Assembly: GCF_003427025.1 (NCBI RefSeq)
Contig: NZ_QVAI01000003.1
Span: 372,001-436,000 of the forward strand
Length of the DNA: 64,000 nucleotides
Direction: 5' to 3'
Source: Jiangella endophytica
GTDB lineage: Bacteria > Actinomycetota > Actinomycetes > Jiangellales > Jiangellaceae
Positions within the stretch are counted from its first letter, which is position 1, and each line of letters starts with the position of its first letter. Under the pieces are notes generated by a model, which was given only the letters and a program-made list of their open reading frames with translations, did no database searches and was not told the origin of the DNA. Of the stretch, positions 1-64,000 are shown piece by piece. Position numbers and translations under genes: made by a program.

Positions 1-691
1 CGCCGAGCGCGTTGCCCAGCCCGGGGACGACGTAGGCGCGGTCGCGGTCGAGGCCGCGCAGGCCGGCGCGCACCACCGCCTCCGCCGTCATCATCCGTCC
101 GCCGATCGCGGCCCGCTCGCCGGTGGTGTCGAAGAACGACGTGCGGGTCGGGCCGGGGCAGAGTGCGAGCACGCGGACGCCGCGGCCGCGGTACTCCGCG
201 CGCAGCGCGAGGCTGAAGTTCAGCACGAACGTCTTGCCTGCGGCGTAGGTCGCGAAGTAGGGCGAGGGCTGGAAGCCCGCGGTCGAGCCGACGTTGACGA
301 CGGCGCCGCTGCCGCGGCCGAGCATGCCGGGGATCAGGCCTCGGCACAGGTCCACCAGCGCGACGACGTTGAGCATGAGCTGGTCGTGGTCGCGGCCGGC
401 GGCGATCTGTTCGAACCGGCCGGCCGTCCCGTAGCCGGCACTGTTCACGAGGACATCGATGCCGCGGTGCCGCTGTTCGCCGGCCAGCGCGGCGGCCGCG
501 CCCGGCTCGGCGAGGTCGCGCGCGACGACGTCGGCGGCGATGCCGTACCGGTCGCGGAGCTCGCCGGCGAGGGCGTCGAGCCGCCGCCGCGAGCGAGCGA
601 CGAGCACGAGGTCGTGGTCGCGGGCCGCGAGCCGGCGGGCGAACTCGGCGCCGATGCCGGAGGACGCTCCGGTGACGAGGGCGATCGGCAT
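1..691 (-). CDS. SDR-family oxidoreductase (3' end missing)
   Basis: Short-chain dehydrogenase/reductase, probably an NAD(P)-dependent cytosolic oxidoreductase of unknown substrate. The reverse strand begins MPIALVTGASSGIGAEFA, the Rossmann TGxxxGIG motif of the family, and is followed by an arginine-rich stretch typical of NADP users. The ATG at 691 has AGGAGCAGC directly upstream. About 230 codons are visible and the frame runs off the left edge; classical SDRs have about 250-270 residues, so only the C-terminus should be missing. It is divergent from the TetR gene at 764, which is the likely regulator. The substrate cannot be told from sequence. Confidence 0.85.
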   Translation of the reverse strand, partial: MPIALVTGASSGIGAEFARRLAARDHDLVLVARSRRRLDALAGELRDRYGIAADVVARDLAEPGAAAALAGEQRHRGIDVLVNSAGYGTAGRFEQIAAGRDHDQLMLNVVALVDLCRGLIPGMLGRGSGAVVNVGSTAGFQPSPYFATYAAGKTFVLNFSLALRAEYRGRGVRVLALCPGPTRTSFFDTTGERAAIGGRMMTAEAVVRAGLRGLDRDRAYVVPGLGNALG

Positions 692-763
692 GCTGCTCCT
701 TGGGTGGCGCGATTACCTACTGAATTGCAACATGACTGTATCAGTTATGCGGAGAGTTGTAGC
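692..763. promoter_or_regulatory. Divergent SDR/TetR promoter region with imperfect dyad
   Basis: This 72-nt AT-richer gap separates two divergent starts. It holds the half-sites ACTGA (719-723) and TCAGT (741-745) as an inverted repeat around a TTGCAA core (725-730), plus the 12-mer CCTACTGAATTG (716-727) that recurs at 43092-43103. A TetR operator here is the natural reading. The exact -10/-35 boxes are not clear to me. Confidence 0.4.
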
Positions 764-1354
764 GTGGGGGAGGTGAGTGCATCGTTGGAGCGGCCGCTGC
801 GCGCCGACGCCGAGCGCAGCATCCGGTCGATCCTGGAGGCCGCCGAGCGCGTCCTGGCTCGCGATCCCGGCGCGTCGCTGGAACAGGTCGCCCAGGCCGC
901 GGGCGTCGCGCGGACCACCGTCCACCGCCGCTTCGCCACCCGCCAGGCCCTCGTCGACGCCATGTCCGCCGCGGCGGTCGAGCAGCTGGCCGCCGCCATC
1001 GAGGCCGGTCGCCCCGAGACCGCACCCCCGCTCGTCGCGCTGCACGAGATCACCGCGAACGTCATCCGGGTCAAGGTGAGCTGGCCGTTCGCGCTGGCCG
1101 GCTCGATGCGGCCGGACTCCCAGGTGGCCGAGGCGCAACGGGGCATCGCCCGCCGCTGTGTCGAGCTGCTCGGCAAGGCCCAGGCGGCCGGCGCCCTCGA
1201 CCCGGCGACCGACCTGGAGTGGGCGCGGCGCGTGTACTACGCGCTGATCGGCGAGACCCTCGCCGGCGACGACCCCGGCGTCCGCGACCCCGACGCCCTC
1301 GCCGCCCGCGTCGTCGACACCCTGCTGCGCGGAATCGGCCCTCGACCTGCGTAG
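764..1354 (+). CDS. TetR/AcrR-family transcriptional regulator
   Basis: Likely repressor of about 196 residues. The N-terminal helix-turn-helix is recognisable: ILEAAERVLARDPGASLEQ, then VAQAAGVARTTVHRRFATRQ, matching the TetR_N pattern 'A...LF...G...T....IA..AGVS...Y.HF..K..L'. The C-terminal helical ligand domain is variable and gives no ligand. The GTG at 764 is chosen because GGAGAG lies 7 nt upstream and the resulting length suits the family; the open frame extends further upstream but would overlap the divergent SDR gene. A GTG at 773 is an alternative. By position it probably controls the SDR gene and itself. Confidence 0.8.
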   Translation: MGEVSASLERPLRADAERSIRSILEAAERVLARDPGASLEQVAQAAGVARTTVHRRFATRQALVDAMSAAAVEQLAAAIEAGRPETAPPLVALHEITANVIRVKVSWPFALAGSMRPDSQVAEAQRGIARRCVELLGKAQAAGALDPATDLEWARRVYYALIGETLAGDDPGVRDPDALAARVVDTLLRGIGPRPA

Positions 1355-1437
1355 ACGTGTACCTGTGGATCACTGACGGCGTCCTCCGGCCGGGCAGGGC
1401 GGACGGATCGCCTGACCGTGATCGGGAGGGTCCATTG

Positions 1438-1886
1438 GTGGCGTCGCACGCCTACATCGACGAGTCCGGCCGTCGCGACTACGTCGTCTGCGCACTCCCG
1501 GTCGCCGCCACCCTCTTCATCTCTCGGCACCCGGTCGACCGCGACGGTCGCTCGGAGATCATGCGGCGCATGGTCACCGACCTGACGGTCGAGGGTCTGG
1601 TGATCGAGTCAGGCGTGGGCCAGGACGAGCGGGACCGCACCACCCTCGACGAGGCGGTGCGCAAGGCGGGCTGGAAGGCGGGTTCAGCTACCGGCACCTG
1701 CCGCCGAGGGCGGAGCCGTTGCGCTGGGTGCCGGACGCGATCGCCTGGGCCTGGGGCGCGGGCAAGGACTGGCGTCGTCGAGTGGCGCCATTGATCACCG
1801 CCGTCGTGGTGGTCGCGCCCTGGACAGCGCAACGCCCGAGCGCCACCACCGTCCGGAGGGGTCTCGGGCTCACTTCCTCGGGCTGA
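1438..1886 (+). pseudogene. Decayed 'YIDESGR'-type hypothetical gene (frameshift plus internal deletion)
   Basis: The first frame starts at a GTG with GGGAGG 8 nt upstream and reads VASHAYIDESGRRDYVVCAL, the N-terminus I associate with a widespread actinobacterial hypothetical family of about 200 residues. It later gives TVEGLVIESGVGQDERDRTT. Near 1680 the family's C-terminal part, GFSYRHLPPRAEPLRWVPDA and then AWAWGAGKDWRRRVAPLI, continues in another frame up to a TGA at 1884-1886. The stretch between HPVDRDGRSEIMRRMV and TDLTVEG is also much shorter than I remember for intact members. I read this as a pseudogene. Family function is unknown to me; the YIDESG start recalls DUF3800. Confidence 0.65.
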
Positions 1887-1957
1887 TGCCCTCACCGCGC
1901 ATCTTGCGATGCGGGCAATGCGTCCGAGGGGTGAGCGGCGCACATAGACTCGGGTGA

Positions 1958-3277
1958 GTGATACGCCGCATCGACCTGCGGGGGAGGCTCGCCGCCGGCG
2001 AGAACCTCGACTACCGCTCGCTCGTCCCACGCGCCCCGATCGACGTCGAGGCGGCGCTCGATGCCGTCCGGCCGATCTGTGCCGACGTGCGGCATCGCGG
2101 GCTCGCGGCGGTCAAGGAGCTCACCCTCCGGTTCGACGGGGTCGAGCTGCAGGACGTGCGGGTGCCGCAGCAGGCCATCGACGCCGCGCTCGACGGCCTC
2201 GACCCTCGCGTCCGGACGGCGCTCGAGGAGTCCATCCGCCGCGCCCGCCTCGTCCACGGCGACCAACGCCGCGCCGACGTCACCACCACGGTGGTGCCGG
2301 GCGGGACGGTCACCGAGCGGTGGATCCCGGTCGAGCGCGTCGGCCTCTACGTGCCCGGCGGCCTGGCCGTCTACCCGAGCAGCGTCGTCATGAACGTCGT
2401 CCCGGCGCAGGTGGCGCAGGTCGGCAGCCTCGCCGTCGCCAGCCCGCCGCAGCGCGACACCGGCGGCCTGCCGCACCCGACCATCCTCGCCGCCTGCGCG
2501 CTGCTCGGCGTGACCGAGGTGTACGCCGTCGGCGGCGCCCAGGCGCTGGCGATGTTCGCGTACGGCATCGACGGAACGGTCGAGCCGGTCGACCTGGTCA
2601 CGGGACCCGGCAACGTCTACGTCGCGGCGGCGAAGCGGCTGTTGCGCGGCGTCGTCGGCATCGACGCCGAGGCGGGGCCCACGGAGATCGCGGTGCTCGC
2701 CGACGACACCGCCGACCCCGGGCACGTCGCCGCCGATCTCATCAGCCAGGCCGAGCACGACCCGCTGGCCGCGTCGGTGCTGGTCACCGACAGCGAGCAG
2801 CTGGCCGACGCCGTGACGGCCGAGCTAGAACCGCGTGCCAAGGCGACCAAGCACGACGAGCGGGTGCTGACGGCGCTGGGCGGCGAGCAGTCCGGCATCG
2901 TCCTCGTCGACGACGTCGACCAGGGCCTGGCCGTGGTCGACGCCTACGCGGCGGAGCACCTCGAGATCCAGACCCGCGACGCCGCGGCGGTCGCGCACCG
3001 CGTCCGCAACGCCGGCGCCGTCTTCGTCGGCCCCTGGTCCCCGGTGAGCCTGGGCGACTACGCGGCCGGCTCCAACCACGTGCTCCCCACCGGCGGCAGC
3101 GCGCGGCACTCGTCCGGCCTGTCGGTGCAGACGTTCCTGCGCGGCGTCCACGTGGTCGAGTACGACCGCGCCGCCCTGAGGAACGTCGCCGACGACGTCC
3201 GCGCGCTCGCGAACGCCGAGGACCTGCCGGCCCACGGCGAGGCGGTCACCGCACGGTTCGAAGGCGACCAGCGATGA
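1958..3277 (+). CDS. hisD: Histidinol dehydrogenase
   Basis: Catalyses the last two steps of histidine synthesis, L-histidinol to L-histidine, with NAD+ and Zn2+ in the cytosol. The 439-residue protein has the family length. Visible landmarks are the [14 protein letters not shown] segment, the [11 protein letters not shown] segment, the zinc-ligand motif SQAEHDPLA and the C-terminal HGEAV histidine. It starts at GTG 1958. A TAGACT -10-like box at 1945-1950 lies 7 nt before the GTG, so the mRNA may be leaderless; no good -35 was found. It is the first gene of hisDCB and its stop overlaps hisC by 4 nt (ATGA), implying translational coupling. Confidence 0.97.
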
Positions 3278-4365
3278 CCGACCTCCCCATCCGCGACGAA
3301 CTGCGCGGCGTCGAGCCCTACGGCGCGCCCCAGCTCGACGTGCCGGTCCGCCTCAACGTCAACGAGAACCCGTTCCCGCCGTCGGAGCAGCTGGTCGCCG
3401 ACGCCGCCCGCGCGGTCGCGCACGCCGTGCGCGACCTCAACCGGTACCCGGACCGCGAGGCGACGACGCTGCGCGAGCGGCTGGCCGGCTACCTGGAGGG
3501 CGAGTCCGGCGTCACGCTCGAGACGTCCCAGGTGTGGGCGGCCAACGGCTCCAACGAGATCATGCTGCAGATCCTGCAGGCCTTCGGCGGCCCGGGACGC
3601 ACGGCGCTGAGCTTCGCGCCGACCTACTCGATGTACCCCGAGTACGCCCGCGACACCTCGACGGCCTGGGTGACGGCGCAGCGCGAGGACGACTTCGGCA
3701 TCGACGAGGACCGCGCCCTGAAGGCGATCGCCGAGCACCAGCCGACGGTGGTCCTCGTCGCGTCGCCCAACAACCCGACCGGCACGGCGGTGCCGCTCGA
3801 CCTCGTCAGCGCCCTGCACGAGGCCACCGACGGCGTCGTCGTGGTCGACGAGGCGTACGCGGAGTTCCGCCGCGACGGCGTCCCCAGTGCGCTCAGCCTG
3901 CTCGACACCCACCCGCGGCTCATCGTCACCAGAACCATGAGCAAGGCGTTCGCGTTCGCCGGCGCCCGGCTCGGCTACGCTGCGGCCGGCCGGCCGATCA
4001 TCGACGTCCTGCGGGTCGTCCGGCTGCCCTACCACCTCTCGGCGGTCACCCAGGCGGTCGCCGTGGTCGCGCTCGAGCACGCCGCCGAGCTGCAGGCCCG
4101 GGTTGCCCAGTTGCGCGACGAGCGCGACGCCCTGGCCACCTGGCTGCGCGACGCCGGTCTCGAGGTGGCCGAGTCCGACGCGAACTTCGTGCTGTTCGGC
4201 CGGTTCGCGGACCGCCACGCCGTCTGGCAGGGTCTGCTGGACCACGGGGTGCTGATCCGCGAGACCGGCCCGGACGGCTGGCTGCGGGTGTCGGTGGGCA
4301 CCCCCGACGAGACGACGGCGTTCAAGGTCGCCCTGAGCGACGTACTGCGGGAGGGAACGGTATGA
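3274..4365 (+). CDS. hisC: Histidinol-phosphate aminotransferase
   Basis: PLP-dependent class I/II aminotransferase converting imidazole-acetol phosphate and glutamate to histidinol phosphate. It has 363 residues. Landmarks are the N-terminal [13 protein letters not shown], the [13 protein letters not shown] motif, the [10 protein letters not shown] aspartate motif that holds the pyridine nitrogen, and [15 protein letters not shown] with the Schiff-base lysine. The ATG lies inside the ATGA overlap with hisD, and the stop overlaps hisB in the same way, so it sits in the middle of the hisDCB operon. Confidence 0.97.
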
Positions 4366-4961
4366 GCCGCACCGCCAAGGTCGAGCGCGCGACCAGCGAG
4401 AGCAAGGTCAGCGTCGAACTGGACCTCGACGGCGAGGGCCGCCACGATATCGCCACCACCGTGCCGTTCTACGACCACATGCTGACGGCGCTGGCCCGCC
4501 ACTCGCTCATCGACCTCACCGTCCGGTCCGAGGGCGACACCCACATCGACGTCCACCACACGGTCGAGGACACCGCCATCGTCATCGGCCAGGCGCTGCG
4601 CGAGGCGCTCGGCGACAAGGTCGGCATCGTCCGCTACGGCGAGGCCACCGTCCCGCTGGACGAGGCGCTGGCGCATGCCGTCGTCGACGTGTCCGGACGG
4701 CCGTACTTCGTGCACTCCGGCGAGCCGGCGGGGCAGGAGTTCGTGCTGATCGGCGGCCACTTCACCGGCTCGCTGACGGCGCACGCGCTGGAGAGCCTGG
4801 CCCACCACGGCGGCCTGACGATGCACGTGCGCGTGCTCGGCGGCCGCGACCCCCACCACATCGCCGAGGCCCAGTTCAAGGCCGTCGCGCGGGCACTGCG
4901 CACCGCGGTCGCCATCGACCCGCGCGAGCGCGGCGTGCCGTCGACGAAGGGCGCGTTGTGA
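4362..4961 (+). CDS. hisB: Imidazoleglycerol-phosphate dehydratase
   Basis: Monofunctional IGP dehydratase of 199 residues, a Mn2+ enzyme making imidazole-acetol phosphate. The paired metal-binding histidine motifs are clear: [35 protein letters not shown] and [20 protein letters not shown]. The phosphatase domain found fused in enterobacterial HisB is absent, as is normal outside that group. The ATG overlaps hisC by 4 nt. The gene ends 5 nt before the stop of the convergent hydrolase gene, and the histidine cluster resumes at hisH. Confidence 0.97.
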
Positions 4962-4966
4962 CGGCG

Positions 4967-6148
4967 CTAGACCTGCACGGAGGCGTCGTCGGCCCGCGTC
5001 GCCAGGCCGGTCAGGAACGTCGTCACCGCCGCCTCGTACCCGGCCGGGTCGAGGTTCCAGTTGCGGACGTGCTCGGCCTCGGTGCGGACGTACGTGACGA
5101 GGTCCGGCCGGGCCTCGGCGAACCGGTCCGACGACGTCACCGGGACGGTGGTGTCGGCCGACCCGTGGATCAGCAGCACCGGGACGTCCAACTGGTCGGC
5201 GTGCGCCACCTGGTCCATCGCCCAGACGTTGATGCCGGTGCGCGCCCGCACCACCGACGCCGCGACGGTGGCGCCGAAGGCCGGCACGCCGCGCAGCCGC
5301 GCCTGGTAGGCGAGGATGTCCAGCCACGACAGCACCGGCGAGTCGAGGACGACACCGCTGACGCCGTCGGACCCCTGCGTGCGCAGGTGGTTGCCGACGA
5401 TGGCGCCGCCCATCGAGTAGCCCGTCAGGACGAACTCGCGGGCGCCGTGCTCGCGGGCCCAGTCGAGGGCGGCCGCGAGGTCCTCGGACTCCGTCCAGCC
5501 CAGCCCGTACTCGCGGTGCGGGCCCTCGGGCGCGCCGTCGTCGTTGCGGTACGAGATGGACAGCTGCGGCAGCCCCAGCCGGTGCACGGCGGGGACCAGC
5601 CGGTACGCCTGACCCCGGGTGGCGCCGCGGCCGTGCACGTGGATCAGCCAGCGGTCGCCGTCGGCCGGCAGGTAGGTGGCCGGGTAGGCGCCGAGCGGGC
5701 CGTCGAACTCGATCGTCCGGGCGGCGACGCCCGCGACACGCGACAGATCGCGCAGGTCGTCGGGCGCGGCGTAGTAGGCGACCCGCACGTTCGTGCCGAC
5801 GGCGGGCAACTGCGGGTAGGGCTTGATGCTGCGCAGGACGTACTCGCCCGCGACGTCGATGTCCGGGCCCACGCGGGCGAACCCGCCGGGCCACTCGAGG
5901 CCGACGACGCCCGCCTCGTCGGCACCCGGGCCGGAGAGCGTGACGGTGGACCCGACGACGGCGACGACCTCGACCGGGTAGTCCGGCGGGTCGGGGCGCA
6001 CCTGCAGCAGCTCGTCGGCGTAGTACCAGCCGCCGGCGCCGGTCGTGGCCAGACCGGCCACCGCGACCGCCGCGGAGCCCACGGCGACCCGCAGCGGCCA
6101 ACGCCGTCCCGCACCGGTGAGTGCGCCGGCACGATCGTCGAGGGTCAC
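4967..6148 (-). CDS. Membrane-anchored alpha/beta hydrolase
   Basis: Serine hydrolase of 393 residues with an N-terminal signal/anchor helix (about residues 17-45), so the catalytic part is probably extracytoplasmic. The nucleophile elbow is GYSMGG, with an oxyanion-region [10 protein letters not shown] upstream, an acid candidate in [13 protein letters not shown] and a histidine in EAEHVRNWN. The fold resembles S9-like or cutinase-like 'prolyl oligopeptidase-type' hydrolases; the substrate is unknown. It lies on the opposite strand between hisB and hisH, is convergent with hisB, and is divergent from hisH with a gap of only 29 nt. Confidence 0.85.
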
Positions 6149-6177
6149 GCTGGAAGTGTGACACGCCGAGGTGGACG

Positions 6178-6885
6178 ATGAGTGACGTGCAACCCAACCA
6201 CGGCGTTTCCACAGCCGGGTCTCCCGAGAGCAACGCTCCCAGGCTCGGCACTCGGCGTCGGTCGCTGGTCGTGTTCGACTACGGATCCGGCAACGTCCGG
6301 TCCGCGACCCGCGCCCTGGAGAAGCTCGGTGCGTCGGTCACGCTGACCGCTGACCGCGAGGCCGCCGCCGAGGCCGACGGCCTCGTCGTCCCCGGCGTCG
6401 GCGCCTACGCCGCCTGCATGGCCGGCCTGCGCGCCGCCCGTGGCCACGAGGTGGTCGGACGACGGCTGGCCGGGGGCCGCCCGGTGCTGGGCATCTGCGT
6501 CGGCATGCAGATCCTGTTCGACCGCGGCGTCGAGCACGGCGTCGAGACCGAGGGCATGGGGGAGTGGCCGGGCACCGTCGAGCGGCTGCAGGCGCACCCG
6601 CTGCCTCACATGGGCTGGAACACCGTCGACGTGCCGGCCGGGTCGGTGCTGTTCGACGGCGTGGAGAAGGAACGGTTCTACTTCGTGCATTCGTACGGTG
6701 TCCGCCAGTGGGTCATGCCGCCGCCGGAGCGGCTGGCGGCCCCGCTGGTGACGACCTGCGGACACGACGGCGACACCTTCGTCGCCGCCGTCGAGAACGG
6801 GCCGCTGACCGCGACGCAGTTCCACCCGGAGAAGTCCGGGGACGCGGGGCTGCACCTCCTGGAGAACTGGATGAGGAGCTTGTGA
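6178..6885 (+). CDS. hisH: Imidazole glycerol phosphate synthase, glutaminase subunit
   Basis: Class I glutamine amidotransferase that feeds ammonia to HisF. Landmarks are [18 protein letters not shown], the oxyanion PGVGAY, the nucleophile region [12 protein letters not shown], and the His-Glu pair in [10 protein letters not shown]. From the ATG at 6178 it has 235 residues, about 25 more than usual, because of a low-complexity N-terminal extension before VVFDYG; no better start is visible inside it. Its stop overlaps the next gene (GTGA). hisH, priA and hisF form one transcription unit with a methyltransferase between them. Confidence 0.95.
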
Positions 6886-7628
6886 CCGTGACCAACTGGG
6901 ACGCGCGCGCCTACGACCGCGACTTCGCGTTCGTGGCCGCCTATGGCGCGGAACTGCTCGACTGGCTCCAGCCGCAGCCCGGCGAGTCCATCCTCGACCT
7001 CGGCTGCGGCACCGGCGAGCTGACCCAGCGTCTCATCGACGCCGGCGCGCGGGTCATCGGCATGGACGCCGACCCCGCGATGATCGAGGCCGCCCGCGAG
7101 CGGCTGGGCGACGCGGCCGAGCTGCGGGTCGCCGACGCGCACGACTTCACCGTCGACGAGCCGGTCGACGCCGTGATCTCCAACGCCGCCCTGCACTGGA
7201 TGACGTCGCAGGTCGAGGTACTCGGGTGTGTGTCCGACGCGCTGCGCGAGGGCGGCCGGTTCGTCGCCGAGATGGGCGCCACCGGCAACGTCGCGTCCAT
7301 CACCGCGGCCGTCGACCGCGCCAGCCGCGAGGCCGGGCTGCCCGACCGCACGTGGCCGTGGTTCTTCAACTCCCCGGCCGAGTACGCCGCCATGCTGGAG
7401 GACGCCGGGCTGGAGATCCGCCAGCTCGACTTCTACGACCGGCCGACCAAGCTGACCGGCCCCGACGGGCTGACGAGGTGGCTGGAGATGTTCGCCTCGT
7501 CGCAGGTCGAAGCGCTGCCCGCCGAGGTGCTGACGCGCGCCGAGGAACTGGCCCGGCCGGCGCTGTGGCATGACGACGCCTGGTGGGCCGACTACCGCCG
7601 GCTGCGGTTCCGGGCGGTGAAGCTCTGA
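6882..7628 (+). CDS. Class I SAM-dependent methyltransferase inside the his operon
   Basis: About 248 residues, related to trans-aconitate 2-methyltransferase/UbiE-type enzymes. The SAM-binding motif [13 protein letters not shown], the acidic loop [13 protein letters not shown] and the post-motif [11 protein letters not shown] are clear. The GTG start has AGGAGC upstream and overlaps the hisH stop by 4 nt, and its stop overlaps priA by 1 nt (TGATG), so it is co-translated with histidine enzymes. No step of histidine synthesis needs a methyltransferase; its role there is unknown. Confidence 0.9.
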
Positions 7629-8353
7629 TGGCGATCCTCGAGCTGCTGCCGGCCGTCGACGTCACCGAGGGCCGGGCGGTCCAGCTGGTCCAGGGCGACG
7701 CCGGCAGCGAACGGTCCTACGGTGATCCCCTGGAGGCCGCGCTCAACTGGCAGCGGGCCGGCGCCCCGTGGGTGCACCTGGTCGACCTCGACGCCGCGTT
7801 CGGGCGTGGGTCGAACCGCGAGCTGCTGGTCGAGGTCGTCGGCCGGCTGGACGTCGACGTCGAGCTGTCCGGCGGCATCCGCGACGACGAGTCGCTGGCG
7901 AACGCGCTGGCCACCGGGTGCCGGAGGGTCAACATCGGCACCGCCGCGCTGGAGGACCCGGAGTGGACGGCGTCGGCCATCGCCCGCCACGGCGACCGCG
8001 TCGCCGTGGGGCTGGACGTCCGCGGCACCACCCTGGCCGCCCGCGGCTGGACCCGCGAGGGCGGCCAGCTGTGGGAGGTGCTGGAGCGGCTCGACCGCGA
8101 CGGCTGCGCCCGCTACGTCGTGACCGACGTGAACAAGGACGGCATGCTGCGCGGTCCCAACCTCGACCTGCTCCGCGAGGTCTGCGCTCGCACCGACCGG
8201 CCCGTCGTGGCCAGCGGCGGCGTGTCCAGCCTGGACGACGTCGCCGCACTGCGTGAGCTGGTGCCTCTGGGCGTCGAGGGCGCGATCATCGGCACGGCGC
8301 TATACGAGGGCAACTTCACCTTGGACGACGCTCTAAAGGTGGCGACGTCTTGA
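7628..8353 (+). CDS. priA: Bifunctional phosphoribosyl isomerase A (HisA/TrpF)
   Basis: Beta/alpha-barrel isomerase of 241 residues. In Actinobacteria PriA converts ProFAR to PRFAR for histidine and PRA to CdRP for tryptophan. The two catalytic aspartates sit exactly at D11 (LLPAVDV) and D130 (VAVGLDVRG), as in characterised PriA proteins. [10 protein letters not shown] and VASGGVSS are phosphate-binding loops. A dual role is supported by the absence of trpF among the trp genes of this window, though trpF could lie elsewhere. It overlaps both neighbours by 1-4 nt. Confidence 0.95.
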
Positions 8354-9111
8354 GCGTCGCCGTCCGCGTCATTCCCTGCCTCGACGTCGACGCCGGCCGC
8401 GTGGTCAAGGGCGTCCGGTTCACCGACCTGCGCGACGCCGGCGACCCGGTCGAGCTGGCCGCCGCCTACGGCGCCGAGGGCGCCGACGAGCTGGTGTTCC
8501 TCGACATCACCGCGTCGTCGGACGACCGGTCCACCATGTACGACGTCGTCTCGCGCACGGCCGAGCAGGTGTTCATCCCGCTGACCGTCGGCGGCGGCGT
8601 CCGCTCCGTCGACGACGTCGACCGGCTGCTGCGCGCCGGCGCCGACAAGACCGGCGTCAACACCGCGGCCGTCGCCCGGCCCGAACTGGTCGCGGAGATC
8701 GCCCACCGCTTCGGCAGCCAGGTCCTGGTGCTGTCGGTCGACGCTCGGCGCGGCGGTGGCACCGAGTCCGGCTTCGAGGTCACCACGCACGGCGGCCGCC
8801 GCGGCACCGGCATCGATGCCGTCGGCTGGGCGGCGAAGGCGGCCGAGCTGGGCGCCGGGGAGATCCTGCTGAACTCGGTCGACGCCGACGGCACCAAGGA
8901 CGGCTACGACCTCGAACTGCTGCGGGCGGTGCGCGCCGTCGTCGACGTGCCGGTGATCGCCAGCGGCGGCGCGGGCGCGCTGCCCGACTTCGCGCCCGCC
9001 ATCGACGCCGGGGCCGACGCCGTCCTCGCGGCCAGCGTCTTCCACTTCGGTGACCTGCGCATCGGCGACGTCAAGACGGCGCTCGCGGAATCCGGTCATA
9101 CCGTCCGGTAG
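8350..9111 (+). CDS. hisF: Imidazole glycerol phosphate synthase, cyclase subunit
   Basis: Barrel enzyme of 253 residues that makes IGP and AICAR from PRFAR with ammonia from HisH. Landmarks are [18 protein letters not shown] with the first catalytic aspartate, [12 protein letters not shown], the second aspartate in [27 protein letters not shown] and [13 protein letters not shown]. The start is TTG 8350 within a 4-nt overlap with priA. It is the last gene of the hisH operon, followed by a hairpin terminator. Confidence 0.97.
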
Positions 9112-9174
9112 GGCGCGGGCGACACCTATCGGGTCGAACCGCCACAAGCGGCGCCGATACCGCTAAGCTGGCGC

Positions 9175-9223
9175 GGTCCGCCGCCCGGCGGCGGACCCGA
9201 CACGACACTTTCTGTTTTCTTTT
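9175..9223 (+). terminator. Terminator after hisF
   Basis: Perfect 11-bp inverted repeat, GGTCCGCCGCC (9175-9185) and GGCGGCGGACC (9187-9197), followed after 11 nt by a T-rich run at 9209-9223, unusual in this GC-rich sequence. It lies 64 nt downstream of hisF and upstream of the next start. Confidence 0.65.
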
Positions 9224-9267
9224 GCGGCGGCGCCCCTGGCGTCGTCATGCCTTGAGGGGGGCACCCA

Positions 9268-10593
9268 GTGAGGTCTCTGTCGTATGCCCGCAGGACGTCC
9301 GCGCTGGCCGCGGGCGCTGCGTTGCTCATCGCCGCCGGTGCGCCGGCCGCGTCGGCCGCCGAGGAACCGGCCTCGCGCGCCGGCTCCACGCCGCTGTCGG
9401 CCAAGGGGGAGGGCGTCGGCGACCAGACCGTCGCCGACCTCGAGACCGGCGGCCTGTCCGCCGACGAGATCGTCCAGACGCTGGTCGGTGACGGCGTCAC
9501 GGTCGACAACGTGCGGTACACCGGCAGCCCGCTGGCGGCCGGCCTGGCCGGCGGCTTCGACGACGTGTTCGGCGTCGTCGGCGGCGTCGCGCTGTCGTCC
9601 GGGTCCGTGGGCGGCGACCGCGGCTCGATCCTCGGCCCGAACGTCTCCGACGACATGACCACCGAGCACGGCCTGCCCGGCGACCCCGACCTCGGCGCCC
9701 TGGCGTCGTTCCCGACCTACGACGCCGCCGTGCTGGAGTTCGACTTCGTCCCGGAGACCGAGCAGATCAGGTTCGGCTACATCTTCGGCTCCGAGGAGTA
9801 CAACGAGTACGTCGACGACGTGTTCAACGACGTCTTCGGCTTCTTCGTCAACGGCGAGAACTGCGCCGTCGTCGGCGCCGACGCCCAGCCGGTCTCGATC
9901 AACACGATCAACGGCGGGACCAACGCCGAGCTGTTCGTGGACAACGAGCTGCCCGACGCGGCCGACGCCACCGAGCTGGACGGCTTCACCACGGTGCTCA
10001 CCTGCGCCGCCGACGTCGTCGCGGGCGAGACCAACCACATCAAGCTGGCCATCGCCGACGCGTCGGACGAGCAGCTCGACTCCACCGTGATCATCGCGGC
10101 CGGGACGTTCGAGGCCAACCACCCGCCGGTCGCCGACGACCAGGCCGTCGAGGCGTATGTCGACACCCCGGCCGGCATCGTTCTGACCGGCACCGACGAG
10201 GACGGCGACGCGCTCACGTACGAGCTGGCGTCCGAGCCGGAGCACGGCACGCTGAGCGGCGAGGCGCCGGACCTCACGTACACCCCCGCCGAGGGCTACA
10301 CCGGCGACGACGCGTTCACGTTCACCGTCTCCGACGGCACCGCGACCTCCGAGCCGGCCACCGTCACCGTCAGCGTCGTCGAGGAGCCGACGCCCACGCC
10401 GACCCCGACGGCGTCACCGTCGCCGACCGACGCGGGCACGCCGTCGCCGTCGTCGCCCAGCCCGTCGCCGGACGAGACCGGTGAGCCGCTGCCGGACACC
10501 GGCTCGGGCCCCGGCCTGCCGCTGGCGGCGGCCGCGCTGCTGGGCATCGCCGGGCTCGCGGTGCTGCTGCGCTCGCGCCGCGCCACGGTCTGA
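9268..10593 (+). CDS. LPDTG cell-wall-anchored protein with choice-of-anchor-L-like domain
   Basis: Secreted surface protein of 441 residues. A Sec signal peptide ends near ASA|AEEP (about residue 31). Residues about 50-280 look like a choice-of-anchor L domain (GSEEYNEYV and FGFFVNGENCAVV segments). About 285-370 form an Ig/cadherin-like repeat (GTDEDGDALTYELAS, DDAFTFTVSDG). A Thr/Pro/Ser linker, LPDTG, a hydrophobic helix and RSRR follow, the full sortase sorting signal. GTG 9268 has a GAGGGGGG ribosome site. No sortase is in the window. It likely has an adhesive or structural role; the ligand is unknown. Confidence 0.85.
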   Translation: MRSLSYARRTSALAAGAALLIAAGAPAASAAEEPASRAGSTPLSAKGEGVGDQTVADLETGGLSADEIVQTLVGDGVTVDNVRYTGSPLAAGLAGGFDDVFGVVGGVALSSGSVGGDRGSILGPNVSDDMTTEHGLPGDPDLGALASFPTYDAAVLEFDFVPETEQIRFGYIFGSEEYNEYVDDVFNDVFGFFVNGENCAVVGADAQPVSINTINGGTNAELFVDNELPDAADATELDGFTTVLTCAADVVAGETNHIKLAIADASDEQLDSTVIIAAGTFEANHPPVADDQAVEAYVDTPAGIVLTGTDEDGDALTYELASEPEHGTLSGEAPDLTYTPAEGYTGDDAFTFTVSDGTATSEPATVTVSVVEEPTPTPTPTASPSPTDAGTPSPSSPSPSPDETGEPLPDTGSGPGLPLAAAALLGIAGLAVLLRSRRATV

Positions 10594-10610
10594 CGCCGCC
10601 GCACGTCACC

Positions 10611-10646
10611 CGCTGCCCGCCCCGCCACCCGGCGGGGCGGGCAGCG
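10611..10646. terminator. Strong hairpin after the LPDTG gene
   Basis: Perfect 16-bp arms, 10611-10626 and 10631-10646, with an ACCC loop, starting 17 nt after the stop. There is no T-run, as is common for actinobacterial terminators. Confidence 0.75.
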
Positions 10647-11524
10647 GCGTTCGGTGGGGGTGTGCGCCGTTGGCCGTAGTGCTTCAGTTGGCCGTCTCCT
10701 GCTGCCCATTTTCGCCACGCACGCGCGCCTCAAGCGGGCTATTTGGCGCTTCGCGCGACGATGACCGCTTGACCCGCGCACGCGGTCTAAGAACTGGCAG
10801 CTATCAGGGGGCGGGGGAAGAGCGGGCACAGCCCGCACCGGTCCACCGTTCGCGGTGCCTTCGCTGCACCGCGCACCGGCCCGTGCCGGTCGGGGCGACG
10901 CTTGCCCGTGCCATCAGCGCACCCTGCACTGGTCCGCGTCGGTCGTGGTGGCGTTCGCCGTGCCTTCGGTGCGCCGGGGCGCCGGCGTCGGGGCGTACGG
11001 TCGGCTCCGGCCGTCAGCGGTGCCTGGATGTGGCGGCGGATGCCCGTGGCTCCGGTGCGCCGGTTCGCTGCCCGCTGGTGTCCACGTGGTGAGATTTTAC
11101 CGGCGTTTCGGGAGCCATCACCAGGCGTTCTGGCGCATCACCAGGCATGCATGCCGAGTGGAGCACGAGAAGTCCTAGTGATGTGCACGATCCTGGATGA
11201 TCATCACGGTCCACAACACCCCGCAAACCAGGCAAATCGGGCATCCCGGGATCGAGGCGTGCCCACACTCCTCCCGTCGCCACAACGGCGCACGGCACGG
11301 CGCCCACGAGCACCCGCGCCCACCGAGAGTGCGCGGCCACCGGCGACCGGCGGGCACCGGTGATCCTGCCCGGCCGCTGGCCCGCGGACGCTGGAAACCG
11401 ATTACAGGTGTGTCAGTGCCAGTTGGTACCGTACAAAGCCGGGCACCCCACGGAATTCGCGCGAGCGGCCGATCACGCCTGCGCGCTTCCGGGGCCGCAG
11501 TCGGGCGCGCAGAGAGCGAGTGAT
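10647..11524. other. Gene-poor stretch with degenerate internal repeats
   Basis: I see no convincing gene here; open frames are short and lack family signals. A unit at about 10835-10897 is imperfectly repeated at about 10926-10994 (both contain a GTGCCTTCG core and end in GTCGGGGCG). GCACGATCCTGGATGATCAT at 11185-11204 is a relative of the repeat found at 29134-29241. The 5' leader and promoter of the downstream ABC exporter must lie in the last part. Confidence 0.5.
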
Positions 11525-13336
11525 GTGAGGGACGAGCGGCAGGCCACCCTGCGCGAGGGGGTCCGGATCCTCGTCCGGGCCATGCGCGACGAGCCGGTCA
11601 TCCTCGGCATCGCGGTCGCCGGCAGCGCCGTGTACGGCCTCGCGACGGTGGCGACAGCCGAGGTCATCGGGCGGGTCACCGACCGCGTCATCGTGCCGGC
11701 GTTCCGCGACGGCGAGACCACCACCGGCGCGCTCGCGCTGGCGGCGTTGGCCATCATGGTGACGTCGCTGGTCAAGGCCGCCGGCATCGTGGTGCGCCGG
11801 TATTTCGCCGGGCTGGGCCAGTACCTCCTGAACGCGCGCTACCGGCGCCAGGTCAGCCGCCAGTACCTGCGGTTGCCGCTGTCGTGGCACCACCAGCACT
11901 CCACCGGCAAGCTGCTGTCCAACGCGAACGCCGACGTCGAGTCGTCGTTCTGGCCCATCGCGCCGCTGCCGTTCGCGCTCGGCGTCGTCGTCATGCTGGT
12001 GTTCGCCCTGGTGTCGATGTTCCTGGCCGATCCCGCGCTGGCGCTGGTCGGCGCGCTGCTGTTCCCGGCCATCCTGCTGCTCAACTTCTTCTACCAACGC
12101 CGCCTGTCGCCGCTGGCCACACGCGCGCAGGCGTTGCGGGCCGAGCTCTCCGGCGTGGCGCACGAGTCGTTCGACGGCGCCATGGTGGTCAAGGCGCTGG
12201 GCCGCGAGGCCGCCGAGACCGCCCGGTTCGCCAAGGTCGCGGGCCAGCTGCGCGACGCCAACGCGGCGGTCGGCCGGGTCCGCGGCGCGTTCGACCCCAT
12301 GCTCGACGCGCTGCCGAACCTCGGTGTGCTGGCGGTGCTGATCATCGGCTCGGTGCGGGTCGCCGACGGGTCGCTGGCGGCCGGCACGCTGGTCCAGGTC
12401 GCGTACCTGCTGACGATCACCGCGTTCCCGATCCGCGCCATCGGCTTCGTGCTCGGCGAGCTGCCCCGTGCGAGCGTCGGCTGGCGGCGTGTGCGGGCGG
12501 TGCTCGACGCCACCGGCGCGCTGCCGCACGGCACCGACCGGCTGTCGGCGAGCGGCGACGACGGCGCCGCACACCTCGGCCTCCACGACGTCGGCTACTC
12601 CTACGTCGAGGGCACGCCGGTGCTCGACGGCGTCCACCTCGACGTCGAGCCGGGCCGCACCGTCGCCGTCGTCGGGTCCACCGGGTCGGGCAAGTCGACG
12701 CTGGCCAGCCTGCTGGTCCGGCTGGTCGACCCGGTCAGCGGGGCGGTGCTGCTCGACGGCACCGACCTGCGCCGGCTCGAGCCGGGCCAGGTCGCCGCCG
12801 CGGTGTCGCTGGTGTTCCAGCAGCCGTTCATCTTCGAGGACAGCGTCCGCGACAACGTCACGCTCGGCCTCACCGTGCCCGACGACGACGTCTGGGCGGC
12901 GCTGCGACTGGCCCAGGGCGACCGCTTCGTGCACGAGCTGGCCGGCGAGCTCGACGCCCGCATCGGCGAGCGTGGCGCCACCCTGTCCGGTGGGCAGCGG
13001 CAGCGCCTGGCGCTGGCCAGAGCGCTGGTGCGCAAGCCGCGGCTGCTCGTCCTCGACGACGCCACCAGCGCTGTCGACCCCGAGGTCGAGCGGCGCATCC
13101 TGGCCGGGCTGCGCGACGCCGCGCTGCCGTCCACCGTCGTCGTGGTCGCCTACCGGCGCGCCACCATCGCGCTGGCCGACGAAGTCGTCTACGTCGAGAA
13201 CGGCCGGGTGTCGGCGCGCGGCAGCCATCCGGAGCTGCTCACCACGTCGCCCGGCTACCGCGACCTCATCACCGCGTACGAACGCGACGCCGTCGAGCGG
13301 GCCATGGCCGGCACCAACCAGGAGAAGCGGTCATGA
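11525..13336 (+). CDS. ABC exporter half-transporter, degenerate-site subunit
   Basis: Type IV ABC exporter of 603 residues, an N-terminal six-helix transmembrane domain fused to an ATPase domain. Walker A GSTGSGKST lies near residue 385 and the canonical signature LSGGQRQ near 487. Walker B reads LLVLDDATS, with Asp in place of the catalytic Glu, and the switch-His motif is VVAYRRA, with Tyr in place of His. It pairs with the next gene, whose defects are complementary, as in heterodimeric exporters such as TM287/288. The GTG at 11525 is chosen for length; the frame is open further upstream. The stop overlaps the partner by 4 nt. The substrate is unknown. Confidence 0.9.
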   Translation: MRDERQATLREGVRILVRAMRDEPVILGIAVAGSAVYGLATVATAEVIGRVTDRVIVPAFRDGETTTGALALAALAIMVTSLVKAAGIVVRRYFAGLGQYLLNARYRRQVSRQYLRLPLSWHHQHSTGKLLSNANADVESSFWPIAPLPFALGVVVMLVFALVSMFLADPALALVGALLFPAILLLNFFYQRRLSPLATRAQALRAELSGVAHESFDGAMVVKALGREAAETARFAKVAGQLRDANAAVGRVRGAFDPMLDALPNLGVLAVLIIGSVRVADGSLAAGTLVQVAYLLTITAFPIRAIGFVLGELPRASVGWRRVRAVLDATGALPHGTDRLSASGDDGAAHLGLHDVGYSYVEGTPVLDGVHLDVEPGRTVAVVGSTGSGKSTLASLLVRLVDPVSGAVLLDGTDLRRLEPGQVAAAVSLVFQQPFIFEDSVRDNVTLGLTVPDDDVWAALRLAQGDRFVHELAGELDARIGERGATLSGGQRQRLALARALVRKPRLLVLDDATSAVDPEVERRILAGLRDAALPSTVVVVAYRRATIALADEVVYVENGRVSARGSHPELLTTSPGYRDLITAYERDAVERAMAGTNQEKRS

Positions 13337-15129
13337 GCACAGCAGCCGGCCCAGGATCGCGCCTGGGCGACGTCCGCTCCGGCTCCGCCTGGGCGACATT
13401 CCGGCGCGGCCTGGCGCTGTCGCCGGAGATCACGCAGGGCCTGACACCGACGCTGCTGCTCGCGCTGGTCGCCACCGCCGGCCGCGTGGTCGTGCCGATC
13501 GCCGTCCAGCAGACCATCGACGACGGCCTGAACGCCGCCGGCGGCCCGGACCTTGGCTTCGTCCGCTGGATGGTCGGGCTGGCAGCGGTGGGCGTCGTCA
13601 TCACCGTCGTCGCCGCCTACCTGATGAACCGGCGCATCTTCCGGGCCAGCGAGGCCGGGCTCGCGACGCTTCGCACCAAGGCGTTCCGGCACGTCCACGA
13701 CCTCTCCGTGCTCACCCAGGACACCGAGCGGCGCGGCTCGCTGGTCTCACGGGTCACCAGCGACGTCGACACCATCTCCCAGTTCGTCCAGTGGGGCGGG
13801 CTGATCATGCTGGTCAGCATCGGCCAGCTGATCCTCGCGACCATCGTCATGGCGGTCTACAGCTGGCAGCTGACGCTGCTCGTCTGGGTCTGCTTCCTGC
13901 CGCTGTTCCTGGCGTTGCGGACGTTCCAGCGCATGCTGTCCTCGGCGTACATGGTGGTCCGCGAGCGGGTCGGCGGCATGCTCGGCGCCATCTCCGAGTC
14001 CGTCGTCGGCGCCCAGGCGGTCCGCGCCTACGCCGTCGAGGGCCGCACCCAGCAGCGCATCGACGACGCCGTCGAGTCACACCGCGTCGCGGCCAGCCGG
14101 GCACAGCGGCTCGCCGCTACGGCGTTCTCCACCGGCGAGGTCGTGGCCGGCCTGGCCAATGCCGCCATCATCGTGGTCGGCGTACTCCTCGGCGTCGCCG
14201 GCGACATCACGCTCGGCCGGCTGCTCGCGTTCCTCTTCCTCGTCACGCTGTTCGTCGCGCCGGTCCAGGTCGGCACCGAAGTGCTCAGCGAGGCGCAGAA
14301 CGCCATCGCCGGCTGGCGGCGGGTGCTCGGCATCCTCGACACCCCGGCCGACGTCGCCGACCCGGGTGAGGACGGCGTCCGGCTGCCCCGCGGCCCCATC
14401 GACGTCCGCTTCGAGGGCGTCTCGTACGCCTACCCGAACGGGCCCACGGTGCTGCACGAGGTCGACGTCGCGATCGCCCGGCACACCCGGGTCGCCGTGG
14501 TGGGCGAGACCGGCTCCGGCAAGACGACGTTCGCCAAGCTGCTCACCCGGCTGATGGACCCGGTGCACGGCCGGGTGCTGGTCGACGGCACCGACCTGCG
14601 CGACGTGCGGTTCGCGTCGCTGCGCGAACGGGTGGTCATGGTGCCGCAGGAGGGGTTCCTGTTCGACGACACCCTCGCGGCCAACCTGCGCTACGGCAAA
14701 CCCGAGGCGACCGACGAGGAGCTGCTGCTCGCCGTCACCGAGCTGGGGCTGCGCGAGTGGCTCGACTCGTTGCCGGCTGGGCTCGAGACGCCGGTCGGTC
14801 AGCGCGGCGAGTCGCTGTCGGCGGGGGAGCGGCAGCTGGTGGCGCTGGCCCGCGCCTATCTGGCCGACCCCGACCTGCTGGTCCTCGACGAGGCCACCAG
14901 CGCGGTCGACCCAGCGACAGAGGTGCGGCTGGCGCGGGCGCTCGAGGGCGTCTCCCGCGGCCGGACGTCGGTGACCATCGCGCACCGGTTGTCCACCGCC
15001 GAGGCCGCCGACGAGGTCTTCGTGTTCGATCGCGGCCGGCTCGTGGAGGCCGGGCCGCATGCCGAGCTGGTCGACAAGGGCGGCGTGTACGCCGCCCTGC
15101 ACGCGGCCTGGGTCAGTCAGTCGCGCTGA
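13333..15129 (+). CDS. ABC exporter half-transporter, consensus-site subunit
   Basis: Second half of the heterodimer, 598 residues, transmembrane domain then ATPase. Walker A is GETGSGKTT, Walker B is LLVLDEATS with the catalytic Glu, and the switch motif IAHRLST is intact, but the signature is the weak LSAGERQ. The active ATP site would therefore combine this subunit's Walker motifs with the partner's LSGGQ. The ATG lies in a 4-nt overlap with the first subunit. It ends within a long terminator hairpin. Confidence 0.9.
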   Translation: MSTAAGPGSRLGDVRSGSAWATFRRGLALSPEITQGLTPTLLLALVATAGRVVVPIAVQQTIDDGLNAAGGPDLGFVRWMVGLAAVGVVITVVAAYLMNRRIFRASEAGLATLRTKAFRHVHDLSVLTQDTERRGSLVSRVTSDVDTISQFVQWGGLIMLVSIGQLILATIVMAVYSWQLTLLVWVCFLPLFLALRTFQRMLSSAYMVVRERVGGMLGAISESVVGAQAVRAYAVEGRTQQRIDDAVESHRVAASRAQRLAATAFSTGEVVAGLANAAIIVVGVLLGVAGDITLGRLLAFLFLVTLFVAPVQVGTEVLSEAQNAIAGWRRVLGILDTPADVADPGEDGVRLPRGPIDVRFEGVSYAYPNGPTVLHEVDVAIARHTRVAVVGETGSGKTTFAKLLTRLMDPVHGRVLVDGTDLRDVRFASLRERVVMVPQEGFLFDDTLAANLRYGKPEATDEELLLAVTELGLREWLDSLPAGLETPVGQRGESLSAGERQLVALARAYLADPDLLVLDEATSAVDPATEVRLARALEGVSRGRTSVTIAHRLSTAEAADEVFVFDRGRLVEAGPHAELVDKGGVYAALHAAWVSQSR

Positions 15130-15140
15130 CCCAGGCCGCG
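15102..15140. terminator. Terminator hairpin at the end of the ABC operon
   Basis: Perfect 15-bp arms at 15102-15116 and 15126-15140 with a 9-nt loop. The left arm encodes the last residues of the exporter and the loop and right arm hold its stop codon. It probably also ends transcription from the convergent lipoprotein gene. Confidence 0.75.
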
Positions 15141-15148
15141 GCCGGAGC

Positions 15149-15727
15149 TCAGCGGTTGGCGCCCTCGAGGGTGCCGGTCACCGGGCCGGACGGGTCGAGC
15201 ACGGTGCAGACGAGCTCGCGGTCGCCCTGCGCCCACGACTCCTCGGTCGGCTCCAGCCACTGGATCTCCAGGACCGACTCGCTGTAGTCCATGCCGACGA
15301 AGGTCGCGAACTCGGTGACGCAGTCGGACTCGACCTGCGACTGGAACGTCTCCGAGCCCGGGAAGTCGCCGTCCGGGACCTCGTAGACCGCGAACACCTC
15401 CTGGTCGTGCTCCTCCTCGCACGGGATGACGGTCAGCTCGCTGACCTGCTCCTCGGCGTTGAAGTTGCTGATGCAGTCGCCCAGGCCGACGTCGAAGACG
15501 TCCTGGGTCTCGCCCTCGGGGGCCTCGGACTCCTCCTCGGCCGGGGTCTCGTCCTCGGCGGGGGTCTCGTCCTCGGCCGGGGTCTCCTCCGGCGAGGTCT
15601 CTTCTGTGGCGGTCGAGTCGCCGCCGGCGTTGTCGTCAGACGAGTCGTCGCCACATGCGCTCAGGCTCAGCGCCGCGACGGCGGCCAGCGCCGTGACAGC
15701 AGTACGAATCGTGATCCGCACGATCAT
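15149..15727 (-). CDS. Septum-formation-domain lipoprotein (paralogue 1)
   Basis: Lipoprotein of 192 residues. The signal peptide [20 protein letters not shown] ends in the lipobox LSAC. A long acidic linker of repeated PAEDET units follows (about residues 38-75), then a globular domain like 'septum formation' (Septum_form): [58 protein letters not shown]. Four conserved cysteines suggest two disulfides outside the membrane. The ATG at 15727 has AAGGAGA upstream. It is a tandem paralogue of the next gene. The domain name does not prove a septation role. Confidence 0.85.
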
Positions 15728-15821
15728 TGTCTCCTTCAGGTTGTACACGCCGATGACACGGCGTCTTACGGCCGCCGACCGCTCGGACGGTCGGCGGAGT
15801 TCATGGGGGTGGTCACCGAGC

Positions 15822-16310
15822 TCAGCGGTTCGCGCCCTGCAGCGATCCCGTGACCGGACCGGCGGGGTCGTTGACGAGGCAGACCAGTTCGCGGTCGCCC
15901 TGATCCCACGATTCGGTGGTGGGCTGCAGCCAGGTGAAGTCGAGCGCGGACTCGGTGTAGGGCAGACCGACGTAGGTCTCGAAGTCGGCGGTGCAGGCCT
16001 CCTCGGCCTGCGCGCGGAGGTCGTCGTCGCCGGGCAGTTCGCCGTCGGGGATCTGTGCCGTGGCGTAGATCTCCTGGGCGTGCTCCTGGTCGCAGGGGAC
16101 CACGGAGACGTCGGTGACCTGCTCCGAGTCGCCGAAGTCACCCAGGCAGTCGCCGACCTGCACGTCGAACACATCGGCACCGGCGGACTCGGTGACGTTG
16201 CCCGACGCGTCGCGTCGAGGCTCGTCACCGTCGTCCGAGCAACCGGCCAGCAGCAGAACCGCGGCCACGGCGGCCGGCGCCGCCATGGCGACGCGGGGCG
16301 TGCGTGCCAC
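15822..16310 (-). CDS. Septum-formation-domain lipoprotein (paralogue 2)
   Basis: 162-residue paralogue of the neighbouring lipoprotein with a shorter linker. The signal peptide ends in LLAGC. The same domain follows: [63 protein letters not shown]. Both proteins end in GANR. The start is a GTG (VARTPRV) with AAGGAGC upstream. The two genes probably arose by local duplication and are separated by 94 nt on the same strand. Substrate or partner is unknown. Confidence 0.85.
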
Positions 16311-16452
16311 GAGAATGCTCCTTCGTCAAGAGGTCGGTGCCCTGTCGTACCCAACCACGGCACCCTAGTTGGTCATCGGCTCGTCCACGATGCGATACCG
16401 AAGATCCGGACGCGTGTCGTACGCCACGAAGGGCGTCGGAGACAATGGGGGC

Positions 16453-16812
16453 ATGCCCGGTCTCGACCCCACCGTAGCCGCCCGGCTCAAGCTCACGCCC
16501 GACGGCCTGCTCCCCGCGGTCGTCCAGCAACACGACACCGGAGAGGTGCTCATGCTCGCGTGGATGGACGCCGAAGCGTTGCACCGAACGCTCACGAGCG
16601 GCCGGGCCACCTACTGGAGCCGCAGCCGCAGCGCTTACTGGGTGAAGGGCGAGACGTCCGGCCACCGGCAATGGGTGCGCGAGGTGCGTCTCGACTGCGA
16701 CGGCGACACCCTGCTGCTCAAGGTCGACCAGGAGGGACCGGCCTGCCACACCGGCACCCGCACCTGCTTCGACGACGGTCTGATCGACTCCGTCACCGGG
16801 ACGGCGGCATGA
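16453..16812 (+). CDS. hisI: Phosphoribosyl-AMP cyclohydrolase
   Basis: Third enzyme of histidine synthesis, opening the adenine ring of PR-AMP; 119 residues, monofunctional (no HisE domain). Metal-binding landmarks are [14 protein letters not shown] and [23 protein letters not shown] and [19 protein letters not shown] are typical. The ATG at 16453 lies 6 nt after a GACAAT -10-like box (16441-16446), so the message may be leaderless. It is separate from the other his genes and overlaps trpE by 4 nt, the usual actinobacterial arrangement. Confidence 0.97.
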
Positions 16813-18344
16813 CCACCGCGGCCGTCGACGTCACGCCCGATCTCGCGACGTTCCGGGTGCTGGCCAAGGAGCACCGCGTCATCCCGGTGGTCCGGCGGCT
16901 GCTGGCCGACGGCGAGACCCCGGTCGGGGTGTACCGCAAGCTGGCCGCCGACCGTCCCGGCACGTTCCTGCTGGAGTCCGCCGAGCACGGCGGCGTGTGG
17001 TCGCGCTACTCGTTCGTCGGCGCGCGGTCCGCGGCGGTGCTGAGCGAGCGCGACGGCGAGGCCGTCTGGCACGGCACCCCGCCGGTGGGGCTGCCGTCCG
17101 GCGGCGACCCGTGGGAGGCGCTGCGCGGCACGCTGCGGGCGCTGAACAGCCGGCGGCTGCCCGGCCTGCCGCCGCTGACCGGCGGGCTGGTCGGGTTCGT
17201 CTCCTACGACGCGGTGCGGCGGCTCGAGCGGTTGCCGTCGACGACGATCGACGATCTGCGGCTGCCCGATCTCTCCTTCCTGCTGGCCACCGACGTCGCC
17301 GTCCTCGACCACGACGACGGCACCATCCTGCTCGTCGCCAACGCCGTCAACTGGGACGACAGCGACGAACGGGTCGACCAGGCGTGGGCCGACGCCGTCG
17401 AGCGGCTGGACCGCATGACCGCCGAGCTGGCGCAGCCGACGCCGTCGTCGGTGGCGTCCTACGACCCCGGCACGCCGCCGCGGCACGACAGCCGTACCGA
17501 GAAGGCCGACTTCCTCGCCGCCGTCGAGCGGGCCAAAGAGGAGATCCGGGCCGGCGAGGCGTTCCAGATCGTGCTCTCGCAGCGGTTCCAGACCCCGACA
17601 CCGGCCGACCCGCTGGACGTCTACCGGGTGCTGCGCCGCGACAACCCGAGCCCGTACATGTACCTCGTCCGGCTGCCCGGTCCCGACGGCGACGACGACG
17701 GCGCCTACTCGGTCGTCGGGTCCAGCCCGGAGGCGCTGGTCAAGGTCAACGGCGACCGCGTCATGACGCACCCCATCGCCGGCACCCGGTGGCGCGGCGA
17801 CACGCCCGAGGCCGACGCCGCGCTGGCCGACGAACTGCTCGCCGACCCCAAGGAGCGCGCCGAGCACCTCATGCTGGTCGACCTGTCGCGCAACGACCTC
17901 GGCCGGGTCTGCGCGCCCGGCACCGTCGAGGTGGTCGACTTCATGACGGTGCGCCGTTACAGCCACGTCATGCACATCGAGTCGACGGTGGTCGGGCGGC
18001 TGCGCGACGACCAGGAGGCGCTCGACGTGCTGGCCGCCTGCTTCCCGGCAGGCACGCTGTCCGGCGCGCCGAAGGTCCGGGCCATGGAGATCATCGACGA
18101 CCTCGAGCCGGTCCGCCGCGGCGTCTACGGCGGCGTCGTCGGCTACCTCGACTTCGCCGGCGACCTCGACGTCGCCATCGCCATCCGCACCGCGCTGATC
18201 CGCGACGGCGTCGGTTACGTGCAGGCCGGCGCAGGCATCGTCGCCGACTCCGACCCCGAGGCGGAGTGGACGGAGTCGCGCAACAAGGCCGCGGCGGCGT
18301 TGCGGGCCATCGCCGTCGCCGAGACGATGCGGCCGGTGCGGTGA
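16809..18344 (+). CDS. trpE: Anthranilate synthase component I
   Basis: Makes anthranilate from chorismate and ammonia with TrpG; 511 residues. The N-terminal [21 protein letters not shown] region carries the feedback LLES element that binds tryptophan. The C-terminal chorismate-binding domain has [56 protein letters not shown] and [18 protein letters not shown]. The ATG overlaps hisI and the stop overlaps the next gene. No trpG or trpD is in the window. Confidence 0.97.
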
Positions 18345-18928
18345 GCCCGCAGGTCCGCCGCGAGTACCTCGGCGCGCTGCTCCTGCTGGCCGCCGGTGGT
18401 GTGCTGGGCCTGGTGGCGGCGTCCCGGCCGTGGGGGACCGGCGAGCAGTCGTCGTCACTCTCCGTGACGTCCACGACGGTGTCCGGCTCCGACCTGCTGC
18501 CGCTCGCGCCGGCCGTCGCGCTGGTGGCCCTGGCGGCCGTCGTGGCGGTGCCCGCGGTCCGCCGCGTGGGCCGCCGGATCGTCGGGGTCGTGCTGGCCGT
18601 CCTGGGCGCCGTCCAGGCCGTCATGGCCGCCGTCGTGCTGCCCGACCTCTCCGGGCGAGTGTCCGACTGGCTGGCGACCGGTCCCGAGGCCGCCGGGCCG
18701 GTCGACTCCGTGTCCACGTCGCCGGTGTGGCCGGTCGCGGTGGTCGTCGCGGGCCTGCTGGTGCTGCTCGCAGGACTGCTGGTGGCCGTGCGTGGGCCGT
18801 CCTGGCCGTCCATGGGCGCCCGGTACGAACGCTCCGGCGGCCGCGCCCCGCGCCGCGCCCCGAAGCCCGCCGAGGGCAACCGGGCCACCTGGGACGCCCT
18901 CGACCGCGGCGACGACCCGACCTCCTGA
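18341..18928 (+). CDS. Trp-operon-associated membrane protein
   Basis: 195-residue integral membrane protein of the Trp_oprn_chp family, usually found right after trpE in Actinobacteria. Four hydrophobic segments are visible: about residues 8-25 (ending in SRPWG, typical of the family), 50-70, 78-98 and 125-148. A basic, proline-containing cytoplasmic tail follows. The GTG start is inside a GTGA overlap with trpE, so it is translationally coupled. Function is unknown; a role in aromatic amino acid transport has been only a guess from context. Confidence 0.85.
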
Positions 18929-18983
18929 GCCGGACCACGCGTCACCGCTGGTCAACGGGATCCAGGGGTACCTGATACCGCCC

Positions 18984-19065
18984 TGGAGCTCTGCCGTCGC
19001 TTCCGACGGCAGAGCTCCATCGCGCGCGATCGCGCTCTGCCGTCGCTTCCGACGGCAGAGCTCCA
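18984..19065. repeat. Two tandem near-identical hairpins
   Basis: Hairpin 1 has perfect 16-bp arms (18984-18999 and 19004-19019, loop CTTC). Hairpin 2 has perfect 12-bp arms (19034-19045 and 19050-19061) with the same loop. A 32-nt sequence is repeated exactly at 18988-19019 and 19034-19065, and the spacer holds the palindrome ATCGCGCGCGAT (19019-19030). Because arms are interchangeable, several alternative folds are possible. It lies downstream of the trpE operon and may act as a double terminator. Confidence 0.8.
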
Positions 19066-19175
19066 GCGGGGCATCGGGCCTGCCTGCGGCGCCGGAACGG
19101 AGGTCGGCCGACGAGCGGCGGTCGTCATCGGGCACAATGGCGGGTAAGGCCACGACGACAGGAGACGTGACACAG

Positions 19176-19427
19176 ATGGCGCACAACGAGCACGGCCACA
19201 CCCCGGCTGCCTGGACCACGGTCATCCTGATCCTGGCCGGCTTCGTGGTCGGCTGCATCGCCGTCATCCTGCTCAACTGGCCGCTGTTCTGGATCGGCGG
19301 CGTCGGCCTGGTCGTCGTCGGCGGCATCGTCGGCAAGATCATGCAGATGATGGGCCTCGGGCAGCGCGACTCCACGGCCGGTCCCCGGCAGCCCGCCGCG
19401 GTGACGGGCGAGGACACCGTCGGGTAG
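19176..19427 (+). CDS. HGxxPAAW-family small membrane protein
   Basis: 83 residues with the conserved start HGHTPAAWTTVILILAGF and two hydrophobic helices (about residues 13-32 and 36-58), then a short Gln/Pro/Thr-rich tail. The HGxxPAAWT signature marks an actinobacterial family placed between trpE and trpC. The ATG at 19176 is preceded by AGGAG with a rather long spacing; a GTG at 19167 and an ATG at 19137 are possible alternatives in the same frame. No function is known to me. Confidence 0.85.
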   Translation: MAHNEHGHTPAAWTTVILILAGFVVGCIAVILLNWPLFWIGGVGLVVVGGIVGKIMQMMGLGQRDSTAGPRQPAAVTGEDTVG

Positions 19428-19429
19428 CC

Positions 19430-19780
19430 ATGGCGCGTGCCGGCAGGACGACGTCGGACCGGACCCGGGCGGGCCCGCCGATCGTCTCTGTCGCCGGTGT
19501 GACGCTGGACGTCGACCACCGCCGGGTGGCGACGCCGGGCGGGCGCGAGGTCGCGCTGACGCCCTTGCAGGCCGCGCTGCTGGCGCATCTCATGTGCCGG
19601 CCCGGCCGCGTGTGCACGCGCGCGGAGCTGATGTGCCAGGCACTGGGCTATCCGGTGCCGGTCGGCAGCCGCACCGTCGACGTGCACGTCGCGACCCTGC
19701 GCGGCAAGCTCGACGGCGCTCTGACCATCCGGTCGGTACGCGGCGTCGGCTACGCCCTCGACGCCGATCCGGAGGGGTGA
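19430..19780 (+). CDS. Stand-alone OmpR/PhoB-type winged-helix protein
   Basis: 116 residues consisting almost wholly of a Trans_reg_C domain: ALTPLQAALLAHLMCRPGRV, CTRAELMCQALGY, then SRTVDVHVATLRGKL and RSVRGVGYALDAD, all standard for the OmpR recognition helix and wing. There is no receiver domain before it, so it is not a phosphorylation-driven response regulator by itself. It starts 3 nt after the HGxxPAAW stop and precedes trpC, so it may be co-transcribed with trp genes. A role in regulating them is inference only. Confidence 0.8.
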   Translation: MARAGRTTSDRTRAGPPIVSVAGVTLDVDHRRVATPGGREVALTPLQAALLAHLMCRPGRVCTRAELMCQALGYPVPVGSRTVDVHVATLRGKLDGALTIRSVRGVGYALDADPEG

Positions 19781-19897
19781 GCACATGGCCGTCGAGCGTC
19801 CTTCACCGGGGGTATGTCGAGAGCACCCCTCACTCGCCGTTACTCTGGACCAGCCGGGTCGATCGATCCGGGCGGGCGGCACCGGCGAGGGGCGGAG

Positions 19898-20713
19898 ATG
19901 AGCGTTCTCGAAGAGATCATCGACGGGGTACGCACCGACCTGGCCGAACGTGAGAGCCAATGCCCTCTCGATCAGCTGAAAGAGATGGCGGCGAAACAGC
20001 CGCCCGCTCGTGATCCGCTGCCCTTGCTCCGTTCGCCCGGGGTCTCGGTCATCGCAGAGGTGAAACGGTCGAGCCCGTCGCGCGGTTCCCTGGCCGAGAT
20101 CGCCGATCCCGCCGCTCTCGCCGTCGACTACGAGTCCGGCGGCGCCGCGGCCATCAGCGTGCTCACCGAGCGGCGCCGGTTCGGTGGCACCCTCGACGAC
20201 CTCAAGACCGTCCGGGCCGCCGTCGACGCGCCGGTGCTGCGCAAGGACTTCATCGTCACCAGCTACCAGCTGTGGGAGGCACGCGCCTACGGCGCCGACC
20301 TCGCGCTGCTCATCGTCGCGGCGCTCGAGCAGATCGCGCTGGTGAGCCTCATCGAGCGGGCCGAGTCCATCGGGCTGACGCCGCTGGTCGAGGCGCACAC
20401 CGCCGACGAGGTGGCGCGGGCTGCCGACGCCGGTGCGAAGCTCGTCGGCATCAACGCCCGCAACCTCAAGACCCTCGACGTCGACACCACCACGTTCGAG
20501 CGGCTGGCCCCGCTGGTCCCGGACGGCATCGTCAAGATCGCCGAGTCCGGGGTGAAGTCGCCGCGCGACGTCATCGACCTCGCCCGGGCCGGCGCCGACG
20601 CCGTCCTGGTCGGCGAGACGCTGGTCACCGGCAAGGACCCCAGGGCCGCGGTCGCCGACCTCGTGGCCGCCGGCGCCCATCCGGCGCTCAACCGGGGCAG
20701 CCGCCAGGGTTGA
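19898..20713 (+). CDS. trpC: Indole-3-glycerol phosphate synthase
   Basis: Barrel enzyme of 271 residues converting CdRP to indole-3-glycerol phosphate. Catalytic landmarks are [12 protein letters not shown] (Lys), [12 protein letters not shown] (Glu), [13 protein letters not shown] (Lys), [11 protein letters not shown] (Glu), [10 protein letters not shown] (Asn) and [10 protein letters not shown] (Glu). The ATG at 19898 has GAGGGGCGGAG directly before it. The 117-nt leader upstream lacks a tryptophan-rich peptide, so I see no attenuator. The stop lies in the loop of a terminator hairpin. Confidence 0.96.
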
Positions 20714-20724
20714 CGGCTGCCCCG
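20693..20724. terminator. Bidirectional terminator between trpC and GMC gene
   Basis: Arms CGGGGCAGCCG (20693-20703) and CGGCTGCCCCG (20714-20724), perfect 11 bp with a 10-nt loop that contains the trpC stop. The downstream gene converges, so it can serve both strands. Confidence 0.75.
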
Positions 20725-20728
20725 CCGG

Positions 20729-22514
20729 TCACGCGAGCGAGCGGGCTCGCAGACCGTCGGTGACCCGTGGGTCGGTGGACACCACCGGCGACTCCGTGCG
20801 CACCCAGGGGTCGCCGCCGAAGTAGGTCCGGAAGATCTTCTCCGCGGTCCGGGTGGCCAGCGCCTGCGAGGTCAGCGTCGGATTCGGGCCGCCGAGGGAG
20901 TTGGCCAGCGCCGAGTTGTCCGCCACGAACAGCCGCTTCACCCCGCGGGCCTCGGCGTTCGCGTCCAGGACGGAGTCGGCCTCGGACACGCCCATGCGCA
21001 TCGACGACTGCACGTGCAGCAGCAGCGGCGGCCAGTCGACCCGGATCACCTTGCGGGCGCCGGCCGCGCGCAGCGTCTCGGCCGCCCGGGCGGAGACGAA
21101 CTCGCGGTTGCGCAGCGTCCGCGCAGACCGTTTGCGCTGGTGGAAAGCGACCTTCGGCACCGGGCCGTGCTCGTCGGCGGGCAGCGCGGACAGGGTGACG
21201 CGGTTCTGCGCCTCGACGTCGTCGTCGGTGATGACGAGGATGTTCAGCAGGCGGTCGACGCCGTTCATCAGCGCGTCCTTGAGCTCCGGGCCGATCATCC
21301 GGCCGGCCGCGCCGTCCCACGGGCCGGTCGGGCCGCGTCCGTTGCCGTAATGGCCGCGGATCCCGCTGTCGGAGAAGACGGCGGCGAACTGCTGCAGGCC
21401 GGGCGTGAGCCCGACGTTCTCCATGCCGCCGCGGCCGGGGAACTCCGCCCGGGCCGCCGACGCGGCGCCTCGGCTGGACCCGGTGTTCTCGTCGAACAGC
21501 CCGATGACCCAGTCGAAGAAGTGGTCGGTGTAGCCGCGGCCGACCCAGTCGTTCGGGGTTCGGCAGCCGGCTGTTCAGCCACAGCCGCGGGCTCTCCGTG
21601 CAACCGGCGGCCAGTACGACCACGCGGGCGTCCTCGCGGTGCGTGTCGCCGGTCGCGCCATCGCGCCAGGTCACGCCCGTCGCCACGGTCTCGCCGTCGC
21701 GCTCCTCGCTGTGGATCCGGGTGACGACGGCGTCGGCCCGCAGTTCGGCGGCCCGCCCGCCCGCCGCCCAGCTGTCGGCCGTCAGCGCCATCGGCACGTA
21801 GCTGTTGTCCGTGGACCGCTTCGCTGCCAGGTTCCTCGGCGCGCCGGCCGGCTTGCTGCAGCCCTGCATGCAGTAGCCGCAGAACGTGCAGCCGGTCGCC
21901 TCGGGATAGCGCAGTCGCGGGTCGTCGCGCCCGGTCACTTTGCCGGCGAACCCGCCCGGCTGCAGGATCGCGTTCTCCTGCGGCCGGAACGAGTCCTCCG
22001 TCGTCGTCTTCGTGGTCTGCACCGGCAGCCCGATGCCCTCGCAGCCGCGGAAGAACACCTGCTCCTTCGTGCCCATGGCGGCGGTCTGGACCGGCAGCGT
22101 CGCCTCGACCCACTCGAAGTACGGCACCAGCTCCTCGTAGCCGAACGGGAACAGGTGGGCGGTGTCGTAGGCGTCGCGGTCCGGGCCGTCGTAGCCCTGG
22201 AACACGCCGGGGTAGGCGCGCGGACAGTTGCCGAAGTAGTGCTGCGTGGTGCCGCCGACGCCGGACAGCTGCCAGATGAACGAGTTCTGCGGCGTCTCGC
22301 GGTACCACGCCGGCGATTCGCGGTCGGACGGCCCGAACCGCAGGAACCCGGTGAGCGGGTTGTTGGCGTCGTTCTCGTAGTGCGTCCACTCGCGAGCCGG
22401 GTCGGCGTGGCGCGGCCCGGCCTCCAGCACCAGGACGTCCAGGCCGCGGGCGGCCAGCTCCTTCGCGACGACGGGCCCGCCGCCGCCCGCGCCGATGACG
22501 ATGACGTCGCGCAT
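20729..22514 (-). pseudogene. GMC-family oxidoreductase, frameshifted
   Basis: FAD-dependent alcohol/sugar oxidoreductase. The N-terminal frame starts MRDVIVIGAGGGGPVVAKEL (dinucleotide-binding), has WQLSGVGGTTQHYFGNCPR and the Cys cluster CTFCGYCMQGC, and reaches LWLNSRLPNP. A one-base shift at 21551-21560 is then needed to continue NDWVGRGYTDHFFDW into the second frame, which carries LLLHVQSSMRMG and NPTLTSQALATRTAEKI of the GMC C-terminal domain. With the shift repaired the protein is about 595 residues and complete. Either a recent pseudogene or a sequencing error. It is coupled by 1 nt to the Tat-exported protein upstream, which suggests a two-subunit dehydrogenase. Confidence 0.8.
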
Positions 22515-23422
22515 CAGGCCTCCACCTCGGTGCGTCCCTCGTAGTAGCCGATGAAGTCGGCCCAGCCGTCGACGACGCCGTCGGGCTGGTAGCCGGACAG
22601 CTCCCAGCCGACCGGCCGCTCCGTCACCGTCCGCCGGGCGCCGTCGTACACGCCCCACTCGTTGTAGGAGCCGAACGCGGAGAACTCGAGCAGCGCACCG
22701 GCCAGGAACCGCAGCAGCCCGCTGATCGACGAACGCAGCGGCTCCGGCAGCCCGGCGTCCAGCAGCGCCACCAGGGCGGCGTCCGGGCCCTCCAGCAGCT
22801 CGAATGCGGAGGCCTTCTCATCCAGCGAGAGCCGCGCGAACGGTGACAGGAACGGCCCGTTCAGCGCCAGCGGGTTCACCTGGGTCGCGACGACGTTCAG
22901 CAGCAGCGCCACGACCAGCGACAACGGCAGTGCGTCGTCGTTCTCCAGCAGCTGCTGGAGCACGCGGTCCAGCGTCCACACCGGCGGGAACAGCGGCGGC
23001 AGCAGCCCAGGTGGCAGCGGCAGCCCGATGTCGTCGACGGCGGTCGCCAGCGCGGCGGCCAGGGGAGTGGCCAGCTGGTCCGGGAACGGCACGAAGCCGT
23101 CCAGCGCGGCGATCATGAAGTCGTCGCCGCGGGCCTCCAGCGCGCCCGGCTCGTCGCGCGGCGTCCCCTGGGCCCGCGAGTACGCGTCCGGGCCGGGGCA
23201 GACCATGACGACCAGCCCGCGGAGGGTGTCACGCGACAGTTCGGCGAGAACCGGGCGGAGCAGGCCGACGAGCGGCGAGAGCGCGGCCGGGGGAGCGGCC
23301 GCGGAGGGCGCCGCGAGCGCGGGGATCGCCGCCGCCGCGCCGAGCACCCCCATCCGGGCGAGGAACGCGCGACGGCCGAGGTCGCGGCTGGGCACGGACA
23401 TGGGTGCCTCTCTGGTCGTCAT
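22514..23422 (-). CDS. Tat-signal protein, presumed partner of the GMC oxidoreductase
   Basis: About 302 residues. The twin-arginine signal LGRRAFLARMG is followed by a hydrophobic Ala-rich stretch and an ASA/AAAP cleavage region, so it is exported folded. The rest is rich in Leu/Pro helices (GLPLPPGLLPPLFPP) and ends FIGYYEGRTEVEA. By context it may correspond to the small subunit (gluconate 2-dehydrogenase subunit 3-like) that carries GMC dehydrogenases across the membrane, but I cannot confirm the fold. Starts at 23428 (GTG), 23422 (ATG) and 23401 (ATG, good GAGAGG site) are all possible. The stop overlaps the GMC start (TGATG). Confidence 0.7.
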   Translation of the reverse strand: MTTREAPMSVPSRDLGRRAFLARMGVLGAAAAIPALAAPSAAAPPAALSPLVGLLRPVLAELSRDTLRGLVVMVCPGPDAYSRAQGTPRDEPGALEARGDDFMIAALDGFVPFPDQLATPLAAALATAVDDIGLPLPPGLLPPLFPPVWTLDRVLQQLLENDDALPLSLVVALLLNVVATQVNPLALNGPFLSPFARLSLDEKASAFELLEGPDAALVALLDAGLPEPLRSSISGLLRFLAGALLEFSAFGSYNEWGVYDGARRTVTERPVGWELSGYQPDGVVDGWADFIGYYEGRTEVEA

Positions 23423-23428
23423 TGACAC

Positions 23429-23631
23429 TCAACCCTCGGGTCACGAACTGTTACTCGCGGGTAATGGGGGCTGGAACGTAACGACGGCACTGACGCAGCG
23501 TCAAGCGGTTCGGCAAAAGCGAACGCGATTGGGGCCGTGTCCACCGGCTGCGATACCGTCACGGGTGACGGCGCACGCTGCGCTCCCGTCACCTGTCAGC
23601 CATCTCTGCCACGCATCGAGGAGCTACTCGG
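23429..23631. promoter_or_regulatory. trpBA leader region
   Basis: The 203-nt divergent gap between the Tat-signal gene and trpB. It holds the palindrome TGACGCAGCGTCA (23491-23503), a possible operator, and a short hairpin CCGTCAC-GG-GTGACGG near 23567-23582. No tryptophan-rich leader peptide was found in any plus-strand frame. Confidence 0.35.
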
Positions 23632-24878
<1,247 letters not shown>

Positions 24879-24882
<4 letters not shown>

Positions 24883-25673
24883 GCACGACGGTCGCGTTCG
24901 AGAAGGCGCGCGCCGAGGGCCGCGCCGCCCTGGTCGGCTACCTGCCGGCCGGCTACCCCAGCGTCGACGGTTCCATCACGGCCATCCGGGCCATGGTCGA
25001 GGCCGGCGTCGACGCCGTCGAGATCGGGCTGCCCTACAGCGACCCGCTCATCGACGGCCCGGTCATCCAGAGCGCCGTCGACGCCGCGCTGAAGGCCGGC
25101 ACCACCACGACCGACGTGCTGCGCGTCGTCGAGGCGGTCGCCGCCACCGGCGCGCCCGCCGTCGTCATGTCGTACTGGAACCCGCTCGACCGCTACGGCG
25201 CGGCGGCGTTCGCCCGCGACCTCGCGGCGGCCGGTGGGTCCGGTGTCATCACGCCCGACCTCACGCCCGATGCCGACGACTCCTGGATCCCGGCGGCCCG
25301 CGAGCACGGCCTCGACACCGTGTTCCTGGTCGCGCCGTCGTCCACCGACGAACGCATCGCCATGACGACGTCGGCCTGCCGCGGCTTCGTCTACGCCACG
25401 TCCGTCATGGGCGTCACCGGAACCCGTGCGCAGGTGGGTGACGCCGCGGCCGGGCTGGTCGCGCGGACGAAGGCGACGACGGATCTCCCGGTCGCGGTCG
25501 GGCTGGGCGTCTCCAACGGCGCGCAGGCGGCCGAGATCGCCGCGTTCGCCGACGGCGTCGTCGCCGGTTCCGCGTTCGTCCGCCGGCTGCTCGAGGCCAC
25601 CGATCTCGCCGCCGGGGTCGCGTCCGTCGCCGAACTGGCCGCCGACCTCGCCGGGGGAGTGCGTGCGCGCTGA
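24879..25673 (+). CDS. trpA: Tryptophan synthase alpha chain
   Basis: Barrel subunit of 264 residues that cleaves indole-3-glycerol phosphate and channels indole to TrpB. The catalytic Glu and Asp lie in [60 protein letters not shown] and [12 protein letters not shown] are family motifs. The GTG start lies in the GTGA overlap with trpB, and the stop overlaps the next gene by 1 nt, so a DsbA-like protein is co-translated. Confidence 0.97.
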
Positions 25674-26455
25674 TGGCCAGTAGGCGAGACGACGACCACC
25701 CGCCGCCGGCCCGGGGCTCGAAGAGGGAGGCGGCCCGGCAGCGGGCTGCGGAGCTGCGCAAGGAGGCCGAGGCCAAGGCGCTGGCCGAACGCCGGCGCGA
25801 GCGGTTCCTCCGGGCCGGTATCTCCGTCGGCATCCTGGTGGTCGTCGCGGTCATCGCGATCGTGCTGGTCAATCGGTCGACGCAGGGGCCCGAGGGCACC
25901 GGCGCCATCCCTTCGGGCGCCGTCGACGACGGCACCGGCGTGGCCGTGGGCGAGGCGGACGCGCCGGTCACCATCGACTACTGGTTCGACTTCCAGTGCC
26001 CGTTCTGCGGCCAGTTCGAGGCCGAGAACGGTCCGGTGCTGGAAGAGCTGACCACCGCCGGCACCGCTCGCGTCGTCTACCACCCGGCGGCGTTCCTCGG
26101 CGACGAGTCCGACCGCGCGAGCAACGCGTTCGGCTGCGCCGTCGACGCCGGCCGGCCGGTCGAGTACCTCACCGAACTGTTCTCGAACCAGCCCCAGGAG
26201 GGTTCCGGCGGCTACACGACGGACGACCTGCTGGCGGCCGGTCAGGCGGTCGGCCTCGACGACGCGGTGTTCGAGTCGTGCGTCCGCGACGGCACCTACG
26301 CCGACTGGGGCCGCCACGTCCTCGACGCCTTCCGCGCCGAGGGCCTCGAGGCGACCCCGTCGGTGCTGCTGAACGGCCAGGCCCTGGAGAACCCCGCGGC
26401 CATGAGCGCCGACGAGTTCCGCGCGGCCGTCGAGGCCGCCGTGACGACATCGTGA
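25673..26455 (+). CDS. DsbA-family membrane-anchored thiol oxidoreductase (CPFC)
   Basis: 260 residues: a charged cytoplasmic N-terminus with a predicted helix rich in Arg/Glu (about 15-45), one membrane segment (about 46-68), then an extracytoplasmic thioredoxin fold with active site FQCPFCGQFE and the cis-proline loop EATPSVLLNG. This matches Thioredoxin_4/DsbA proteins thought to form or isomerise disulfides in exported proteins. It overlaps trpA by 1 nt and is the first of two related genes before lgt, a conserved actinobacterial arrangement. Confidence 0.88.
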   Translation: MASRRDDDHPPPARGSKREAARQRAAELRKEAEAKALAERRRERFLRAGISVGILVVVAVIAIVLVNRSTQGPEGTGAIPSGAVDDGTGVAVGEADAPVTIDYWFDFQCPFCGQFEAENGPVLEELTTAGTARVVYHPAAFLGDESDRASNAFGCAVDAGRPVEYLTELFSNQPQEGSGGYTTDDLLAAGQAVGLDDAVFESCVRDGTYADWGRHVLDAFRAEGLEATPSVLLNGQALENPAAMSADEFRAAVEAAVTTS

Positions 26456-26543
26456 TGACAGTGGCCGGAACTCACGTCATGGTCAATGAAGTTGTACCCT
26501 CGTCAATCCCCGTGAACTCACCCGTGTCGAAGGAAGCCCATCG

Positions 26544-27386
26544 ATGAGCAGCAAGAAGGCCGAGGCCCGCGAGCGCATCAAAGCGATGCGCGAGGAGCAG
26601 GCGCGCCAGGACAAGCGGCGCGAGCGCATGATGCGCTACGGCGTGGCGGTGGCCATCGTGGCCGCGGTCGCGATCATCGCGGTCGCCGTTGCGGCCAGCC
26701 GCGGAGGCAGCGACGGCCCGGTCGCGGTGCCCGAGGCCGTGGGCTCCGGCAACGGCCAGGTCATCGAGGGCGACGGCGGCGGCATCCTGGTCGGCGACGC
26801 CGGCGCGCCCGTCACCATCGACTACTGGATGGACTTCCTGTGCCCGCACTGCGCCGACTTCGAGTCGGCCAACGGCGCCGCCATCCAGTCGCTGGTCGAC
26901 TCCGGCCAGGCCAACATCGTCTACCACCCGCTCGACTTCACCGGCGCCGTCTACTCGCGCCGGGCGAACAACGCGTTCGCCTGCGCCGCGCAGGAGGGCC
27001 AGGCCGCGGAGTTCAAGAGCGCCGCGTTCGCGGCCGCCGGCACGCAGTGGTCCACCAGCTCGCTGGTCGACCTCGGTGAGCAGATCGGCATCGGCGGCGA
27101 CTACGAGGGCTGTGTCCGCGACGACGACTTCGAGGACTGGGCGGCCGCCGTGCCCGAGTCGGCCCGCGACCACGAGATCACCGGCACCCCGACGGTGTTC
27201 CTCAACGGCGAGCCGCTCGACTCCACCCAGTGGACGCCCGAGGGCATCAACGCCGCTGTGGCGACCGTCGCCGCCGGCGGCAGCGTCGCCACCCCCGCCC
27301 CGGACGCCAACGCCACGACGCCGCCGGCCACCCCGCCGGCCACGCCGCCCGCGGCCGAGACGCCCAACCCGTCCGCCACTCAGTGA
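26544..27386 (+). CDS. DsbA-family membrane-anchored thiol oxidoreductase (CPHC)
   Basis: Paralogue of the preceding gene, 280 residues. A basic N-terminal stretch ([19 protein letters not shown]), one membrane helix (about 30-51), then a DsbA-like domain with active site [10 protein letters not shown] and cis-proline loop [10 protein letters not shown]. The CPHC dipeptide is the classical DsbA pair, which favours an oxidase role. A Pro/Ala/Thr-rich tail follows the domain. The ATG at 26544 lies within 90 nt of the previous stop. Confidence 0.88.
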
Positions 27387-27440
27387 TCTGGAGCACACCG
27401 CGATGACGCACCGGTTCGACCGGTCCGGTACGGTTCGCCT

Positions 27441-28985
27441 GTGATCGCGACGCCGGCCGTGGTGCCCACCTTCATTCCCAGCCCGAGCAGCAGTTCCATC
27501 GACATCCTCGGGTTCGAGCTGAGGGCGTACGCCCTGTGCATCATGGCCGGCATCGTGCTCGCGATCTGGCTCGGCAACCGACGCTGGCTCGCCCGTGGCG
27601 GCGAAGCCGGCGTCGTCGCCGACGTCGCGGTGTGGGCGGTGCCGTTCGGCATCATCGGCGGCCGCATCTACCACGTCATCACCGACAACCAGCTCTACTT
27701 CCGCGAGGGCCGCGACCCCTGGCAGGCGCTGGAGATCTGGCGGGGCGGCCTGGGCATCTGGGGCGCCATCGCCATGGGCGGCCTCGGGGTCTGGATCGCC
27801 TGCCGCCGGCGCGGCGTCCCGTTCGCCGCCATGGCCGACGCGCTGGCCCCCGGCATCCTGTTCGCCCAGGCCATCGGCCGGTGGGGCAACTGGTTCAACC
27901 AGGAGCTGTTCGGCCGTCCCACCGACCTGCCGTGGGGCCTGGAGATCGATCCCGCCCATCGGCCCGACGGTTACGCCGACGTCGCGACCTTCCAGCCGAC
28001 GTTCCTGTATGAGTCGCTGTGGGCCGTCGCGCTGGCCTTCCTGCTGCTGTGGCTCGACAAGCGGTACACCATCGGTTACGGCCGCCTGTTCGCCCTTTAC
28101 GTGGCCGGCTACACGCTGGGCCGCGGTTTCTGGGAGTACCTGCGCATCGACCCCGCCAACCACCTGTTCGGCGTCCGCGTGAACCTGTGGGTGAGCGGGC
28201 TGATCTTCGTCGCGGCCGTGGCGTACTTCTTCTGGTCGCTCAAGCGGCACCCGGGACGGGAGGACCCCGAGGCGCTGCGCGGCTTCTACGACCAGCCCGA
28301 CCCGTTCGACGACAAGGCCAAGGCCGAGGACGAGACGCCCATCACGCTGCCGGACGACGAGCCGGAGGACGGCGCGAAGGACGAGAAGCCCGCGGCTGAG
28401 GAGAAGTCCGCCGACGCCGGGAAGCCGGCGGAGGACAAGCCGGGCGAAGAGAAGCCTGCCGAGGACAAGCCCGCCGACGCCGGGAAGCCGGCCGAGGTGA
28501 CGGCCGACGCCGGGAAACCGGCGGAGGACAAGGCGGCGGAGGACAATCCGGCCGCGGCCAAGAAGACCAGCGCCGCCGTCGCGTCCGCCCCGGCGCGGAC
28601 GACGGCCAAGACCACCGCGGCCAAGAAGACCACGACCGCCAAGAAGGCGCCGGCCAAGAAGGCCGCCACCGAGCCGGCGGCGAAGAAGGCCGCGGCCAAG
28701 AAGACCACGGCCGCGACGACGGCGACGACGGCCAAGAAGGCGCCGGCGAAGAAGGTCGCCGACGCCGAGGCAGCCGCCGCTCCGTCGAAGGCCACGGCGG
28801 CGAAGAAGACGACGACAGCCAAGAAGACCCCGGCCAAGACGACGACCGCCAAGAAGGCACCCGCCAAGAAGGCACCGGCCAAGAAGGCACCCGCCAAGAA
28901 GGCGACGGCCGCCCAGGCACCGGCGGAGGCACCGGCGGAGACACCGGCCGCCGACTCGACCAGTACGCCCGCCAGCGGCAGCTGA
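27441..28985 (+). CDS. lgt: Prolipoprotein diacylglyceryl transferase with long Lys/Ala tail
   Basis: Transfers diacylglycerol from phosphatidylglycerol to the lipobox cysteine of prolipoproteins, the first step of lipoprotein maturation. Residues 1-275 are standard Lgt with about seven membrane segments; the signature [13 protein letters not shown] and the PTFLYESLW and [10 protein letters not shown] motifs are present. Residues about 285-514 form a disordered tail, first acidic ([14 protein letters not shown]), then packed with AKKTT, APAKK and AAKK repeats like histone H1/HupB tails. At 514 residues it is far longer than the usual 270-330. The lipoproteins in this window are among its presumed clients. 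Confidence 0.95.
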
Positions 28986-29133
28986 CGCGCGCGTCGGGTC
29001 ACGTCGGGCAGGGCTTCCGTTCGCAGGGGCCTGCCCCGTTGGCCGGTCCCCGTGAAGGCAGCATCAGGGGGCCGGCCCAGAGATGGGCCCCGGCAGTCCT
29101 GCTCGCTGGTGGTGCCGGTCCGCTGGCCGCTCG

Positions 29134-29241
29134 CTCCATGATCATCAAGGATCTGGTGCGTGATGACGCCGCGCATCCTTGTTGATCATGGAGAAGCGCA
29201 GCCTTCCGGCGTTCCGGAACCCGCATTTCTCCATGATCAAC
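29134..29241. repeat. Three-part inverted repeat with mutually exclusive hairpins
   Basis: Element A (29134-29152, CTCCATGATCATCAAGGAT) is complementary to B (29175-29193) with one mismatch. B extended (29181-29195, GTTGATCATGGAGAA) is perfectly complementary to C (29227-29241). B can pair with A or with C but not both. A related ATGATCAACAG copy lies near 29415 and another relative at 11185. The whole 28986-29579 spacer holds no gene that I can support. Confidence 0.75.
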
Positions 29242-29502
29242 AGTGGCTGCCGCGAACATCGCGACGTGTTACGTCACGAAACGGCCACGAACCGCGCTCG
29301 CCACGCCGGGCGTGGCGACGTTCACAACTGCGTGGACGTCAATGTACTTGTACGGTTCGACAGTCCGCTGACCTGACGATCTGCGGCAACGACCGGTCAT
29401 CGGTGGAGAATCCGATGATCAACAGCGGGTTCGCGTCTGTGCCTATCGGCACCGTCGCCGATATCATGGAGAGACGCGACAACACACGACGGCCGAAGTG
29501 TT

Positions 29503-29518
29503 GTAATCTCCACGAAAC
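29503..29518 (+). promoter_or_regulatory. Possible GlnR half-box upstream of gltB
   Basis: GTAAT-N6-GAAAC fits the gTnAc-n6-GaAAc half of the actinobacterial GlnR consensus closely, 61 nt before the gltB start. A similar GTTAC-N5-GAAAC at 29268-29282 has the wrong spacing. GlnR control of gltBD would make sense biologically, but the match is only a half site. Confidence 0.3.
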
Positions 29519-29579
29519 TTCACGCACGGGCCAGAGCCGTCCCTGCACCCGCCGCCAGTCTGACGACGACGGGAGTGCC

Positions 29580-32500
29580 ATGCGCCTCACGCCTCACCCC
29601 CAGGGTCTTTACGACCCGCGGTTCGAGCACGACGCCTGCGGCGTGGCCTTCGTGGCCACGCTCGACGGCGTGGCCAGTCGCGCGATCATCGATCGCGGGC
29701 TGACCGCCCTGAGCAATCTCGACCACCGGGGCGCCTCGGGCGCCGAGCCCGACTCCGGCGACGGTGCCGGCATCCTCATACAGGTGCCCGACGCGTTCTG
29801 CCGGGCGGTCGCCGGTGTCGAGCTGCCCGCCGCCGGGCATTACGCCACCGGGCTGGCCTTCATCCCCGACGACGACGCGCAGGACGCCGAGATCACCGAG
29901 GCCACCGCGCGCATCGCCGCCGAGGAGGGCCTCACGGTGCTCGCCTGGCGCGACGTCCCCACGACGCCGGGGCTGCTGGGCAAGACGGCGCGGTCGACGC
30001 TGCCGCGGGTGCGCCAGCTGTTCGTGGCGGCCGAGGCACGCCTCTCCGCCGAGGACGAGAATGTGGCAGGCGGCGACGTCCGTTCCATCAGCGGCATCGA
30101 GCTGGACCGCAAGGCGTTCGTGCTGCGCAAGCGGCTCGAGCGCAGCACGGAGGCGTACTTCCCGAGCCTGTCGTCGCGCACCATCGTCTACAAGGGCATG
30201 CTGACGACCGGCCAGCTGGAGCCGTTCTTCCCCGACCTCTCCGACGAGCGGCTGGCCAGCGCCATCGCCGTCGTGCACTCGCGGTTCTCGACCAACACGT
30301 TCCCGAGCTGGCCGCTGGCGCACCCGTACCGCTTCGTCGCGCACAACGGCGAGATCAACACCGTCCAGGGCAACCGCAACTGGATGCGCGCCCGCGAGTC
30401 CGAGCTGGCCAGCGACGTCATCAGCGGTGACCTGTCGCGGCTGTACCCGGTCATCGCGCCCGACGGCAGCGACTCCGCCAGCTTCGACGAGGTGCTCGAG
30501 CTGCTGCACCTCGGCGGCCGGAGCCTGCCGCACGCGGTGCGCATGATGATCCCCGAGGCGTGGGAGAACCACCAGGGCATCCCGAAGGCGCGACGCGACT
30601 TCTTCGAGTTCCACAGCACCATCATGGAGCCGTGGGACGGCCCGGCGGCGGTCGTCTTCACCGACGGCAGCCTGGTCGGCGCGGTGCTCGACCGCAACGG
30701 TCTGCGCCCCGGCCGCTACTGGATCACCGACGACGGCCTGGTCGTGCTCGCGTCCGAGGCCGGCGTCCTCGACCTCGACCCGTCCACGGTGGTGCGCAAG
30801 GGCCGACTCGAGCCGGGCCGCATGTTCCTCGTCGACGTCGCCGGCCACAAGGTCATGGACGACGACGAGGTCATGGACAAGCTGGCCGCGGCCGAGCCCT
30901 ACGGCGAGTGGCTGCACGCGGGCCTGATCCGCCTGGGCGACCTCCCCGAGCGCGAGCACGTCGTGCACACCCACGCCAGCGTCAGCCGGCGCCAGCAGAC
31001 CTTCGGCTACACCGAGGAGGAGCTGCGGCTGCTGCTCGTGCCCATGGCCAAGGCCGGCGCCGAGCCGATCGGATCGATGGGCACCGATACGCCCATCGCG
31101 GCGCTGTCGAACCGGCCGCGGCTGCTGTTCGACTACTTCTCGCAGCTGTTCGCGCAGGTCACGAACCCGCCGCTGGACGCCATCCGCGAAGAGCTGGTCA
31201 CGTCGCTGGCCGGCACCATCGGTCCCGAGGGCAACCTGCTCGATCCCGGGCCGGCGTCGTGCCGCCAGCTGGTGCTGCCGTTCCCGGTCATCGACAACGA
31301 TCAACTCGCCAAGATCATCCACACCAACCGCGACGGCGACCTGCCCGGCTACGCCACCCACGTCATCCGGGGCCTGTACGACGTCGCGGGCGGGGGAGCG
31401 GAGCTCGGCCGCCGGCTCGCGGAGATCAGCGCCGAGGCGTCGAAGGCCATCGAGTCCGGCGCGCGCATCATCGTGCTGTCCGACCGTAACTCCGACACCA
31501 CGCTGGCGCCGATCCCGTCGCTGCTGCTGACGTCCGCGGTGCACCACCACCTCATCCGCGAGAAGAGCCGCACCAAGGTCGGCCTCGTCATCGAGGCCGG
31601 CGACGTGCGCGAGGTGCACCACGTCGCGCTGCTCATCGGCTACGGCGCCGGCGCGGTGAACCCGTACCTCGCCATGGAGAGCGTCGAGGACCTCGTGCGG
31701 CAGGGCACCCTGCTGCCCGACGTCAGCCCCGAGAAGGCCGTCGCCAACCTCATCAAGGCGCTCGGCAAGGGCGTGCTCAAGGTCATGAGCAAGATGGGCG
31801 TCTCGACGGTCGCGTCCTACACCGGGGCGCAGATCTTCGAGGCGGTCGGCCTGGCCCAGGACGTCGTCGACCGGTACTTCACCGGCACCACGTCGCGACT
31901 GGGCGGCATCGGGCTCGACGTCGTCGCCGAGGAGGTGCGCCGCCGGCACGCGCGGGCGTACCCCCGCGGCGGCAGCGCCACCCGGCACCGCAAGCTCGAG
32001 GTCGGCGGCGAGTACCAGTGGCGGCGTGAGGGCGAGCCGCACCTGTTCGACCCCGAGACGGTGTTCCGGCTGCAGCACTCCACCCGGGCCGGCCGCTACG
32101 ACGTCTTCAAGCAGTACACCGAACAGGTGAACGAGCAGTCGAAGCGGCTCATGACGCTGCGCGGGCTGTTCACGCTGAAGACCGGCGAGCGCACGCCCGT
32201 CCCGATCGACGAGGTCGAGAGCATCGAGAGCATCGTCAAGAGGTTCTCGACCGGCGCCATGTCGTACGGCTCCATCAGCAAGGAGGCGCACGAGACCCTC
32301 GCCATCGCGATGAACCGCCTCGGCGGCAAGTCGAACACCGGCGAGGGCGGCGAAGACGCCGACCGCCTGTACGACCCCGAGCGGCGCAGCGCCATCAAGC
32401 AGGTGGCCAGCGGCCGGTTCGGCGTGACGTCGGACTACCTGAGCAACGCCGACGACATCCAGATCAAGATGGCGCAGGGCGCGAAGCCCGGCGAGGGCGG

Positions 32501-34139
32501 CCAGCTGCCCGGGCACAAGGTGTACCCGTGGGTCGCGCGCACCCGGCACTCCACGCCGGGCGTCGGCCTCATCTCGCCGCCGCCGCACCACGACATCTAC
32601 TCGATCGAGGATCTCAAGCAGCTCATCCACGACCTCAAGAACGCCAACCCGCGGGCCCGCATCCACGTGAAGCTGGTCGCCGAGGTCGGCGTCGGCACGG
32701 TCGCGGCGGGCGTCTCGAAGGCGCACGCCGACGTCGTGCTGATCTCCGGTCACGACGGCGGCACCGGCGCGGCGCCGCTGACCAGCCTCAAGCACGCCGG
32801 TGGCCCGTGGGAGCTGGGGCTGGCCGAGACGCAGCAGACGCTGCTGCTCAACGGCCTGCGCGACCGCATCGTCGTGCAGACCGACGGCCAGCTCAAGACT
32901 GGCCGCGACGTCGTCGTCGCCGCGCTGCTGGGCGCCGAGGAGTACGGCTTCGCCACGGCGCCGCTGGTGGTGTCCGGCTGCGTCATGATGCGGGTCTGCC
33001 ACCTCGACACCTGCCCGGTCGGCGTCGCCACGCAGAACCCCGAGCTGCGCAAGAAGTTCACCGGCCGGCCCGAGTTCGTCGTCAACTTCTTCGAGTACAT
33101 CGCGCAGGAGGTGCGCGAGTACCTCGCGGACCTGGGTCTGCGCAGCCTCGACGAAGCCATCGGGCGGGCCGACCTCCTCGACACCGAGGCCGCGGTCGGC
33201 CACTGGAAGGCCGCCGGGCTCGACCTCTCGCCGATTCTGCACGTGCCCGACCTGCCCGACGGCGCCGCCCGGCGCCAGGTGGTCGGCCAGGACCACGGCC
33301 TGGAGAAGGCGCTGGACAACCAGCTGATCGCGCTCGCCACCGACGCCCTCGAGCAGGGCGAGCCGGTGCGGGTGAAGCTCGAGGTGCGCAACGTCAACCG
33401 CACCGTCGGCACCATGCTCGGCCACGAGGTGACCAAGCGCACCGGCGGCGCCGGGCTGCCCGACGACACCGTCGACGTCACGTTCACCGGCTCGGCCGGC
33501 CAGTCGTTCGGCGCCTTCCTGCCGGGCGGTGTCACGCTGCGGCTGGAGGGCGACGTCAACGACTACCTCGCCAAGGGGCTCTCCGGCGGGCGGGTCGTGG
33601 TGCGCCCGGACCACGCGGCCGTCTTCGCCGCCGAGGAGAACATCATCGCCGGCAACGTCGCCGCCTACGGCGCCACCGGCGGCGAGCTGTTCGTCCGCGG
33701 CCTGGTCGGCGAGCGGTTCTGTGTGCGCAACTCCGGCGCCACGGCCGTCGTCGAGGGGGTGGGCGACCACGCGCTGGAATACATGACCGGCGGCACCGTC
33801 GTCATCCTCGGCGCCACCGGCCGCAATATCGCCGCAGGCATGTCCGGTGGCACGGCGTTCGTGCTCGACCTCGACACCAGCCGGGTCAACCCCGACATGG
33901 TCGAGGTCGAGACGCCCGACGCCGGCGAACTGGCCCGGCTGCACGGCATCATCGAGAAGTACCGCGACGAGACCGGCTCGGTCGTCGCCGAGGCGCTGCT
34001 GGCCGACTGGCCCGCCTCGATGACCCGGTTCTCGCTCATCATGCCCACGGACTACAAGCGAGTGCTCGCCGCCAAGGCCGCCGCCGAGCGCGAAGGACGC
34101 GATGTGGACGTCGCGATCATGGAGGCGGCGCATGGCTGA
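29580..34139 (+). CDS. gltB: Glutamate synthase large subunit
   Basis: NADPH-dependent GOGAT alpha subunit, 1519 residues, making two glutamates from glutamine and 2-oxoglutarate. The ATG at 29580 is chosen because Cys20 in [10 protein letters not shown] then becomes the N-terminal nucleophile after removal of a 19-residue propeptide. Order: glutamine amidotransferase (about 20-430, [14 protein letters not shown]), central domain, FMN-binding synthase domain (about 800-1200, [34 protein letters not shown]), the 3Fe-4S cluster [13 protein letters not shown], and the C-terminal beta-helix with repeated GG motifs. It overlaps gltD by 8 nt. Confidence 0.97.
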
Positions 34140-35598
34140 CCCACGAGGCTTCCTCAAGACGCAGCGCCAGGGCGCCGAGGCGCGCCCGGTCGAGGAGCGG
34201 CTGCGCGACTGGAACGAGGTCTACCCCGCTCCGGGCATCGGCCGCACACTGCTGCCGATCATCGTCGAGCAGGCCGGGCGCTGCATGGACTGCGGCATCC
34301 CGTTCTGCCACCACGGCTGCCCGCTGGGCAACCTCATCCCCGAGTGGAACGACCTCGTCTGGCGCGACGACTGGAAGGTGGCGGCCGAGCGGCTGCACGC
34401 CACCAACAACTTCCCGGAGTTCACCGGTCGGCTGTGCCCGGCGCCGTGCGAGGCGGCCTGCGTCGTCGCCATCGCCGACGACGCCGTCACCATCAAGAAC
34501 GTCGAGGTCTCCATCATCGACAAGGCGTTCGACGAGGGCTGGGTGGCGCCGCTGCCGCCCGAGCGGCTGACCGACCGCACGGTGGCCGTCATCGGCTCCG
34601 GCCCGGCCGGCCTGGCCGTCGCCCAGCAGCTGACCCGCGCCGGGCACACGGTTGCCGTCTACGAGCGGGCCGACCGCGCCGGGGGGCTGCTGCGCTACGG
34701 CATCCCCGAGTTCAAGATGGAGAAGAAGCACCTCGACCGCCGGCTCGACCAGATGCGGGCCGAGGGCACCATCTTCCGCACCGGCGTCGAGGTCGGCGCC
34801 GCCATCACCGGCAAGGAGCTGCGGTCGCGCTACGACGCCGTCGTGCTGGCCGTGGGCGCCACCGACTGGCGCGACCTCCCGATCCCCGGCCGCGAGCTCG
34901 ACGGCGTCCACCAGGCCATGGAGTTCCTGCCGCAGGCCAACCGCAGCGCGCTCGGCGAGACCGTCCCCGGCCAGATCACCGCCGAGGGCAAGCACGTCGT
35001 GATCATCGGCGGCGGCGACACCGGCGCCGACTGCCTGGGCACGTCGCACCGGCAGGGCGCGGCGTCGGTCACGCAGCTCGAGATCATGCCCGAGCCGCCC
35101 GGCGCCCGGCACACGTCGACGCCGTGGCCCACCTGGCCGCTCATGCTGCGCTCGTCCAGCGCCCACGAGGAGGGCGGCGAGCGCGTCTACGCCGTCTCCA
35201 CGCTGGAGTTCACCGGCCAGGACGGCCGCGTCACGGCGCTGCGGCTGGTCGAGGTCGAGCGGACGTCGTCGGGCTTCGAGCCGGTGCCCGGCACCGAGCG
35301 CGACCTCCCCGCCGACCTCGTGCTGCTGGCCATGGGCTTCGTCGGCCCGGAGAAGTCGGCGCTGGTCGAGCAGCTCGGCGTCGAGCTCGACACGCGGGGC
35401 AACATCGTCCGCGACGACTCCTTCGAGACGACCATCCCGGGCGTCTTCGTGGCCGGCGACGCCGGGCGCGGCCAGTCCCTCATCGTGTGGGCCATCGCCG
35501 AGGGCCGATCGGTCGCGGCGGCGGTCGACCGGAAGCTGACCGGAGTCGACCGGTTGCCGTCCCCGGTCTCGCCCACCGACCGCCCGCTCGCGGTGTGA
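34132..35598 (+). CDS. gltD: Glutamate synthase small subunit
   Basis: Beta subunit of 488 residues that passes NADPH electrons to GltB. N-terminal cysteines for iron-sulfur clusters are [14 protein letters not shown] and [11 protein letters not shown]. The FAD-binding motif [15 protein letters not shown] and the NADPH motif [11 protein letters not shown] follow, and [18 protein letters not shown] closes the FAD site. The ATG overlaps gltB by 8 nt with GGAGG 6 nt upstream. Confidence 0.97.
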
Positions 35599-35625
35599 GC
35601 CTGAGCATGAGTAGTGTTGGCGGAC

Positions 35626-37065
35626 GTGCGTAGAGCGAAGATTGTTTGCACTCTTGGTCCAGCGACCGACTCGCCGGAGCGGCTGCGGGAACTGATCGAC
35701 GTCGGCATGGACGTCGCCCGGTTCAACCTCAGCCACGGGAGCCACGCGGAACACGAGGAGCGGTACCTGCGGGTGCGCAAGGCGGCCACCGAGGCCGAGC
35801 GCAACGTGGGCGTCCTCGTCGACCTGCAGGGCCCCAAGATCCGGCTCGGTGAGTTCGCCGGCGGGTCGGCCGAGCTCGAGGTCGGCCAGACCTTCGTCAT
35901 CACGGTCGAGGACGTCGACGGCACCGCCGAGCGGGCGTCGACGACGTACAAGGGGCTGCCCGGCGACGTCACGGCCGGCGACACCGTGCTCATCGACGAC
36001 GGCCGGCTCGCGCTCGAGGTCACCGAGGTCACCGACACCGACGTCGTCACCACGGTGGTCATCGGCGGCAGGGTCTCCAACCACAAGGGCCTCAACCTGC
36101 CCGGCACCGCCGTCAGCGTGCCGGCGCTGTCCGAGAAGGACATCGAGGACCTCCGGTGGGGGCTGCGCATCGGCGCCGACATGATCGCGCTGTCGTTCGT
36201 CCGGTCGGCGTCCGACGTCGACGACGTCCACCGCATCATGGCGGAGGAGGGCGTGCGGCTGCCGGTCATCGCGAAGGTCGAGAAGCCGCAGGCGGTCGAG
36301 AACCTCGCCGAGATCGTCGACGCCTTCGACGGCGTCATGGTCGCCCGCGGCGACCTCGGCGTCGAGCTGCCGCTGTGGGACGTCCCGCTGGTGCAGAAGC
36401 GTGCCGTCGAGCTGTGCCGGCGACGGGCCAAGCCGGTCATCGTCGCGACCCAGATGCTCGACTCCATGATCACCAACCCCCGTCCGACCCGCGCCGAGAC
36501 CTCTGACGTCGCCAACGCCGTCCTCGACGGCGCCGACGCCGTCATGCTGTCCGGCGAGACCAGCGTCGGCGCCTATCCCATCGAGACCGTCGCCACCATG
36601 GCGAAGATCGTCGAGACCGTCGAGGACCACGGGCTCGAGCGCATCCCGCCGCTGGGCACCCAGCCCCGCACCAAGGGCGGCGCCATCACCAAGGCCGCCG
36701 TCGAGACCGGTGCCCTGCTGGGCGCGAAGTACCTGGTCGCGTTCACGCAGAGCGGCGACTCCGCGCGCCGGATGGCCCGGCTGCGGCCCGACATCCCGCT
36801 GCTGGCGTTCAGCCCGCTGAGCGCCACCCGGCACCAGCTGGCGCTGTCGTGGGGCATCGAGGCCTTCACCGCCGAGCACGTCGACCACACCGACGAGATG
36901 GTCAAGCAGGTCGACCGCATGCTGCTCGAGCAGGAGCGGTGCCGTCGGGGCGACCTCGTCATCATCGTCGCCGGGTCGCCGCCCGGTATCCCCGGCTCCA
37001 CCAACGCCATGCGCGTCCACCGCATCGGCGACGCGGTCGGCAAGGTCGCGCCGGCTTACCACTGA
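35626..37065 (+). CDS. pyk: Pyruvate kinase
   Basis: Final glycolytic enzyme, PEP + ADP to pyruvate + ATP, 479 residues. Landmarks are VRRAKIVCTLGPAT at the start, FNLSHGSHAEH, DLQGPKIRLG, the catalytic lysine in VIAKVEKPQAVEN, VARGDLGVELP and VATQMLDSMITNPRPTRAE. The GTG at 35626 matches the usual family start; a GTG at 35614 is in the same frame and would add four residues. It lies 27 nt after gltD and is convergent with the small cysteine protein gene. Confidence 0.97.
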   Translation: MRRAKIVCTLGPATDSPERLRELIDVGMDVARFNLSHGSHAEHEERYLRVRKAATEAERNVGVLVDLQGPKIRLGEFAGGSAELEVGQTFVITVEDVDGTAERASTTYKGLPGDVTAGDTVLIDDGRLALEVTEVTDTDVVTTVVIGGRVSNHKGLNLPGTAVSVPALSEKDIEDLRWGLRIGADMIALSFVRSASDVDDVHRIMAEEGVRLPVIAKVEKPQAVENLAEIVDAFDGVMVARGDLGVELPLWDVPLVQKRAVELCRRRAKPVIVATQMLDSMITNPRPTRAETSDVANAVLDGADAVMLSGETSVGAYPIETVATMAKIVETVEDHGLERIPPLGTQPRTKGGAITKAAVETGALLGAKYLVAFTQSGDSARRMARLRPDIPLLAFSPLSATRHQLALSWGIEAFTAEHVDHTDEMVKQVDRMLLEQERCRRGDLVIIVAGSPPGIPGSTNAMRVHRIGDAVGKVAPAYH

Positions 37066-37080
37066 CCGGCTGACACCGCG

Positions 37081-37108
37081 GCCGGCCGACGCTCAGGCGT
37101 TGGCCGGC
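37081..37108. terminator. Bidirectional hairpin between pyk and the Cys-rich gene
   Basis: GCCGGCCGACGC (37081-37092) pairs with GCGTTGGCCGGC (37097-37108) with one mismatch and a TCAG loop. It covers the stop of the convergent gene. Confidence 0.6.
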
Positions 37109-37308
37109 TGCAGCACTTCATCGAGCTGGCCTTCCTTGGCCGACTCGACGATGACCCGGAACTGGGCCAGGCTCATCTGCACCCGCTGACCGAAGTCGTC
37201 GGTGATGACGACGCGACGCTCCGGGGGAGCGTTCTGGTCGAGGAACAGCTCCGGACACCCGCAGTCGCAGTTGCCGCAGAACGTCGCGATGTGCTGGAGA
37301 CGGTCCAT
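37093..37308 (-). CDS. Small cysteine-motif protein of unknown function
   Basis: 71 residues, MDRLQHIATFCGNCDCGCPE at the N-terminus and ERRVVITDDFGQRVQMSLAQ in the middle. Four cysteines packed as C-x2-C-x-C-x-C could bind a metal. I recognise it as a conserved actinobacterial hypothetical protein with no assigned role. The ATG at 37308 has a good ribosome site region (AAACGAGGC) and there is a 164-nt divergent gap to the LysE-type gene. Its stop is within the terminator shared with pyk. Confidence 0.7.
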   Translation of the reverse strand: MDRLQHIATFCGNCDCGCPELFLDQNAPPERRVVITDDFGQRVQMSLAQFRVIVESAKEGQLDEVLQPANA

Positions 37309-37388
37309 GGGCGGCCTCGTTTCTCGCGCTCGGAAAGTGCAGCTGCTCCTTTCGGACGATAACCGAATCGGCCGCTCGGCGCACAGTC

Positions 37389-37417
37389 TTGTTCCCGAAT
37401 GTGGGGACGCGTAAAAT
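37389..37417 (+). promoter_or_regulatory. Sigma-70-type promoter for the LysE-type gene
   Basis: TTGTTC (37389-37394), a 17-nt spacer and TAAAAT (37412-37417), a strong match to the housekeeping consensus. It gives a leader of about 50 nt before the GTG at 37473. Confidence 0.6.
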
Positions 37418-37472
37418 GCGCCCTGGCTGTCGCCGGTAATTCGTCCGATTTCGCCCCGGGTGAGGATGATCC

Positions 37473-38111
37473 GTGACCATCGGGCAAGCGTTGCTCTCGT
37501 TCTCCGTCGTCGCCGCTCTCCTCACCGTCATCCCCGGGCTCGACACCGCGTTGGTGCTGCGCGCCGCCGTCAGCCGCGGCCGTGCGCACGCCGTCGCCGC
37601 CGCGCTGGGGATCGGCGCCGGCTGCCTGGCGTGGGGCGTGGCCGCGGCCGTGGGTGCGTCGGCGCTGCTGGTGGCATCGGAGACGGCGTACCGCGTGCTC
37701 ACGCTGGCCGGTGCGGTCTATCTGGCCGGTCTCGGTGCGCACCTGCTGTGGAGCAGCTTCCGCCGCCGCGACGACGACGAGTCGCCGGCGGCCGAGTCGT
37801 CCGGCCGCGGCTCGTTGTGGGGCTCGTGGCTCACCGGACTGGGCACGAACATCCTCAATCCGAAGATCGGCGTGTTCTATGTGGCGACCATTCCGCAGTT
37901 CATTCCCGACGGCACCTCGCCGCTGCTGATGGGAATTCTGCTGGCGGTCGTGCACAACGCGATCGGAATGATCTGGTTCGCGTTCGTCATCGGCGGCGCC
38001 GGATTCATGGTGCGGGCGCTGGGCCGGTCCCGGTTCGCCCGGGTGGCCGACCGCGTGACGGGGGTCGTGCTGGTCGGTTTCGGCCTGCGGCTGGCGCTGC
38101 AGCACCGCTGA
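37473..38111 (+). CDS. LysE/RhtB-family exporter
   Basis: 212-residue membrane protein with about six hydrophobic segments. The N-terminal VIPGLDTALVLRAAVSRGR corresponds to the PGP motif region of LysE proteins, and GLGTNILNPKIGVFYVATIP is the conserved N-P-K segment. The family exports amino acids such as lysine, homoserine or threonine; the substrate here cannot be told. The GTG start follows a recognisable promoter at 37389-37417. The exonuclease III gene begins 47 nt after its stop, so the two may be co-transcribed. Confidence 0.88.
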   Translation: MTIGQALLSFSVVAALLTVIPGLDTALVLRAAVSRGRAHAVAAALGIGAGCLAWGVAAAVGASALLVASETAYRVLTLAGAVYLAGLGAHLLWSSFRRRDDDESPAAESSGRGSLWGSWLTGLGTNILNPKIGVFYVATIPQFIPDGTSPLLMGILLAVVHNAIGMIWFAFVIGGAGFMVRALGRSRFARVADRVTGVVLVGFGLRLALQHR

Positions 38112-38158
38112 CGCCGTCGCCGTCGAACGTGTCGGCGGACGCCGCTACGGTAGGTCCG

Positions 38159-39022
38159 GTGAGAGTCGCCACCTGGAACGTCAACTCCGTCAAACAGCGC
38201 CTGCCGCGGCTGCTGCCCTGGCTCGACCAGCGCCGGCCCGACGTCGTCTGCCTGCAGGAGACCAAACTCGCCGACGACCTCATCGAGGATCTCCTCGGCG
38301 CCGAGCTCGAGAAGCGCGGCTACCAGGCGGCCTACCACGGTGAGGCGCGCTGGAACGGCGTCGCGCTGTTCTCCACGGCCGGCCTCGACGACGTCGTGGT
38401 CGGGCTGCCCGGCGGGCCGGGCTTCCCGCACCAGGAAGCGCGCGCGGTCTCGGCGACGTGCGGGGGAGTGCGGGTCCACTCGGTGTACGTCCCCAACGGC
38501 CGCGAGCCGGGCTCCGACCACTACGCCTACAAGCTCGAGTGGCTGGCGGCGCTGCGGGCGCAGGTCGAGGCCGGCCCCGACGCCGTCATGGTCTGCGGCG
38601 ACATGAACATTGCGCCCGCCGACGCCGACGTATTCGACCCCGACGCCTACGTCGGCCAGACCCACGTCACCGAGCCCGAGCGGGCCGCCCTGGCCGACCT
38701 GCAGTCCGCCGGCCTGCGCGACGTCGTCCGCGACCGCTGGCCGTCCGAGCGCGTGTTCACCTACTGGGACTACCGCGCCGGCATGTTCCACAAGGACCTC
38801 GGCATGCGCATCGACCTCGTGCTGGCCGGCGCGCCGGTCGCCGGTCGCGTCGCCGCCGCCTGGGTCGACCGTCACGCCCGCAAGGGCACCGGTCCCAGCG
38901 ACCACGCCCCGGTCATCGTCGACCTCGACGACGCCCCCGACGGCGACATCGGCCCCGTCGTGCCCCCGCCGTCGGCCGCCGCGCCCCGCCGCGGGTCGGT
39001 GAAGCTGCCGCAGTCGAAGTGA
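38159..39022 (+). CDS. xth: Exodeoxyribonuclease III / AP endonuclease
   Basis: 287-residue endonuclease/exonuclease/phosphatase-fold repair enzyme that cuts abasic DNA. Landmarks are VRVATWNVNSVKQRL, VVCLQETKLADD with the metal-binding Glu, VYVPNGREPGS, VMVCGDMNIAPADADV, FTYWDYRAG, MRIDLVLAG and the terminal GPSDHAPVIVDL with the catalytic His. The GTG at 38159 gives the canonical start. A 30-residue Pro/Ala-rich tail follows the domain. Confidence 0.93.
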   Translation: MRVATWNVNSVKQRLPRLLPWLDQRRPDVVCLQETKLADDLIEDLLGAELEKRGYQAAYHGEARWNGVALFSTAGLDDVVVGLPGGPGFPHQEARAVSATCGGVRVHSVYVPNGREPGSDHYAYKLEWLAALRAQVEAGPDAVMVCGDMNIAPADADVFDPDAYVGQTHVTEPERAALADLQSAGLRDVVRDRWPSERVFTYWDYRAGMFHKDLGMRIDLVLAGAPVAGRVAAAWVDRHARKGTGPSDHAPVIVDLDDAPDGDIGPVVPPPSAAAPRRGSVKLPQSK

Positions 39023-39094
39023 CCCTCGGGCCGCCCTGGCCGAGGTGCGCGAGGTGGCCGAGTACACCTGGCCGCGGCCTGTTCTGCTCGGCCT

Positions 39095-39122
39095 TTGACG
39101 CATGCCGATATCGGCATATGAT
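39095..39122 (+). promoter_or_regulatory. ArsR promoter with palindromic spacer
   Basis: TTGACG (39095-39100) and TATGAT (39117-39122) are separated by exactly 16 nt, and ATGCCGATATCGGCAT (39102-39117) is a perfect 16-nt palindrome filling that spacer. The GTG of the ArsR gene is 6 nt after the -10, so the transcript is probably leaderless. The palindrome is the obvious autoregulatory operator. Confidence 0.75.
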
Positions 39123-39128
39123 GACGGC

Positions 39129-39479
39129 GTGGCACGAGCAGCGACGACGTCGGACGTGTTCAACGCGATCGCCGAGCCGCAGCGCCGGGAGATCCTGGTG
39201 CTGCTGCGGTCGGGTGAGCGGCCGGTGACGGAGCTGGCCCAGGAGCTGGGGATGACCCAGCCGGGGGCGTCCAAGCACCTGCGCGTGCTCCGGGAGGTCG
39301 GGCTGGTGCGCGACCGCAAGGTGGGCAAGCAGCGCCTCTACGGCCTCGACGCGCGCGGGCTGCGACCGGTCCACGAGTGGGCCGGAGGGTTCGAGCGGTT
39401 CTGGAACGAGAGCTTCGACCGGCTGGACGCCTATGTGCGGAACCTCGAGCAGGCAAGGAACGAAGGAGCAGCCGAATGA
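39129..39479 (+). CDS. ArsR-family transcriptional repressor
   Basis: 116 residues with an ArsR winged helix: FNAIAEPQRREILVLLRSGE, PVTELAQELGMTQPGASKHL (recognition helix) and EVGLVRDRKVGKQRLYGLDA (wing). No cysteine metal site is present, so this is the SRPBCC-linked, probably non-metal, subgroup. The GTG at 39129 coincides with the expected transcription start. The stop overlaps the SRPBCC gene by 4 nt, the common ArsR-AHSA1 pair. Confidence 0.9.
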   Translation: MARAATTSDVFNAIAEPQRREILVLLRSGERPVTELAQELGMTQPGASKHLRVLREVGLVRDRKVGKQRLYGLDARGLRPVHEWAGGFERFWNESFDRLDAYVRNLEQARNEGAAE

Positions 39480-39982
39480 GTACGACGGGACGGAACCTGC
39501 CGGCGCAGCCGGGGACCGCCGACCGCGAGATCGTCGTCTCCCGCACCATCGAGGCGCCGCGGGAGCTGGTGTTCGAGGCGTTCACCGAGGTCCGGCACCT
39601 GTCGCGGTGGTGGGGGCCGGACGGCTTCACCACGACCACGCGGGCGTTCGAGTTCCGCGTCGGCGGGGCGTGGGACTTCGTGATGCACGGGCCGGACGGC
39701 ACCGACTACCCCGAGTGGATCACCTGGACCGCGATCACCCCGCCGGAGCGGATCGAGTTCCTTCACGGCGAGTCCCGCGACGACCCGAACGCCTTCGAGT
39801 CGGTCCTGACCTTCGAGTCCGACAGCGCGGCGACCCGGATCCGGATGCGCACGGTGTTCCCCACCCAGGAACTGCGCGACGAGGCGGTCGAGAAGTACCA
39901 CGCGGTCGAGGGTGGGCAGCAGACTCTGAGCAACCTGGCCGCCTACGTCGCGGAGCACCTTCGGAAGGGAGCGGGGAGCTGA
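39476..39982 (+). CDS. SRPBCC (AHSA1-like) domain protein
   Basis: 168 residues. The START/Bet v1-like signature is seen in VVSRTIEAPRELVFEAFTEV, LSRWWGPDGFTTTTRAFEF, GGAWDFVMHGPDGTDYPEW and LTFESDSAATRIRMRTVF. Such proteins bind hydrophobic ligands and are often encoded next to an ArsR regulator. It overlaps both neighbours: ATGA with ArsR and TGATG with the DHFR-like gene. The ligand is unknown. Confidence 0.9.
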   Translation: MSTTGRNLPAQPGTADREIVVSRTIEAPRELVFEAFTEVRHLSRWWGPDGFTTTTRAFEFRVGGAWDFVMHGPDGTDYPEWITWTAITPPERIEFLHGESRDDPNAFESVLTFESDSAATRIRMRTVFPTQELRDEAVEKYHAVEGGQQTLSNLAAYVAEHLRKGAGS

Positions 39983-40602
39983 TGGCCGGCAAGGTGTTCT
40001 TCAGCGTGTCGATGTCGCTGGACGGCTTCATCGCGCCCGAGTCCCTCTCGGAGCTGATGGGGCGGCAGTGGGTGGAGCTGCAGGCGTGGATGTTCCCGCT
40101 GCGGTTCACCCGCGAGAACCTGAAGCTCGGCGGAGGCGGTGAGGACGGGCGCGACAACGACATCGCGCGGGAGACGTTCGAGCGCACCGGCGCGAGCGTG
40201 ATGGGCAAGCGCATGTTCGACGCCGGCGAGGAGATGTGGCCCGAGGAGGCGCCGTTCCACACGCCGGTGTTCGTCGTGACGCACGAGAAGCGTGATCCCT
40301 GGGACCGGCCGGGCGGTACCACCTTCCACTTCGTCAACGACGGCGTCGAGTCCGCACTCGACCGGGCCCGCGGGGCCGCCGGCGACCGCGACGTCCGCAT
40401 CGCGGGCGGCGGCGTGACGATCCTGGAGTACCTGAACGCGGGCCTGATCGACGAGTTCTCGGTCGCGCTGTCACCCGTGCTGTTCGGCTCGGGAGTCCGC
40501 CTGTTCGAGGGCGTCGACGCGGGTCGCGTGGCCTTGGAGCCGCTGCGCACCGAGGCGTCCCCGAGGGTGACGCATCTGACCTACGCCGTCCGGGAGCGGT
40601 AG
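39982..40602 (+). CDS. Dihydrofolate reductase-like (RibD C-terminal) protein
   Basis: 206 residues of the DHFR/RibD_C fold: KVFFSVSMSLDGFIAP at the N-terminus, GASVMGKRMFDAGEEMWPE, PVFVVTHEKRDPWD and DVRIAGGGVTILEYLNAGLIDEF (NADPH-binding GGG). This family is usually annotated as a deaminase/reductase of unknown substrate rather than true folate DHFR. It is the third gene of the ArsR operon, coupled by a 1-nt overlap. Confidence 0.9.
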   Translation: MAGKVFFSVSMSLDGFIAPESLSELMGRQWVELQAWMFPLRFTRENLKLGGGGEDGRDNDIARETFERTGASVMGKRMFDAGEEMWPEEAPFHTPVFVVTHEKRDPWDRPGGTTFHFVNDGVESALDRARGAAGDRDVRIAGGGVTILEYLNAGLIDEFSVALSPVLFGSGVRLFEGVDAGRVALEPLRTEASPRVTHLTYAVRER

Positions 40603-40792
40603 GCGCACCGCCCTGCGCCCGTGGGACGCCTGGTCGCGCCGGCCGCCGTTCGATCTCTGCGGATCGGTTGACATCGGCCGGGAAATGCGAGGAGATGGAA
40701 TTCTCACAATGGCCGGGCGCGTCCCGTTGCCCGGCCGTGGAGCCCGTGGTCAAACAGCGTGCCACCTGCTTCGTTTGCGAAGGGGTGTGTGC

Positions 40793-41659
40793 ATGCCGAC
40801 TCGAACCTCGTCCGATTCGTCCCTCGGCCAGACGCGTCTCCGTCCCGATCGGCAGGACCGATGGCGCGAGCGGCGCGAGCATGACGACCTCACCAACGAT
40901 CTCCTGCGCCGGGCCGCCCGCCTGTCCGGTCGCGACCGGCAGCGCGCCATCGAGGACGTCGTCGTCCGTAACCTGGGGCTGGCCGAGGCGATCAGCCGCC
41001 GCTATGCGGGGCGCGGCATCGATGCCGAGGACCTGCACCAGGTGGCCAGCGCCGGCCTGGTAGCCGCCGCCCAGCGCTTCGACGCCGATCGCGGCGGCGA
41101 CTTCCTCTCGTTCGCCGTCCCCACCATCGTCGGAGAGGTGAAGCGGTACTTCCGCGACCACGGCTGGACCGTGCGCCCACCCCGTCGCATCCAGGAGCTC
41201 CGGGCGTCGATGGCCGCGGCGGCGGAGGAACTGTCGCAGACCCGCGGCACCCTCCCGACCGCGGCCGAGCTGGCCGCCCATCTCGGCGCCGATCTTCCGG
41301 AGGTCCTCGAGGCCGGCCGCGCGGGCGACTGCTACGCGGCGGTCTCCCTCGACCATCCCACCCTCGACTCCGACGGCGACGGCGCTACCCTCGGCGACCT
41401 CCTTGGCAGCGCCGACCCCGGCTATGCCCACACCGAGGCCGTGGCGACCCTCGCCGCCGCGTGTCGCGCCCTGTCCCCGCGCGACTCGCGCGTCCTCTAC
41501 CTGCGCTTCTTCCGCGGCCTCACCCAGCAGGAGATCGGCGACGAGCTCGGCGTCACCCAGATGCAGGTGTCCCGGCTGCTGATCCGCATCCTCCGGCGGC
41601 TGCGCACGAAGATCGGTGAGCTCGAACCCATGGCGGCGGCCTCCGAATCGTCTCCGTGA
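40793..41659 (+). CDS. SigB/SigF-type RNA polymerase sigma factor
   Basis: 288 residues. Region 2: NLGLAEAISRRYAGRGIDAE, DLHQVASAGLVAAAQRFDAD, FLSFAVPTIVGEVKRYFRDH, then WTVRPPRRIQELR. Region 3: LPTAAELAAHLGADLPEVLE. Region 4: SRVLYLRFFRGLTQQEIGDE and LGVTQMQVSRLLIRILRRLR. This is the stress-response group 3 pattern. The ATG at 40793 follows GAAGGGG. No anti-sigma factor gene adjoins it. The 190-nt region upstream (40603-40792) has TTGACA at 40668-40673 but no clear partner -10. Confidence 0.92.
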   Translation: MPTRTSSDSSLGQTRLRPDRQDRWRERREHDDLTNDLLRRAARLSGRDRQRAIEDVVVRNLGLAEAISRRYAGRGIDAEDLHQVASAGLVAAAQRFDADRGGDFLSFAVPTIVGEVKRYFRDHGWTVRPPRRIQELRASMAAAAEELSQTRGTLPTAAELAAHLGADLPEVLEAGRAGDCYAAVSLDHPTLDSDGDGATLGDLLGSADPGYAHTEAVATLAAACRALSPRDSRVLYLRFFRGLTQQEIGDELGVTQMQVSRLLIRILRRLRTKIGELEPMAAASESSP

Positions 41660-41682
41660 TCATGGGCACGTGCGGGTGGTCG

Positions 41683-42894
41683 TCACCAGAGGTCGGCGGA
41701 GTGGGTGGAGACGTGGGCCGCGAGGCGGGCGATCGCCTCGGCGGCCGGTAGTGGGTCGAGCCGGCGGCCGTCGCGCAGCCGCAGCGCCACCTCGTCCGCG
41801 GCGGCCTCGCGCGGCCCGACGACCCCGACGTACGGAGCCGGCCGGGCGGCGTTGATGCGGGCGCCGACGCTGTCCTGCTCCGCGCCGGCGACCTCCACTC
41901 GCAGCCCGGCGTCGAGAGCGCGACCGGCCAGAGCGCGCGCGGCCGCGTCCTGGCCGGAGCCGACTGGCACCAGCACGACCTGGACGGGCGCGAGCCACGG
42001 CGGGAACGCGCCTCCGTGCACCTCGATGAGCTGCGCGACCGCCCTCTCCAGGCTGCCGATGATGCTGCGATGGACCATCACCGGCCGGTGCTGCCCACCG
42101 TCGGCGCCGACGTACCCGAGGTCGAACCGGGACGGCTGATGGAAGTCGATCTGGACGGTGGACAGGGTCGACTCGCGGCCCGCGGCGTCGGCGATCTGGA
42201 CGTCGATCTTGGGGCCGTAGAACGCCGCCTCGCCCTCCTCGGCCTCGTACGACACCCCGGATGCGGACAGCGCCTCCCTCAGCAGCGCCGCCGACCGATC
42301 CCACTGCACCGATGAACCCGCGTACTTCCCGCCGGCACCGGGTAGCGACAACCGCAGCCGGGCCGGCCGGATCCCCATGGCGCGATGCGCGTCGCGGATC
42401 AGCTCCAGCGCGGCCGCCGCCTCCTCGGCCGCGGAGTCGACGGCACAGAACACGTGCGCGTCGTTGAGCTGGATCGACCGCACCCGGGTCAGCCCGCCGA
42501 GCACGCCGGACGGCTCGGAGCGGTACATGCCGCCGAGCTCGGCCAGCCGCAGCGGCAGCTCCCGGTACGAACGGCCGCGGGACCGGTAGATCAGCGCGTG
42601 GTGCGGGCAGAGGCTCGGCCGCAGCACGAGCGACTCCCCGCCGACGGGCATCGGCGGGAACATGTCGTCGCGGTAGTGCGACCAGTGGCCGGAGAGCTCG
42701 TACAGCTCGCGTTTCGCCAGCACGGGGGAGTGCACGTGCTGGTAGCCGGCCCGCCCCTCGACGGCGTGGACGTACTGTTCGAGCTCGTGCCGAACGGCGG
42801 CGCCGGCCGGCAGCCAGTAGGGCAGGCCGGCGCCGATGAGCGGGTCGGAGCCGAACAGCTCCAGCTCGCGGCCGAGTTTTCGGTGGTCGTGCAT
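41683..42894 (-). CDS. thrS: Truncated threonyl-tRNA synthetase (catalytic and anticodon domains only)
   Basis: 403 residues against about 640-690 for a full ThrRS. It begins at the class II catalytic core (MHDHRKLGRELELFGSDPLI) and ends with the anticodon-binding domain (PPWLAPVQVVLVPVGSGQDA); the TGS and HxxxH editing domains are absent. Zinc ligands appear kept in SLCPHHALIYR, LNDAHVFC and MVHRSIIGSLER, and motif 2 is YRSEPSGVLGGLTRVRS. The ATG at 42894 has GAGGAG upstream. Probably a second ThrRS, possibly a resistance or regulatory paralogue; a full-length copy should exist elsewhere. A Thr-rich leader ORF lies upstream. Confidence 0.88.
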   Translation of the reverse strand: MHDHRKLGRELELFGSDPLIGAGLPYWLPAGAAVRHELEQYVHAVEGRAGYQHVHSPVLAKRELYELSGHWSHYRDDMFPPMPVGGESLVLRPSLCPHHALIYRSRGRSYRELPLRLAELGGMYRSEPSGVLGGLTRVRSIQLNDAHVFCAVDSAAEEAAAALELIRDAHRAMGIRPARLRLSLPGAGGKYAGSSVQWDRSAALLREALSASGVSYEAEEGEAAFYGPKIDVQIADAAGRESTLSTVQIDFHQPSRFDLGYVGADGGQHRPVMVHRSIIGSLERAVAQLIEVHGGAFPPWLAPVQVVLVPVGSGQDAAARALAGRALDAGLRVEVAGAEQDSVGARINAARPAPYVGVVGPREAAADEVALRLRDGRRLDPLPAAEAIARLAAHVSTHSADLW

Positions 42895-42944
42895 CGTGGT
42901 CTCCTCGGTGAGGGCGAGGCGAGTGACCACACGGCGACGCCGCG

Positions 42945-42958
42945 GGGGCACTCGCCCC
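42945..42958 (-). terminator. Candidate attenuator hairpin before truncated thrS
   Basis: GGGGC and GCCCC (5 bp, loop 4) lie between the leader ORF and thrS. A second hairpin with 6-bp arms (42984-42989 and 42998-43003) overlaps the threonine codons of the leader, as a ribosome-sensed attenuator would need. The stems are short. Confidence 0.35.
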
Positions 42959-42977
42959 GGGCATCGTCGGACAGGAA

Positions 42978-43028
42978 TCAGCGCGCCGGGACGGTCTCCG
43001 GCGTCGTCGTCACATGAGCGCGCTGCAT
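42978..43028 (-). CDS. Threonine-rich leader peptide
   Basis: A 16-residue frame on the minus strand, MQRAHVTTTPETVPAR, ends 83 nt before the thrS start. Threonine makes up 4 of 16 residues (three ACG in a row plus an ACC), matching the substrate of the encoded synthetase, as in classical amino-acid attenuators. No clear ribosome site precedes its ATG, so it may be leaderless. Supported by codon content and position only. Confidence 0.5.
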   Translation of the reverse strand: MQRAHVTTTPETVPAR

Positions 43029-43089
43029 GGCGGTGACGGTAACATCCGGCCGGTGCCGCCCGCGCGGGAGTTTCTGACCCCTGCACCAA

Positions 43090-43110
43090 ATCCTACTGAA
43101 TTGATAGGAT
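43090..43110. promoter_or_regulatory. Operator-like inverted repeat before the flavin reductase gene
   Basis: ATCCTA (43090-43095) and TAGGAT (43105-43110) form a perfect 6-bp dyad with a 9-nt AT-rich spacer, in the gap between thrS and the plus-strand gene at 43142. It includes the 12-mer CCTACTGAATTG shared with 716-727. It resembles MarR/HxlR-type sites. Confidence 0.45.
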
Positions 43111-43141
43111 AAGGCCACCGACGCCGACCGAGGAGGCCGCC

Positions 43142-43735
43142 ATGCCGGTTGAGCAGCACGATCGCCCCATCGACCTGGTGGTGCTGACGGCGGGGACAGC
43201 GCCGTCGTCGCGCATCCGGGCGGTCGCTGCGGCCTTCGCGGTCGAGCTGGCCGGCCGGTTGCCGCGGCCGCCGGTCTGGCGCGACGTCGTCGACCTCACG
43301 GAGCACGTGCCCGACCTCGCCGGCGTCCCGTCGGCACGGGTCGCCGAGCTGGTCGACACGGTTCTCGCGGCCGACGTCGTGGTGCTGGCGACGCCGGTCA
43401 GCCGCGCGTCCTACACCGGTGTGCTCAAGCTCTTCCTCGATCGCCTGCCCGACGACGCCCTGGCCGGCACGGTCGTGATCCCGGTGACGCTGTCGCACGA
43501 CGCTGCCGAGCGGCAGGCCGCCGACCTGCAGCTGCGCCCCGTCCTCGACAGCCTAGGCGCCGCACTGCCGGTCGCGTCGTTCGTCGTCGACGAGGGAGAG
43601 CTGGCCGACGTGGCGGTACTGGCCGACGCCTGGGCGCGCCGGCACGCCGGGTTGCTGGCCGCGGCTGTGATGGAGCTCAGGCGGCCGTCCGCTCGTTGCG
43701 ATACCGGCCCGGCGGCCGGGCGTACTCGCGCTTGA
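43142..43735 (+). CDS. NADPH-dependent FMN reductase-type flavoprotein
   Basis: 197 residues with a flavodoxin-like fold: DLVVLTAGTAPSSRIRAVAA (phosphate loop), ADVVVLATPVSRASYTGVLK (FMN-binding) and LFLDRLPDDALAGTVVIPV. The family reduces FMN or quinones and includes NAD(P)H-dependent oxidoreductases such as the SsuE/MsuE group. The ATG has GAGGAGG 6 nt upstream. Its last 59 nt overlap the 3' end of the convergent AraC gene, and the C-terminal Arg-rich tail lies in that overlap. Confidence 0.85.
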   Translation: MPVEQHDRPIDLVVLTAGTAPSSRIRAVAAAFAVELAGRLPRPPVWRDVVDLTEHVPDLAGVPSARVAELVDTVLAADVVVLATPVSRASYTGVLKLFLDRLPDDALAGTVVIPVTLSHDAAERQAADLQLRPVLDSLGAALPVASFVVDEGELADVAVLADAWARRHAGLLAAAVMELRRPSARCDTGPAAGRTRA

Positions 43736-44600
43736 ACGCGGCCGCGAACGCGAACTCCGACGTGTAGCCGACCCGGCGGGCGACGGAGCCGACCGGCAGG
43801 TCGGTCTCGGCCAGCAGCCGCGCCGCCGTCGTCATGCGCCACCAGGTGAGGTACGCCAGCGGCGCGCTGCCGATCAGGGTGGTGAACCGGCGGGCGAACG
43901 CCGCCCGCGACAGTCCGGCCACCGCGCCCAGCGACTCGACCGTCCACGGCCGCTCCGGGCTCGCGTGCATGGCGGCGAGCGCCGCGGCGACGGCGGGGTC
44001 GGCCAGCGCCGCGCCCCACCCGGTGGGGTGCGCGCCCGCGCAGGTCTCGTCGCTGAACCAGGCCCGCAGCAGGTACAGCAGCAGCACGTCGAGCAGGGCC
44101 GGCACGACGGCCTCGGAGCCGGCCTCGGCGGCGTCGACCTCGCGGCCGAGCAGCTCGACGGCGGCGCGCAGCGACGGGTGCCGGCCCAGCCGGTTCGGCA
44201 GGTGCACGACGTCGGGAAGCGCGGCCAGCATGGGATGCGGGCGGTCGCGGTCGACGAGGTACTGGCCGCACAGCACGACGAGCTCCGGCGTCGCCGACTG
44301 CGCACCGGCGGTGAGCACGCGGTGCCCGGGATCGCCCGCGCAGAGCTCCGCGAGCGGCGTGCCGGGCGCGTCGGAGAGTCCGTGCCCGGTGCCGTGCGGG
44401 AACAGGACGACGTCGCCGGCGCTCAGCGCGATGGGCTCGCCGGACTCGGGACGCAGCCAGCACGACCCCTGCAGCACGACGTGGAAGGCGGCGCCGCGCA
44501 CCGGCGGATAGCCCCAGCCCCACTCGCCGGCTCCCTGCAGCCGGAACGAGCGCGGCCGCCCGGTGCGCATGACGGAGACGACCTGGCTCAACGGGTCCAT
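43677..44600 (-). CDS. AraC-family transcriptional regulator with cupin sensor
   Basis: 307 residues. The N-terminal cupin (AraC_binding_2/cupin_6-like, GAAFHVVLQGSCWLRPESGE, LSAGDVVLFPHGTGHGL) probably binds the effector. The C-terminal domain has two helix-turn-helices: WTVESLGAVAGLSRAAFARR and AETDLPVGSVARRVGYTSEF, then FAAAFKREYARPPGRYR. The start ATG is at 44600. Three evenly spaced half-sites lie in the divergent promoter region next to it. It probably controls the oxidoreductase gene at 44715. Confidence 0.92.
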   Translation of the reverse strand: MDPLSQVVSVMRTGRPRSFRLQGAGEWGWGYPPVRGAAFHVVLQGSCWLRPESGEPIALSAGDVVLFPHGTGHGLSDAPGTPLAELCAGDPGHRVLTAGAQSATPELVVLCGQYLVDRDRPHPMLAALPDVVHLPNRLGRHPSLRAAVELLGREVDAAEAGSEAVVPALLDVLLLYLLRAWFSDETCAGAHPTGWGAALADPAVAAALAAMHASPERPWTVESLGAVAGLSRAAFARRFTTLIGSAPLAYLTWWRMTTAARLLAETDLPVGSVARRVGYTSEFAFAAAFKREYARPPGRYRNERTAA

Positions 44601-44615
44601 GGCGCCACCCTACGG

Positions 44616-44669
44616 CGATCGTCTCGCTCGCGGCTCGGCCGCGAGACGATCGCGCAGGACGGCGAGACG
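44616..44669. promoter_or_regulatory. Three GCGAGACG half-sites at 21-bp spacing
   Basis: CGTCTCGC (44620-44627, inverted), GCGAGACG (44641-44648) and GCGAGACG (44662-44669) start exactly 21 bp apart, two helical turns, the classic AraC tandem arrangement. The first two also form a 12-bp dyad (44616-44627 and 44641-44652). They lie between the AraC gene and its divergent neighbour. Confidence 0.7.
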
Positions 44670-44714
44670 TCCGCCCATGGCCACGGCCCGGGTGGAGTTC
44701 CTAGCGTCGAAGGC

Positions 44715-45275
44715 ATGACACGCATCGCGATCATCATCGGCAGCACGCGGCCGGACCGGGTCGGTCCCACCGTCGCCCACTGGCTCCTCGACCTGGCCAA
44801 ACAGCGCGGCGACGCCGACTACGAGCTGGTCGACCTGGCCGATTTCGACCTCCCGCACCTCGACGAGCCACTGCCGGCGTCGACCGGTCAGTACACCCGC
44901 CCGCACACCCTTCAGCTGGCCGAGACGGTCGCGTCGTTCGACGGCTTCGTCTTCGTGACGCCGGAGTACAACCACTCCTACCCGGGCGTCCTGAAGACCG
45001 CCATCGACCTGGTCTACGCCGAGTGGCAGCACAAGGCGGCGGGCTTCGTCGGCTACGGCGCCGACGGCGGCATCCGCGCGGTCGAGCACCTGCGCGGAGT
45101 GATGGGCATGGTGCTGGTGGCCGACGTCCGCGCGCAGGTGGCGTTGTCGCTGTACGACGACTTCACCGACTTCGTGCGGCCCACGCCGCGGGAGCGGCAG
45201 GCGGCGCTGGCAGGGACGATGCTCGACGAGCTGGTCGCCTGGGCCGGCGCGCTGGCGCCGCTGCGCGCGGCCTGA
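44715..45275 (+). CDS. NAD(P)H-dependent flavin/quinone reductase
   Basis: 186-residue NADPH_dep_FMN_red family protein: TRIAIIIGSTRPDRVGPTVA (phosphate loop), FVFVTPEYNHSYPGVLKTAI (the PEYN flavin signature) and KAAGFVGYGADGGIRAVEHL. The signature is that of azoreductase/quinone-reductase-like enzymes using FMN. The ATG at 44715 follows GAAGG and a TAGCGT box. Divergent from the AraC gene with the half-site cluster between, so it is the likely target. Substrate unknown. Confidence 0.9.
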   Translation: MTRIAIIIGSTRPDRVGPTVAHWLLDLAKQRGDADYELVDLADFDLPHLDEPLPASTGQYTRPHTLQLAETVASFDGFVFVTPEYNHSYPGVLKTAIDLVYAEWQHKAAGFVGYGADGGIRAVEHLRGVMGMVLVADVRAQVALSLYDDFTDFVRPTPRERQAALAGTMLDELVAWAGALAPLRAA

Positions 45276-45280
45276 CCGCG

Positions 45281-46885
45281 TCACACTCGCAGCACGGGGA
45301 CGGCGGCCAGCAGGTCGCGGGTGTAGGGGTGCCGCGGATCGGCGAACAGCGCGTCCGCGGCGCCCTCCTCGACGATGTCGCCGTCCTTCATGACGACGAC
45401 CCGGTCGCAGATCCGCCGAACGACGCCGAGATCGTGCGAGATGAACAGCATCGTCAGCCGGCGCTTGCGGGACATCTCCCCGAGCAGGTCGAGGATCTGT
45501 GCCTGCACGGTCGCGTCCAGCGCGGACAGCGGCTCGTCGCAGACCAGCACGCGCGGCGACGTGATCAGCGCGCGGGCGATGGCCACCCGCTGCCGCTGGC
45601 CGCCGGACAGCTGGGCCGGCGTCCGCTGGAGCAGCTCCGGTCCGAGCCCGACCTCGGCCAGCAGCTCGACCACCCGGTCGTGCCGCTCGGCCCGGCGCAG
45701 CGGCGTGTGCAGGATCAGCGGTTCCTCGACGATGCCGCCCACCCGCGAGCGCGGATCGAACGAGCCGTACGGGTCCTGCGGGACGAGCCCGATCTCGCGC
45801 CGCAGCGGCCGCCGTCGCGCCTCGGTGAGCTGCGAGAACGGCTGCCCGTCGTACTCGACGACGCCCGCGGTGGGCGGCGTGAGCCCGAGCAGCAGCGCCG
45901 CCAGCGTGCTCTTGCCCGAGCCGGACTCGCCGACGACGCCGGTGACCAGGCCCTCCGGGAGGTCGAGATCGGCGGAGCGGACGGCGACCAGCTCGCCGCC
46001 GCCGGGCAGCCGGTAGGTCTTGCGCAGGCCGCGTCCGGTGAGGACGGGAACCCGCGGCGCCTCGTCGGACGCCGGGTCGGCCACCGCCGGTCCGCGCGTC
46101 ACGGCGGCCAGCAGGTCGCGGGTGTGCTGGTGTCGCGGCGCCCGCAGGACCTCGTCCACGGGGCCGTGCTCGACCACCCGGCCGCCGTGCATGACCAGCA
46201 CCTCGTCGGCCAGCTGGGAGACGACGGCGAGGTCGTGCGAGATCAGCAGGATGCCGGTCCCGGCGTCGCGCAGCTGCCGCAGCACGCCGAGCACCTGCGC
46301 CTGCACCGTGACGTCGAGCGCCGTCGTCGGCTCGTCCGCGATGAGCACTCCCGGCCCGGCGGCGATCGACGACGCGATCAGCGCCCGCTGCCGCAGTCCG
46401 CCGGACAGTTCATGCGGATACTGCCGAGCGCGCAGCTCCGGGTCGGGCACGCCGACGTCGGCCAGCAGCTCACGGGCCCGCACCACGCGCTCGGACCGCC
46501 CGGCCAGCCGGTGCTCGCGCAGCACCTCGCCGACCTCGGAGCCGACCCGCTTCAACGGGTCCAGCGCCTGCAGCGCGTCCTGCAGGACGAAGCCGATGCG
46601 CCGGCCACGGATCCTGCGCCAGCCGCGCTCGGACAGCGACCGCAGGTCGGCGCCGTCAAGCGTCAGCTCCTCCGCCCCGACGGCCGCACCCCCGCCCACC
46701 AGCCCCACCAGCGCCCGCGCCGTCACCGACTTCCCGGACCCGGACTGCCCGACGATCGCCACGACCCGCCCCGCACGCAGCTCGAACCCGACGTCGTCGG
46801 CCGCCGGAGCGTCGGCGCCGGGGAAGCGCACCGACAGCCCGCGCACCCGCAGCAGCGGCGCCTGAGCCGCGCCCGTCGCCGTCAT
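45281..46885 (-). CDS. Fused dual ATPase of a peptide/nickel-type ABC importer
   Basis: 534 residues with two complete ATPase domains, equivalent to DppD and DppF fused. First: Walker A GQSGSGKSVTARAL, signature HELSGGLRQRALIA, Walker B VLIADEPTTALD, switch LLISHDL. Second: GESGSGKSTLAALLLG, QLSGGQRQRVAIAR, VLVCDEPLSALD, LFISHDL. Each ends with an oligopeptide-type C-terminal motif (HQHTRDLLAAV; HPYTRDLLAAV). The ATG overlaps the permease gene by 4 nt. The last gene of the operon. Confidence 0.94.
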   Translation of the reverse strand: MTATGAAQAPLLRVRGLSVRFPGADAPAADDVGFELRAGRVVAIVGQSGSGKSVTARALVGLVGGGAAVGAEELTLDGADLRSLSERGWRRIRGRRIGFVLQDALQALDPLKRVGSEVGEVLREHRLAGRSERVVRARELLADVGVPDPELRARQYPHELSGGLRQRALIASSIAAGPGVLIADEPTTALDVTVQAQVLGVLRQLRDAGTGILLISHDLAVVSQLADEVLVMHGGRVVEHGPVDEVLRAPRHQHTRDLLAAVTRGPAVADPASDEAPRVPVLTGRGLRKTYRLPGGGELVAVRSADLDLPEGLVTGVVGESGSGKSTLAALLLGLTPPTAGVVEYDGQPFSQLTEARRRPLRREIGLVPQDPYGSFDPRSRVGGIVEEPLILHTPLRRAERHDRVVELLAEVGLGPELLQRTPAQLSGGQRQRVAIARALITSPRVLVCDEPLSALDATVQAQILDLLGEMSRKRRLTMLFISHDLGVVRRICDRVVVMKDGDIVEEGAADALFADPRHPYTRDLLAAVPVLRV

Positions 46886-47700
46886 GCCGTCCTCCGGTCG
46901 AACCGCGCCTTGAGCCGCCGCCCGACGAGGGTGACGCTGACCACCGTCACCGTCAGCACGAGGCCGGGGAAGAACCCGGTCCACCAGGCGTGCGCCAGCA
47001 GGTCGCGGGCCGCCGCCAGCATGAGGCCCCACTCGGGGGCCGGCGGCTCCGGGCCGAGGCCGAGGAAGCTCAGCCCCGACGCGGCGATGATCGACGTGCC
47101 GATGCCGAGCGCGGCCAGCACGACCACCGTCGTCAGCGAGTTCGGCAGGATCCGCCGCAGGATGTACCGGCGCGGCGGCGACCCGATCGCGACGGCCGAC
47201 GTCACGTAGCCGGCGCCGCGCACGACCATGATCTCGGCGCGGGCCACCCGGGCGAAGCCGGGGATCGCGGCGATCCCGATCGACACCAGCACGTTCACCG
47301 TCCCCTTGCCGAAGAACGCGATCACCACCAGGGCGAACAGCAGGTTCGGGAAGGCCAGCAGCACGTCCAGCACGCGCAGCAGCGCCGCGTCCAGCCAGCG
47401 CGGCCCCAGCGCGCCGAGCGCGCCCAGCAGCACGCCACCGGTCGCGCCGATCGCCGTCGCCCCGATGCCGACCAGCAGCGACGTCCGCGCCCCGTGCACC
47501 GTCCGGGCATAGACGTCGCGGCCGAGGTTATCGGTGCCGAACGGGTGGTCCAGGCTCGGCGGGCGCAGTGCCGCGGCGAGGTCGTTCGTCAGCGGCGACT
47601 GCGACGTGAACAGCCCCGGCCAGGCGGCCATCAGCGCCAGCACGACGAGCACGGCGACCGGCAGCGCGACGCCCGCGGCCCGCAGCACGCGCCGCGTCAC
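46882..47700 (-). CDS. ABC importer permease (DppC-like)
   Basis: 272 residues, six predicted membrane helices. The N-terminal part has PSLDHPFGTDNLGRDVYART, characteristic of DppC/OppC, and the EAA loop region lies around VTSAVAIGSPPRRYILRRIL. The GTG start lies in a GTGA overlap with the other permease gene and the stop overlaps the ATPase gene. Forms the membrane channel with the DppB-like protein. Confidence 0.93.
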   Translation of the reverse strand: MTRRVLRAAGVALPVAVLVVLALMAAWPGLFTSQSPLTNDLAAALRPPSLDHPFGTDNLGRDVYARTVHGARTSLLVGIGATAIGATGGVLLGALGALGPRWLDAALLRVLDVLLAFPNLLFALVVIAFFGKGTVNVLVSIGIAAIPGFARVARAEIMVVRGAGYVTSAVAIGSPPRRYILRRILPNSLTTVVVLAALGIGTSIIAASGLSFLGLGPEPPAPEWGLMLAAARDLLAHAWWTGFFPGLVLTVTVVSVTLVGRRLKARFDRRTA

Positions 47701-48635
47701 GACCGTGTCCCCAGCCGCGGGTCGACCAGCCGGTACACGACGTCCAGCACGATCGTGATCAGCACGAACACCAGCGCCGACAGCAGCACCAGCCCGACGA
47801 TCAGCGGGATGTCCTGGTTGACGACGGCCTGCAGCGTGAGCCGGCCGAGCCCGGGCCGGCCGAACACCGCCTCGATCAGCACCGCGCCGCCGACGACCCC
47901 GCCGACCACCCAGCCGCCCACCGTCAGCGCCGGGATCGACGCGTGCTTGAGCAGGTGCCGTGCGGTGACGGCGAGCCGGCTCAGCCCGCGGGTCCGGGCG
48001 GTCAGCGCGAACGGCTGCCGCTCGGCGTTCTCCGCGGCCTCGCGCAACACCTGGGAGAGCAGTCCGAAGATCGCGATCCCCATGGTCAGCGCCGGCAGGA
48101 CCAGTGCGCGCAGACCACCGTCGGAGAACGCCGGGAACCAGCCGAGCCGGAAGCTGAGGAACGCCAGCAGCACGATCCCGACCCAGTACGCCGGCGCGGA
48201 GATCGCCACCACCTCGAGCACGACGGCCAGCTGCCGCGCGATGCCGGACCGGCCGGTCGTCAGCACCGCGAGCACCGTCGCCAGCAGGGCCGCCACCAGC
48301 AGCCCGGCGGCCGCCAGCTGCAACGTCGGCGCCAGCTGGTCGCGGATCAGGTCCGCGACCGGCTGCTGCAGCAGGTAGGACCGGCCGAGGTCGCCGCGTG
48401 CGAGGTTGCCGACGAACGTCAGGTACTGCGCCGGCAGCGGCCGGTCCAGCCCGAAGTCGGCCCGGACCTGCGCCCGCAGCTCCTCGGTGACCAGCAGTTC
48501 CTGCCCCAGGATGACGTCCTCCGGGTCGCCCGGCACCGCGTGCATGGTGAAGAACACCGCCGTCGCGGCGCCCCACAGCACGACCAGCGCCGAGCCGGCC
48601 CGGCGCAGGACGGCGACGAGGACGCGGGCGGTCAC
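47697..48635 (-). CDS. ABC importer permease (DppB-like)
   Basis: 312 residues, six predicted helices. FTMHAVPGDPEDVILG and GLDRPLPAQYLTFVGNLARG are DppB/OppB hallmarks, and the EAA loop is seen in ARTRGLSRLAVTARHLLKHA. The GTG at 48635 is within a GTGA overlap with the binding-protein gene; starting there gives a normal length. The operon order binding protein, permease, permease, ATPase is standard for peptide/nickel/opine importers. Confidence 0.93.
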   Translation of the reverse strand: MTARVLVAVLRRAGSALVVLWGAATAVFFTMHAVPGDPEDVILGQELLVTEELRAQVRADFGLDRPLPAQYLTFVGNLARGDLGRSYLLQQPVADLIRDQLAPTLQLAAAGLLVAALLATVLAVLTTGRSGIARQLAVVLEVVAISAPAYWVGIVLLAFLSFRLGWFPAFSDGGLRALVLPALTMGIAIFGLLSQVLREAAENAERQPFALTARTRGLSRLAVTARHLLKHASIPALTVGGWVVGGVVGGAVLIEAVFGRPGLGRLTLQAVVNQDIPLIVGLVLLSALVFVLITIVLDVVYRLVDPRLGTRS

Positions 48636-50287
48636 TGGGCCTGGTCGAGCCAGACGTCGAAGAACGACCACGGCACGCCCGGCGCGTCGAAGTGCACGCC
48701 GTGCACGCCGGCGCTGGTGCCGAGCAGGTACGTCGGGACGTAGACCGGGATCGCGACGCTGCCGTCGCTGAGCCGCTGCTGCACCTGGGCGTAGAGGTCC
48801 GAGCGCTGCGCGGGGTCGGTGGCGCGGGCGGCGTCACCGAGCAGCTGGTCGACGTCCGGGTCGGCGAGCTGGGTGTAGTTGACCCCGCCGCCCGACGGCG
48901 TCAGCGTCGACCGGTAGGCCAGGTTCAGCATGTCGCCCTCGGCCCGCGACTGGCTCATGTCGGTGAGGTCGTAGTCGCCGGCCTGAGCGCGGGCGGTGAA
49001 CGTGCCGGGATCGAGCGTCTCGCGCTGCAGGTCGATGCCGAGCTCGAGGGCGGCGTCCTGGATGCCCTCGCCGAGGACGTCGCGCTGCTCGCGGATCCAC
49101 GCCTGGTTGACGATCCAGGCGGCCTCCAGCCGCTCGCCGTCGCGAACCCGGATGCCGTCGTCGCCCGGGACCCAGCCGGCGTCGTCGAGCAGCTGCTGTG
49201 CGGCGGCGAGGTCGTGGCCGTACTCGCCCTCCAGCGACGCGTCGTACGCGTTCGCCGTCGCCGGGGTCAGCAGGCTCCACGCGCGCGGGAACAGGCCGTG
49301 GTACAGCGACTCGACCAGCGTGTCGTAGTCGACGCCGACCCGCAGCGCCTCGCGGACGGCCGGGTCGGCGAACGGGCCGGTGGCGGTGTTGAGCTGCAGC
49401 GAGTACGGGATGCCCGGCGCCTCCGCCGTCAGCACGTCGGTCTCGCCGCCGCGCAGGTTCGCGACGTCGACCGGCGGCACGTTCGACACCAGGTGCGCCT
49501 GGCCGGACGAGAGCGCGCCGACGCGGGTCGAGTTCTCCTGGATAAACGTCACCTGCACGCCGTCGAGATGGGCCGCGCCCGTGTGGTCGGCGTTCTCCGG
49601 CGCCCAGTCGTAGTCGTCGTTGCGCTCCAGGGTCCAGCTCTGGCCTTGCACGTAGGCCGCCGAGCGGAACGGCCCGGAGCCGACGATCGCCTCGCCGCCC
49701 GCGCACAGCTGCTCCGGCGTGTACTGCTCGACGGACGCGGGAGAGACGATCGAGACGATCGGCATGCTGAGGATCTGCAGCAGCGGCGCGTACGGCTCGG
49801 TCAGCTGGACCGTGACCGTCCGCGGGTCGGTGGCGGTGGCACTCTCGTACGGGACCGACGGAGCCAGGTTGATGCCGGAGGCGATCCAGCGGTCGAGGTT
49901 GAACGTCACGGCCGCCGCGTCGAGCGGGGTGCCGTCGTGGAATGTGACGCCGTCGCTCAGGTGGAAGGTGTAGGTCGTGCCGTCAGGGCTGACCTCCCAC
50001 GTCTCGGCCAGCCAGCCGTGGAACTCGCCGTCGGGCGTCAGCCGCACGAGCGAGTCGAGGACGTTGCGCAGCAGCGTCTGCGACGCGATGGTCGACTGCT
50101 GCTGCAGGTCCCAGCAGGTCGGCTCGACGTCGGTGACGTAGTTCAGCACGCCGCCCTGGGCCGGCTCGCCGGCGGCGTCCGGAGTGGCGCTCTGGCCGGT
50201 GCCGCCGCTGTCCCCGCCGGAGCAGGCCGCGGCCATCGTCAGGACCGCCAGGACCGCTCCCAGCCGGGCCGGCATTGCGCTGCGCAC
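48632..50287 (-). CDS. Extracellular solute-binding lipoprotein, family 5
   Basis: 551-residue SBP_bac_5 protein that captures the substrate outside the membrane. The signal peptide MPARLGAVLAVLTMAAACSG contains the lipobox AAAC. Typical family motifs are TYTFHLSDGVTFHDGTPLDA, VGSGPFRSAAYVQ and VREALRVGVDYDTLVESLYH. The GTG at 50287 has GGGGGAAC five nt upstream. Family members bind peptides, nickel or oligosaccharides; I see no metal-binding cluster that would favour nickel. First gene of the importer operon. Confidence 0.93.
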   Translation of the reverse strand: MRSAMPARLGAVLAVLTMAAACSGGDSGGTGQSATPDAAGEPAQGGVLNYVTDVEPTCWDLQQQSTIASQTLLRNVLDSLVRLTPDGEFHGWLAETWEVSPDGTTYTFHLSDGVTFHDGTPLDAAAVTFNLDRWIASGINLAPSVPYESATATDPRTVTVQLTEPYAPLLQILSMPIVSIVSPASVEQYTPEQLCAGGEAIVGSGPFRSAAYVQGQSWTLERNDDYDWAPENADHTGAAHLDGVQVTFIQENSTRVGALSSGQAHLVSNVPPVDVANLRGGETDVLTAEAPGIPYSLQLNTATGPFADPAVREALRVGVDYDTLVESLYHGLFPRAWSLLTPATANAYDASLEGEYGHDLAAAQQLLDDAGWVPGDDGIRVRDGERLEAAWIVNQAWIREQRDVLGEGIQDAALELGIDLQRETLDPGTFTARAQAGDYDLTDMSQSRAEGDMLNLAYRSTLTPSGGGVNYTQLADPDVDQLLGDAARATDPAQRSDLYAQVQQRLSDGSVAIPVYVPTYLLGTSAGVHGVHFDAPGVPWSFFDVWLDQAQ

Positions 50288-50315
50288 GACAGTTCCCCCA
50301 TGTGGTCGGACGGGT

Positions 50316-50333
50316 CTACGCCGCGTAGCGTAG
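50316..50333. promoter_or_regulatory. Small dyad upstream of the binding-protein gene
   Basis: CTACGC (50316-50321) and GCGTAG (50328-50333), perfect 6-bp arms with a 6-nt spacer, 29 nt before the minus-strand start. A plausible operator for the importer operon, not proven. Confidence 0.35.
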
Positions 50334-50357
50334 TTTGCCCATTGAAATACTAGGAAA

Positions 50358-50607
50358 TTGGTGGACGGCGCGTCTCGGCTCGTGAGACCGTCCGCGCTGG
50401 GCGGCGCCGCGCTGATCGGCATGCACGAAGGGCTGGCATACATGTGGCGCACGCCGTGGCTGCTGGCCACTCTGCTGTTCGCCAGTGTCGACTTCTTCGT
50501 GTCCATCTCGCTCATGCCGGTATCCATGGCGCTGGCCGGTCCGATCTCCTAGTTCATCGGCCTGCGGGCAACGTTCGTCATCGCCGGCGCGGTGGCGGCC
50601 GTCGTGC
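50358..50607 (+). pseudogene. Remnant of an MFS exporter gene
   Basis: The frame reads MHEGLAYMWRTPWLLATLLF, then SISLMPVSMALAGPIS, an in-frame TAG at 50550-50552, and FIGLRATFVIAGAVAAVVP. This matches the middle and last parts of MFS_3-type transporters with most of the gene missing. Two pieces that are normally far apart are now adjacent, so there has been an internal deletion. It precedes a long hairpin. Confidence 0.6.
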
Positions 50608-50681
50608 CCGACCTCCATAGCGAGAATCGCGCGGAACGGGCGCCGGGGCCGCCGAGGTGGCGTTCTTGCTATGGAGGTCGG
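50608..50681. repeat. Long inverted repeat with G-U extension
   Basis: CCGACCTCCATAGC (50608-50621) and GCTATGGAGGTCGG (50668-50681) are perfect 14-bp arms with a 46-nt interior. In plus-strand RNA the stem extends to 19 bp through one G-U pair. It is placed after the MFS remnant. The rest of the spacer, 50682-50874, shows no gene. Confidence 0.7.
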
Positions 50682-50874
50682 CCGGGGCGGCCTCAGTCGA
50701 CGGTGTCGTCGCGCGTGAGCTGCGGGACACGGTCACGGTGGGGCCTTCTTCGCGGTCGTGGCCTGCGGGGACGTGTCGTCATCCTGCGGGGACGCGGTGG
50801 CGGCGACGTGACCGCCCGGCCGCGAGGAGGCGACTGGACCGTGAACGCGGGAACATCGGCGCGGTCCTGTACGT

Positions 50875-50893
50875 TATGGGAATCGTTCTCATA
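50875..50893 (+). promoter_or_regulatory. Zur box
   Basis: TATGGGAATCGTTCTCATA is an AT-richer 19-nt dyad close to the actinobacterial Zur consensus (TGAnAATCGTTnTCA-like), 15 nt before the zinc-free L36 gene. Zinc control of such paralogues is well established. Confidence 0.75.
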
Positions 50894-50907
50894 GGGAAGG
50901 GGTCGCG

Positions 50908-51030
50908 ATGAAGGTGCGCAACTCGCTCAAGTCGCTCAAGAACCAGCCGGGCTCGCAGGTCGTGCGCCGGCGTGGCCGGCTCTTCGTCATCAACAAGCAG
51001 AACCCGAGGCTGAAGGCCCGGCAGGGCTGA
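50908..51030 (+). CDS. rpmJ: 50S ribosomal protein L36, zinc-free paralogue
   Basis: 40 residues, [20 protein letters not shown], ending NPRLKARQG. It lacks the CxxC...CxxxxH zinc ribbon of the standard L36, so it is the C-minus form made when zinc is scarce. A Zur box lies 15 nt upstream. AGGGAAGGGG is its ribosome site. It is followed after 32 nt by the L33 paralogue. Confidence 0.93.
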
Positions 51031-51062
51031 GGCCGTCTCACTCACGTCTGGAAAGGACGCCC

Positions 51063-51227
51063 ATGGCACGCACCGACCTGCGCCCCGTCGTGAAGCTCCG
51101 CTCGACGGCCGGCACCGGCTACACGTACGTCACCCGGAAGAACCGCCGCAACGACCCCGACCGCATGGTGCTGCGCAAGTACGACCCGCTCGCCCGGCGG
51201 CACGTGGAGTTCCGCGAGGAGCGCTGA
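51063..51227 (+). CDS. rpmG: 50S ribosomal protein L33, zinc-free paralogue
   Basis: 54 residues, [20 protein letters not shown] then [20 protein letters not shown]. The CxxC pairs of the zinc form are absent: the segment where the first would lie has no cysteine. GGAAAGGACGCCC precedes the ATG. With the upstream L36 it forms a Zur-controlled two-gene operon that frees zinc by replacing zinc-binding ribosomal proteins. Confidence 0.92.
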
Positions 51228-51262
51228 GCCACCCGGCCGGGCCGCGGTCGTAGGATCGCGGC

Positions 51263-51871
51263 ATGGCCGATGACGACGCCGCTCGGCGTGCGGTGCAGCG
51301 CGTCTCCGACGCCGAGCGCGAGAAGATCGCCGAGCGCATCCGCACGGCGGCCGCCGACGGCCGGCTCGGCCTCGACGAGCTCGACGACCGCCTGGGTTCG
51401 GCCCTGGCCGCGCGCACGCGTGGTGACCTCGACGCCGTCGTCGCCGATCTCGGTGACGACGGCGTCGCCGCGCGTCCGGCCGTGGAGCAGATGGTGATCC
51501 GGGCCCAGGGCTCGCCCGTCCAGCGCTCCGGCCCGTGGGTCGCGCCGGCGCGCATCATCGTCAAGGCGTCGATGTCGTCGGTGCTGCTCGACTTCACCGA
51601 GGCGACGTTCGCTGCCGACGGCTGCCGCGTCGAGCTGGAGCTGTCGGCGTCGTCGGTGCAGATCGTGGTGCCCGAGGACGTCGCCGCCGACGCCGACGTC
51701 GAGTCCCGCTTCTCCAGCGTCAACGTCAGGGTGCAGGCGCCGCCCGTCGAGCCTCGCGCCGTCATCCAGGTCGTGGGCACGGCGAGCATGGGCAGCGTCG
51801 ACGTGCGGAGGCCGGGCTGGCGCCGTCGCCGCAAGCTGCGCAAGGCGCTAAGGACTCGTCAAGGCTCTTGA
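51263..51871 (+). CDS. DUF1707 domain protein with LiaF-like C-terminus
   Basis: 202 residues. The N-terminal DUF1707 domain is clear: RVSDAEREKIAERIRTAAAD, GRLGLDELDDRLGSALAART, DLDAVVADLGDD. The C-terminal part (RIIVKASMSSVLLDFTEATF, SSVQIVVPEDVAADADVESR) resembles the cell-envelope-stress beta-strand repeats of LiaF/DUF2154 proteins, and a very basic tail follows. No membrane helix is visible. A cell-envelope stress role is guilt by association. It begins 35 nt after rpmG. Confidence 0.8.
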   Translation: MADDDAARRAVQRVSDAEREKIAERIRTAAADGRLGLDELDDRLGSALAARTRGDLDAVVADLGDDGVAARPAVEQMVIRAQGSPVQRSGPWVAPARIIVKASMSSVLLDFTEATFAADGCRVELELSASSVQIVVPEDVAADADVESRFSSVNVRVQAPPVEPRAVIQVVGTASMGSVDVRRPGWRRRRKLRKALRTRQGS

Positions 51872-51902
51872 CGACGGTGTCCCGCGGGGCGTTGATGGAA
51901 GG

Positions 51903-52655
51903 GTGAGGACGCGGGAGGGTCGGACCGCCCTGATCCTGGTGCTGGCGTTCGTCGCGCCCTTGGTGGCGTGCGCGCTGCTGGCCCCGTTCCGCACCGGCAT
52001 CGCGAGCGCCAACGCGGCGCTCGTGCTGGTCCTGGTGGTGGTGGCGGCCGCGGCGACCGGCCGCCGGAGCGCGGGCGTCGTCGCCGCGCTGTCCGGCGCC
52101 GCCTGGTTCGACTTCTTCCTGACCCGGCCTTACCAGACGTTCGCGATCGACGACCGCGACGATATCGAGACCGCCGTCCTGCTGACGCTCGTCGGTCTCG
52201 CGGTCACCGAGATCGCGCTGTGGGGGCGGCGGATGCAGGCCAGGGCCAGTGCGCGCGAGGGCTACCTGTCCGGCGTCGTGTCGGCGGCCGAGCTGGTCGC
52301 GTCCGGCTCCGCGCCGCCGCCGGCCGTCGTCGAGCACGTCGGGCGGCAGATCGTGTCGGTGTTGGACATCGACGGCGTCCGGTTCGAGTCCGGCGCCGGC
52401 CGGGGTCGCGCCTACCCTCGGCTGCACCGTGACGGCTCGGTCACCCGGCGCGGCATCGTGGTCGACGTCGACCGCGACGGGCTGCCGACCAACGACGAGA
52501 TCGAGCTGCCCGTCGAGTTCGGCGGCACCGTCCGCGGCCGGTTCTACCTGACCGCGGCGACGCGGATCGCCCGGCCGGGGCTGGAGCAGCGGCTGGTCGC
52601 CGTCACGCTGGCCGAGCAGGCCGGCGCCGTCACGGGGGTCAGCCCAGCTCCATGA
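51903..52655 (+). CDS. DUF4118 (KdpD-like) membrane protein without kinase domain
   Basis: 250 residues. Residues 8-105 form four membrane helices of the DUF4118/KdpD type, including the family motif AAWFDFFLTRPYQTFAIDDR. The rest is a soluble domain similar to the region after the helices in KdpD-like kinases, but no histidine-kinase H-box or ATPase motif is present. Start is GTG 51903. Its last 17 nt overlap the convergent GNAT gene. Function unknown. Confidence 0.75.
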   Translation: MRTREGRTALILVLAFVAPLVACALLAPFRTGIASANAALVLVLVVVAAAATGRRSAGVVAALSGAAWFDFFLTRPYQTFAIDDRDDIETAVLLTLVGLAVTEIALWGRRMQARASAREGYLSGVVSAAELVASGSAPPPAVVEHVGRQIVSVLDIDGVRFESGAGRGRAYPRLHRDGSVTRRGIVVDVDRDGLPTNDEIELPVEFGGTVRGRFYLTAATRIARPGLEQRLVAVTLAEQAGAVTGVSPAP

Positions 52656-53112
52656 TCAGGTGCGGACGGCTCCAGCCGATGCGCCCGTGCGGCGCGATGA
52701 CGCCGACGTCGCGGAAGCCGCAGCTGCGGTAGAACCCGGCCGACGGCGGGTGCGACACGACGTGCAGCCGCCGCAGGCCGAGCGTCGCCGCCTCAGCCCG
52801 CAGGTGGTCGATCAGCAGCCGCCCGATGCCGCGCCCCTGCGCGTCCTCGGCGACGAACATGAAGTCGACCTCGCCCTCGCCCGGCCCGCCGCGCCCGGGG
52901 ACCTGCAGGGTGACGAACCCGAGCAGTTCGCCGTCCGGTCCGTGCGCGACGCGGGTCAGGTGCCGCCCGATGTAGGCGGCGTCGATGGTCTGGTTCGCGA
53001 CCATCACCCGGTACTCGCCGGTGTAGGCGGCCGACGTGCGGACCATGGTGGTCAGGGCTTCGGTCTCCGCGACCGTCGCCGGGTCGATCTCCACCTGCAG
53101 CGTGCTCGTCAT
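52639..53112 (-). CDS. GNAT-family N-acetyltransferase
   Basis: 157 residues. The acetyl-CoA loop is AEDAQGRGIGRLLIDHLRAE, preceded by EGEVDFMFVAED and followed by RLHVVSHPPSAGFYRSCGFR. The ATG at 53112 has GGAGGAG six nt upstream. Its 5' end faces a copper-type operator and a divergent copper-locus gene. The substrate is unknown. The 3' end overlaps the convergent DUF4118 gene by 17 nt. Confidence 0.88.
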   Translation of the reverse strand: MTSTLQVEIDPATVAETEALTTMVRTSAAYTGEYRVMVANQTIDAAYIGRHLTRVAHGPDGELLGFVTLQVPGRGGPGEGEVDFMFVAEDAQGRGIGRLLIDHLRAEAATLGLRRLHVVSHPPSAGFYRSCGFRDVGVIAPHGRIGWSRPHLIMELG

Positions 53113-53132
53113 TTTTCTCCTCCTGATACATA

Positions 53133-53147
53133 TACCCCGTAGGGGTA
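53133..53147. promoter_or_regulatory. CsoR-type copper operator
   Basis: TACCCC-GTA-GGGGTA is a perfect dyad matching CsoR operators such as TACCCnnnnGGGGTA. A looser copy ATACGGGGGAGGGGTAT lies at 53154-53170. It is in the divergent gap before the DUF6153/DUF305 genes. Confidence 0.7.
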
Positions 53148-53197
53148 ATCTAGATACGGGGGAGGGGTATGTGCAAGAGCCGCGCCGGGGCGTGTCT

Positions 53198-53611
53198 ATG
53201 GTTGCCGTCATGAGGACCGCACGACGCGCACCGCGGCAGCTGGCGCCGCGGCTGCTGCTCGTCGTCGTGCTGGCCCTCGGGATGGTCGCGATGCACCACC
53301 TGGCCGGTGCGGGCTCGGACGAGCCGGCACCGCAGGGCATGGTCGCGGCCATGGACGACGACCGTGCGCCGGCGGGCCACGGCGCGAAGGCCGCCGACGA
53401 CGACGGCGCGGGTCACGGACTGTTCCACCTGTGCCTCGCCGTGCTGTCCGCCGCCGTCCTGCTGCTGGCCGGCTGGCTGCTGCTCGGGCCGCGACGGTGG
53501 ACGGCGCTCGCGCCGCCCGGTGCGTCGCTGGCCCCACCGGCGCCGGCGCGGCCACCGCCGCGCCCGCACGGCGCTGCGCTCCTGGTGTCCCTGTGCGTCA
53601 TGCGGACGTGA
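53198..53611 (+). CDS. DUF6153-like histidine-containing membrane protein
   Basis: 137 residues with two membrane helices (about 18-35 and 75-97). Histidines occur in VAMHHLAG and GAGHGLFHLCLAVL, and a Pro/Ala-rich tail follows. This pattern, next to a DUF305 gene and a CsoR-like operator, fits the small membrane proteins of actinobacterial copper loci. Start candidates are GTG 53171 (strong ribosome site, odd spacing), ATG 53198 and ATG 53210; ATG 53198 is used. Confidence 0.65.
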   Translation: MVAVMRTARRAPRQLAPRLLLVVVLALGMVAMHHLAGAGSDEPAPQGMVAAMDDDRAPAGHGAKAADDDGAGHGLFHLCLAVLSAAVLLLAGWLLLGPRRWTALAPPGASLAPPAPARPPPRPHGAALLVSLCVMRT

Positions 53612-53669
53612 CGGGTCGGGCTTCCGACCCGCACGTTCGCATGCCCACGCACACCCTCGAGAGGACACG

Positions 53670-55025
53670 ATGGATCGCACGCGCTTCACCCTGCCCGCCG
53701 CCGTCATCGCAGCGGCAGGCCTGTTGCTCGCCGGCTGCGGCGGCGACTCCGGCGACCCGGCCGCGGACGCCGCCTCGGGTGTGCCGTCGTCCGCCGCCAA
53801 CGCGGCCGACGCCGAGTTCGCCCGGCAGATGATCGAGCACCACACCCAGGCCATCGAGATGGCGGCGATGGTGCCGGCCGACGGTGTCAGCCCCGAGCTG
53901 ACCGACCTGGCCGCCGCCGTCGAGGCCGTCCAGCAGCCGGAGATCGACCAGCTCACCGCCATGCTCGAGCGCTGGGGCGAGGGCGCCTCGCCCGGCTCCG
54001 GCGGTGGCCACGGCGGCCACGGCGGCGGCTCGGGCGCCGGCGGCATGATGTCGGACGAGGACCTGGACGCGCTCGCCGCGGCGACCGGCGTGGAGTTCGA
54101 GCGCTCGTGGCTCACGATGATGATCGAGCACCACCGCGGTGCGATCGCCATGGCCGAGACCGAGCTGGCCGAGGGCGCCGACCCCGAGGCGCGGGCGCTG
54201 GCCCAGGCCGTCGTCGACGCCCAGGAGGCCGAGATCGCGCAGATGGAGGCGATGCTCGGCGGCGGTGACGGCACGGCCGCCGGGCCCGCGTTCAGCCACA
54301 TCCACGGCCTCGGCGCCGTCGGCGGGCTGCTCTACGTCGCCACCCACGAAGGCCTGTACGAGATCGGCGCCGCAGGCGAGGTGGTGCTCGCCGGGCCCGA
54401 CGACCACGACTTCATGGGCTTCACCACGACCGGCACCGGGGAGTTCCTCGCCAGCGGCCATCCCGGCAGCCGCACCGACCTGCCCGGTGACCTCGGCCTG
54501 CTGGAGAGCGCCGACGCCGGCGCCAGCTGGGTCAGCCGGTCGCTCTCCGGCGAGGTCGACTTCCACGCCCTCGACGCCAAGGGCTCGATGGTCTACGGCT
54601 GGAGCAGCGGCACCGGTGAGCTGCTGGCCAGCGCGGACCGGACGACCTGGGACCGCCTCGGCCAGGTCCCGCTGGCCGACCTGACCATCCACCCCGACGA
54701 CGACCAGACCCTGCTCATCACCACCGAGCAGGGGCCGCGGCTCAGCAGCGACGGCGGGCGGACGTTCGGCCCCCTGGGCGGCGCACCGGTGCTCTTCCTC
54801 GCCGACTGGCCGCGCACGGCCGAGCTGTACGGCGTCACGCCCGACGGCCTCGTCCAGCACAGCGCCGACGGTGGGACCACGTGGCACGAGCGCGGCGGGC
54901 TGGGGGAGCGGCCGCAGGCGATCGCCGTCGGGCCCGACGGCGCGGTGTACGCGGCACTGGCGAGCTCGATCGTCGTCTCCGCCGACGGCGGCGAGACATT
55001 CGCCGAGCTGTACTCCTGGGCCTGA
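53670..55025 (+). CDS. DUF305 - F510_1955-type fusion lipoprotein
   Basis: 451 residues. The signal peptide ends in the lipobox LLAGC. Residues about 45-200 are DUF305: FARQMIEHHTQAIEMAAM and MMIEHHRGAIAMAETELAEG carry the EHH pairs; DUF305 is a ferritin-like domain found in metal-resistance loci. A Gly/His-rich linker (GGGHGGHGGG) lies between its halves. From about 210, SHIHGLGAVGGLLYVATHEG begins a BNR-repeat beta-propeller (F510_1955-like). Fusing the two is unusual. It lies 58 nt after the small membrane protein gene, under the copper-type operator. Confidence 0.85.
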   Translation: MDRTRFTLPAAVIAAAGLLLAGCGGDSGDPAADAASGVPSSAANAADAEFARQMIEHHTQAIEMAAMVPADGVSPELTDLAAAVEAVQQPEIDQLTAMLERWGEGASPGSGGGHGGHGGGSGAGGMMSDEDLDALAAATGVEFERSWLTMMIEHHRGAIAMAETELAEGADPEARALAQAVVDAQEAEIAQMEAMLGGGDGTAAGPAFSHIHGLGAVGGLLYVATHEGLYEIGAAGEVVLAGPDDHDFMGFTTTGTGEFLASGHPGSRTDLPGDLGLLESADAGASWVSRSLSGEVDFHALDAKGSMVYGWSSGTGELLASADRTTWDRLGQVPLADLTIHPDDDQTLLITTEQGPRLSSDGGRTFGPLGGAPVLFLADWPRTAELYGVTPDGLVQHSADGGTTWHERGGLGERPQAIAVGPDGAVYAALASSIVVSADGGETFAELYSWA

Positions 55026-55032
55026 CCGTCGC

Positions 55033-55063
55033 GGGTCCGGAGGGGCGCGTCCCCTCCGGACCC
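55033..55063 (+). terminator. Terminator after the DUF305 gene
   Basis: GGGTCCGGAGGGG (55033-55045) and CCCCTCCGGACCC (55051-55063), perfect 13-bp arms with a 5-nt loop, 8 nt after the stop. The following 55064-55247 stretch holds no supportable gene. Confidence 0.8.
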
Positions 55064-55247
55064 GGTCGTCCTCGGGATCCTTTCTGTGTTCGTCAGGCCG
55101 GGTTGTGGGCTGTGGTGGTGCGGCCTCCGGCTCGGCGTCGCCGGACGTGGGCGCGGGTGTGTGCGTCGTGGGTCAGGCGGCTGAGGCGAGTGGCGCACGG
55201 TGCTGACTGAGACTCGATGCCCGCGCGCACCACGAAGCGTCTACTGG

Positions 55248-55547
55248 TCAGACAGGATCGGTGAACGAGATCGGCTTGCCGGTGGCGTGGGCATAGGCGA
55301 TCTCTCTGCTCGTGGACTCGCCGATATACCCGCCGGGGTTGACGACCAGAACCCTGTCAGCCAGGTCGATCTTGCGCAGGTGGAGGGCGTCCAGCGCGGT
55401 CTTCTGCTCATCGGTGATCAACTCGTCTGCTTCGCCTGGCGCGACGACGATGACACCTGCGAAGGTCAGGTCACGGTTCGCCGCACGCATCTCGTCCACG
55501 AACCGGCTGGAGCCGCAGATGCAGACGATCTCGGGTCGGTCGGGCAC
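55248..55547 (-). CDS. DUF4406 / nucleoside deoxyribosyltransferase-like protein
   Basis: 99 residues with PEIVCICGSSRFVDEMRAAN at the N-terminus and LVVNPGGYIGESTSREIAYA near the end. The ICGS...F start and the NP.GYIGEST.REI segment are typical of the small Rossmann-like family related to nucleoside 2-deoxyribosyltransferases, usually of phage or mobile-element context. The GTG at 55547 has AAGGA 7 nt upstream; an ATG at 55595 would add 16 residues. Enzymatic activity is unproven. Confidence 0.7.
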   Translation of the reverse strand: MPDRPEIVCICGSSRFVDEMRAANRDLTFAGVIVVAPGEADELITDEQKTALDALHLRKIDLADRVLVVNPGGYIGESTSREIAYAHATGKPISFTDPV

Positions 55548-55684
55548 GGCTCGGTCCTTCGGTCGAACGGAAACCGTCAATGTGCACGGTGACATCACCG
55601 TAGGCACACCTGCGACGACCAAGGCAGGAGCGGCCGACGCCATTTGCGCCAGCAGGTCCCGGACCGGCCACCGCGAGACACCCG

Positions 55685-55992
55685 CTAGATGAGTGAGTCC
55701 GAAGGGGTTCTTCGGTGGTTCCGCGGTTCTGATCGCGTCGGTGGCGTCGGCCGGTCCGGTGAGCGGTGTGGGATCGCCGCCCCTCAGCCCCCGGCCCATC
55801 CGGTTCGAGCATGATCACCTGCCTCCGGGCACGGCAGTTCATGGCGCTGTCAATCGTCATCAAGGACGAAGGGCCGGGTCACAACGTCACGCCGTGGCGC
55901 CGACGCGACAGCTACCCGTGCGGCGGACCCGTCCGTCCCGTCCTCGACTCCCGACCTGCCGTCCTCACCATCATTCGGACTCACTCATCTAG
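55685..55992. mobile_element. 308-bp element with perfect 19-bp terminal inverted repeats
   Basis: CTAGATGAGTGAGTCCGAA (55685-55703) and its exact complement (55974-55992) bound a 308-bp segment. The interior has no transposase and no supportable gene; one short frame (MALSIVIKDEGPGHNVTPWR) is present but unrecognised. This is the layout of a MITE or a deleted insertion sequence. No target-site duplication is obvious. The right repeat contains the stop codon of the MFS gene. Confidence 0.65.
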
Positions 55993-57200
55993 GCGACCAG
56001 GGGGCCGGAGCCGGGGCGGGCGGAGCGCCCCCAGAGGGCGACCGCGACGACGCCCAGGACGGCGCTGAGCACGAACGGCGCCTGCAGTCCCTGCCAGGAC
56101 GCGACCGCGCCGCCGCCGAGCGCGCCCACGGCGCCGGCGCCGAACACGACCGTCCGCCAGGCCGCGGTGACCCGTCCGAGCAGTCCTGGCGGCGTGAGCC
56201 GCTGCCGCACCGACACCGCGGCGACGTTGAGCACGCCGAACCCGCCGCTGGTCGCCACCACGACGACCACCGCCGCCCAGATCGTCGGTGCGACCAGCAG
56301 CAGCGCCGGGGTCACGGCGATGGCGGCGATGCTGCCCAGCAGCACGGCCCGGTGCCGCCGCCGGCCGATGAGGCGGTCGGCGACCAGCGCGCCGGTCAGC
56401 CCGCCGGCCGCGCCGATCGCGAGGAACACGCCGAAGCCGAGCGCGCCCGCGTCGAGCCGCGCGTCCAGGTAGAGCACGAACACCGCGAACCAGGCGGCAT
56501 CGGCCAGCATCACCAGCGCGACCGCGCCCAGCAGCCCGCGCAGCACCCGCTGCCGCGCCAGCCAGCCGAGCCCGGCCCGCACCCCGTCGGCCACCGCGGG
56601 CGCGCCGGCCTCGCCGCCCCGGGCAGTCGCGGACAGCAGCGACGCGGGCAGCGAGAGCATCAGCAGAACGGCGATCGCCAGCGTCGCGCTGTTGGCCGCG
56701 AACGGCAGTGCCACCCCGGCCGCGAACAGCGAGGCGCCGATCAGCGGTCCGACGAACTCGTTGCCGGCCACCTCGCCCGCGACCAGCCGCCCGTTGGCCC
56801 GTTCCAGCAGCTCCGACGGCACCAGCCGCGGCACGACGGTCTGGGCGGCGGTGTCGCGGACGGTCTCGGCGACACCCAGCGCGAATGCCGCGCCGGCGAC
56901 CACCGGCAGCGTCGCGGTGCCCGTCAGCAGCGCCGTGACCAGCCCGAGCAGCACCACGATGCGCCCGAGGTCGGCCGCGGCGAGCAGCGTCCGCGCGCTG
57001 CGGCGGTCGGCCAGCGACCCGGCGGCCAGCCCGGTCAGCAGCCACGGCAGTGCGGTCGCCGCGCCGACCGCCGCCACCGCGAACGCGTCGTCGGTGAGCG
57101 ACGCGGCCAGCAGCGGGAACGCGGCCACCCGAATGCCGTCGCCGAGATTGACGAGCGTCGTTGCCGTCCAGAACCGCCAGAACCGGCCACCCAGGCGCAT
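55989..57200 (-). CDS. MFS transporter (MFS_3, transmembrane secretion effector type)
   Basis: 403 residues with about 12 membrane helices. The start MRLGGRFWRFWTATTLVNLG and the loop SLADRRSARTLLAAADLGRI are typical of the group that includes EntS-like siderophore exporters and macrolide-efflux proteins. GNEFVGPLIGASLFAAGVAL is another conserved segment. The ATG is at 57200. The stop codon (TAG) falls within the terminal inverted repeat at 55974-55992, so the last codons may have been set by insertion of that element. Confidence 0.88.
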   Translation of the reverse strand: MRLGGRFWRFWTATTLVNLGDGIRVAAFPLLAASLTDDAFAVAAVGAATALPWLLTGLAAGSLADRRSARTLLAAADLGRIVVLLGLVTALLTGTATLPVVAGAAFALGVAETVRDTAAQTVVPRLVPSELLERANGRLVAGEVAGNEFVGPLIGASLFAAGVALPFAANSATLAIAVLLMLSLPASLLSATARGGEAGAPAVADGVRAGLGWLARQRVLRGLLGAVALVMLADAAWFAVFVLYLDARLDAGALGFGVFLAIGAAGGLTGALVADRLIGRRRHRAVLLGSIAAIAVTPALLLVAPTIWAAVVVVVATSGGFGVLNVAAVSVRQRLTPPGLLGRVTAAWRTVVFGAGAVGALGGGAVASWQGLQAPFVLSAVLGVVAVALWGRSARPGSGPLVA

Positions 57201-57209
57201 CGGCCCATC

Positions 57210-57443
57210 CTAGGTCGCCGCCTCGGTCGTCAGTGTCAGCGCCAGCAGCGGGCACAGCGCGACCGCCTGTTCCGCGTCGGCGACCGACCCGGGCGGCACC
57301 TCGGTGAGCAGCCGGCCGGGCGTCGAGCGGTGCGGCAGCGGGTAGCCCCACTCGTCGCGGCCCAGCAGATCCGGCAGCAGCTCCACGCACAGGCCGCGAC
57401 CGTCGCAGCGGGTCCAGTCGACGTGCAGGCCGGTGCGGTTCAC
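57210..57443 (-). CDS. Three-cysteine ferredoxin
   Basis: 77 residues with HVDWTRCDGRGLCVELLPD and EQAVALCPLLALTL. The C-x5-C...CP pattern has three cysteines, as in [3Fe-4S] ferredoxins of actinobacterial P450 and electron-transfer systems. The GTG start lies in a GTGA overlap with the NuoF-like gene, so it is co-translated and may be that protein's electron partner. Last gene of the electron-transfer module. Confidence 0.85.
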   Translation of the reverse strand: MNRTGLHVDWTRCDGRGLCVELLPDLLGRDEWGYPLPHRSTPGRLLTEVPPGSVADAEQAVALCPLLALTLTTEAAT

Positions 57444-58645
57444 GGCCGCCCACCCGCGACGCACCGGCCGGTGGCGTGCGCCGCGACGTCGTCGGCGAAC
57501 GCGTCCAGCGCGCTGAGCACCAGACGGCTGGTGCCGTCCGGGTGGTGGCAGGCGCCTCGTCCGGCGACCGTGGTCGCCAGCCGCCGCACCCGGCCCTCGG
57601 TCCCGACGGCTGGGCGACCGGCCAGCTCGCCGACCGCGCCGGCCAGCGCCGGAAGCCCGAACCGGCACGGCCCGCACTGCCCGGCCGACTGGCCCGCGAG
57701 GTAGCGCACGATCTGCGCCGTCAGATGCAGCCCGCAGCGACCTGGCCCGAGCGCGATCAGCACGCCCGCCCCGGGCACGGCCCGGCCCGACGGCGAGAGC
57801 CTTGCGTCCACTTCCGCTGCCGGCAGCCAGGCACCGTGGTAGCCGCCGACGAGCACCGCGGCCACCGGCCCGGTGCCGCAGGCCGCGAGCACGTCGGCGA
57901 CGCGGGTCCCGCCGGGGATCTCCAGCACCCCGCCGGCCGGGAGATCGCCGGACACCGTCACCAGCCGGGTCCCGGGATCCTCCAGCGTGCCGGCGCCGCG
58001 GAACCAGGACCCGCCGTAGCGTGCCACCAGCCCGAGATGCGCCAGCGTCTCGACGTTGTGCACCAACGTGGGCCGGCCGTCCAGGCCGGTCTCGCTGAGC
58101 CGGTGCAGCCGGTCCGTCGGCAGCGCGACGCCCTGTCCGACGGCGTTGACCACGGCGCCGGCCTCGCCCGACACGAACGTGTGCGGCGCGACGACCACTC
58201 GGACCCGGCCGCCGTCCGGGCGCTCGGCCAGCGCCCGCCGGATCGGGGTCCCGCTACCGGAGCGCACGTACAGATACACCCGGCTCGCCCGCACCGCGTC
58301 GGCCGCGGCCAGCAACCCGTCGACGACCAGATGTGGCGCATGCTGCACCAGCGTCGCGTCCTTCCGGCTGCGCGGCTCGCCCTCGGCGCCGTTCCCGATC
58401 ACCACCGGGCGTCGTCCGGCCGCCGTCGCCGCCAGCTTCCGCCAGACGGGGAAGGCGGCGCCGCCACGCCCGGTCAGCCCGGAGAGCTCCAGCTCACGGA
58501 TCAGGTCCGTGCCGGAGCTCGGCGCCGGCCCGTAGGCGGCCAGATGGGCTTCGTGGCCGGCGCCCGCGCCGGCCACGAACAACCGGCCGGCGGTGTCCGG
58601 CCGAGTGGGCGACCCGGTCGCCACGGCGGCCGGACGGGCGTTCAT
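57440..58645 (-). CDS. NuoF-like flavin/iron-sulfur NADH dehydrogenase subunit
   Basis: 401 residues related to complex I subunit F. The flavin/NADH loop is LTGRGGAAFPVWRKLAA, and IGNGAEGEPRSRKDATLVQH corresponds to the NADEGEPG segment. The iron-sulfur region reads SAGQCGPCRFG and a later GACHHPDG; the first Cys of the standard SCGxCxPC motif is Ala, so only three cluster cysteines are visible. It is shorter than NuoF (about 430) and is not next to other nuo genes. Overlaps both neighbours by 4 nt. Likely accepts NADH and passes electrons to the ferredoxin or the di-heme membrane protein. Confidence 0.85.
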   Translation of the reverse strand: MNARPAAVATGSPTRPDTAGRLFVAGAGAGHEAHLAAYGPAPSSGTDLIRELELSGLTGRGGAAFPVWRKLAATAAGRRPVVIGNGAEGEPRSRKDATLVQHAPHLVVDGLLAAADAVRASRVYLYVRSGSGTPIRRALAERPDGGRVRVVVAPHTFVSGEAGAVVNAVGQGVALPTDRLHRLSETGLDGRPTLVHNVETLAHLGLVARYGGSWFRGAGTLEDPGTRLVTVSGDLPAGGVLEIPGGTRVADVLAACGTGPVAAVLVGGYHGAWLPAAEVDARLSPSGRAVPGAGVLIALGPGRCGLHLTAQIVRYLAGQSAGQCGPCRFGLPALAGAVGELAGRPAVGTEGRVRRLATTVAGRGACHHPDGTSRLVLSALDAFADDVAAHATGRCVAGGRP

Positions 58646-59196
58646 CGCAGCTCCTGGCGGGCGTGGGACGACTCGACGAACCAGGCCGACAACCGCCAGA
58701 CCACCGCGATCGTGACGGCGATCAGGCTCACCGCGGCGACCTCCAGGAACCAGCTCGTGCGCGCGTCCGTGCCGTTGCCGACGGCGTGCAGGAACGCGAC
58801 CGGCCACATCGCGTAGACCAGCCAGTGCACCGTCCGGTAGGTGCGCAGTCCCAGCCGGTGGCGCAGCAGCGCGGTGACGACGACGGCCAGCAGCACGTCG
58901 AACGCGACCGTCCCGAGGCCCTGCCAGAACGGACGGAACGCGCCGGCGAAGGGCATCAGCAGGTCGGTGACGGAGAGCCGGGCCAGCGGGTCGAACAGCA
59001 GCGTCAGCACGTGCACGCCGACGAACGCGGTCGCCGCCAGGGCGACGTCGCGGTGCACCAGCGCGATCGAGAACCGCGGCAGCCCGGGCAGCGGCCGCCC
59101 GGACCGGTTCAGCACGCCCAGCACGACGGACGCCGTCAGCAGCGCCAGCGCCGTGACCCCGCTGGCCCGGCCGGCCGCCCAGAGCGCCTCATTCAC
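58642..59196 (-). CDS. Ferric reductase-like di-heme membrane protein
   Basis: 184 residues with about five membrane helices. Histidines placed to bind two hemes are VHRDVALAATAFVGVHVL (14 apart) and YRTVHWLVYAMWPVAFLHAV (13 apart), as in the ferric-reductase-like transmembrane (FRD/MsrQ) family. No flavin or NADH domain is attached. The GTG at 59196 overlaps the ApbE gene by 8 nt and the stop overlaps NuoF by 4 nt. It is probably the membrane electron carrier of the module. Confidence 0.85.
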   Translation of the reverse strand: MNEALWAAGRASGVTALALLTASVVLGVLNRSGRPLPGLPRFSIALVHRDVALAATAFVGVHVLTLLFDPLARLSVTDLLMPFAGAFRPFWQGLGTVAFDVLLAVVVTALLRHRLGLRTYRTVHWLVYAMWPVAFLHAVGNGTDARTSWFLEVAAVSLIAVTIAVVWRLSAWFVESSHARQELR

Positions 59197-60091
59197 GGCC
59201 CGCGCCTCCGTCCGGGTCCGGCCAGCGGCCGACGGTGACGACCGCGGCCCCGTCGCCGACCAGTCGCGCGTCGACGTGCCGTGACGCGAGCCAGCTCGGC
59301 GCCCGGTGGCCGCGCACGACGGCGGCGGTGCTGTACGCGTTGGCCAGCAGACAGCTCGGCGCGACCACCGTCGCGCTGCGCCACACCGGCTCGGCCGGCA
59401 GCCCGGTGCGCGGGTCGACGATGTGGTGCACCTCCCGGCCGTTCCAGCGGTGTCGCCGGCGGCGCGTGCTGGACGTCGCCATCGCCCAGCCCGAGCGCAG
59501 CGACACCTGCTGGGCGGGGTCGTCCGCGGTGTCGCGCACGACGACCTGCCAGCGGAAGCCGGCGGCGCCCGCGGTCGCGATGTCTCCGCCCAGCGACACC
59601 AGCACCCCGGCGCCGAAGCGGTCGTGGGCGGCGTGCGCGGCGAGGTCCGCGGCCAGCGCCTTGCCCGACGCGCCGAGGTCCAGCCGGACGCCGCCGGGGA
59701 CGGTGAGCCGACGGCCGCGCAGCCGGATCGTCGTCCAGTCCGGGGGTGGCGCGGCCTTCGCGGGCTCCAGCGGGACGTCGATGACGTCGACGCCGAAGCC
59801 GAGCGCGTCCAGCTGGGCGCCCAGCGTGGGGTCGACGTCGCCGTCGGTGCAGCGCGCGGCCTCCAGCGCGCCCTCGACCAGCGTCGCCAGCATCGGGCTG
59901 ACGTCGACGCCACGGGCCAGCTCACCGTCGGCGCGGGCCAGCTCGGAGTCGTCGCGGTACCGGCTGCAGGCGGCGTCGACCTCGGCGAGAACGGCCTCGA
60001 CCAGCCGCACCGACGGTTCGAGTACCTCCGGCGCCGTCACCACGGTGGCCGCTGTGCTCCACAGCGGCCACTCGTGCCGCGCGGTCTCCAT
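59189..60091 (-). CDS. apbE: FAD:protein FMN transferase
   Basis: 300 residues. ApbE attaches FMN from FAD to a threonine in a partner protein. Landmarks are ACSRYRDDSELARADGELAR, VDPTLGAQLDALGFGVD, VRLDLGASGKALAADLAAHA (the G-K-A signature), VLVSLGGDIATAG and HHIVDPRTGLPA. The ATG overlaps the stop of the small secreted protein gene (TGATG). No usual FMN-acceptor domain with a [S/T]GAT-type motif was found in the window, so its target is unidentified. Confidence 0.92.
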   Translation of the reverse strand: METARHEWPLWSTAATVVTAPEVLEPSVRLVEAVLAEVDAACSRYRDDSELARADGELARGVDVSPMLATLVEGALEAARCTDGDVDPTLGAQLDALGFGVDVIDVPLEPAKAAPPPDWTTIRLRGRRLTVPGGVRLDLGASGKALAADLAAHAAHDRFGAGVLVSLGGDIATAGAAGFRWQVVVRDTADDPAQQVSLRSGWAMATSSTRRRRHRWNGREVHHIVDPRTGLPAEPVWRSATVVAPSCLLANAYSTAAVVRGHRAPSWLASRHVDARLVGDGAAVVTVGRWPDPDGGAGRE

Positions 60092-60348
60092 CACGACCCC
60101 GACGACTGCGCGTGCGGCGCCGTGCCCAGGCCCGGCAGCACCGGCGACTGGCCGGCCGAACCCCTGTCGTCGTCGTCGCCGGTCGTGCCGGAGACCGTGC
60201 TCGAGCCGGTGCCGGTGTCCGTCCCGGTGGCCTGCGCGCTCGCGGACCACAGGGCTGCTGCACCGGCGGCGGTGACGGCGATGCTGGTCAGGCCGACGAC
60301 GGCGGTGGTCGTGGCGGCTCGGCGGCGGCCGGTGGCTGGTGGCACCAT
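60091..60348 (-). CDS. Small secreted/anchored protein of the redox module
   Basis: 85 residues: an N-terminal basic segment and a hydrophobic helix (about 13-35, TTTAVVGLTSIAVTAAGAAA), then a Thr/Ser/Gly/Asp-rich tail (GTDTGTGSSTVSGTTGDDDD) of low complexity. It has no cysteine, heme motif or recognised domain. The ATG at 60348 has GAGG upstream, and the stop overlaps the ApbE start. It is the first gene after the candidate regulator boxes. In comparable clusters this position holds an FMN-binding-domain protein, which this is not. Confidence 0.7.
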   Translation of the reverse strand: MVPPATGRRRAATTTAVVGLTSIAVTAAGAAALWSASAQATGTDTGTGSSTVSGTTGDDDDRGSAGQSPVLPGLGTAPHAQSSGS

Positions 60349-60360
60349 GTCGTGACCTCG

Positions 60361-60420
60361 ATCCTGGAACCGGTGCTCCTCCCACCACGATGGGGCGGGA
60401 ATCTTCCAGGATTCTTGGAG
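60361..60420 (-). promoter_or_regulatory. Candidate response-regulator sites before the redox module
   Basis: ATCCTGGAA (60361-60369) is an inverted copy of TTCCAGGAT (60404-60412). The right part is also a direct repeat with 11-bp spacing, TCTTCCA at 60402 and TCTTGGA at 60413, the pattern bound by OmpR-type regulators. It is between the kinase gene and the small secreted protein gene. Confidence 0.5.
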
Positions 60421-60424
60421 CCGG

Positions 60425-61636
60425 TCAGGGCTGCCGGGGCAACCGCACGGTGACGACGGCGCCGCCGCTGCCCTCGTCGCGGCCGGCCCGCACGTCGCCG
60501 CCGTGCCGGTGCGCCACCTCGGCGACCAGCGCCAGCCCCAGGCCGTAGTGCCGCTGACCGGTGGAGTCGCCGGACCGGCGGCCGCCGGCGAACCGCTCGA
60601 ACGCCTGACGCTCGGTGCCGGGCGGGAACCCGGGACCGTCGTCGCTGATCCGGATCTGCGCGTCCTGGCCGGCCGTCTCGACGGTGACGGTGACGGTGGA
60701 GCGCGCGTGGTCCAGCGCGTTCCAGACCAGCGCGGAGCACAACCGCGCCAGCGACACCCGCGAACCGCGGATCGTGACGGGCGTCGTCGCGCCGGTGCGG
60801 TCCAGCCGCAGCCCGCGGCGGTCGGCCTCCGCCCGGTGGCTGCGGACCGTCTCGTCGGCGAGCGCGACCAGGTCGACGGGCGTGTCGTCGACCACCTCGC
60901 GCGGATCCGCGGCGAGCAGCAGATCCTCCAGGATGTCGGTGAGCCGCTGGGCGTCGGTGACGATCTCGTCGACGCCGGCGCCGACCGGCTCGTCCAGGTC
61001 CGGCCGCTCGCGGACGCGCAGCTGGAGCAGCTGGGCGCGGGTGCGCAACAGCGTCAGCGGGGTGCGCAGCTCGTGGCTGGCGTCGGCGATGAACCGCCGC
61101 TGCAGGGCGAGCGACGCGGCCAGCGGCGCCATCGCGCGCCGGGCCATCCACGCCGCGATCAGCGCTGCCACCAGCACTGCGGCCAGACCGGCGATCGCCA
61201 GCGCCCAGGCCAGCCGGGTCAGCTCCTCGGCGTTCTCGTGCTGGTCGACGGCGACCTGGACGATGCGGCCGCGCTCGTGGGTGGTCCGGACGAGGAAGTC
61301 CTTGTCGCCGGTATCGACGTCCCGCTCGACCGGGTGGCCGGTCCGGGCGACCTCCTCCAGCGCGTCGCGGTCCGGTAATCCGTCCGGCATGCCGGACGAG
61401 AGCAGCAGCCTGCCGTCCGCGAGCACCGCGACGAACACGCCCGGCGGCGCATCGTCGACCGAGGCGGTGCGCGCGGTGTCGGCGAGCAGGTGGCGGTTGT
61501 CCTCCGCCTGGCTGCGGGCGACGATGACCAGTACCAGGGCGGCGACCCCGGCCAGCAGTACGACGATCAGCAGCGTGAGGAGGGCGGCCAGCCGCCGGGC
61601 GCCGCGGTGCACCTGGACGTCGTCGCCGCTGGTCAT
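60425..61636 (-). CDS. Sensor histidine kinase
   Basis: 403 residues. Two membrane helices (about 16-42 and 140-163) enclose an extracytoplasmic sensor of about 95 residues. HAMP-like linker, then HisKA with FIADASHELRTPLTLLRTRA (phospho-His), and the ATPase with WNALDHARSTVTV (N box), IRISDDGPGFPPGTE (G1) and HYGLGLALVAEVAHRHGGDV (G2). The ATG overlaps the regulator gene by 4 nt. It is located upstream of and on the same strand as the redox genes, so it probably controls them. Confidence 0.94.
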   Translation of the reverse strand: MTSGDDVQVHRGARRLAALLTLLIVVLLAGVAALVLVIVARSQAEDNRHLLADTARTASVDDAPPGVFVAVLADGRLLLSSGMPDGLPDRDALEEVARTGHPVERDVDTGDKDFLVRTTHERGRIVQVAVDQHENAEELTRLAWALAIAGLAAVLVAALIAAWMARRAMAPLAASLALQRRFIADASHELRTPLTLLRTRAQLLQLRVRERPDLDEPVGAGVDEIVTDAQRLTDILEDLLLAADPREVVDDTPVDLVALADETVRSHRAEADRRGLRLDRTGATTPVTIRGSRVSLARLCSALVWNALDHARSTVTVTVETAGQDAQIRISDDGPGFPPGTERQAFERFAGGRRSGDSTGQRHYGLGLALVAEVAHRHGGDVRAGRDEGSGGAVVTVRLPRQP

Positions 61637-62298
61637 GTCGCAGCGCCGAGGCGGTAGCCGAGCCCGCGCACGGTCCGCACGGCGGTGCGGCCGAGCTTGC
61701 GCCGCAGGTAGTGGACATAGGTGTCGACCACACCCTGATCGTCGGCCTCGGGGAACGCCGCCGCCAGCAGCTCGCGCCGGGAGAGGACCTGTCGTGGATG
61801 GCGGGCCAGCTGTTCGAGCAGGCCGCACTCGCGCTCGGAGAGCGCGACCTCGCCGCCGTCGTCCAGCCGCACGCTGCGCGTCGTCACGTCCAGGACCCCG
61901 CCCGGGACCCGCAGCGCGGGCGCCGCCAGTTCGTGCCGGCGCAGCAGGGCGCGCAGCCGGGCCAGCAGCTCCGCGACGTCGAACGGCTTGGCCAGGTAGT
62001 CCTCGGCGCCGCGGTCCAGGCCCTCGACCCTGTCGGCCGGGTTGCCCAGCGCCGACAGCACCAGCGTCGGCGTCGTCACTCCACTGCGGCGCAGCCGGGT
62101 GAGCACATCGAGGCCGTCGAGCGCCGGCAGCCCGCGGTCCAGCAGGATCACGTCGTACGCGCCGGCCAGCCCTTCGTGCAGCGCCCGCTGCCCGTCGCGC
62201 GCGACCGCGACGCCGTAACCCGCGCCCTCGAGCAGCTCGGTGAGCATGGCGCACAGCCGGGCGTCGTCCTCGACCACCAGGATCCGTGGTTCCCCCAC
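61633..62298 (-). CDS. OmpR-family response regulator
   Basis: 221 residues. Receiver: RILVVEDDARLCAMLTELLE, phospho-Asp in VILLDRGLPALDGLD, and LAKPFDVAELLARLRAL with the conserved Lys. Effector: ALSERECGLLEQLARHPRQV, VVDTYVHYLRRKLGRTAVRT, VRGLGYRLG. The GTG at 62298 is the start. First gene of the unit; the kinase follows with a 4-nt overlap. Confidence 0.95.
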   Translation of the reverse strand: MGEPRILVVEDDARLCAMLTELLEGAGYGVAVARDGQRALHEGLAGAYDVILLDRGLPALDGLDVLTRLRRSGVTTPTLVLSALGNPADRVEGLDRGAEDYLAKPFDVAELLARLRALLRRHELAAPALRVPGGVLDVTTRSVRLDDGGEVALSERECGLLEQLARHPRQVLSRRELLAAAFPEADDQGVVDTYVHYLRRKLGRTAVRTVRGLGYRLGAAT

Positions 62299-62373
62299 GT
62301 CAGCAGCATAAGGATGACGCGCGGCCGGGATCGGGGCCCCCGGCCGAGTCCGTACGACGAGGCACTTCTCGGG

Positions 62374-62550
62374 TCAGTTCAGTGCTCGGAAGGCCTCGTA
62401 GACCATGAACGCCGGCCAGAACAGACCTTGGAGGACGGCTAGCACGTGTTCCCAGAACGTGTCGGCCTGCTGCCAGAAGAACACCAGCGCTCCGAAGATC
62501 CCGAGTCCGTAGATGGCCCCGCCGCCGGCGGTGGCTCCTTTGTCCGCCAT
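62374..62550 (-). CDS. Small membrane protein (58 residues)
   Basis: A frame of 59 codons starting MADKGATAGGGAIYGLGIFG with GAGGAGG 7 nt before the ATG. Two hydrophobic segments (about 12-26 and 36-51), several Trp/Phe, and the short end VYEAFRALN. Its codon use is GC-rich in third positions and the ribosome site is strong, so it is probably real. No family is known to me. It lies 44 nt before the aldolase stop region and upstream of the response regulator. Confidence 0.65.
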   Translation of the reverse strand: MADKGATAGGGAIYGLGIFGALVFFWQQADTFWEHVLAVLQGLFWPAFMVYEAFRALN

Positions 62551-62594
62551 GTGTCCGCCTCCTCACGTGTGCGCGACGGCGATCGTGTTGCCGG

Positions 62595-63515
62595 TCATGA
62601 CGGGTCTGGGCTCGGGTGGCCGGGTCGGCTCGGGTACTTGGCGAGGATGTCCTTGAGGCCGTCGACGAAGCGCAGCGACGAGTCGTGGTCACGCTGCCAG
62701 ATGTTGCGGCCGAAGATCAGGCCCGTGGCGCCGGCCTCCATGGTCTGACGGGCCTTCTCCAGCATCGCGTCGTCGCCGGCCCGCGTCCCGCCGGAGACCA
62801 GCACGAGCGTGCGGCCGGCGGAGCGCACGACGGCGTCGATCGCGTGCTGTGGGGTGACGCCGACGTCGTATGGCGGCTTGACGCCGGTGCGCTTCTCCGG
62901 GTGGGGGAAGTTGACCTTGACGATGTCGGCTCCGAGTTCGCTGGCGGTACGGGCGGCGTAGTCGACGGCGTAGAACGAGTCCTTGCCGCCCTTGGCCTCG
63001 ATCGCCGATCCGCGTGGGTATGCCCAGACGATGAGCGGCATGCCGAGCCGCTCGGCCTCGGCGCGGACGACGTGGTACTGCGCGAAGTCCCGTTCCTGGG
63101 CTGGGGTGCCGACGTACATGGTGTAGCCGACGGCGTCCGCGCCCAGCCGGACGGCGTCCTGCACCGTCGCGTGGACGGGGGAGAGCGCCGCGTCGTCGGG
63201 TGGGATGTCGGTCTTGCCGTTGAGCTTGAGGATCAAGGGGATCTCGCCGGCATAGTCCCAGTAGAACTTCTCCGCCAGCCCGATCTGGGTGACGATCCCG
63301 TTGAACTCTCCCTCGCGTGCGAGCCTGGCGATGTACGCCGGATCGCTCGCCTCCGGGTTGGCGAAGAAGTCGCGCGGTCCGTGCTCGAGGCCCTGGTCGT
63401 ACGGGAGGAAGAGCGCTGTTCCGTTGCGCAGGCCGTGCTCGAAGAGGATGCGGTGCAGGCGCGCCTTCTTGCCCGTGTTCAGCCCCAGCTGGGTCATCGT
63501 CGGCCGAGTCGTCAT
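62595..63515 (-). CDS. Class I (DhnA/DeoC-LacD type) fructose-bisphosphate aldolase
   Basis: 306 residues. Archaeal-type class I aldolase: LFLPYDQGLEHGPRDFF, the Schiff-base Lys in ELGADIVKVNFPHPEKRTG, SGGTRAGDDAMLEKARQTME and ATGLIFGRNIWQR. It cleaves fructose 1,6-bisphosphate to triose phosphates without a metal. The ATG at 63515 has GAGGGGCG upstream. Two DosR-like boxes and a Usp gene are in the region beyond its start, suggesting hypoxia or stationary-phase control. Confidence 0.9.
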   Translation of the reverse strand: MTTRPTMTQLGLNTGKKARLHRILFEHGLRNGTALFLPYDQGLEHGPRDFFANPEASDPAYIARLAREGEFNGIVTQIGLAEKFYWDYAGEIPLILKLNGKTDIPPDDAALSPVHATVQDAVRLGADAVGYTMYVGTPAQERDFAQYHVVRAEAERLGMPLIVWAYPRGSAIEAKGGKDSFYAVDYAARTASELGADIVKVNFPHPEKRTGVKPPYDVGVTPQHAIDAVVRSAGRTLVLVSGGTRAGDDAMLEKARQTMEAGATGLIFGRNIWQRDHDSSLRFVDGLKDILAKYPSRPGHPSPDPS

Positions 63516-63664
63516 CGTGATCGCCCCTCGATGCGGCGGTGGTGACGCGGTCAGCATCCGCTCCGGCGCCGTCGCGCCGCGGGCACCGGTCCGGTCCGCG
63601 TCCTCATGCCTCGAGCGTCCGCCTTGTGGGCGCGGGAGACGTAGAGCCGGAAGGCCGTGAGCGC

Positions 63665-63678
63665 GGGACTTTCGGCCC
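63665..63678. promoter_or_regulatory. DosR-type box 1
   Basis: GGGACTTTCGGCCC closely fits the actinobacterial DosR/DevR core GGGACnnnnGGCCC. It lies between the aldolase and Usp genes. Confidence 0.55.
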
Positions 63679-63735
63679 GACCGGGTCCAGCGGCCCGCCG
63701 CTCGGATGTCGCCTGCGGTCGCGGTGACCAACGTC

Positions 63736-63749
63736 GGGACCTTGGGCTC
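63736..63749. promoter_or_regulatory. DosR-type box 2
   Basis: GGGACCTTGGGCTC has the same GGGAC-N4-GG core as box 1, begins 71 bp after it and 73 bp before the Usp start. Two boxes are common at strongly induced DosR targets. Confidence 0.5.
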
Positions 63750-63808
63750 TGCCGACCCGAGGACTTCGTGGCGACGGTGGGAGCAGGAGGGATCGGCGGG
63801 AGGACGCC

Positions 63809-64000
63809 ATGGACACGCGTGAACGACTCCTGGTCGTCGTCGGCGTCGAGACGACCGCGCGGGTGCTTCCCGGCGGTGGGAGCACCCCGATCGCCACGAC
63901 GGTCGTCGAGGGCGCGCCGAGACCGGTCCTGGCCGAAGCGACGCGCGGGGCTGACCTGCTCGTCGCGGGCAGCCACGGCCGTCGTCGCGTCTTCACCGCG
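63809..64000 (+). CDS. Universal stress protein, abbreviated, running off the right edge
   Basis: 64 codons in frame from an ATG with GGGAGGACGCC upstream. MDTRERLLVVVGVETTARVL is Usp-like and GAPRPVLAEATRGADLLVAG then SHGRRRVFT matches the C-terminal half of Usp (VGSHGRGG loop). The roughly 60 residues normally in between are missing, so it is either a deleted copy or one arm of an atypical Usp. It continues beyond the window. Confidence 0.6.
   Translation, partial: MDTRERLLVVVGVETTARVLPGGGSTPIATTVVEGAPRPVLAEATRGADLLVAGSHGRRRVFTA

Follow-up and report, generated by a model that had tools for sequence, protein, structure and literature searches.

The closest described relatives of the elements considered here are the REP and BIME sequences, short palindromes dispersed in extragenic DNA that lie mostly behind genes, sometimes form compound arrays and flank a dedicated endonuclease gene (PMC3733652, PMC2817692). 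REP-like palindromes without a known dedicated transposase, the CGTC-tagged REPs, also figure in the first of these sources, in which the word 'actinobacteria' does not occur (PMC3733652). The palindromes described below, from the soil-dwelling actinomycete genus Jiangella, resemble the REP/BIME and RAYT system in being dispersed, mostly located behind genes, sometimes joined to one another, and present on either side of an endonuclease gene. They differ from it in length (about 45-75 bp, as against 20-40 bp for REPs) and in the linked enzyme, which has a Vsr-type nuclease fold in place of the Y1 (HUH) transposase. We do not class them as members of the REP/RAYT group because that transposase was sought in the genome under study and not found, PF01797 having 0 matches there in a search that was positive in 5 of 14 control genomes. 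From the CGTC-tagged REPs they are set apart by different stems, apparently different tags and the linked nuclease. Part of that nuclease also has described relatives: MTES_1575 is presented as a novel Vsr-REase (PMC3710099), and the C-terminal domain of the Jiangella proteins matches DUF559/MTES_1575 nucleases, from which they differ in having an additional AbiEi-like half and genes flanked by palindromes. Among the matches listed for the open-access PMC literature, no paper linked DUF559 or AbiEi nucleases to palindromic repeats.

The locus lies between lgt and gltB in a 64,000-nucleotide stretch of Jiangella endophytica DNA (contig NZ_QVAI01000003.1, positions 372,001 to 436,000; hereafter the window), in which, as in the genome blocks treated below, gene calls were made with our own codon-usage script. 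Its features, and a related one elsewhere in the window, are as follows.

29134-29193, no strand assigned: A/B palindrome of the type-3 family, 60 bp, with stem CTCCATGATCATCAAGGAT ... ATCCTTGTTGATCATGGAG

29181-29241, no strand assigned: B/C palindrome of the T1 family, 61 bp, with stem GTTGATCATGGAGAA ... TTTCTCCATGATCAAC

29181-29193, plus strand: arm GTTGATCATGGAG (element B), common to both palindromes as read from the sequence

11189-11202 (G000:C23:383189-383202), minus strand: lone arm GATCATCCAGGATC, resembling the type-3 (A/B) family and without a visible partner arm beside it

An earlier note on this DNA had remarked that B may pair with A upstream or with C downstream, and this proved real: two long hairpins share positions 29181-29193. 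Folded alone as RNA, A/B reaches -35.4 kcal/mol against a shuffle mean of -16.5 (z -7.1) and B/C -35.1 kcal/mol against -13.8 (z -7.5), 0 of 200 shuffles being as good in either case; the two are mutually exclusive and nearly equal in energy, and a joint fold of the 108-nt A/B/C region retains B/C. We consider it likely that they are two adjacent, non-autonomous mobile palindromes with a common arm, belonging to a REP-like system in which a Vsr-fold nuclease replaces the RAYT. Overlapping type-3-like/T1 pairs with a common arm occur at two further places in the genome G001 (block positions 213060-213164 and 166186-166291), and because arm-sharing recurs there, it looks like something that commonly results when such elements come together, as happens in BIMEs. 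With at most one mismatch, the GATCATGGAG core has 15 occurrences in the window, where 2.3 would be expected; some of them fall in coding sequence (e.g. 36462 and 52648). Of the two related cores that the note had singled out, the one near 11185 stands, as the lone type-3-like arm listed above, while that near 29415 belongs to a conserved gltB leader block and is no dispersed copy. Short palindromes of a further family, CTCCCGCTCTACCAGGCATGCATGCCTGGTAGAGCGGGAG, were matched 6 times within a 400-kb block of the same genome, and a degenerate piece of one seems, by eye, to lie at about 11110-11180. The product of the neighbouring lgt (28400-28985) carries a long lysine/alanine-rich, histone-H1-like tail with AKKAPAKKA-like repeats, whose length differs among species.

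The palindromes are widely dispersed. T1 arms are present in all 12 Jiangella genomes compared, as is a second family, T2 (GTTGATCTTGGAG...CTCCAAGATCAAC, about 72 bp); the ends seen in both families are GTTGATC...GATCAAC. Intact T1 and T2 palindromes number 59 in the window's own genome (G000) and range from 2 to 109 across the 12, with 0 matches throughout to a reversed-pattern control. Outside the genus, G026, which belongs to the same bacterial family, has 2, and the 18 other genomes of that scan have none; among the matches listed in a scan of named genomes are Haloactinopolyspora, Micromonospora, Hamadaea, Dactylosporangium, a Micromonosporaceae and a Streptomycetales MAG. The type-3 arm GATCATCAAGGATC, allowing one mismatch, occurs 122 times in the window's own genome (reversed-pattern control 0), so the suggestion that the hairpins belong to a dispersed intergenic repeat family is borne out. 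DNA to the left of T1/T2 copies is C-rich (C about 0.51-0.53 and G 0.18-0.22 over the 20 bases next to the palindrome) and that to the right G-rich (0.51-0.62 G), independently of gene orientation. Several T1/T2 copies (e.g. L010, L038, L045) overlap the end of the preceding gene, the TGA within GTTGATC being its stop codon. T1-armed elements of a Hamadaea MAG (L039, L041, L051, L143) have little inner stem and carry CGACAC/GTGTCG-like repeats mid-element.

Palindromes found beside nuclease genes (see below) were also matched in four 400-kb blocks, using a library of 86 that includes palindromes seen on a single side. This gave 79 hits, 71 of them non-genic; of the 8 genic ones, which were left out of the context counts, 7 come from a spurious entry (L210L). 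In the G000 block, which has 21 hits, 6 are due to another entry, L247L, which may be one-sided. The non-genic copies lie between convergent genes in 35 cases, tandem genes in 32 and divergent genes in 4, as compared with 86, 360 and 183 of the 629 gaps longer than 60 bp, and a similar bias holds among T1/T2 loci; like REP/RAYT-type repeats, they are dispersed extragenic palindromes biased to gene ends. This 3'-end bias first suggested that the palindromes might be bidirectional transcription terminators and nothing more, kept at gene ends by selection and insulating nuclease genes like other genes, which we now regard as unlikely, though the best of the alternatives. The strength of the hairpins is in keeping with termination, as are compensatory changes in the T1 inner stem, with 22 extra pair types against 11.8 in shuffles of 30 sequences; the T1 paired fraction is 0.892 against a shuffle maximum of 0.801. 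T2, on the other hand, has no excess of pair types (23 against 22.4 in shuffles), and its paired fraction of 0.743 barely exceeds the shuffle maximum of 0.738. The 13-base arms in these sets are conserved partly by construction, most of the loci having been retrieved via exact arms.

Some pairs of T1 or T2 palindromes, separated by about 1 kb, have between them the gene of a nuclease that combines AbiEi-like and DUF559/MTES_1575 parts; other close pairs enclose ordinary genes. The protein consists of an AbiEi-like N-terminal half followed by a C-terminal domain of the Vsr/homing-endonuclease fold. The latter matches DUF559 and MTES_1575 (PF04480, PF18741), some proteins scoring over Pfam's DUF559 cut-off and others under it, and all 67 aligned proteins retain its catalytic E, D and E/Q residues, one more row being gapped. 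For the N-terminal half, several proteins exceed the Pfam cut-off for AbiEi_4 or AbiEi_1 and others fall below, with matches also to PADLOC AbiEi models; they differ from AbiEi antitoxins in that the nuclease domain follows in the same protein. NCBIfam returned a single match, far under its cut-off. An AlphaFold model from 7 sequences has an overall pLDDT of 59.7 and is usable from about residue 131 (blocks of ten at 63-93), with residues 1-125 below 50. Its best structural match is the catalytic domain of I-Bth0305I (Z 12.8, rmsd 2.2 over 96 residues), followed by the DUF559 protein 3hrl (Z 11.6) and Vsr (Z 10.4); among the lower rows are also TnsA, restriction enzymes and mitoribosomal proteins, the last reaching Z 10.5. 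Foldseek likewise ranked I-Bth0305I first, at E 0.027, with no match reaching E 0.001. At the sequence level the profile's match to 3hrl has an E value of 1e-4, those to two abortive-infection proteins 0.08 and 0.11, and that to I-Bth0305I an insignificant 0.37. The likeness to the homing endonuclease is one of fold alone; the Jiangella gene, moreover, sits between palindromes and not in an intron.

The partner nuclease is not visible from the window alone. Elsewhere in the same genome, T1 palindromes lie on both sides of the nuclease gene G000:C14:104173-105063 (L015/L183/L204), and the type-3 arm on both sides of G000:C1:588385-589269 (arms at 588295, 588329 and 589377), the right-hand palindrome of the latter being imperfect. 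A DUF559 search of the 12 Jiangella genomes gave 23 loci, many of them palindrome-flanked on one or both sides, with palindromes that differ by protein clade, and a profile built from 11 such nucleases gave 198 matches, or 9-24 per genome, some of which are fragments of one broken gene. From these, 70 loci were examined (30 fetched by profile search and 40 picked by place from the listing, in G000, G003, G008 and G001), of which 2 at contig ends were dropped; the remaining 68 are a non-random sample of the 198. When left and right 450-bp flanks were compared, using as controls 443 genes of 700-1200 bp in the blocks, a similarity of at least 25 was reached by 49 of the 68 nuclease loci and just 3 of the 443 ordinary genes; the figures are 42 and 0 at a threshold of 30, and 51 and 6 at 20, with 17 nuclease loci lacking matching flanks at the last score. 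In 43 of those 51 loci the common flank segment is more palindromic than 99% of shuffles. It was this comparison (49/68 against 3/443) that demoted terminators as the sole explanation, ordinary genes so rarely having matching palindromes on both sides. The association extends beyond the genus: at E<=1e-15 the nuclease is found in at least 113 of 296 genomes of the phylum, a lower bound because few candidates per genome were scored. Among 26 loci from this survey (29 fetched, less 3 at contig ends), left-right similarity of at least 25 occurs in 13, spanning 9 families, as against 0 of 650 cross-locus pairs. Of the 14 at 20 or more, 9 have a common segment whose palindromic character none of 200 shuffles equals; in 4 others that character is weaker, and the segment of L287 is no palindrome.

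The palindrome family follows the nuclease clade. Across the 36 loci at which two similar palindromes are clearly paired, nuclease identity correlates with palindrome similarity (Mantel rho 0.59, 0 of 2000 permutations). Where two proteins are more than 80% identical, their palindromes are similar in 60% of cases (n=25); the share drops to 20% at 60-80% identity (n=133) and to 0-1% below 60%, a tracking that tells against terminators kept at gene ends. With T1 and T2 excluded, a central motif, G[CTG][CTG]A[TGC][AG][AG]C or its complement, is shared by 33 of 51 palindromes from 27 loci with differing stems, where shuffles average 2.5 and 8 of the 92 palindromes of other origin have it, a result that is exploratory because the pattern was picked after inspection. 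Per genome, the number of T1 arms is related to that of T1-clade nucleases, assigned by eye among DUF559 hits, with rho 0.50 (p 0.10, 12 genomes), or 0.89 without G008, which has 107 T1 arms and yet no T1-clade nuclease that we could find; a nuclease relic between two of its T1 copies was sought and not found.

Palindromes also come and go between species. Among 48 copies with a comparable orthologous site, 46 were not found there in other blocks (several sites being rearranged), and 109 orthologous-site comparisons gave the same palindrome in 2, a different one in 41 and none in 66; that copies are absent or replaced at orthologous gene ends tells against terminators kept by selection. Termination and mobility are nevertheless compatible, and both can be true. 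At one site J. ureilytica has a palindrome-nuclease-palindrome cassette (L108), the window's own genome has neither element (L032), and J. rhizosphaerae has a shortened, apparently decayed version (L132, by eye). Three palindromes identical across 74 bp lie on three J. aurantiaca contigs in flanks that do not align beyond background (a short right-flank resemblance is seen by eye, with local scores of 14-16, 99% of random pairs scoring at most 18), and flanks are unrelated in 162 of 177 near-identical palindrome pairs. In flanks viewed by eye no target-site duplication was noticed, and they lean to complementary rather than repeated: complementarity past the palindrome edge runs for a mean of 1.27 as against 0.60 in shuffles (largest of 1000, 0.94), with runs of at least 5 in 10 of 144 copies, perhaps reflecting insertion into pre-existing hairpins.

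Such near-identical copies in unrelated flanks point to copying, and so bear on another reading, about as unlikely as terminators and to our mind slightly more so, in which the palindromes serve as operators or as sites for host proteins, while the AbiEi-like nucleases, with a role in defence or regulation, use them for autoregulation and not for movement. AbiEi proteins bind inverted repeats near their promoters, the N-terminal halves described here match AbiEi models, and the palindromes are close to the nuclease genes; against this, they flank the gene on both sides and occur at many nuclease-free places, mostly behind genes. A reading of the palindromes as miniature elements that some unrelated transposase mobilises, with nuclease genes as passengers between two copies, is in turn very unlikely. 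Bare palindromes do far outnumber nuclease genes of the same family, and G008 is rich in T1 copies without a detected T1-clade nuclease, but palindromes belonging to many unrelated families enclose the same kind of gene, which recurs in several families of the phylum, and the palindrome follows the nuclease clade; the one transposase type searched for, Y1, in the window's own genome alone, was not found.

The comparison of relatives also bears on what the hairpins mean for gltB. The A/B/C order, whose retention upstream of gltB would have favoured a two-state switch specific to that gene, is intact in the window's own genome alone among the 12 Jiangella genomes. G008 has a collapsed remnant of the arrangement, G011 a T2 palindrome, G007 a type-3-like palindrome, G002 and G006 other palindromes with a TGATCATC core and G004 a GGCGGTTCGGTGG palindrome, the remaining genomes having different palindromes or none. 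Common to all 12 (with at most 3 mismatches) is instead a block whose two parts lie about -117 and -82 from gltB; it includes the core near 29415-29471. A two-state RNA switch controlling gltB, in spite of hairpins that exclude each other at nearly equal energies, is thus extremely improbable and was rejected on position and lack of conservation in relatives, the palindromes lying upstream of the conserved leader block and recurring at many unrelated places, and no Rfam family reaching its gathering score anywhere in the window. Of the two readings first offered for this locus, dispersed repeats and a gltB-specific RNA switch, the former holds and the latter fails. Any influence of the palindromes on lgt or gltB would be secondary, and gene-adjacent hairpins in these genomes should not be called regulators without comparing relatives. 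In the leader itself (29414-29519), ATCATGGAGAGACGCGACAACAC at about -117 and GTGTTGTAATCTCCACGAAACT at about -82 could pair (GGAGA/TCTCC, CAACAC/GTGTTG); the leader is possibly a nitrogen-control element.

Returning to mobile palindromes served by a nuclease, we infer from their association, co-divergence and turnover, all read from genome sequences, that the nuclease moves them. The autonomous form of each family would be palindrome, nuclease gene, palindrome, and bare palindromes, such as the two after lgt, would be non-autonomous copies. The nuclease may recognise the palindrome of its own family, possibly when this is folded into a hairpin or cruciform, and cut at the palindrome or at the target, whereupon repair or strand transfer could copy the bare palindrome or the whole cassette into intergenic DNA, mostly directly behind genes. 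We further lean, with somewhat less assurance than for the locus itself, towards the view that AbiEi-Vsr nucleases drive a class of mobile palindromes across the phylum by clade-specific hairpin recognition (perhaps via the common loop motif) and copying, with no HUH or DDE chemistry and with many lineages in each Jiangella genome. These nucleases are a common, unexplained gene family of Actinomycetota, and the link to palindromes points to a function that can be tested for proteins matched 9-24 times in each Jiangella genome. If true, this would be a second, unrelated enzyme moving REP-like palindromes, one with a homing-endonuclease fold, and the many matched palindrome-nuclease pairs within one genus would be natural material for asking how the target of a nuclease of this kind shifts.

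Follow-up and report, generated by a model that had tools for sequence, protein, structure and literature searches.

What controls a second, shortened threonyl-tRNA synthetase (ThrRS) in an actinobacterium, and what is the role of the short threonine-containing frame ahead of its gene? The question arises at a locus of Jiangella endophytica within the window, by which we mean the whole analyzed stretch of 64,000 nt, where the leader and the synthetase gene thrS2 lie on the minus strand. thrS2 (41683..42894, minus strand; ATG at 42894, stop ending at 41683) encodes 403 aa and uses four Thr codons, all ACC. A sequence-only reading had described its product as a truncated ThrRS with catalytic and anticodon domains, and this is borne out by Pfam, which assigns the class II core and the anticodon-binding domain only, and by NCBIfam, in which the match to threonine--tRNA ligase begins at profile position 171 of 565. 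The TGS domain is absent according to Pfam, and so is the editing domain with its motifs HxxxH and CxxxH. thrS2 scores 415 bits against the threonyl-tRNA synthetase family TIGR00418, where the equivalog cut-off is 384, and its zinc ligands Cys/His/His align with those of solved ThrRS.

A full-length ThrRS, for which the same reading had advised a search, is also encoded in the genome. It contains TGS and the editing motifs HSTAH and CRGPH, it is 43% identical to thrS2 over their shared part, and no Thr run was found upstream of its gene. Incidentally, thrS2 is nearer to Staphylococcus aureus ThrRS (1nyq, E 2.3e-108) than to Escherichia coli ThrRS (1qf6, E 6.2e-80), which suggests descent from a Firmicutes-type enzyme.

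The leader ORF (MQRAHVTTTPETVPAR; 42978..43028, minus strand; ATG at 43028, TGA at 42980-42978) has 16 codons, including three consecutive ACG codons (43002..43010, minus strand), and is separated from thrS2 by 83 nt. Its conservation was examined among relatives. All 12 of 12 congeners have the truncated thrS, as do 61 of 394 genomes sampled across the class, and full-length thrS is present as well in all 61. When the regions upstream of 61 loci were read, the leader was found in 59 of 59 assessable loci from many actinobacterial families, two loci having been left out as they lie at contig ends with too little upstream sequence; it was also found in all 12 Jiangella congeners. Both the frame and its Thr codons are thus conserved, and the frame noted in the single sequence stands. 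Its general form is M(K/Q)RA-x(1-7)-TTTPExVPAR. A search of the 394 genomes with the leader pattern gave one match each in 57, and the reversed pattern gave none.

Another 80 loci were selected by exact pattern match in 80 named genomes (Streptomyces, Kitasatospora, Amycolatopsis, Nocardia, Nocardiopsis, Nonomuraea, Microbispora, Kribbella, Frankia, Jiangella, and others), and a ThrRS lies behind every assessable leader site. Two hits, L199 and L213, were discarded as chance pattern matches within other genes. Such conservation rules out a chance origin of the leader as well as a leader unique to the window's genome, and on this comparative evidence the leader is real. One locus, L141 of Streptomyces celluloflavus, has an intact leader and a thrS2 with an in-frame TAA near its start, apparently a pseudogene.

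Transcription appears to start at the leader start codon itself. A −10 hexamer, TACCGT (43036..43041, minus strand), lies 13 nt before the leader ATG, and in each of 135 sequences a TAnnnT motif starts 12 or 13 nt ahead of the leader start codon, from which leaderless transcripts are expected. A start inside the leader frame, which the sequence-only reading had named as evidence against a leader peptide, is thereby rejected.

Further upstream is GAAACT (43069..43074, minus strand), a WblC/WhiB7-like box matching GAAAWY at 5 of 6 positions, 33 nt before the −10 hexamer. A full GAAAWY match is found in 10 of 12 congeners, and in 49 of 135 leaders GAAAWY lies 32–34 nt before the −10, where 0.08 would be expected. 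This spacing fits the geometry of WblC/WhiB7 promoters, taken here as GAAAWY, 3 nt, −35, 16–19 nt, and TANNNT. The window's genome encodes a WhiB protein (L220; G000:C4:124437) whose C-terminal end, KRPRGRPRK, is an AT hook of the kind typical for WhiB7/WblC. Between the thrS2 leader and a divergent NADPH-dependent FMN reductase gene (43142+) there is also a 21-nt palindrome, ATCCTATCAATTCAGTAGGAT (43089-43109), with similar sites in congeners L005, L007, L009, and L010 but none in the other congeners examined. It was set aside as a thrS2 element because it goes with the flavin reductase gene, of which it is probably the operator.

How could such a leader act on the gene behind it? The transcript contains several segments, all on the minus strand, that can pair in mutually alternative ways. 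Segment 0 (AGCGCGC, 43018..43024) is complementary to the last part of the leader ORF (GCGCGCU), a pairing that would explain the conserved M(K/Q)RA...AR-stop pattern. In the distant relatives L205, L207, L208, L211, and L212, segment 0 stems have different sequences and are still complementary. The 5′ side of hairpin 1 is segment 1 (CGCCGG, 42998..43003), which reaches into the third Thr codon. Segment 2 (GTCCCGGCGCGC, 42981..42992) can pair with segments 0 and 1 or, as an antiterminator, with segment 3. Segments 3 and 4 make up hairpin 2 (42945..42960), and the sequence of its loop, segment A (GGCGAGTG), allows pairing with segment B (GGTCACTCGCC, 42918..42928). Segment B can alternatively pair with the Shine-Dalgarno region, segment C (CGAGGAGACCAC, 42896..42907), which contains GAGGAG.

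These pairings were assessed in 70 leaders aligned with MAFFT. Segment 1 and hairpin 1 as a whole are invariant. Hairpin 2 covaries, with 26 double-change cells, and so does the A:B helix, with 33; in neither case did any of 500 shuffles score as high, a count that overstates independence because the sequences are related. For A:B, 92% of cells are paired, compared with 32–53% for slid versions. When duplex energies with own and exchanged partners were compared, z was −11.6 for A:B and −10.7 for B:C. On the MAFFT alignment B:C pairing was not above shuffles, though the duplex test supports it, and in L079 and L150 the three parts are altered together (CAAGTG, CACTTGC, CAAGGAG). No covariation is seen in the antiterminator pairs of segments 2 and 3, since there is almost no variation on either side.

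The covariation between the hairpin 2 loop and segment B points to a second, translational switch. The leader could instead be a transcriptional attenuator only, with loop:segment B pairing serving some other role such as mRNA stability, and we regard this as possible but rather doubtful. Hairpin 2 is terminator-like, its stem covaries, and clear U-tracts follow it in Kribbella, Allokutzneria, and others, as expected of such an attenuator. Yet segment B is transcribed only past the terminator, A:B nevertheless covaries strongly, and segment B is complementary to the Shine-Dalgarno region too.

Many of the hairpins have no clear U-tract, and the stem is 5 bp in the window versus up to 14 bp or more in relatives. 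Termination may therefore be weak in Jiangella endophytica, where A:B dominates the predicted fold in most states. Of the two hairpins that the sequence-only reading had drawn, the one over the threonine codons is hairpin 1, which includes the third ACG, and the one between leader and gene exists as well, but only as this 5-bp stem.

If the leader is translated, the position of the ribosome should decide between the pairings. If a ribosome is taken to cover 12 nt beginning with the codon in its A site, then, judging from sequence positions, it would hide most of segment 1 and leave segment 2 free while reading any of the three ACG codons, which would no longer be so at the next codon. In nascent RNA extending up to the loop, the computed mean pairing probability of segments 2 and 3 over the 70 leaders is 1.00 with a ribosome at the Thr codons, 0.11 with none, and 0.00 with a ribosome at the stop codon. 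A trp-like antiterminator is thus predicted in 70 of 70 nascent leaders when the ribosome is on the Thr codons. The suggestion that ribosome-mediated attenuation senses threonyl-tRNA here holds up well. Given time to equilibrate, most full-length leaders are predicted to fold into hairpin 2 even when a stalled ribosome is present, and antitermination would thus need to act kinetically.

Alternatively, the ACG run might be fixed purely as an RNA fold or binding site, translation of the frame being irrelevant. The nucleotides around the Thr codons are strongly conserved, the third ACG is within hairpin 1, and in some variants, such as L052 and L055, the tail past TTTP is out of frame and its peptide lost, with the hairpin still present. 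On the other hand, the Thr run persists in L205, L207, L208, L211, and L212 despite quite different flanking stems (the leader of L205, ACGACGACGACCACC, has five Thr codons), and the start codon and its spacing from the −10 are retained in all 135 sequences. Moreover, the synthetase ORF avoids exactly the codon that the leader uses, as described below. We consider a purely structural leader very improbable.

Codon usage separates the leader from the gene that follows. Among the leader Thr codons of the 59 loci that were identified solely through the protein, 175 of 177 are ACG; the count in the 80 pattern-found loci was set aside, being biased because the search pattern forces codons 2 and 3. 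In 130 thrS2 ORFs, by contrast, the Thr codons are ACC 1128, ACT 25, ACG 8, and ACA 2, so that ACG makes up 8 of 1163 and 124 ORFs lack it altogether. Thr accounts for 2.2% of residues in these ORFs versus 7.0% in 231 neighboring ORFs, in which the ACG share of Thr codons is 35%. Full-length ThrRS genes without the leader, nearly all from the same genomes, have ACG at 18% of Thr codons in the homologous part and at 22% in the whole gene.

Two genomes provide a further comparison. In G377 (L198/L287) and G684 (L288), a leader of the same design precedes the sole ThrRS, which is full length, and jointly these two genes have ACG at 0 of 41 Thr codons, all being ACC. At a rate of 22%, the chance of this is about 3e-5.

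General codon optimization of a highly expressed gene might be thought to account for ACG avoidance, since C-ending codons tend to be favored when a high-GC gene is strongly expressed. However, other G-ending codons are at background in thrS2 ORFs (GCG 0.39, CCG 0.59, GTG 0.43), and the two leader-bearing full-length genes, which equally lack ACG, use GCG normally, so that we give this explanation hardly any credence.

The window's genome has one tRNA-Thr gene each for the anticodons CGU, UGU, and GGU. Under standard wobble rules, the GGU species reads ACC and ACU, not ACG. The synthetase ORF, poor in Thr and nearly free of ACG, could therefore be translated with tRNA-Thr(GGU) while the CGU and UGU tRNAs are uncharged. 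We find it reasonably probable that the attenuator is partitioned by isoacceptor: the leader would sample only ACG-reading tRNA-Thr, ACG and much of the Thr would have been selected out of thrS2, and switch and output would use different tRNA-Thr species. The partition appears to move with the leader, because it is also seen where the leader precedes a sole full-length ThrRS.

How, then, is thrS2 controlled? We put the probability that the leader is a ribosome-mediated attenuator gating a backup threonyl-tRNA synthetase at roughly 80%. The simplest account would be a trp-type attenuator that senses the charging of ACG-reading tRNA-Thr and releases a ThrRS gene translatable without that tRNA. 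A WblC/WhiB7-type promoter would give a leaderless mRNA beginning at the ATG of the leader peptide. With ACG-reading threonyl-tRNA plentiful, the ribosome would reach the stop codon and cover segment 2, and hairpin 2 would form, so that termination, together with the pairing of segment B to the Shine-Dalgarno region, would hold expression down. When that tRNA is short, the ribosome would stall on the ACG codons and cover segment 1, allowing segments 2 and 3 to pair and thereby opening hairpin 2, whose loop could then pair with segment B and free the Shine-Dalgarno sequence. The shortened enzyme might in this way serve as an inducible backup under translation stress. No expression data on threonine starvation were found.

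Such a backup could also protect against a ThrRS-targeting antibiotic such as borrelidin, as the sequence-only reading had proposed. A second, structurally different ThrRS induced upon a fall in Thr-tRNA would raise tolerance, and in E. coli borrelidin resistance goes along with elevated ThrRS levels (PMC4389257). Nonetheless, at the residue tied to borrelidin resistance (L489 in E. coli) both ThrRS of the genome have Gln, many genera carry the gene, and around thrS2 in the window no biosynthetic cluster was noticed. Specific support for that proposal is thus missing, and we consider it improbable. A better-founded version is the WblC/WhiB7 link to translation-targeting antibiotics: thrS2 of Streptomyces coelicolor is listed among WblC-activated genes (PMC7157823), and 49 of the 135 leaders share with that regulon a GAAAWY at the right distance from the −10. 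Neither the attenuator nor the codon partition was encountered in that account of the regulon. The WblC/WhiB7 antibiotic response would thereby be linked to amino-acid-specific gating of an editing-free synthetase.

The sequence-only reading knew of no such leader for an actinobacterial ThrRS, a statement superseded by thrL of Streptomyces lividans TK24, a leader (MKRVRPFLETTPGFVPAR) upstream of thrS (SLIV_19410) with a leaderless start by RNA-seq (PMC8079986). thrL resembles the present leaders in being a short leaderless leader peptide with Thr codons and in its MKR...TTP...VPAR pattern. It is one table row for one species, with two Thr and with termination called unclear, and the comparative, structural, and codon analyses given here are absent from that report. 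With thrL reported and S. coelicolor thrS2 listed as a WblC target, the leader itself is not new. What is new is the antiterminator prediction, the covariation of the second switch, the codon partition, and the leader on a sole full-length ThrRS. Neither the loop:segment B switch nor the codon partition turned up in the open-access literature as far as it was covered, and absence there is weak evidence.

Leaders of Streptomyces synthetase genes are otherwise known for leuS and trpS (PMC1262725, in which no threonine element was found) and for alaS, thrS, trpS, and leuS (PMC8079986). The finding belongs with these and extends the single thrL entry. The S. lividans genes with leader peptides alaS, thrS, and trpS (PMC8079986, Table 4) share names with the WblC-activated alaS2, thrS2, and trpS listed for S. 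coelicolor (PMC7157823, Table 1), with gating by the cognate amino acid a possibility for each.

A second ThrRS induced when tRNA-Thr is uncharged also has a counterpart among the known systems. In Firmicutes, thrS and thrZ are under T-box control, by which a second ThrRS is induced when tRNA-Thr is uncharged; here sensing would proceed through a translated leader instead. When the window was scanned with Rfam at gathering thresholds, no family matched, the T-box included, and scanning four loci by E-value brought up nothing of relevance.

With trp- and thr-type attenuators, pheST, and the Streptomyces leuS and trpS leaders (PMC1262725), the present system has in common leader codons for the sensed amino acid, the 1:2, 2:3, and 3:4 pairings, and, behind them, a synthetase gene. 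To these it adds the covarying pairing of the loop with the Shine-Dalgarno side. The E. coli thr leader contains eight ACC (PMC1183508), whereas ACG is used here. Codon preference in attenuation leaders is explained by the selective-charging theory (Elf et al. 2003, discussed in PMC1183508), and ACG in the leader is the kind of codon choice that this theory predicts. Because leader and controlled gene use nearly disjoint codon sets for one amino acid over a broad actinobacterial range, selective charging can be put to a direct test in organisms other than E. coli, using three tRNA-Thr genes and a single codon swap.
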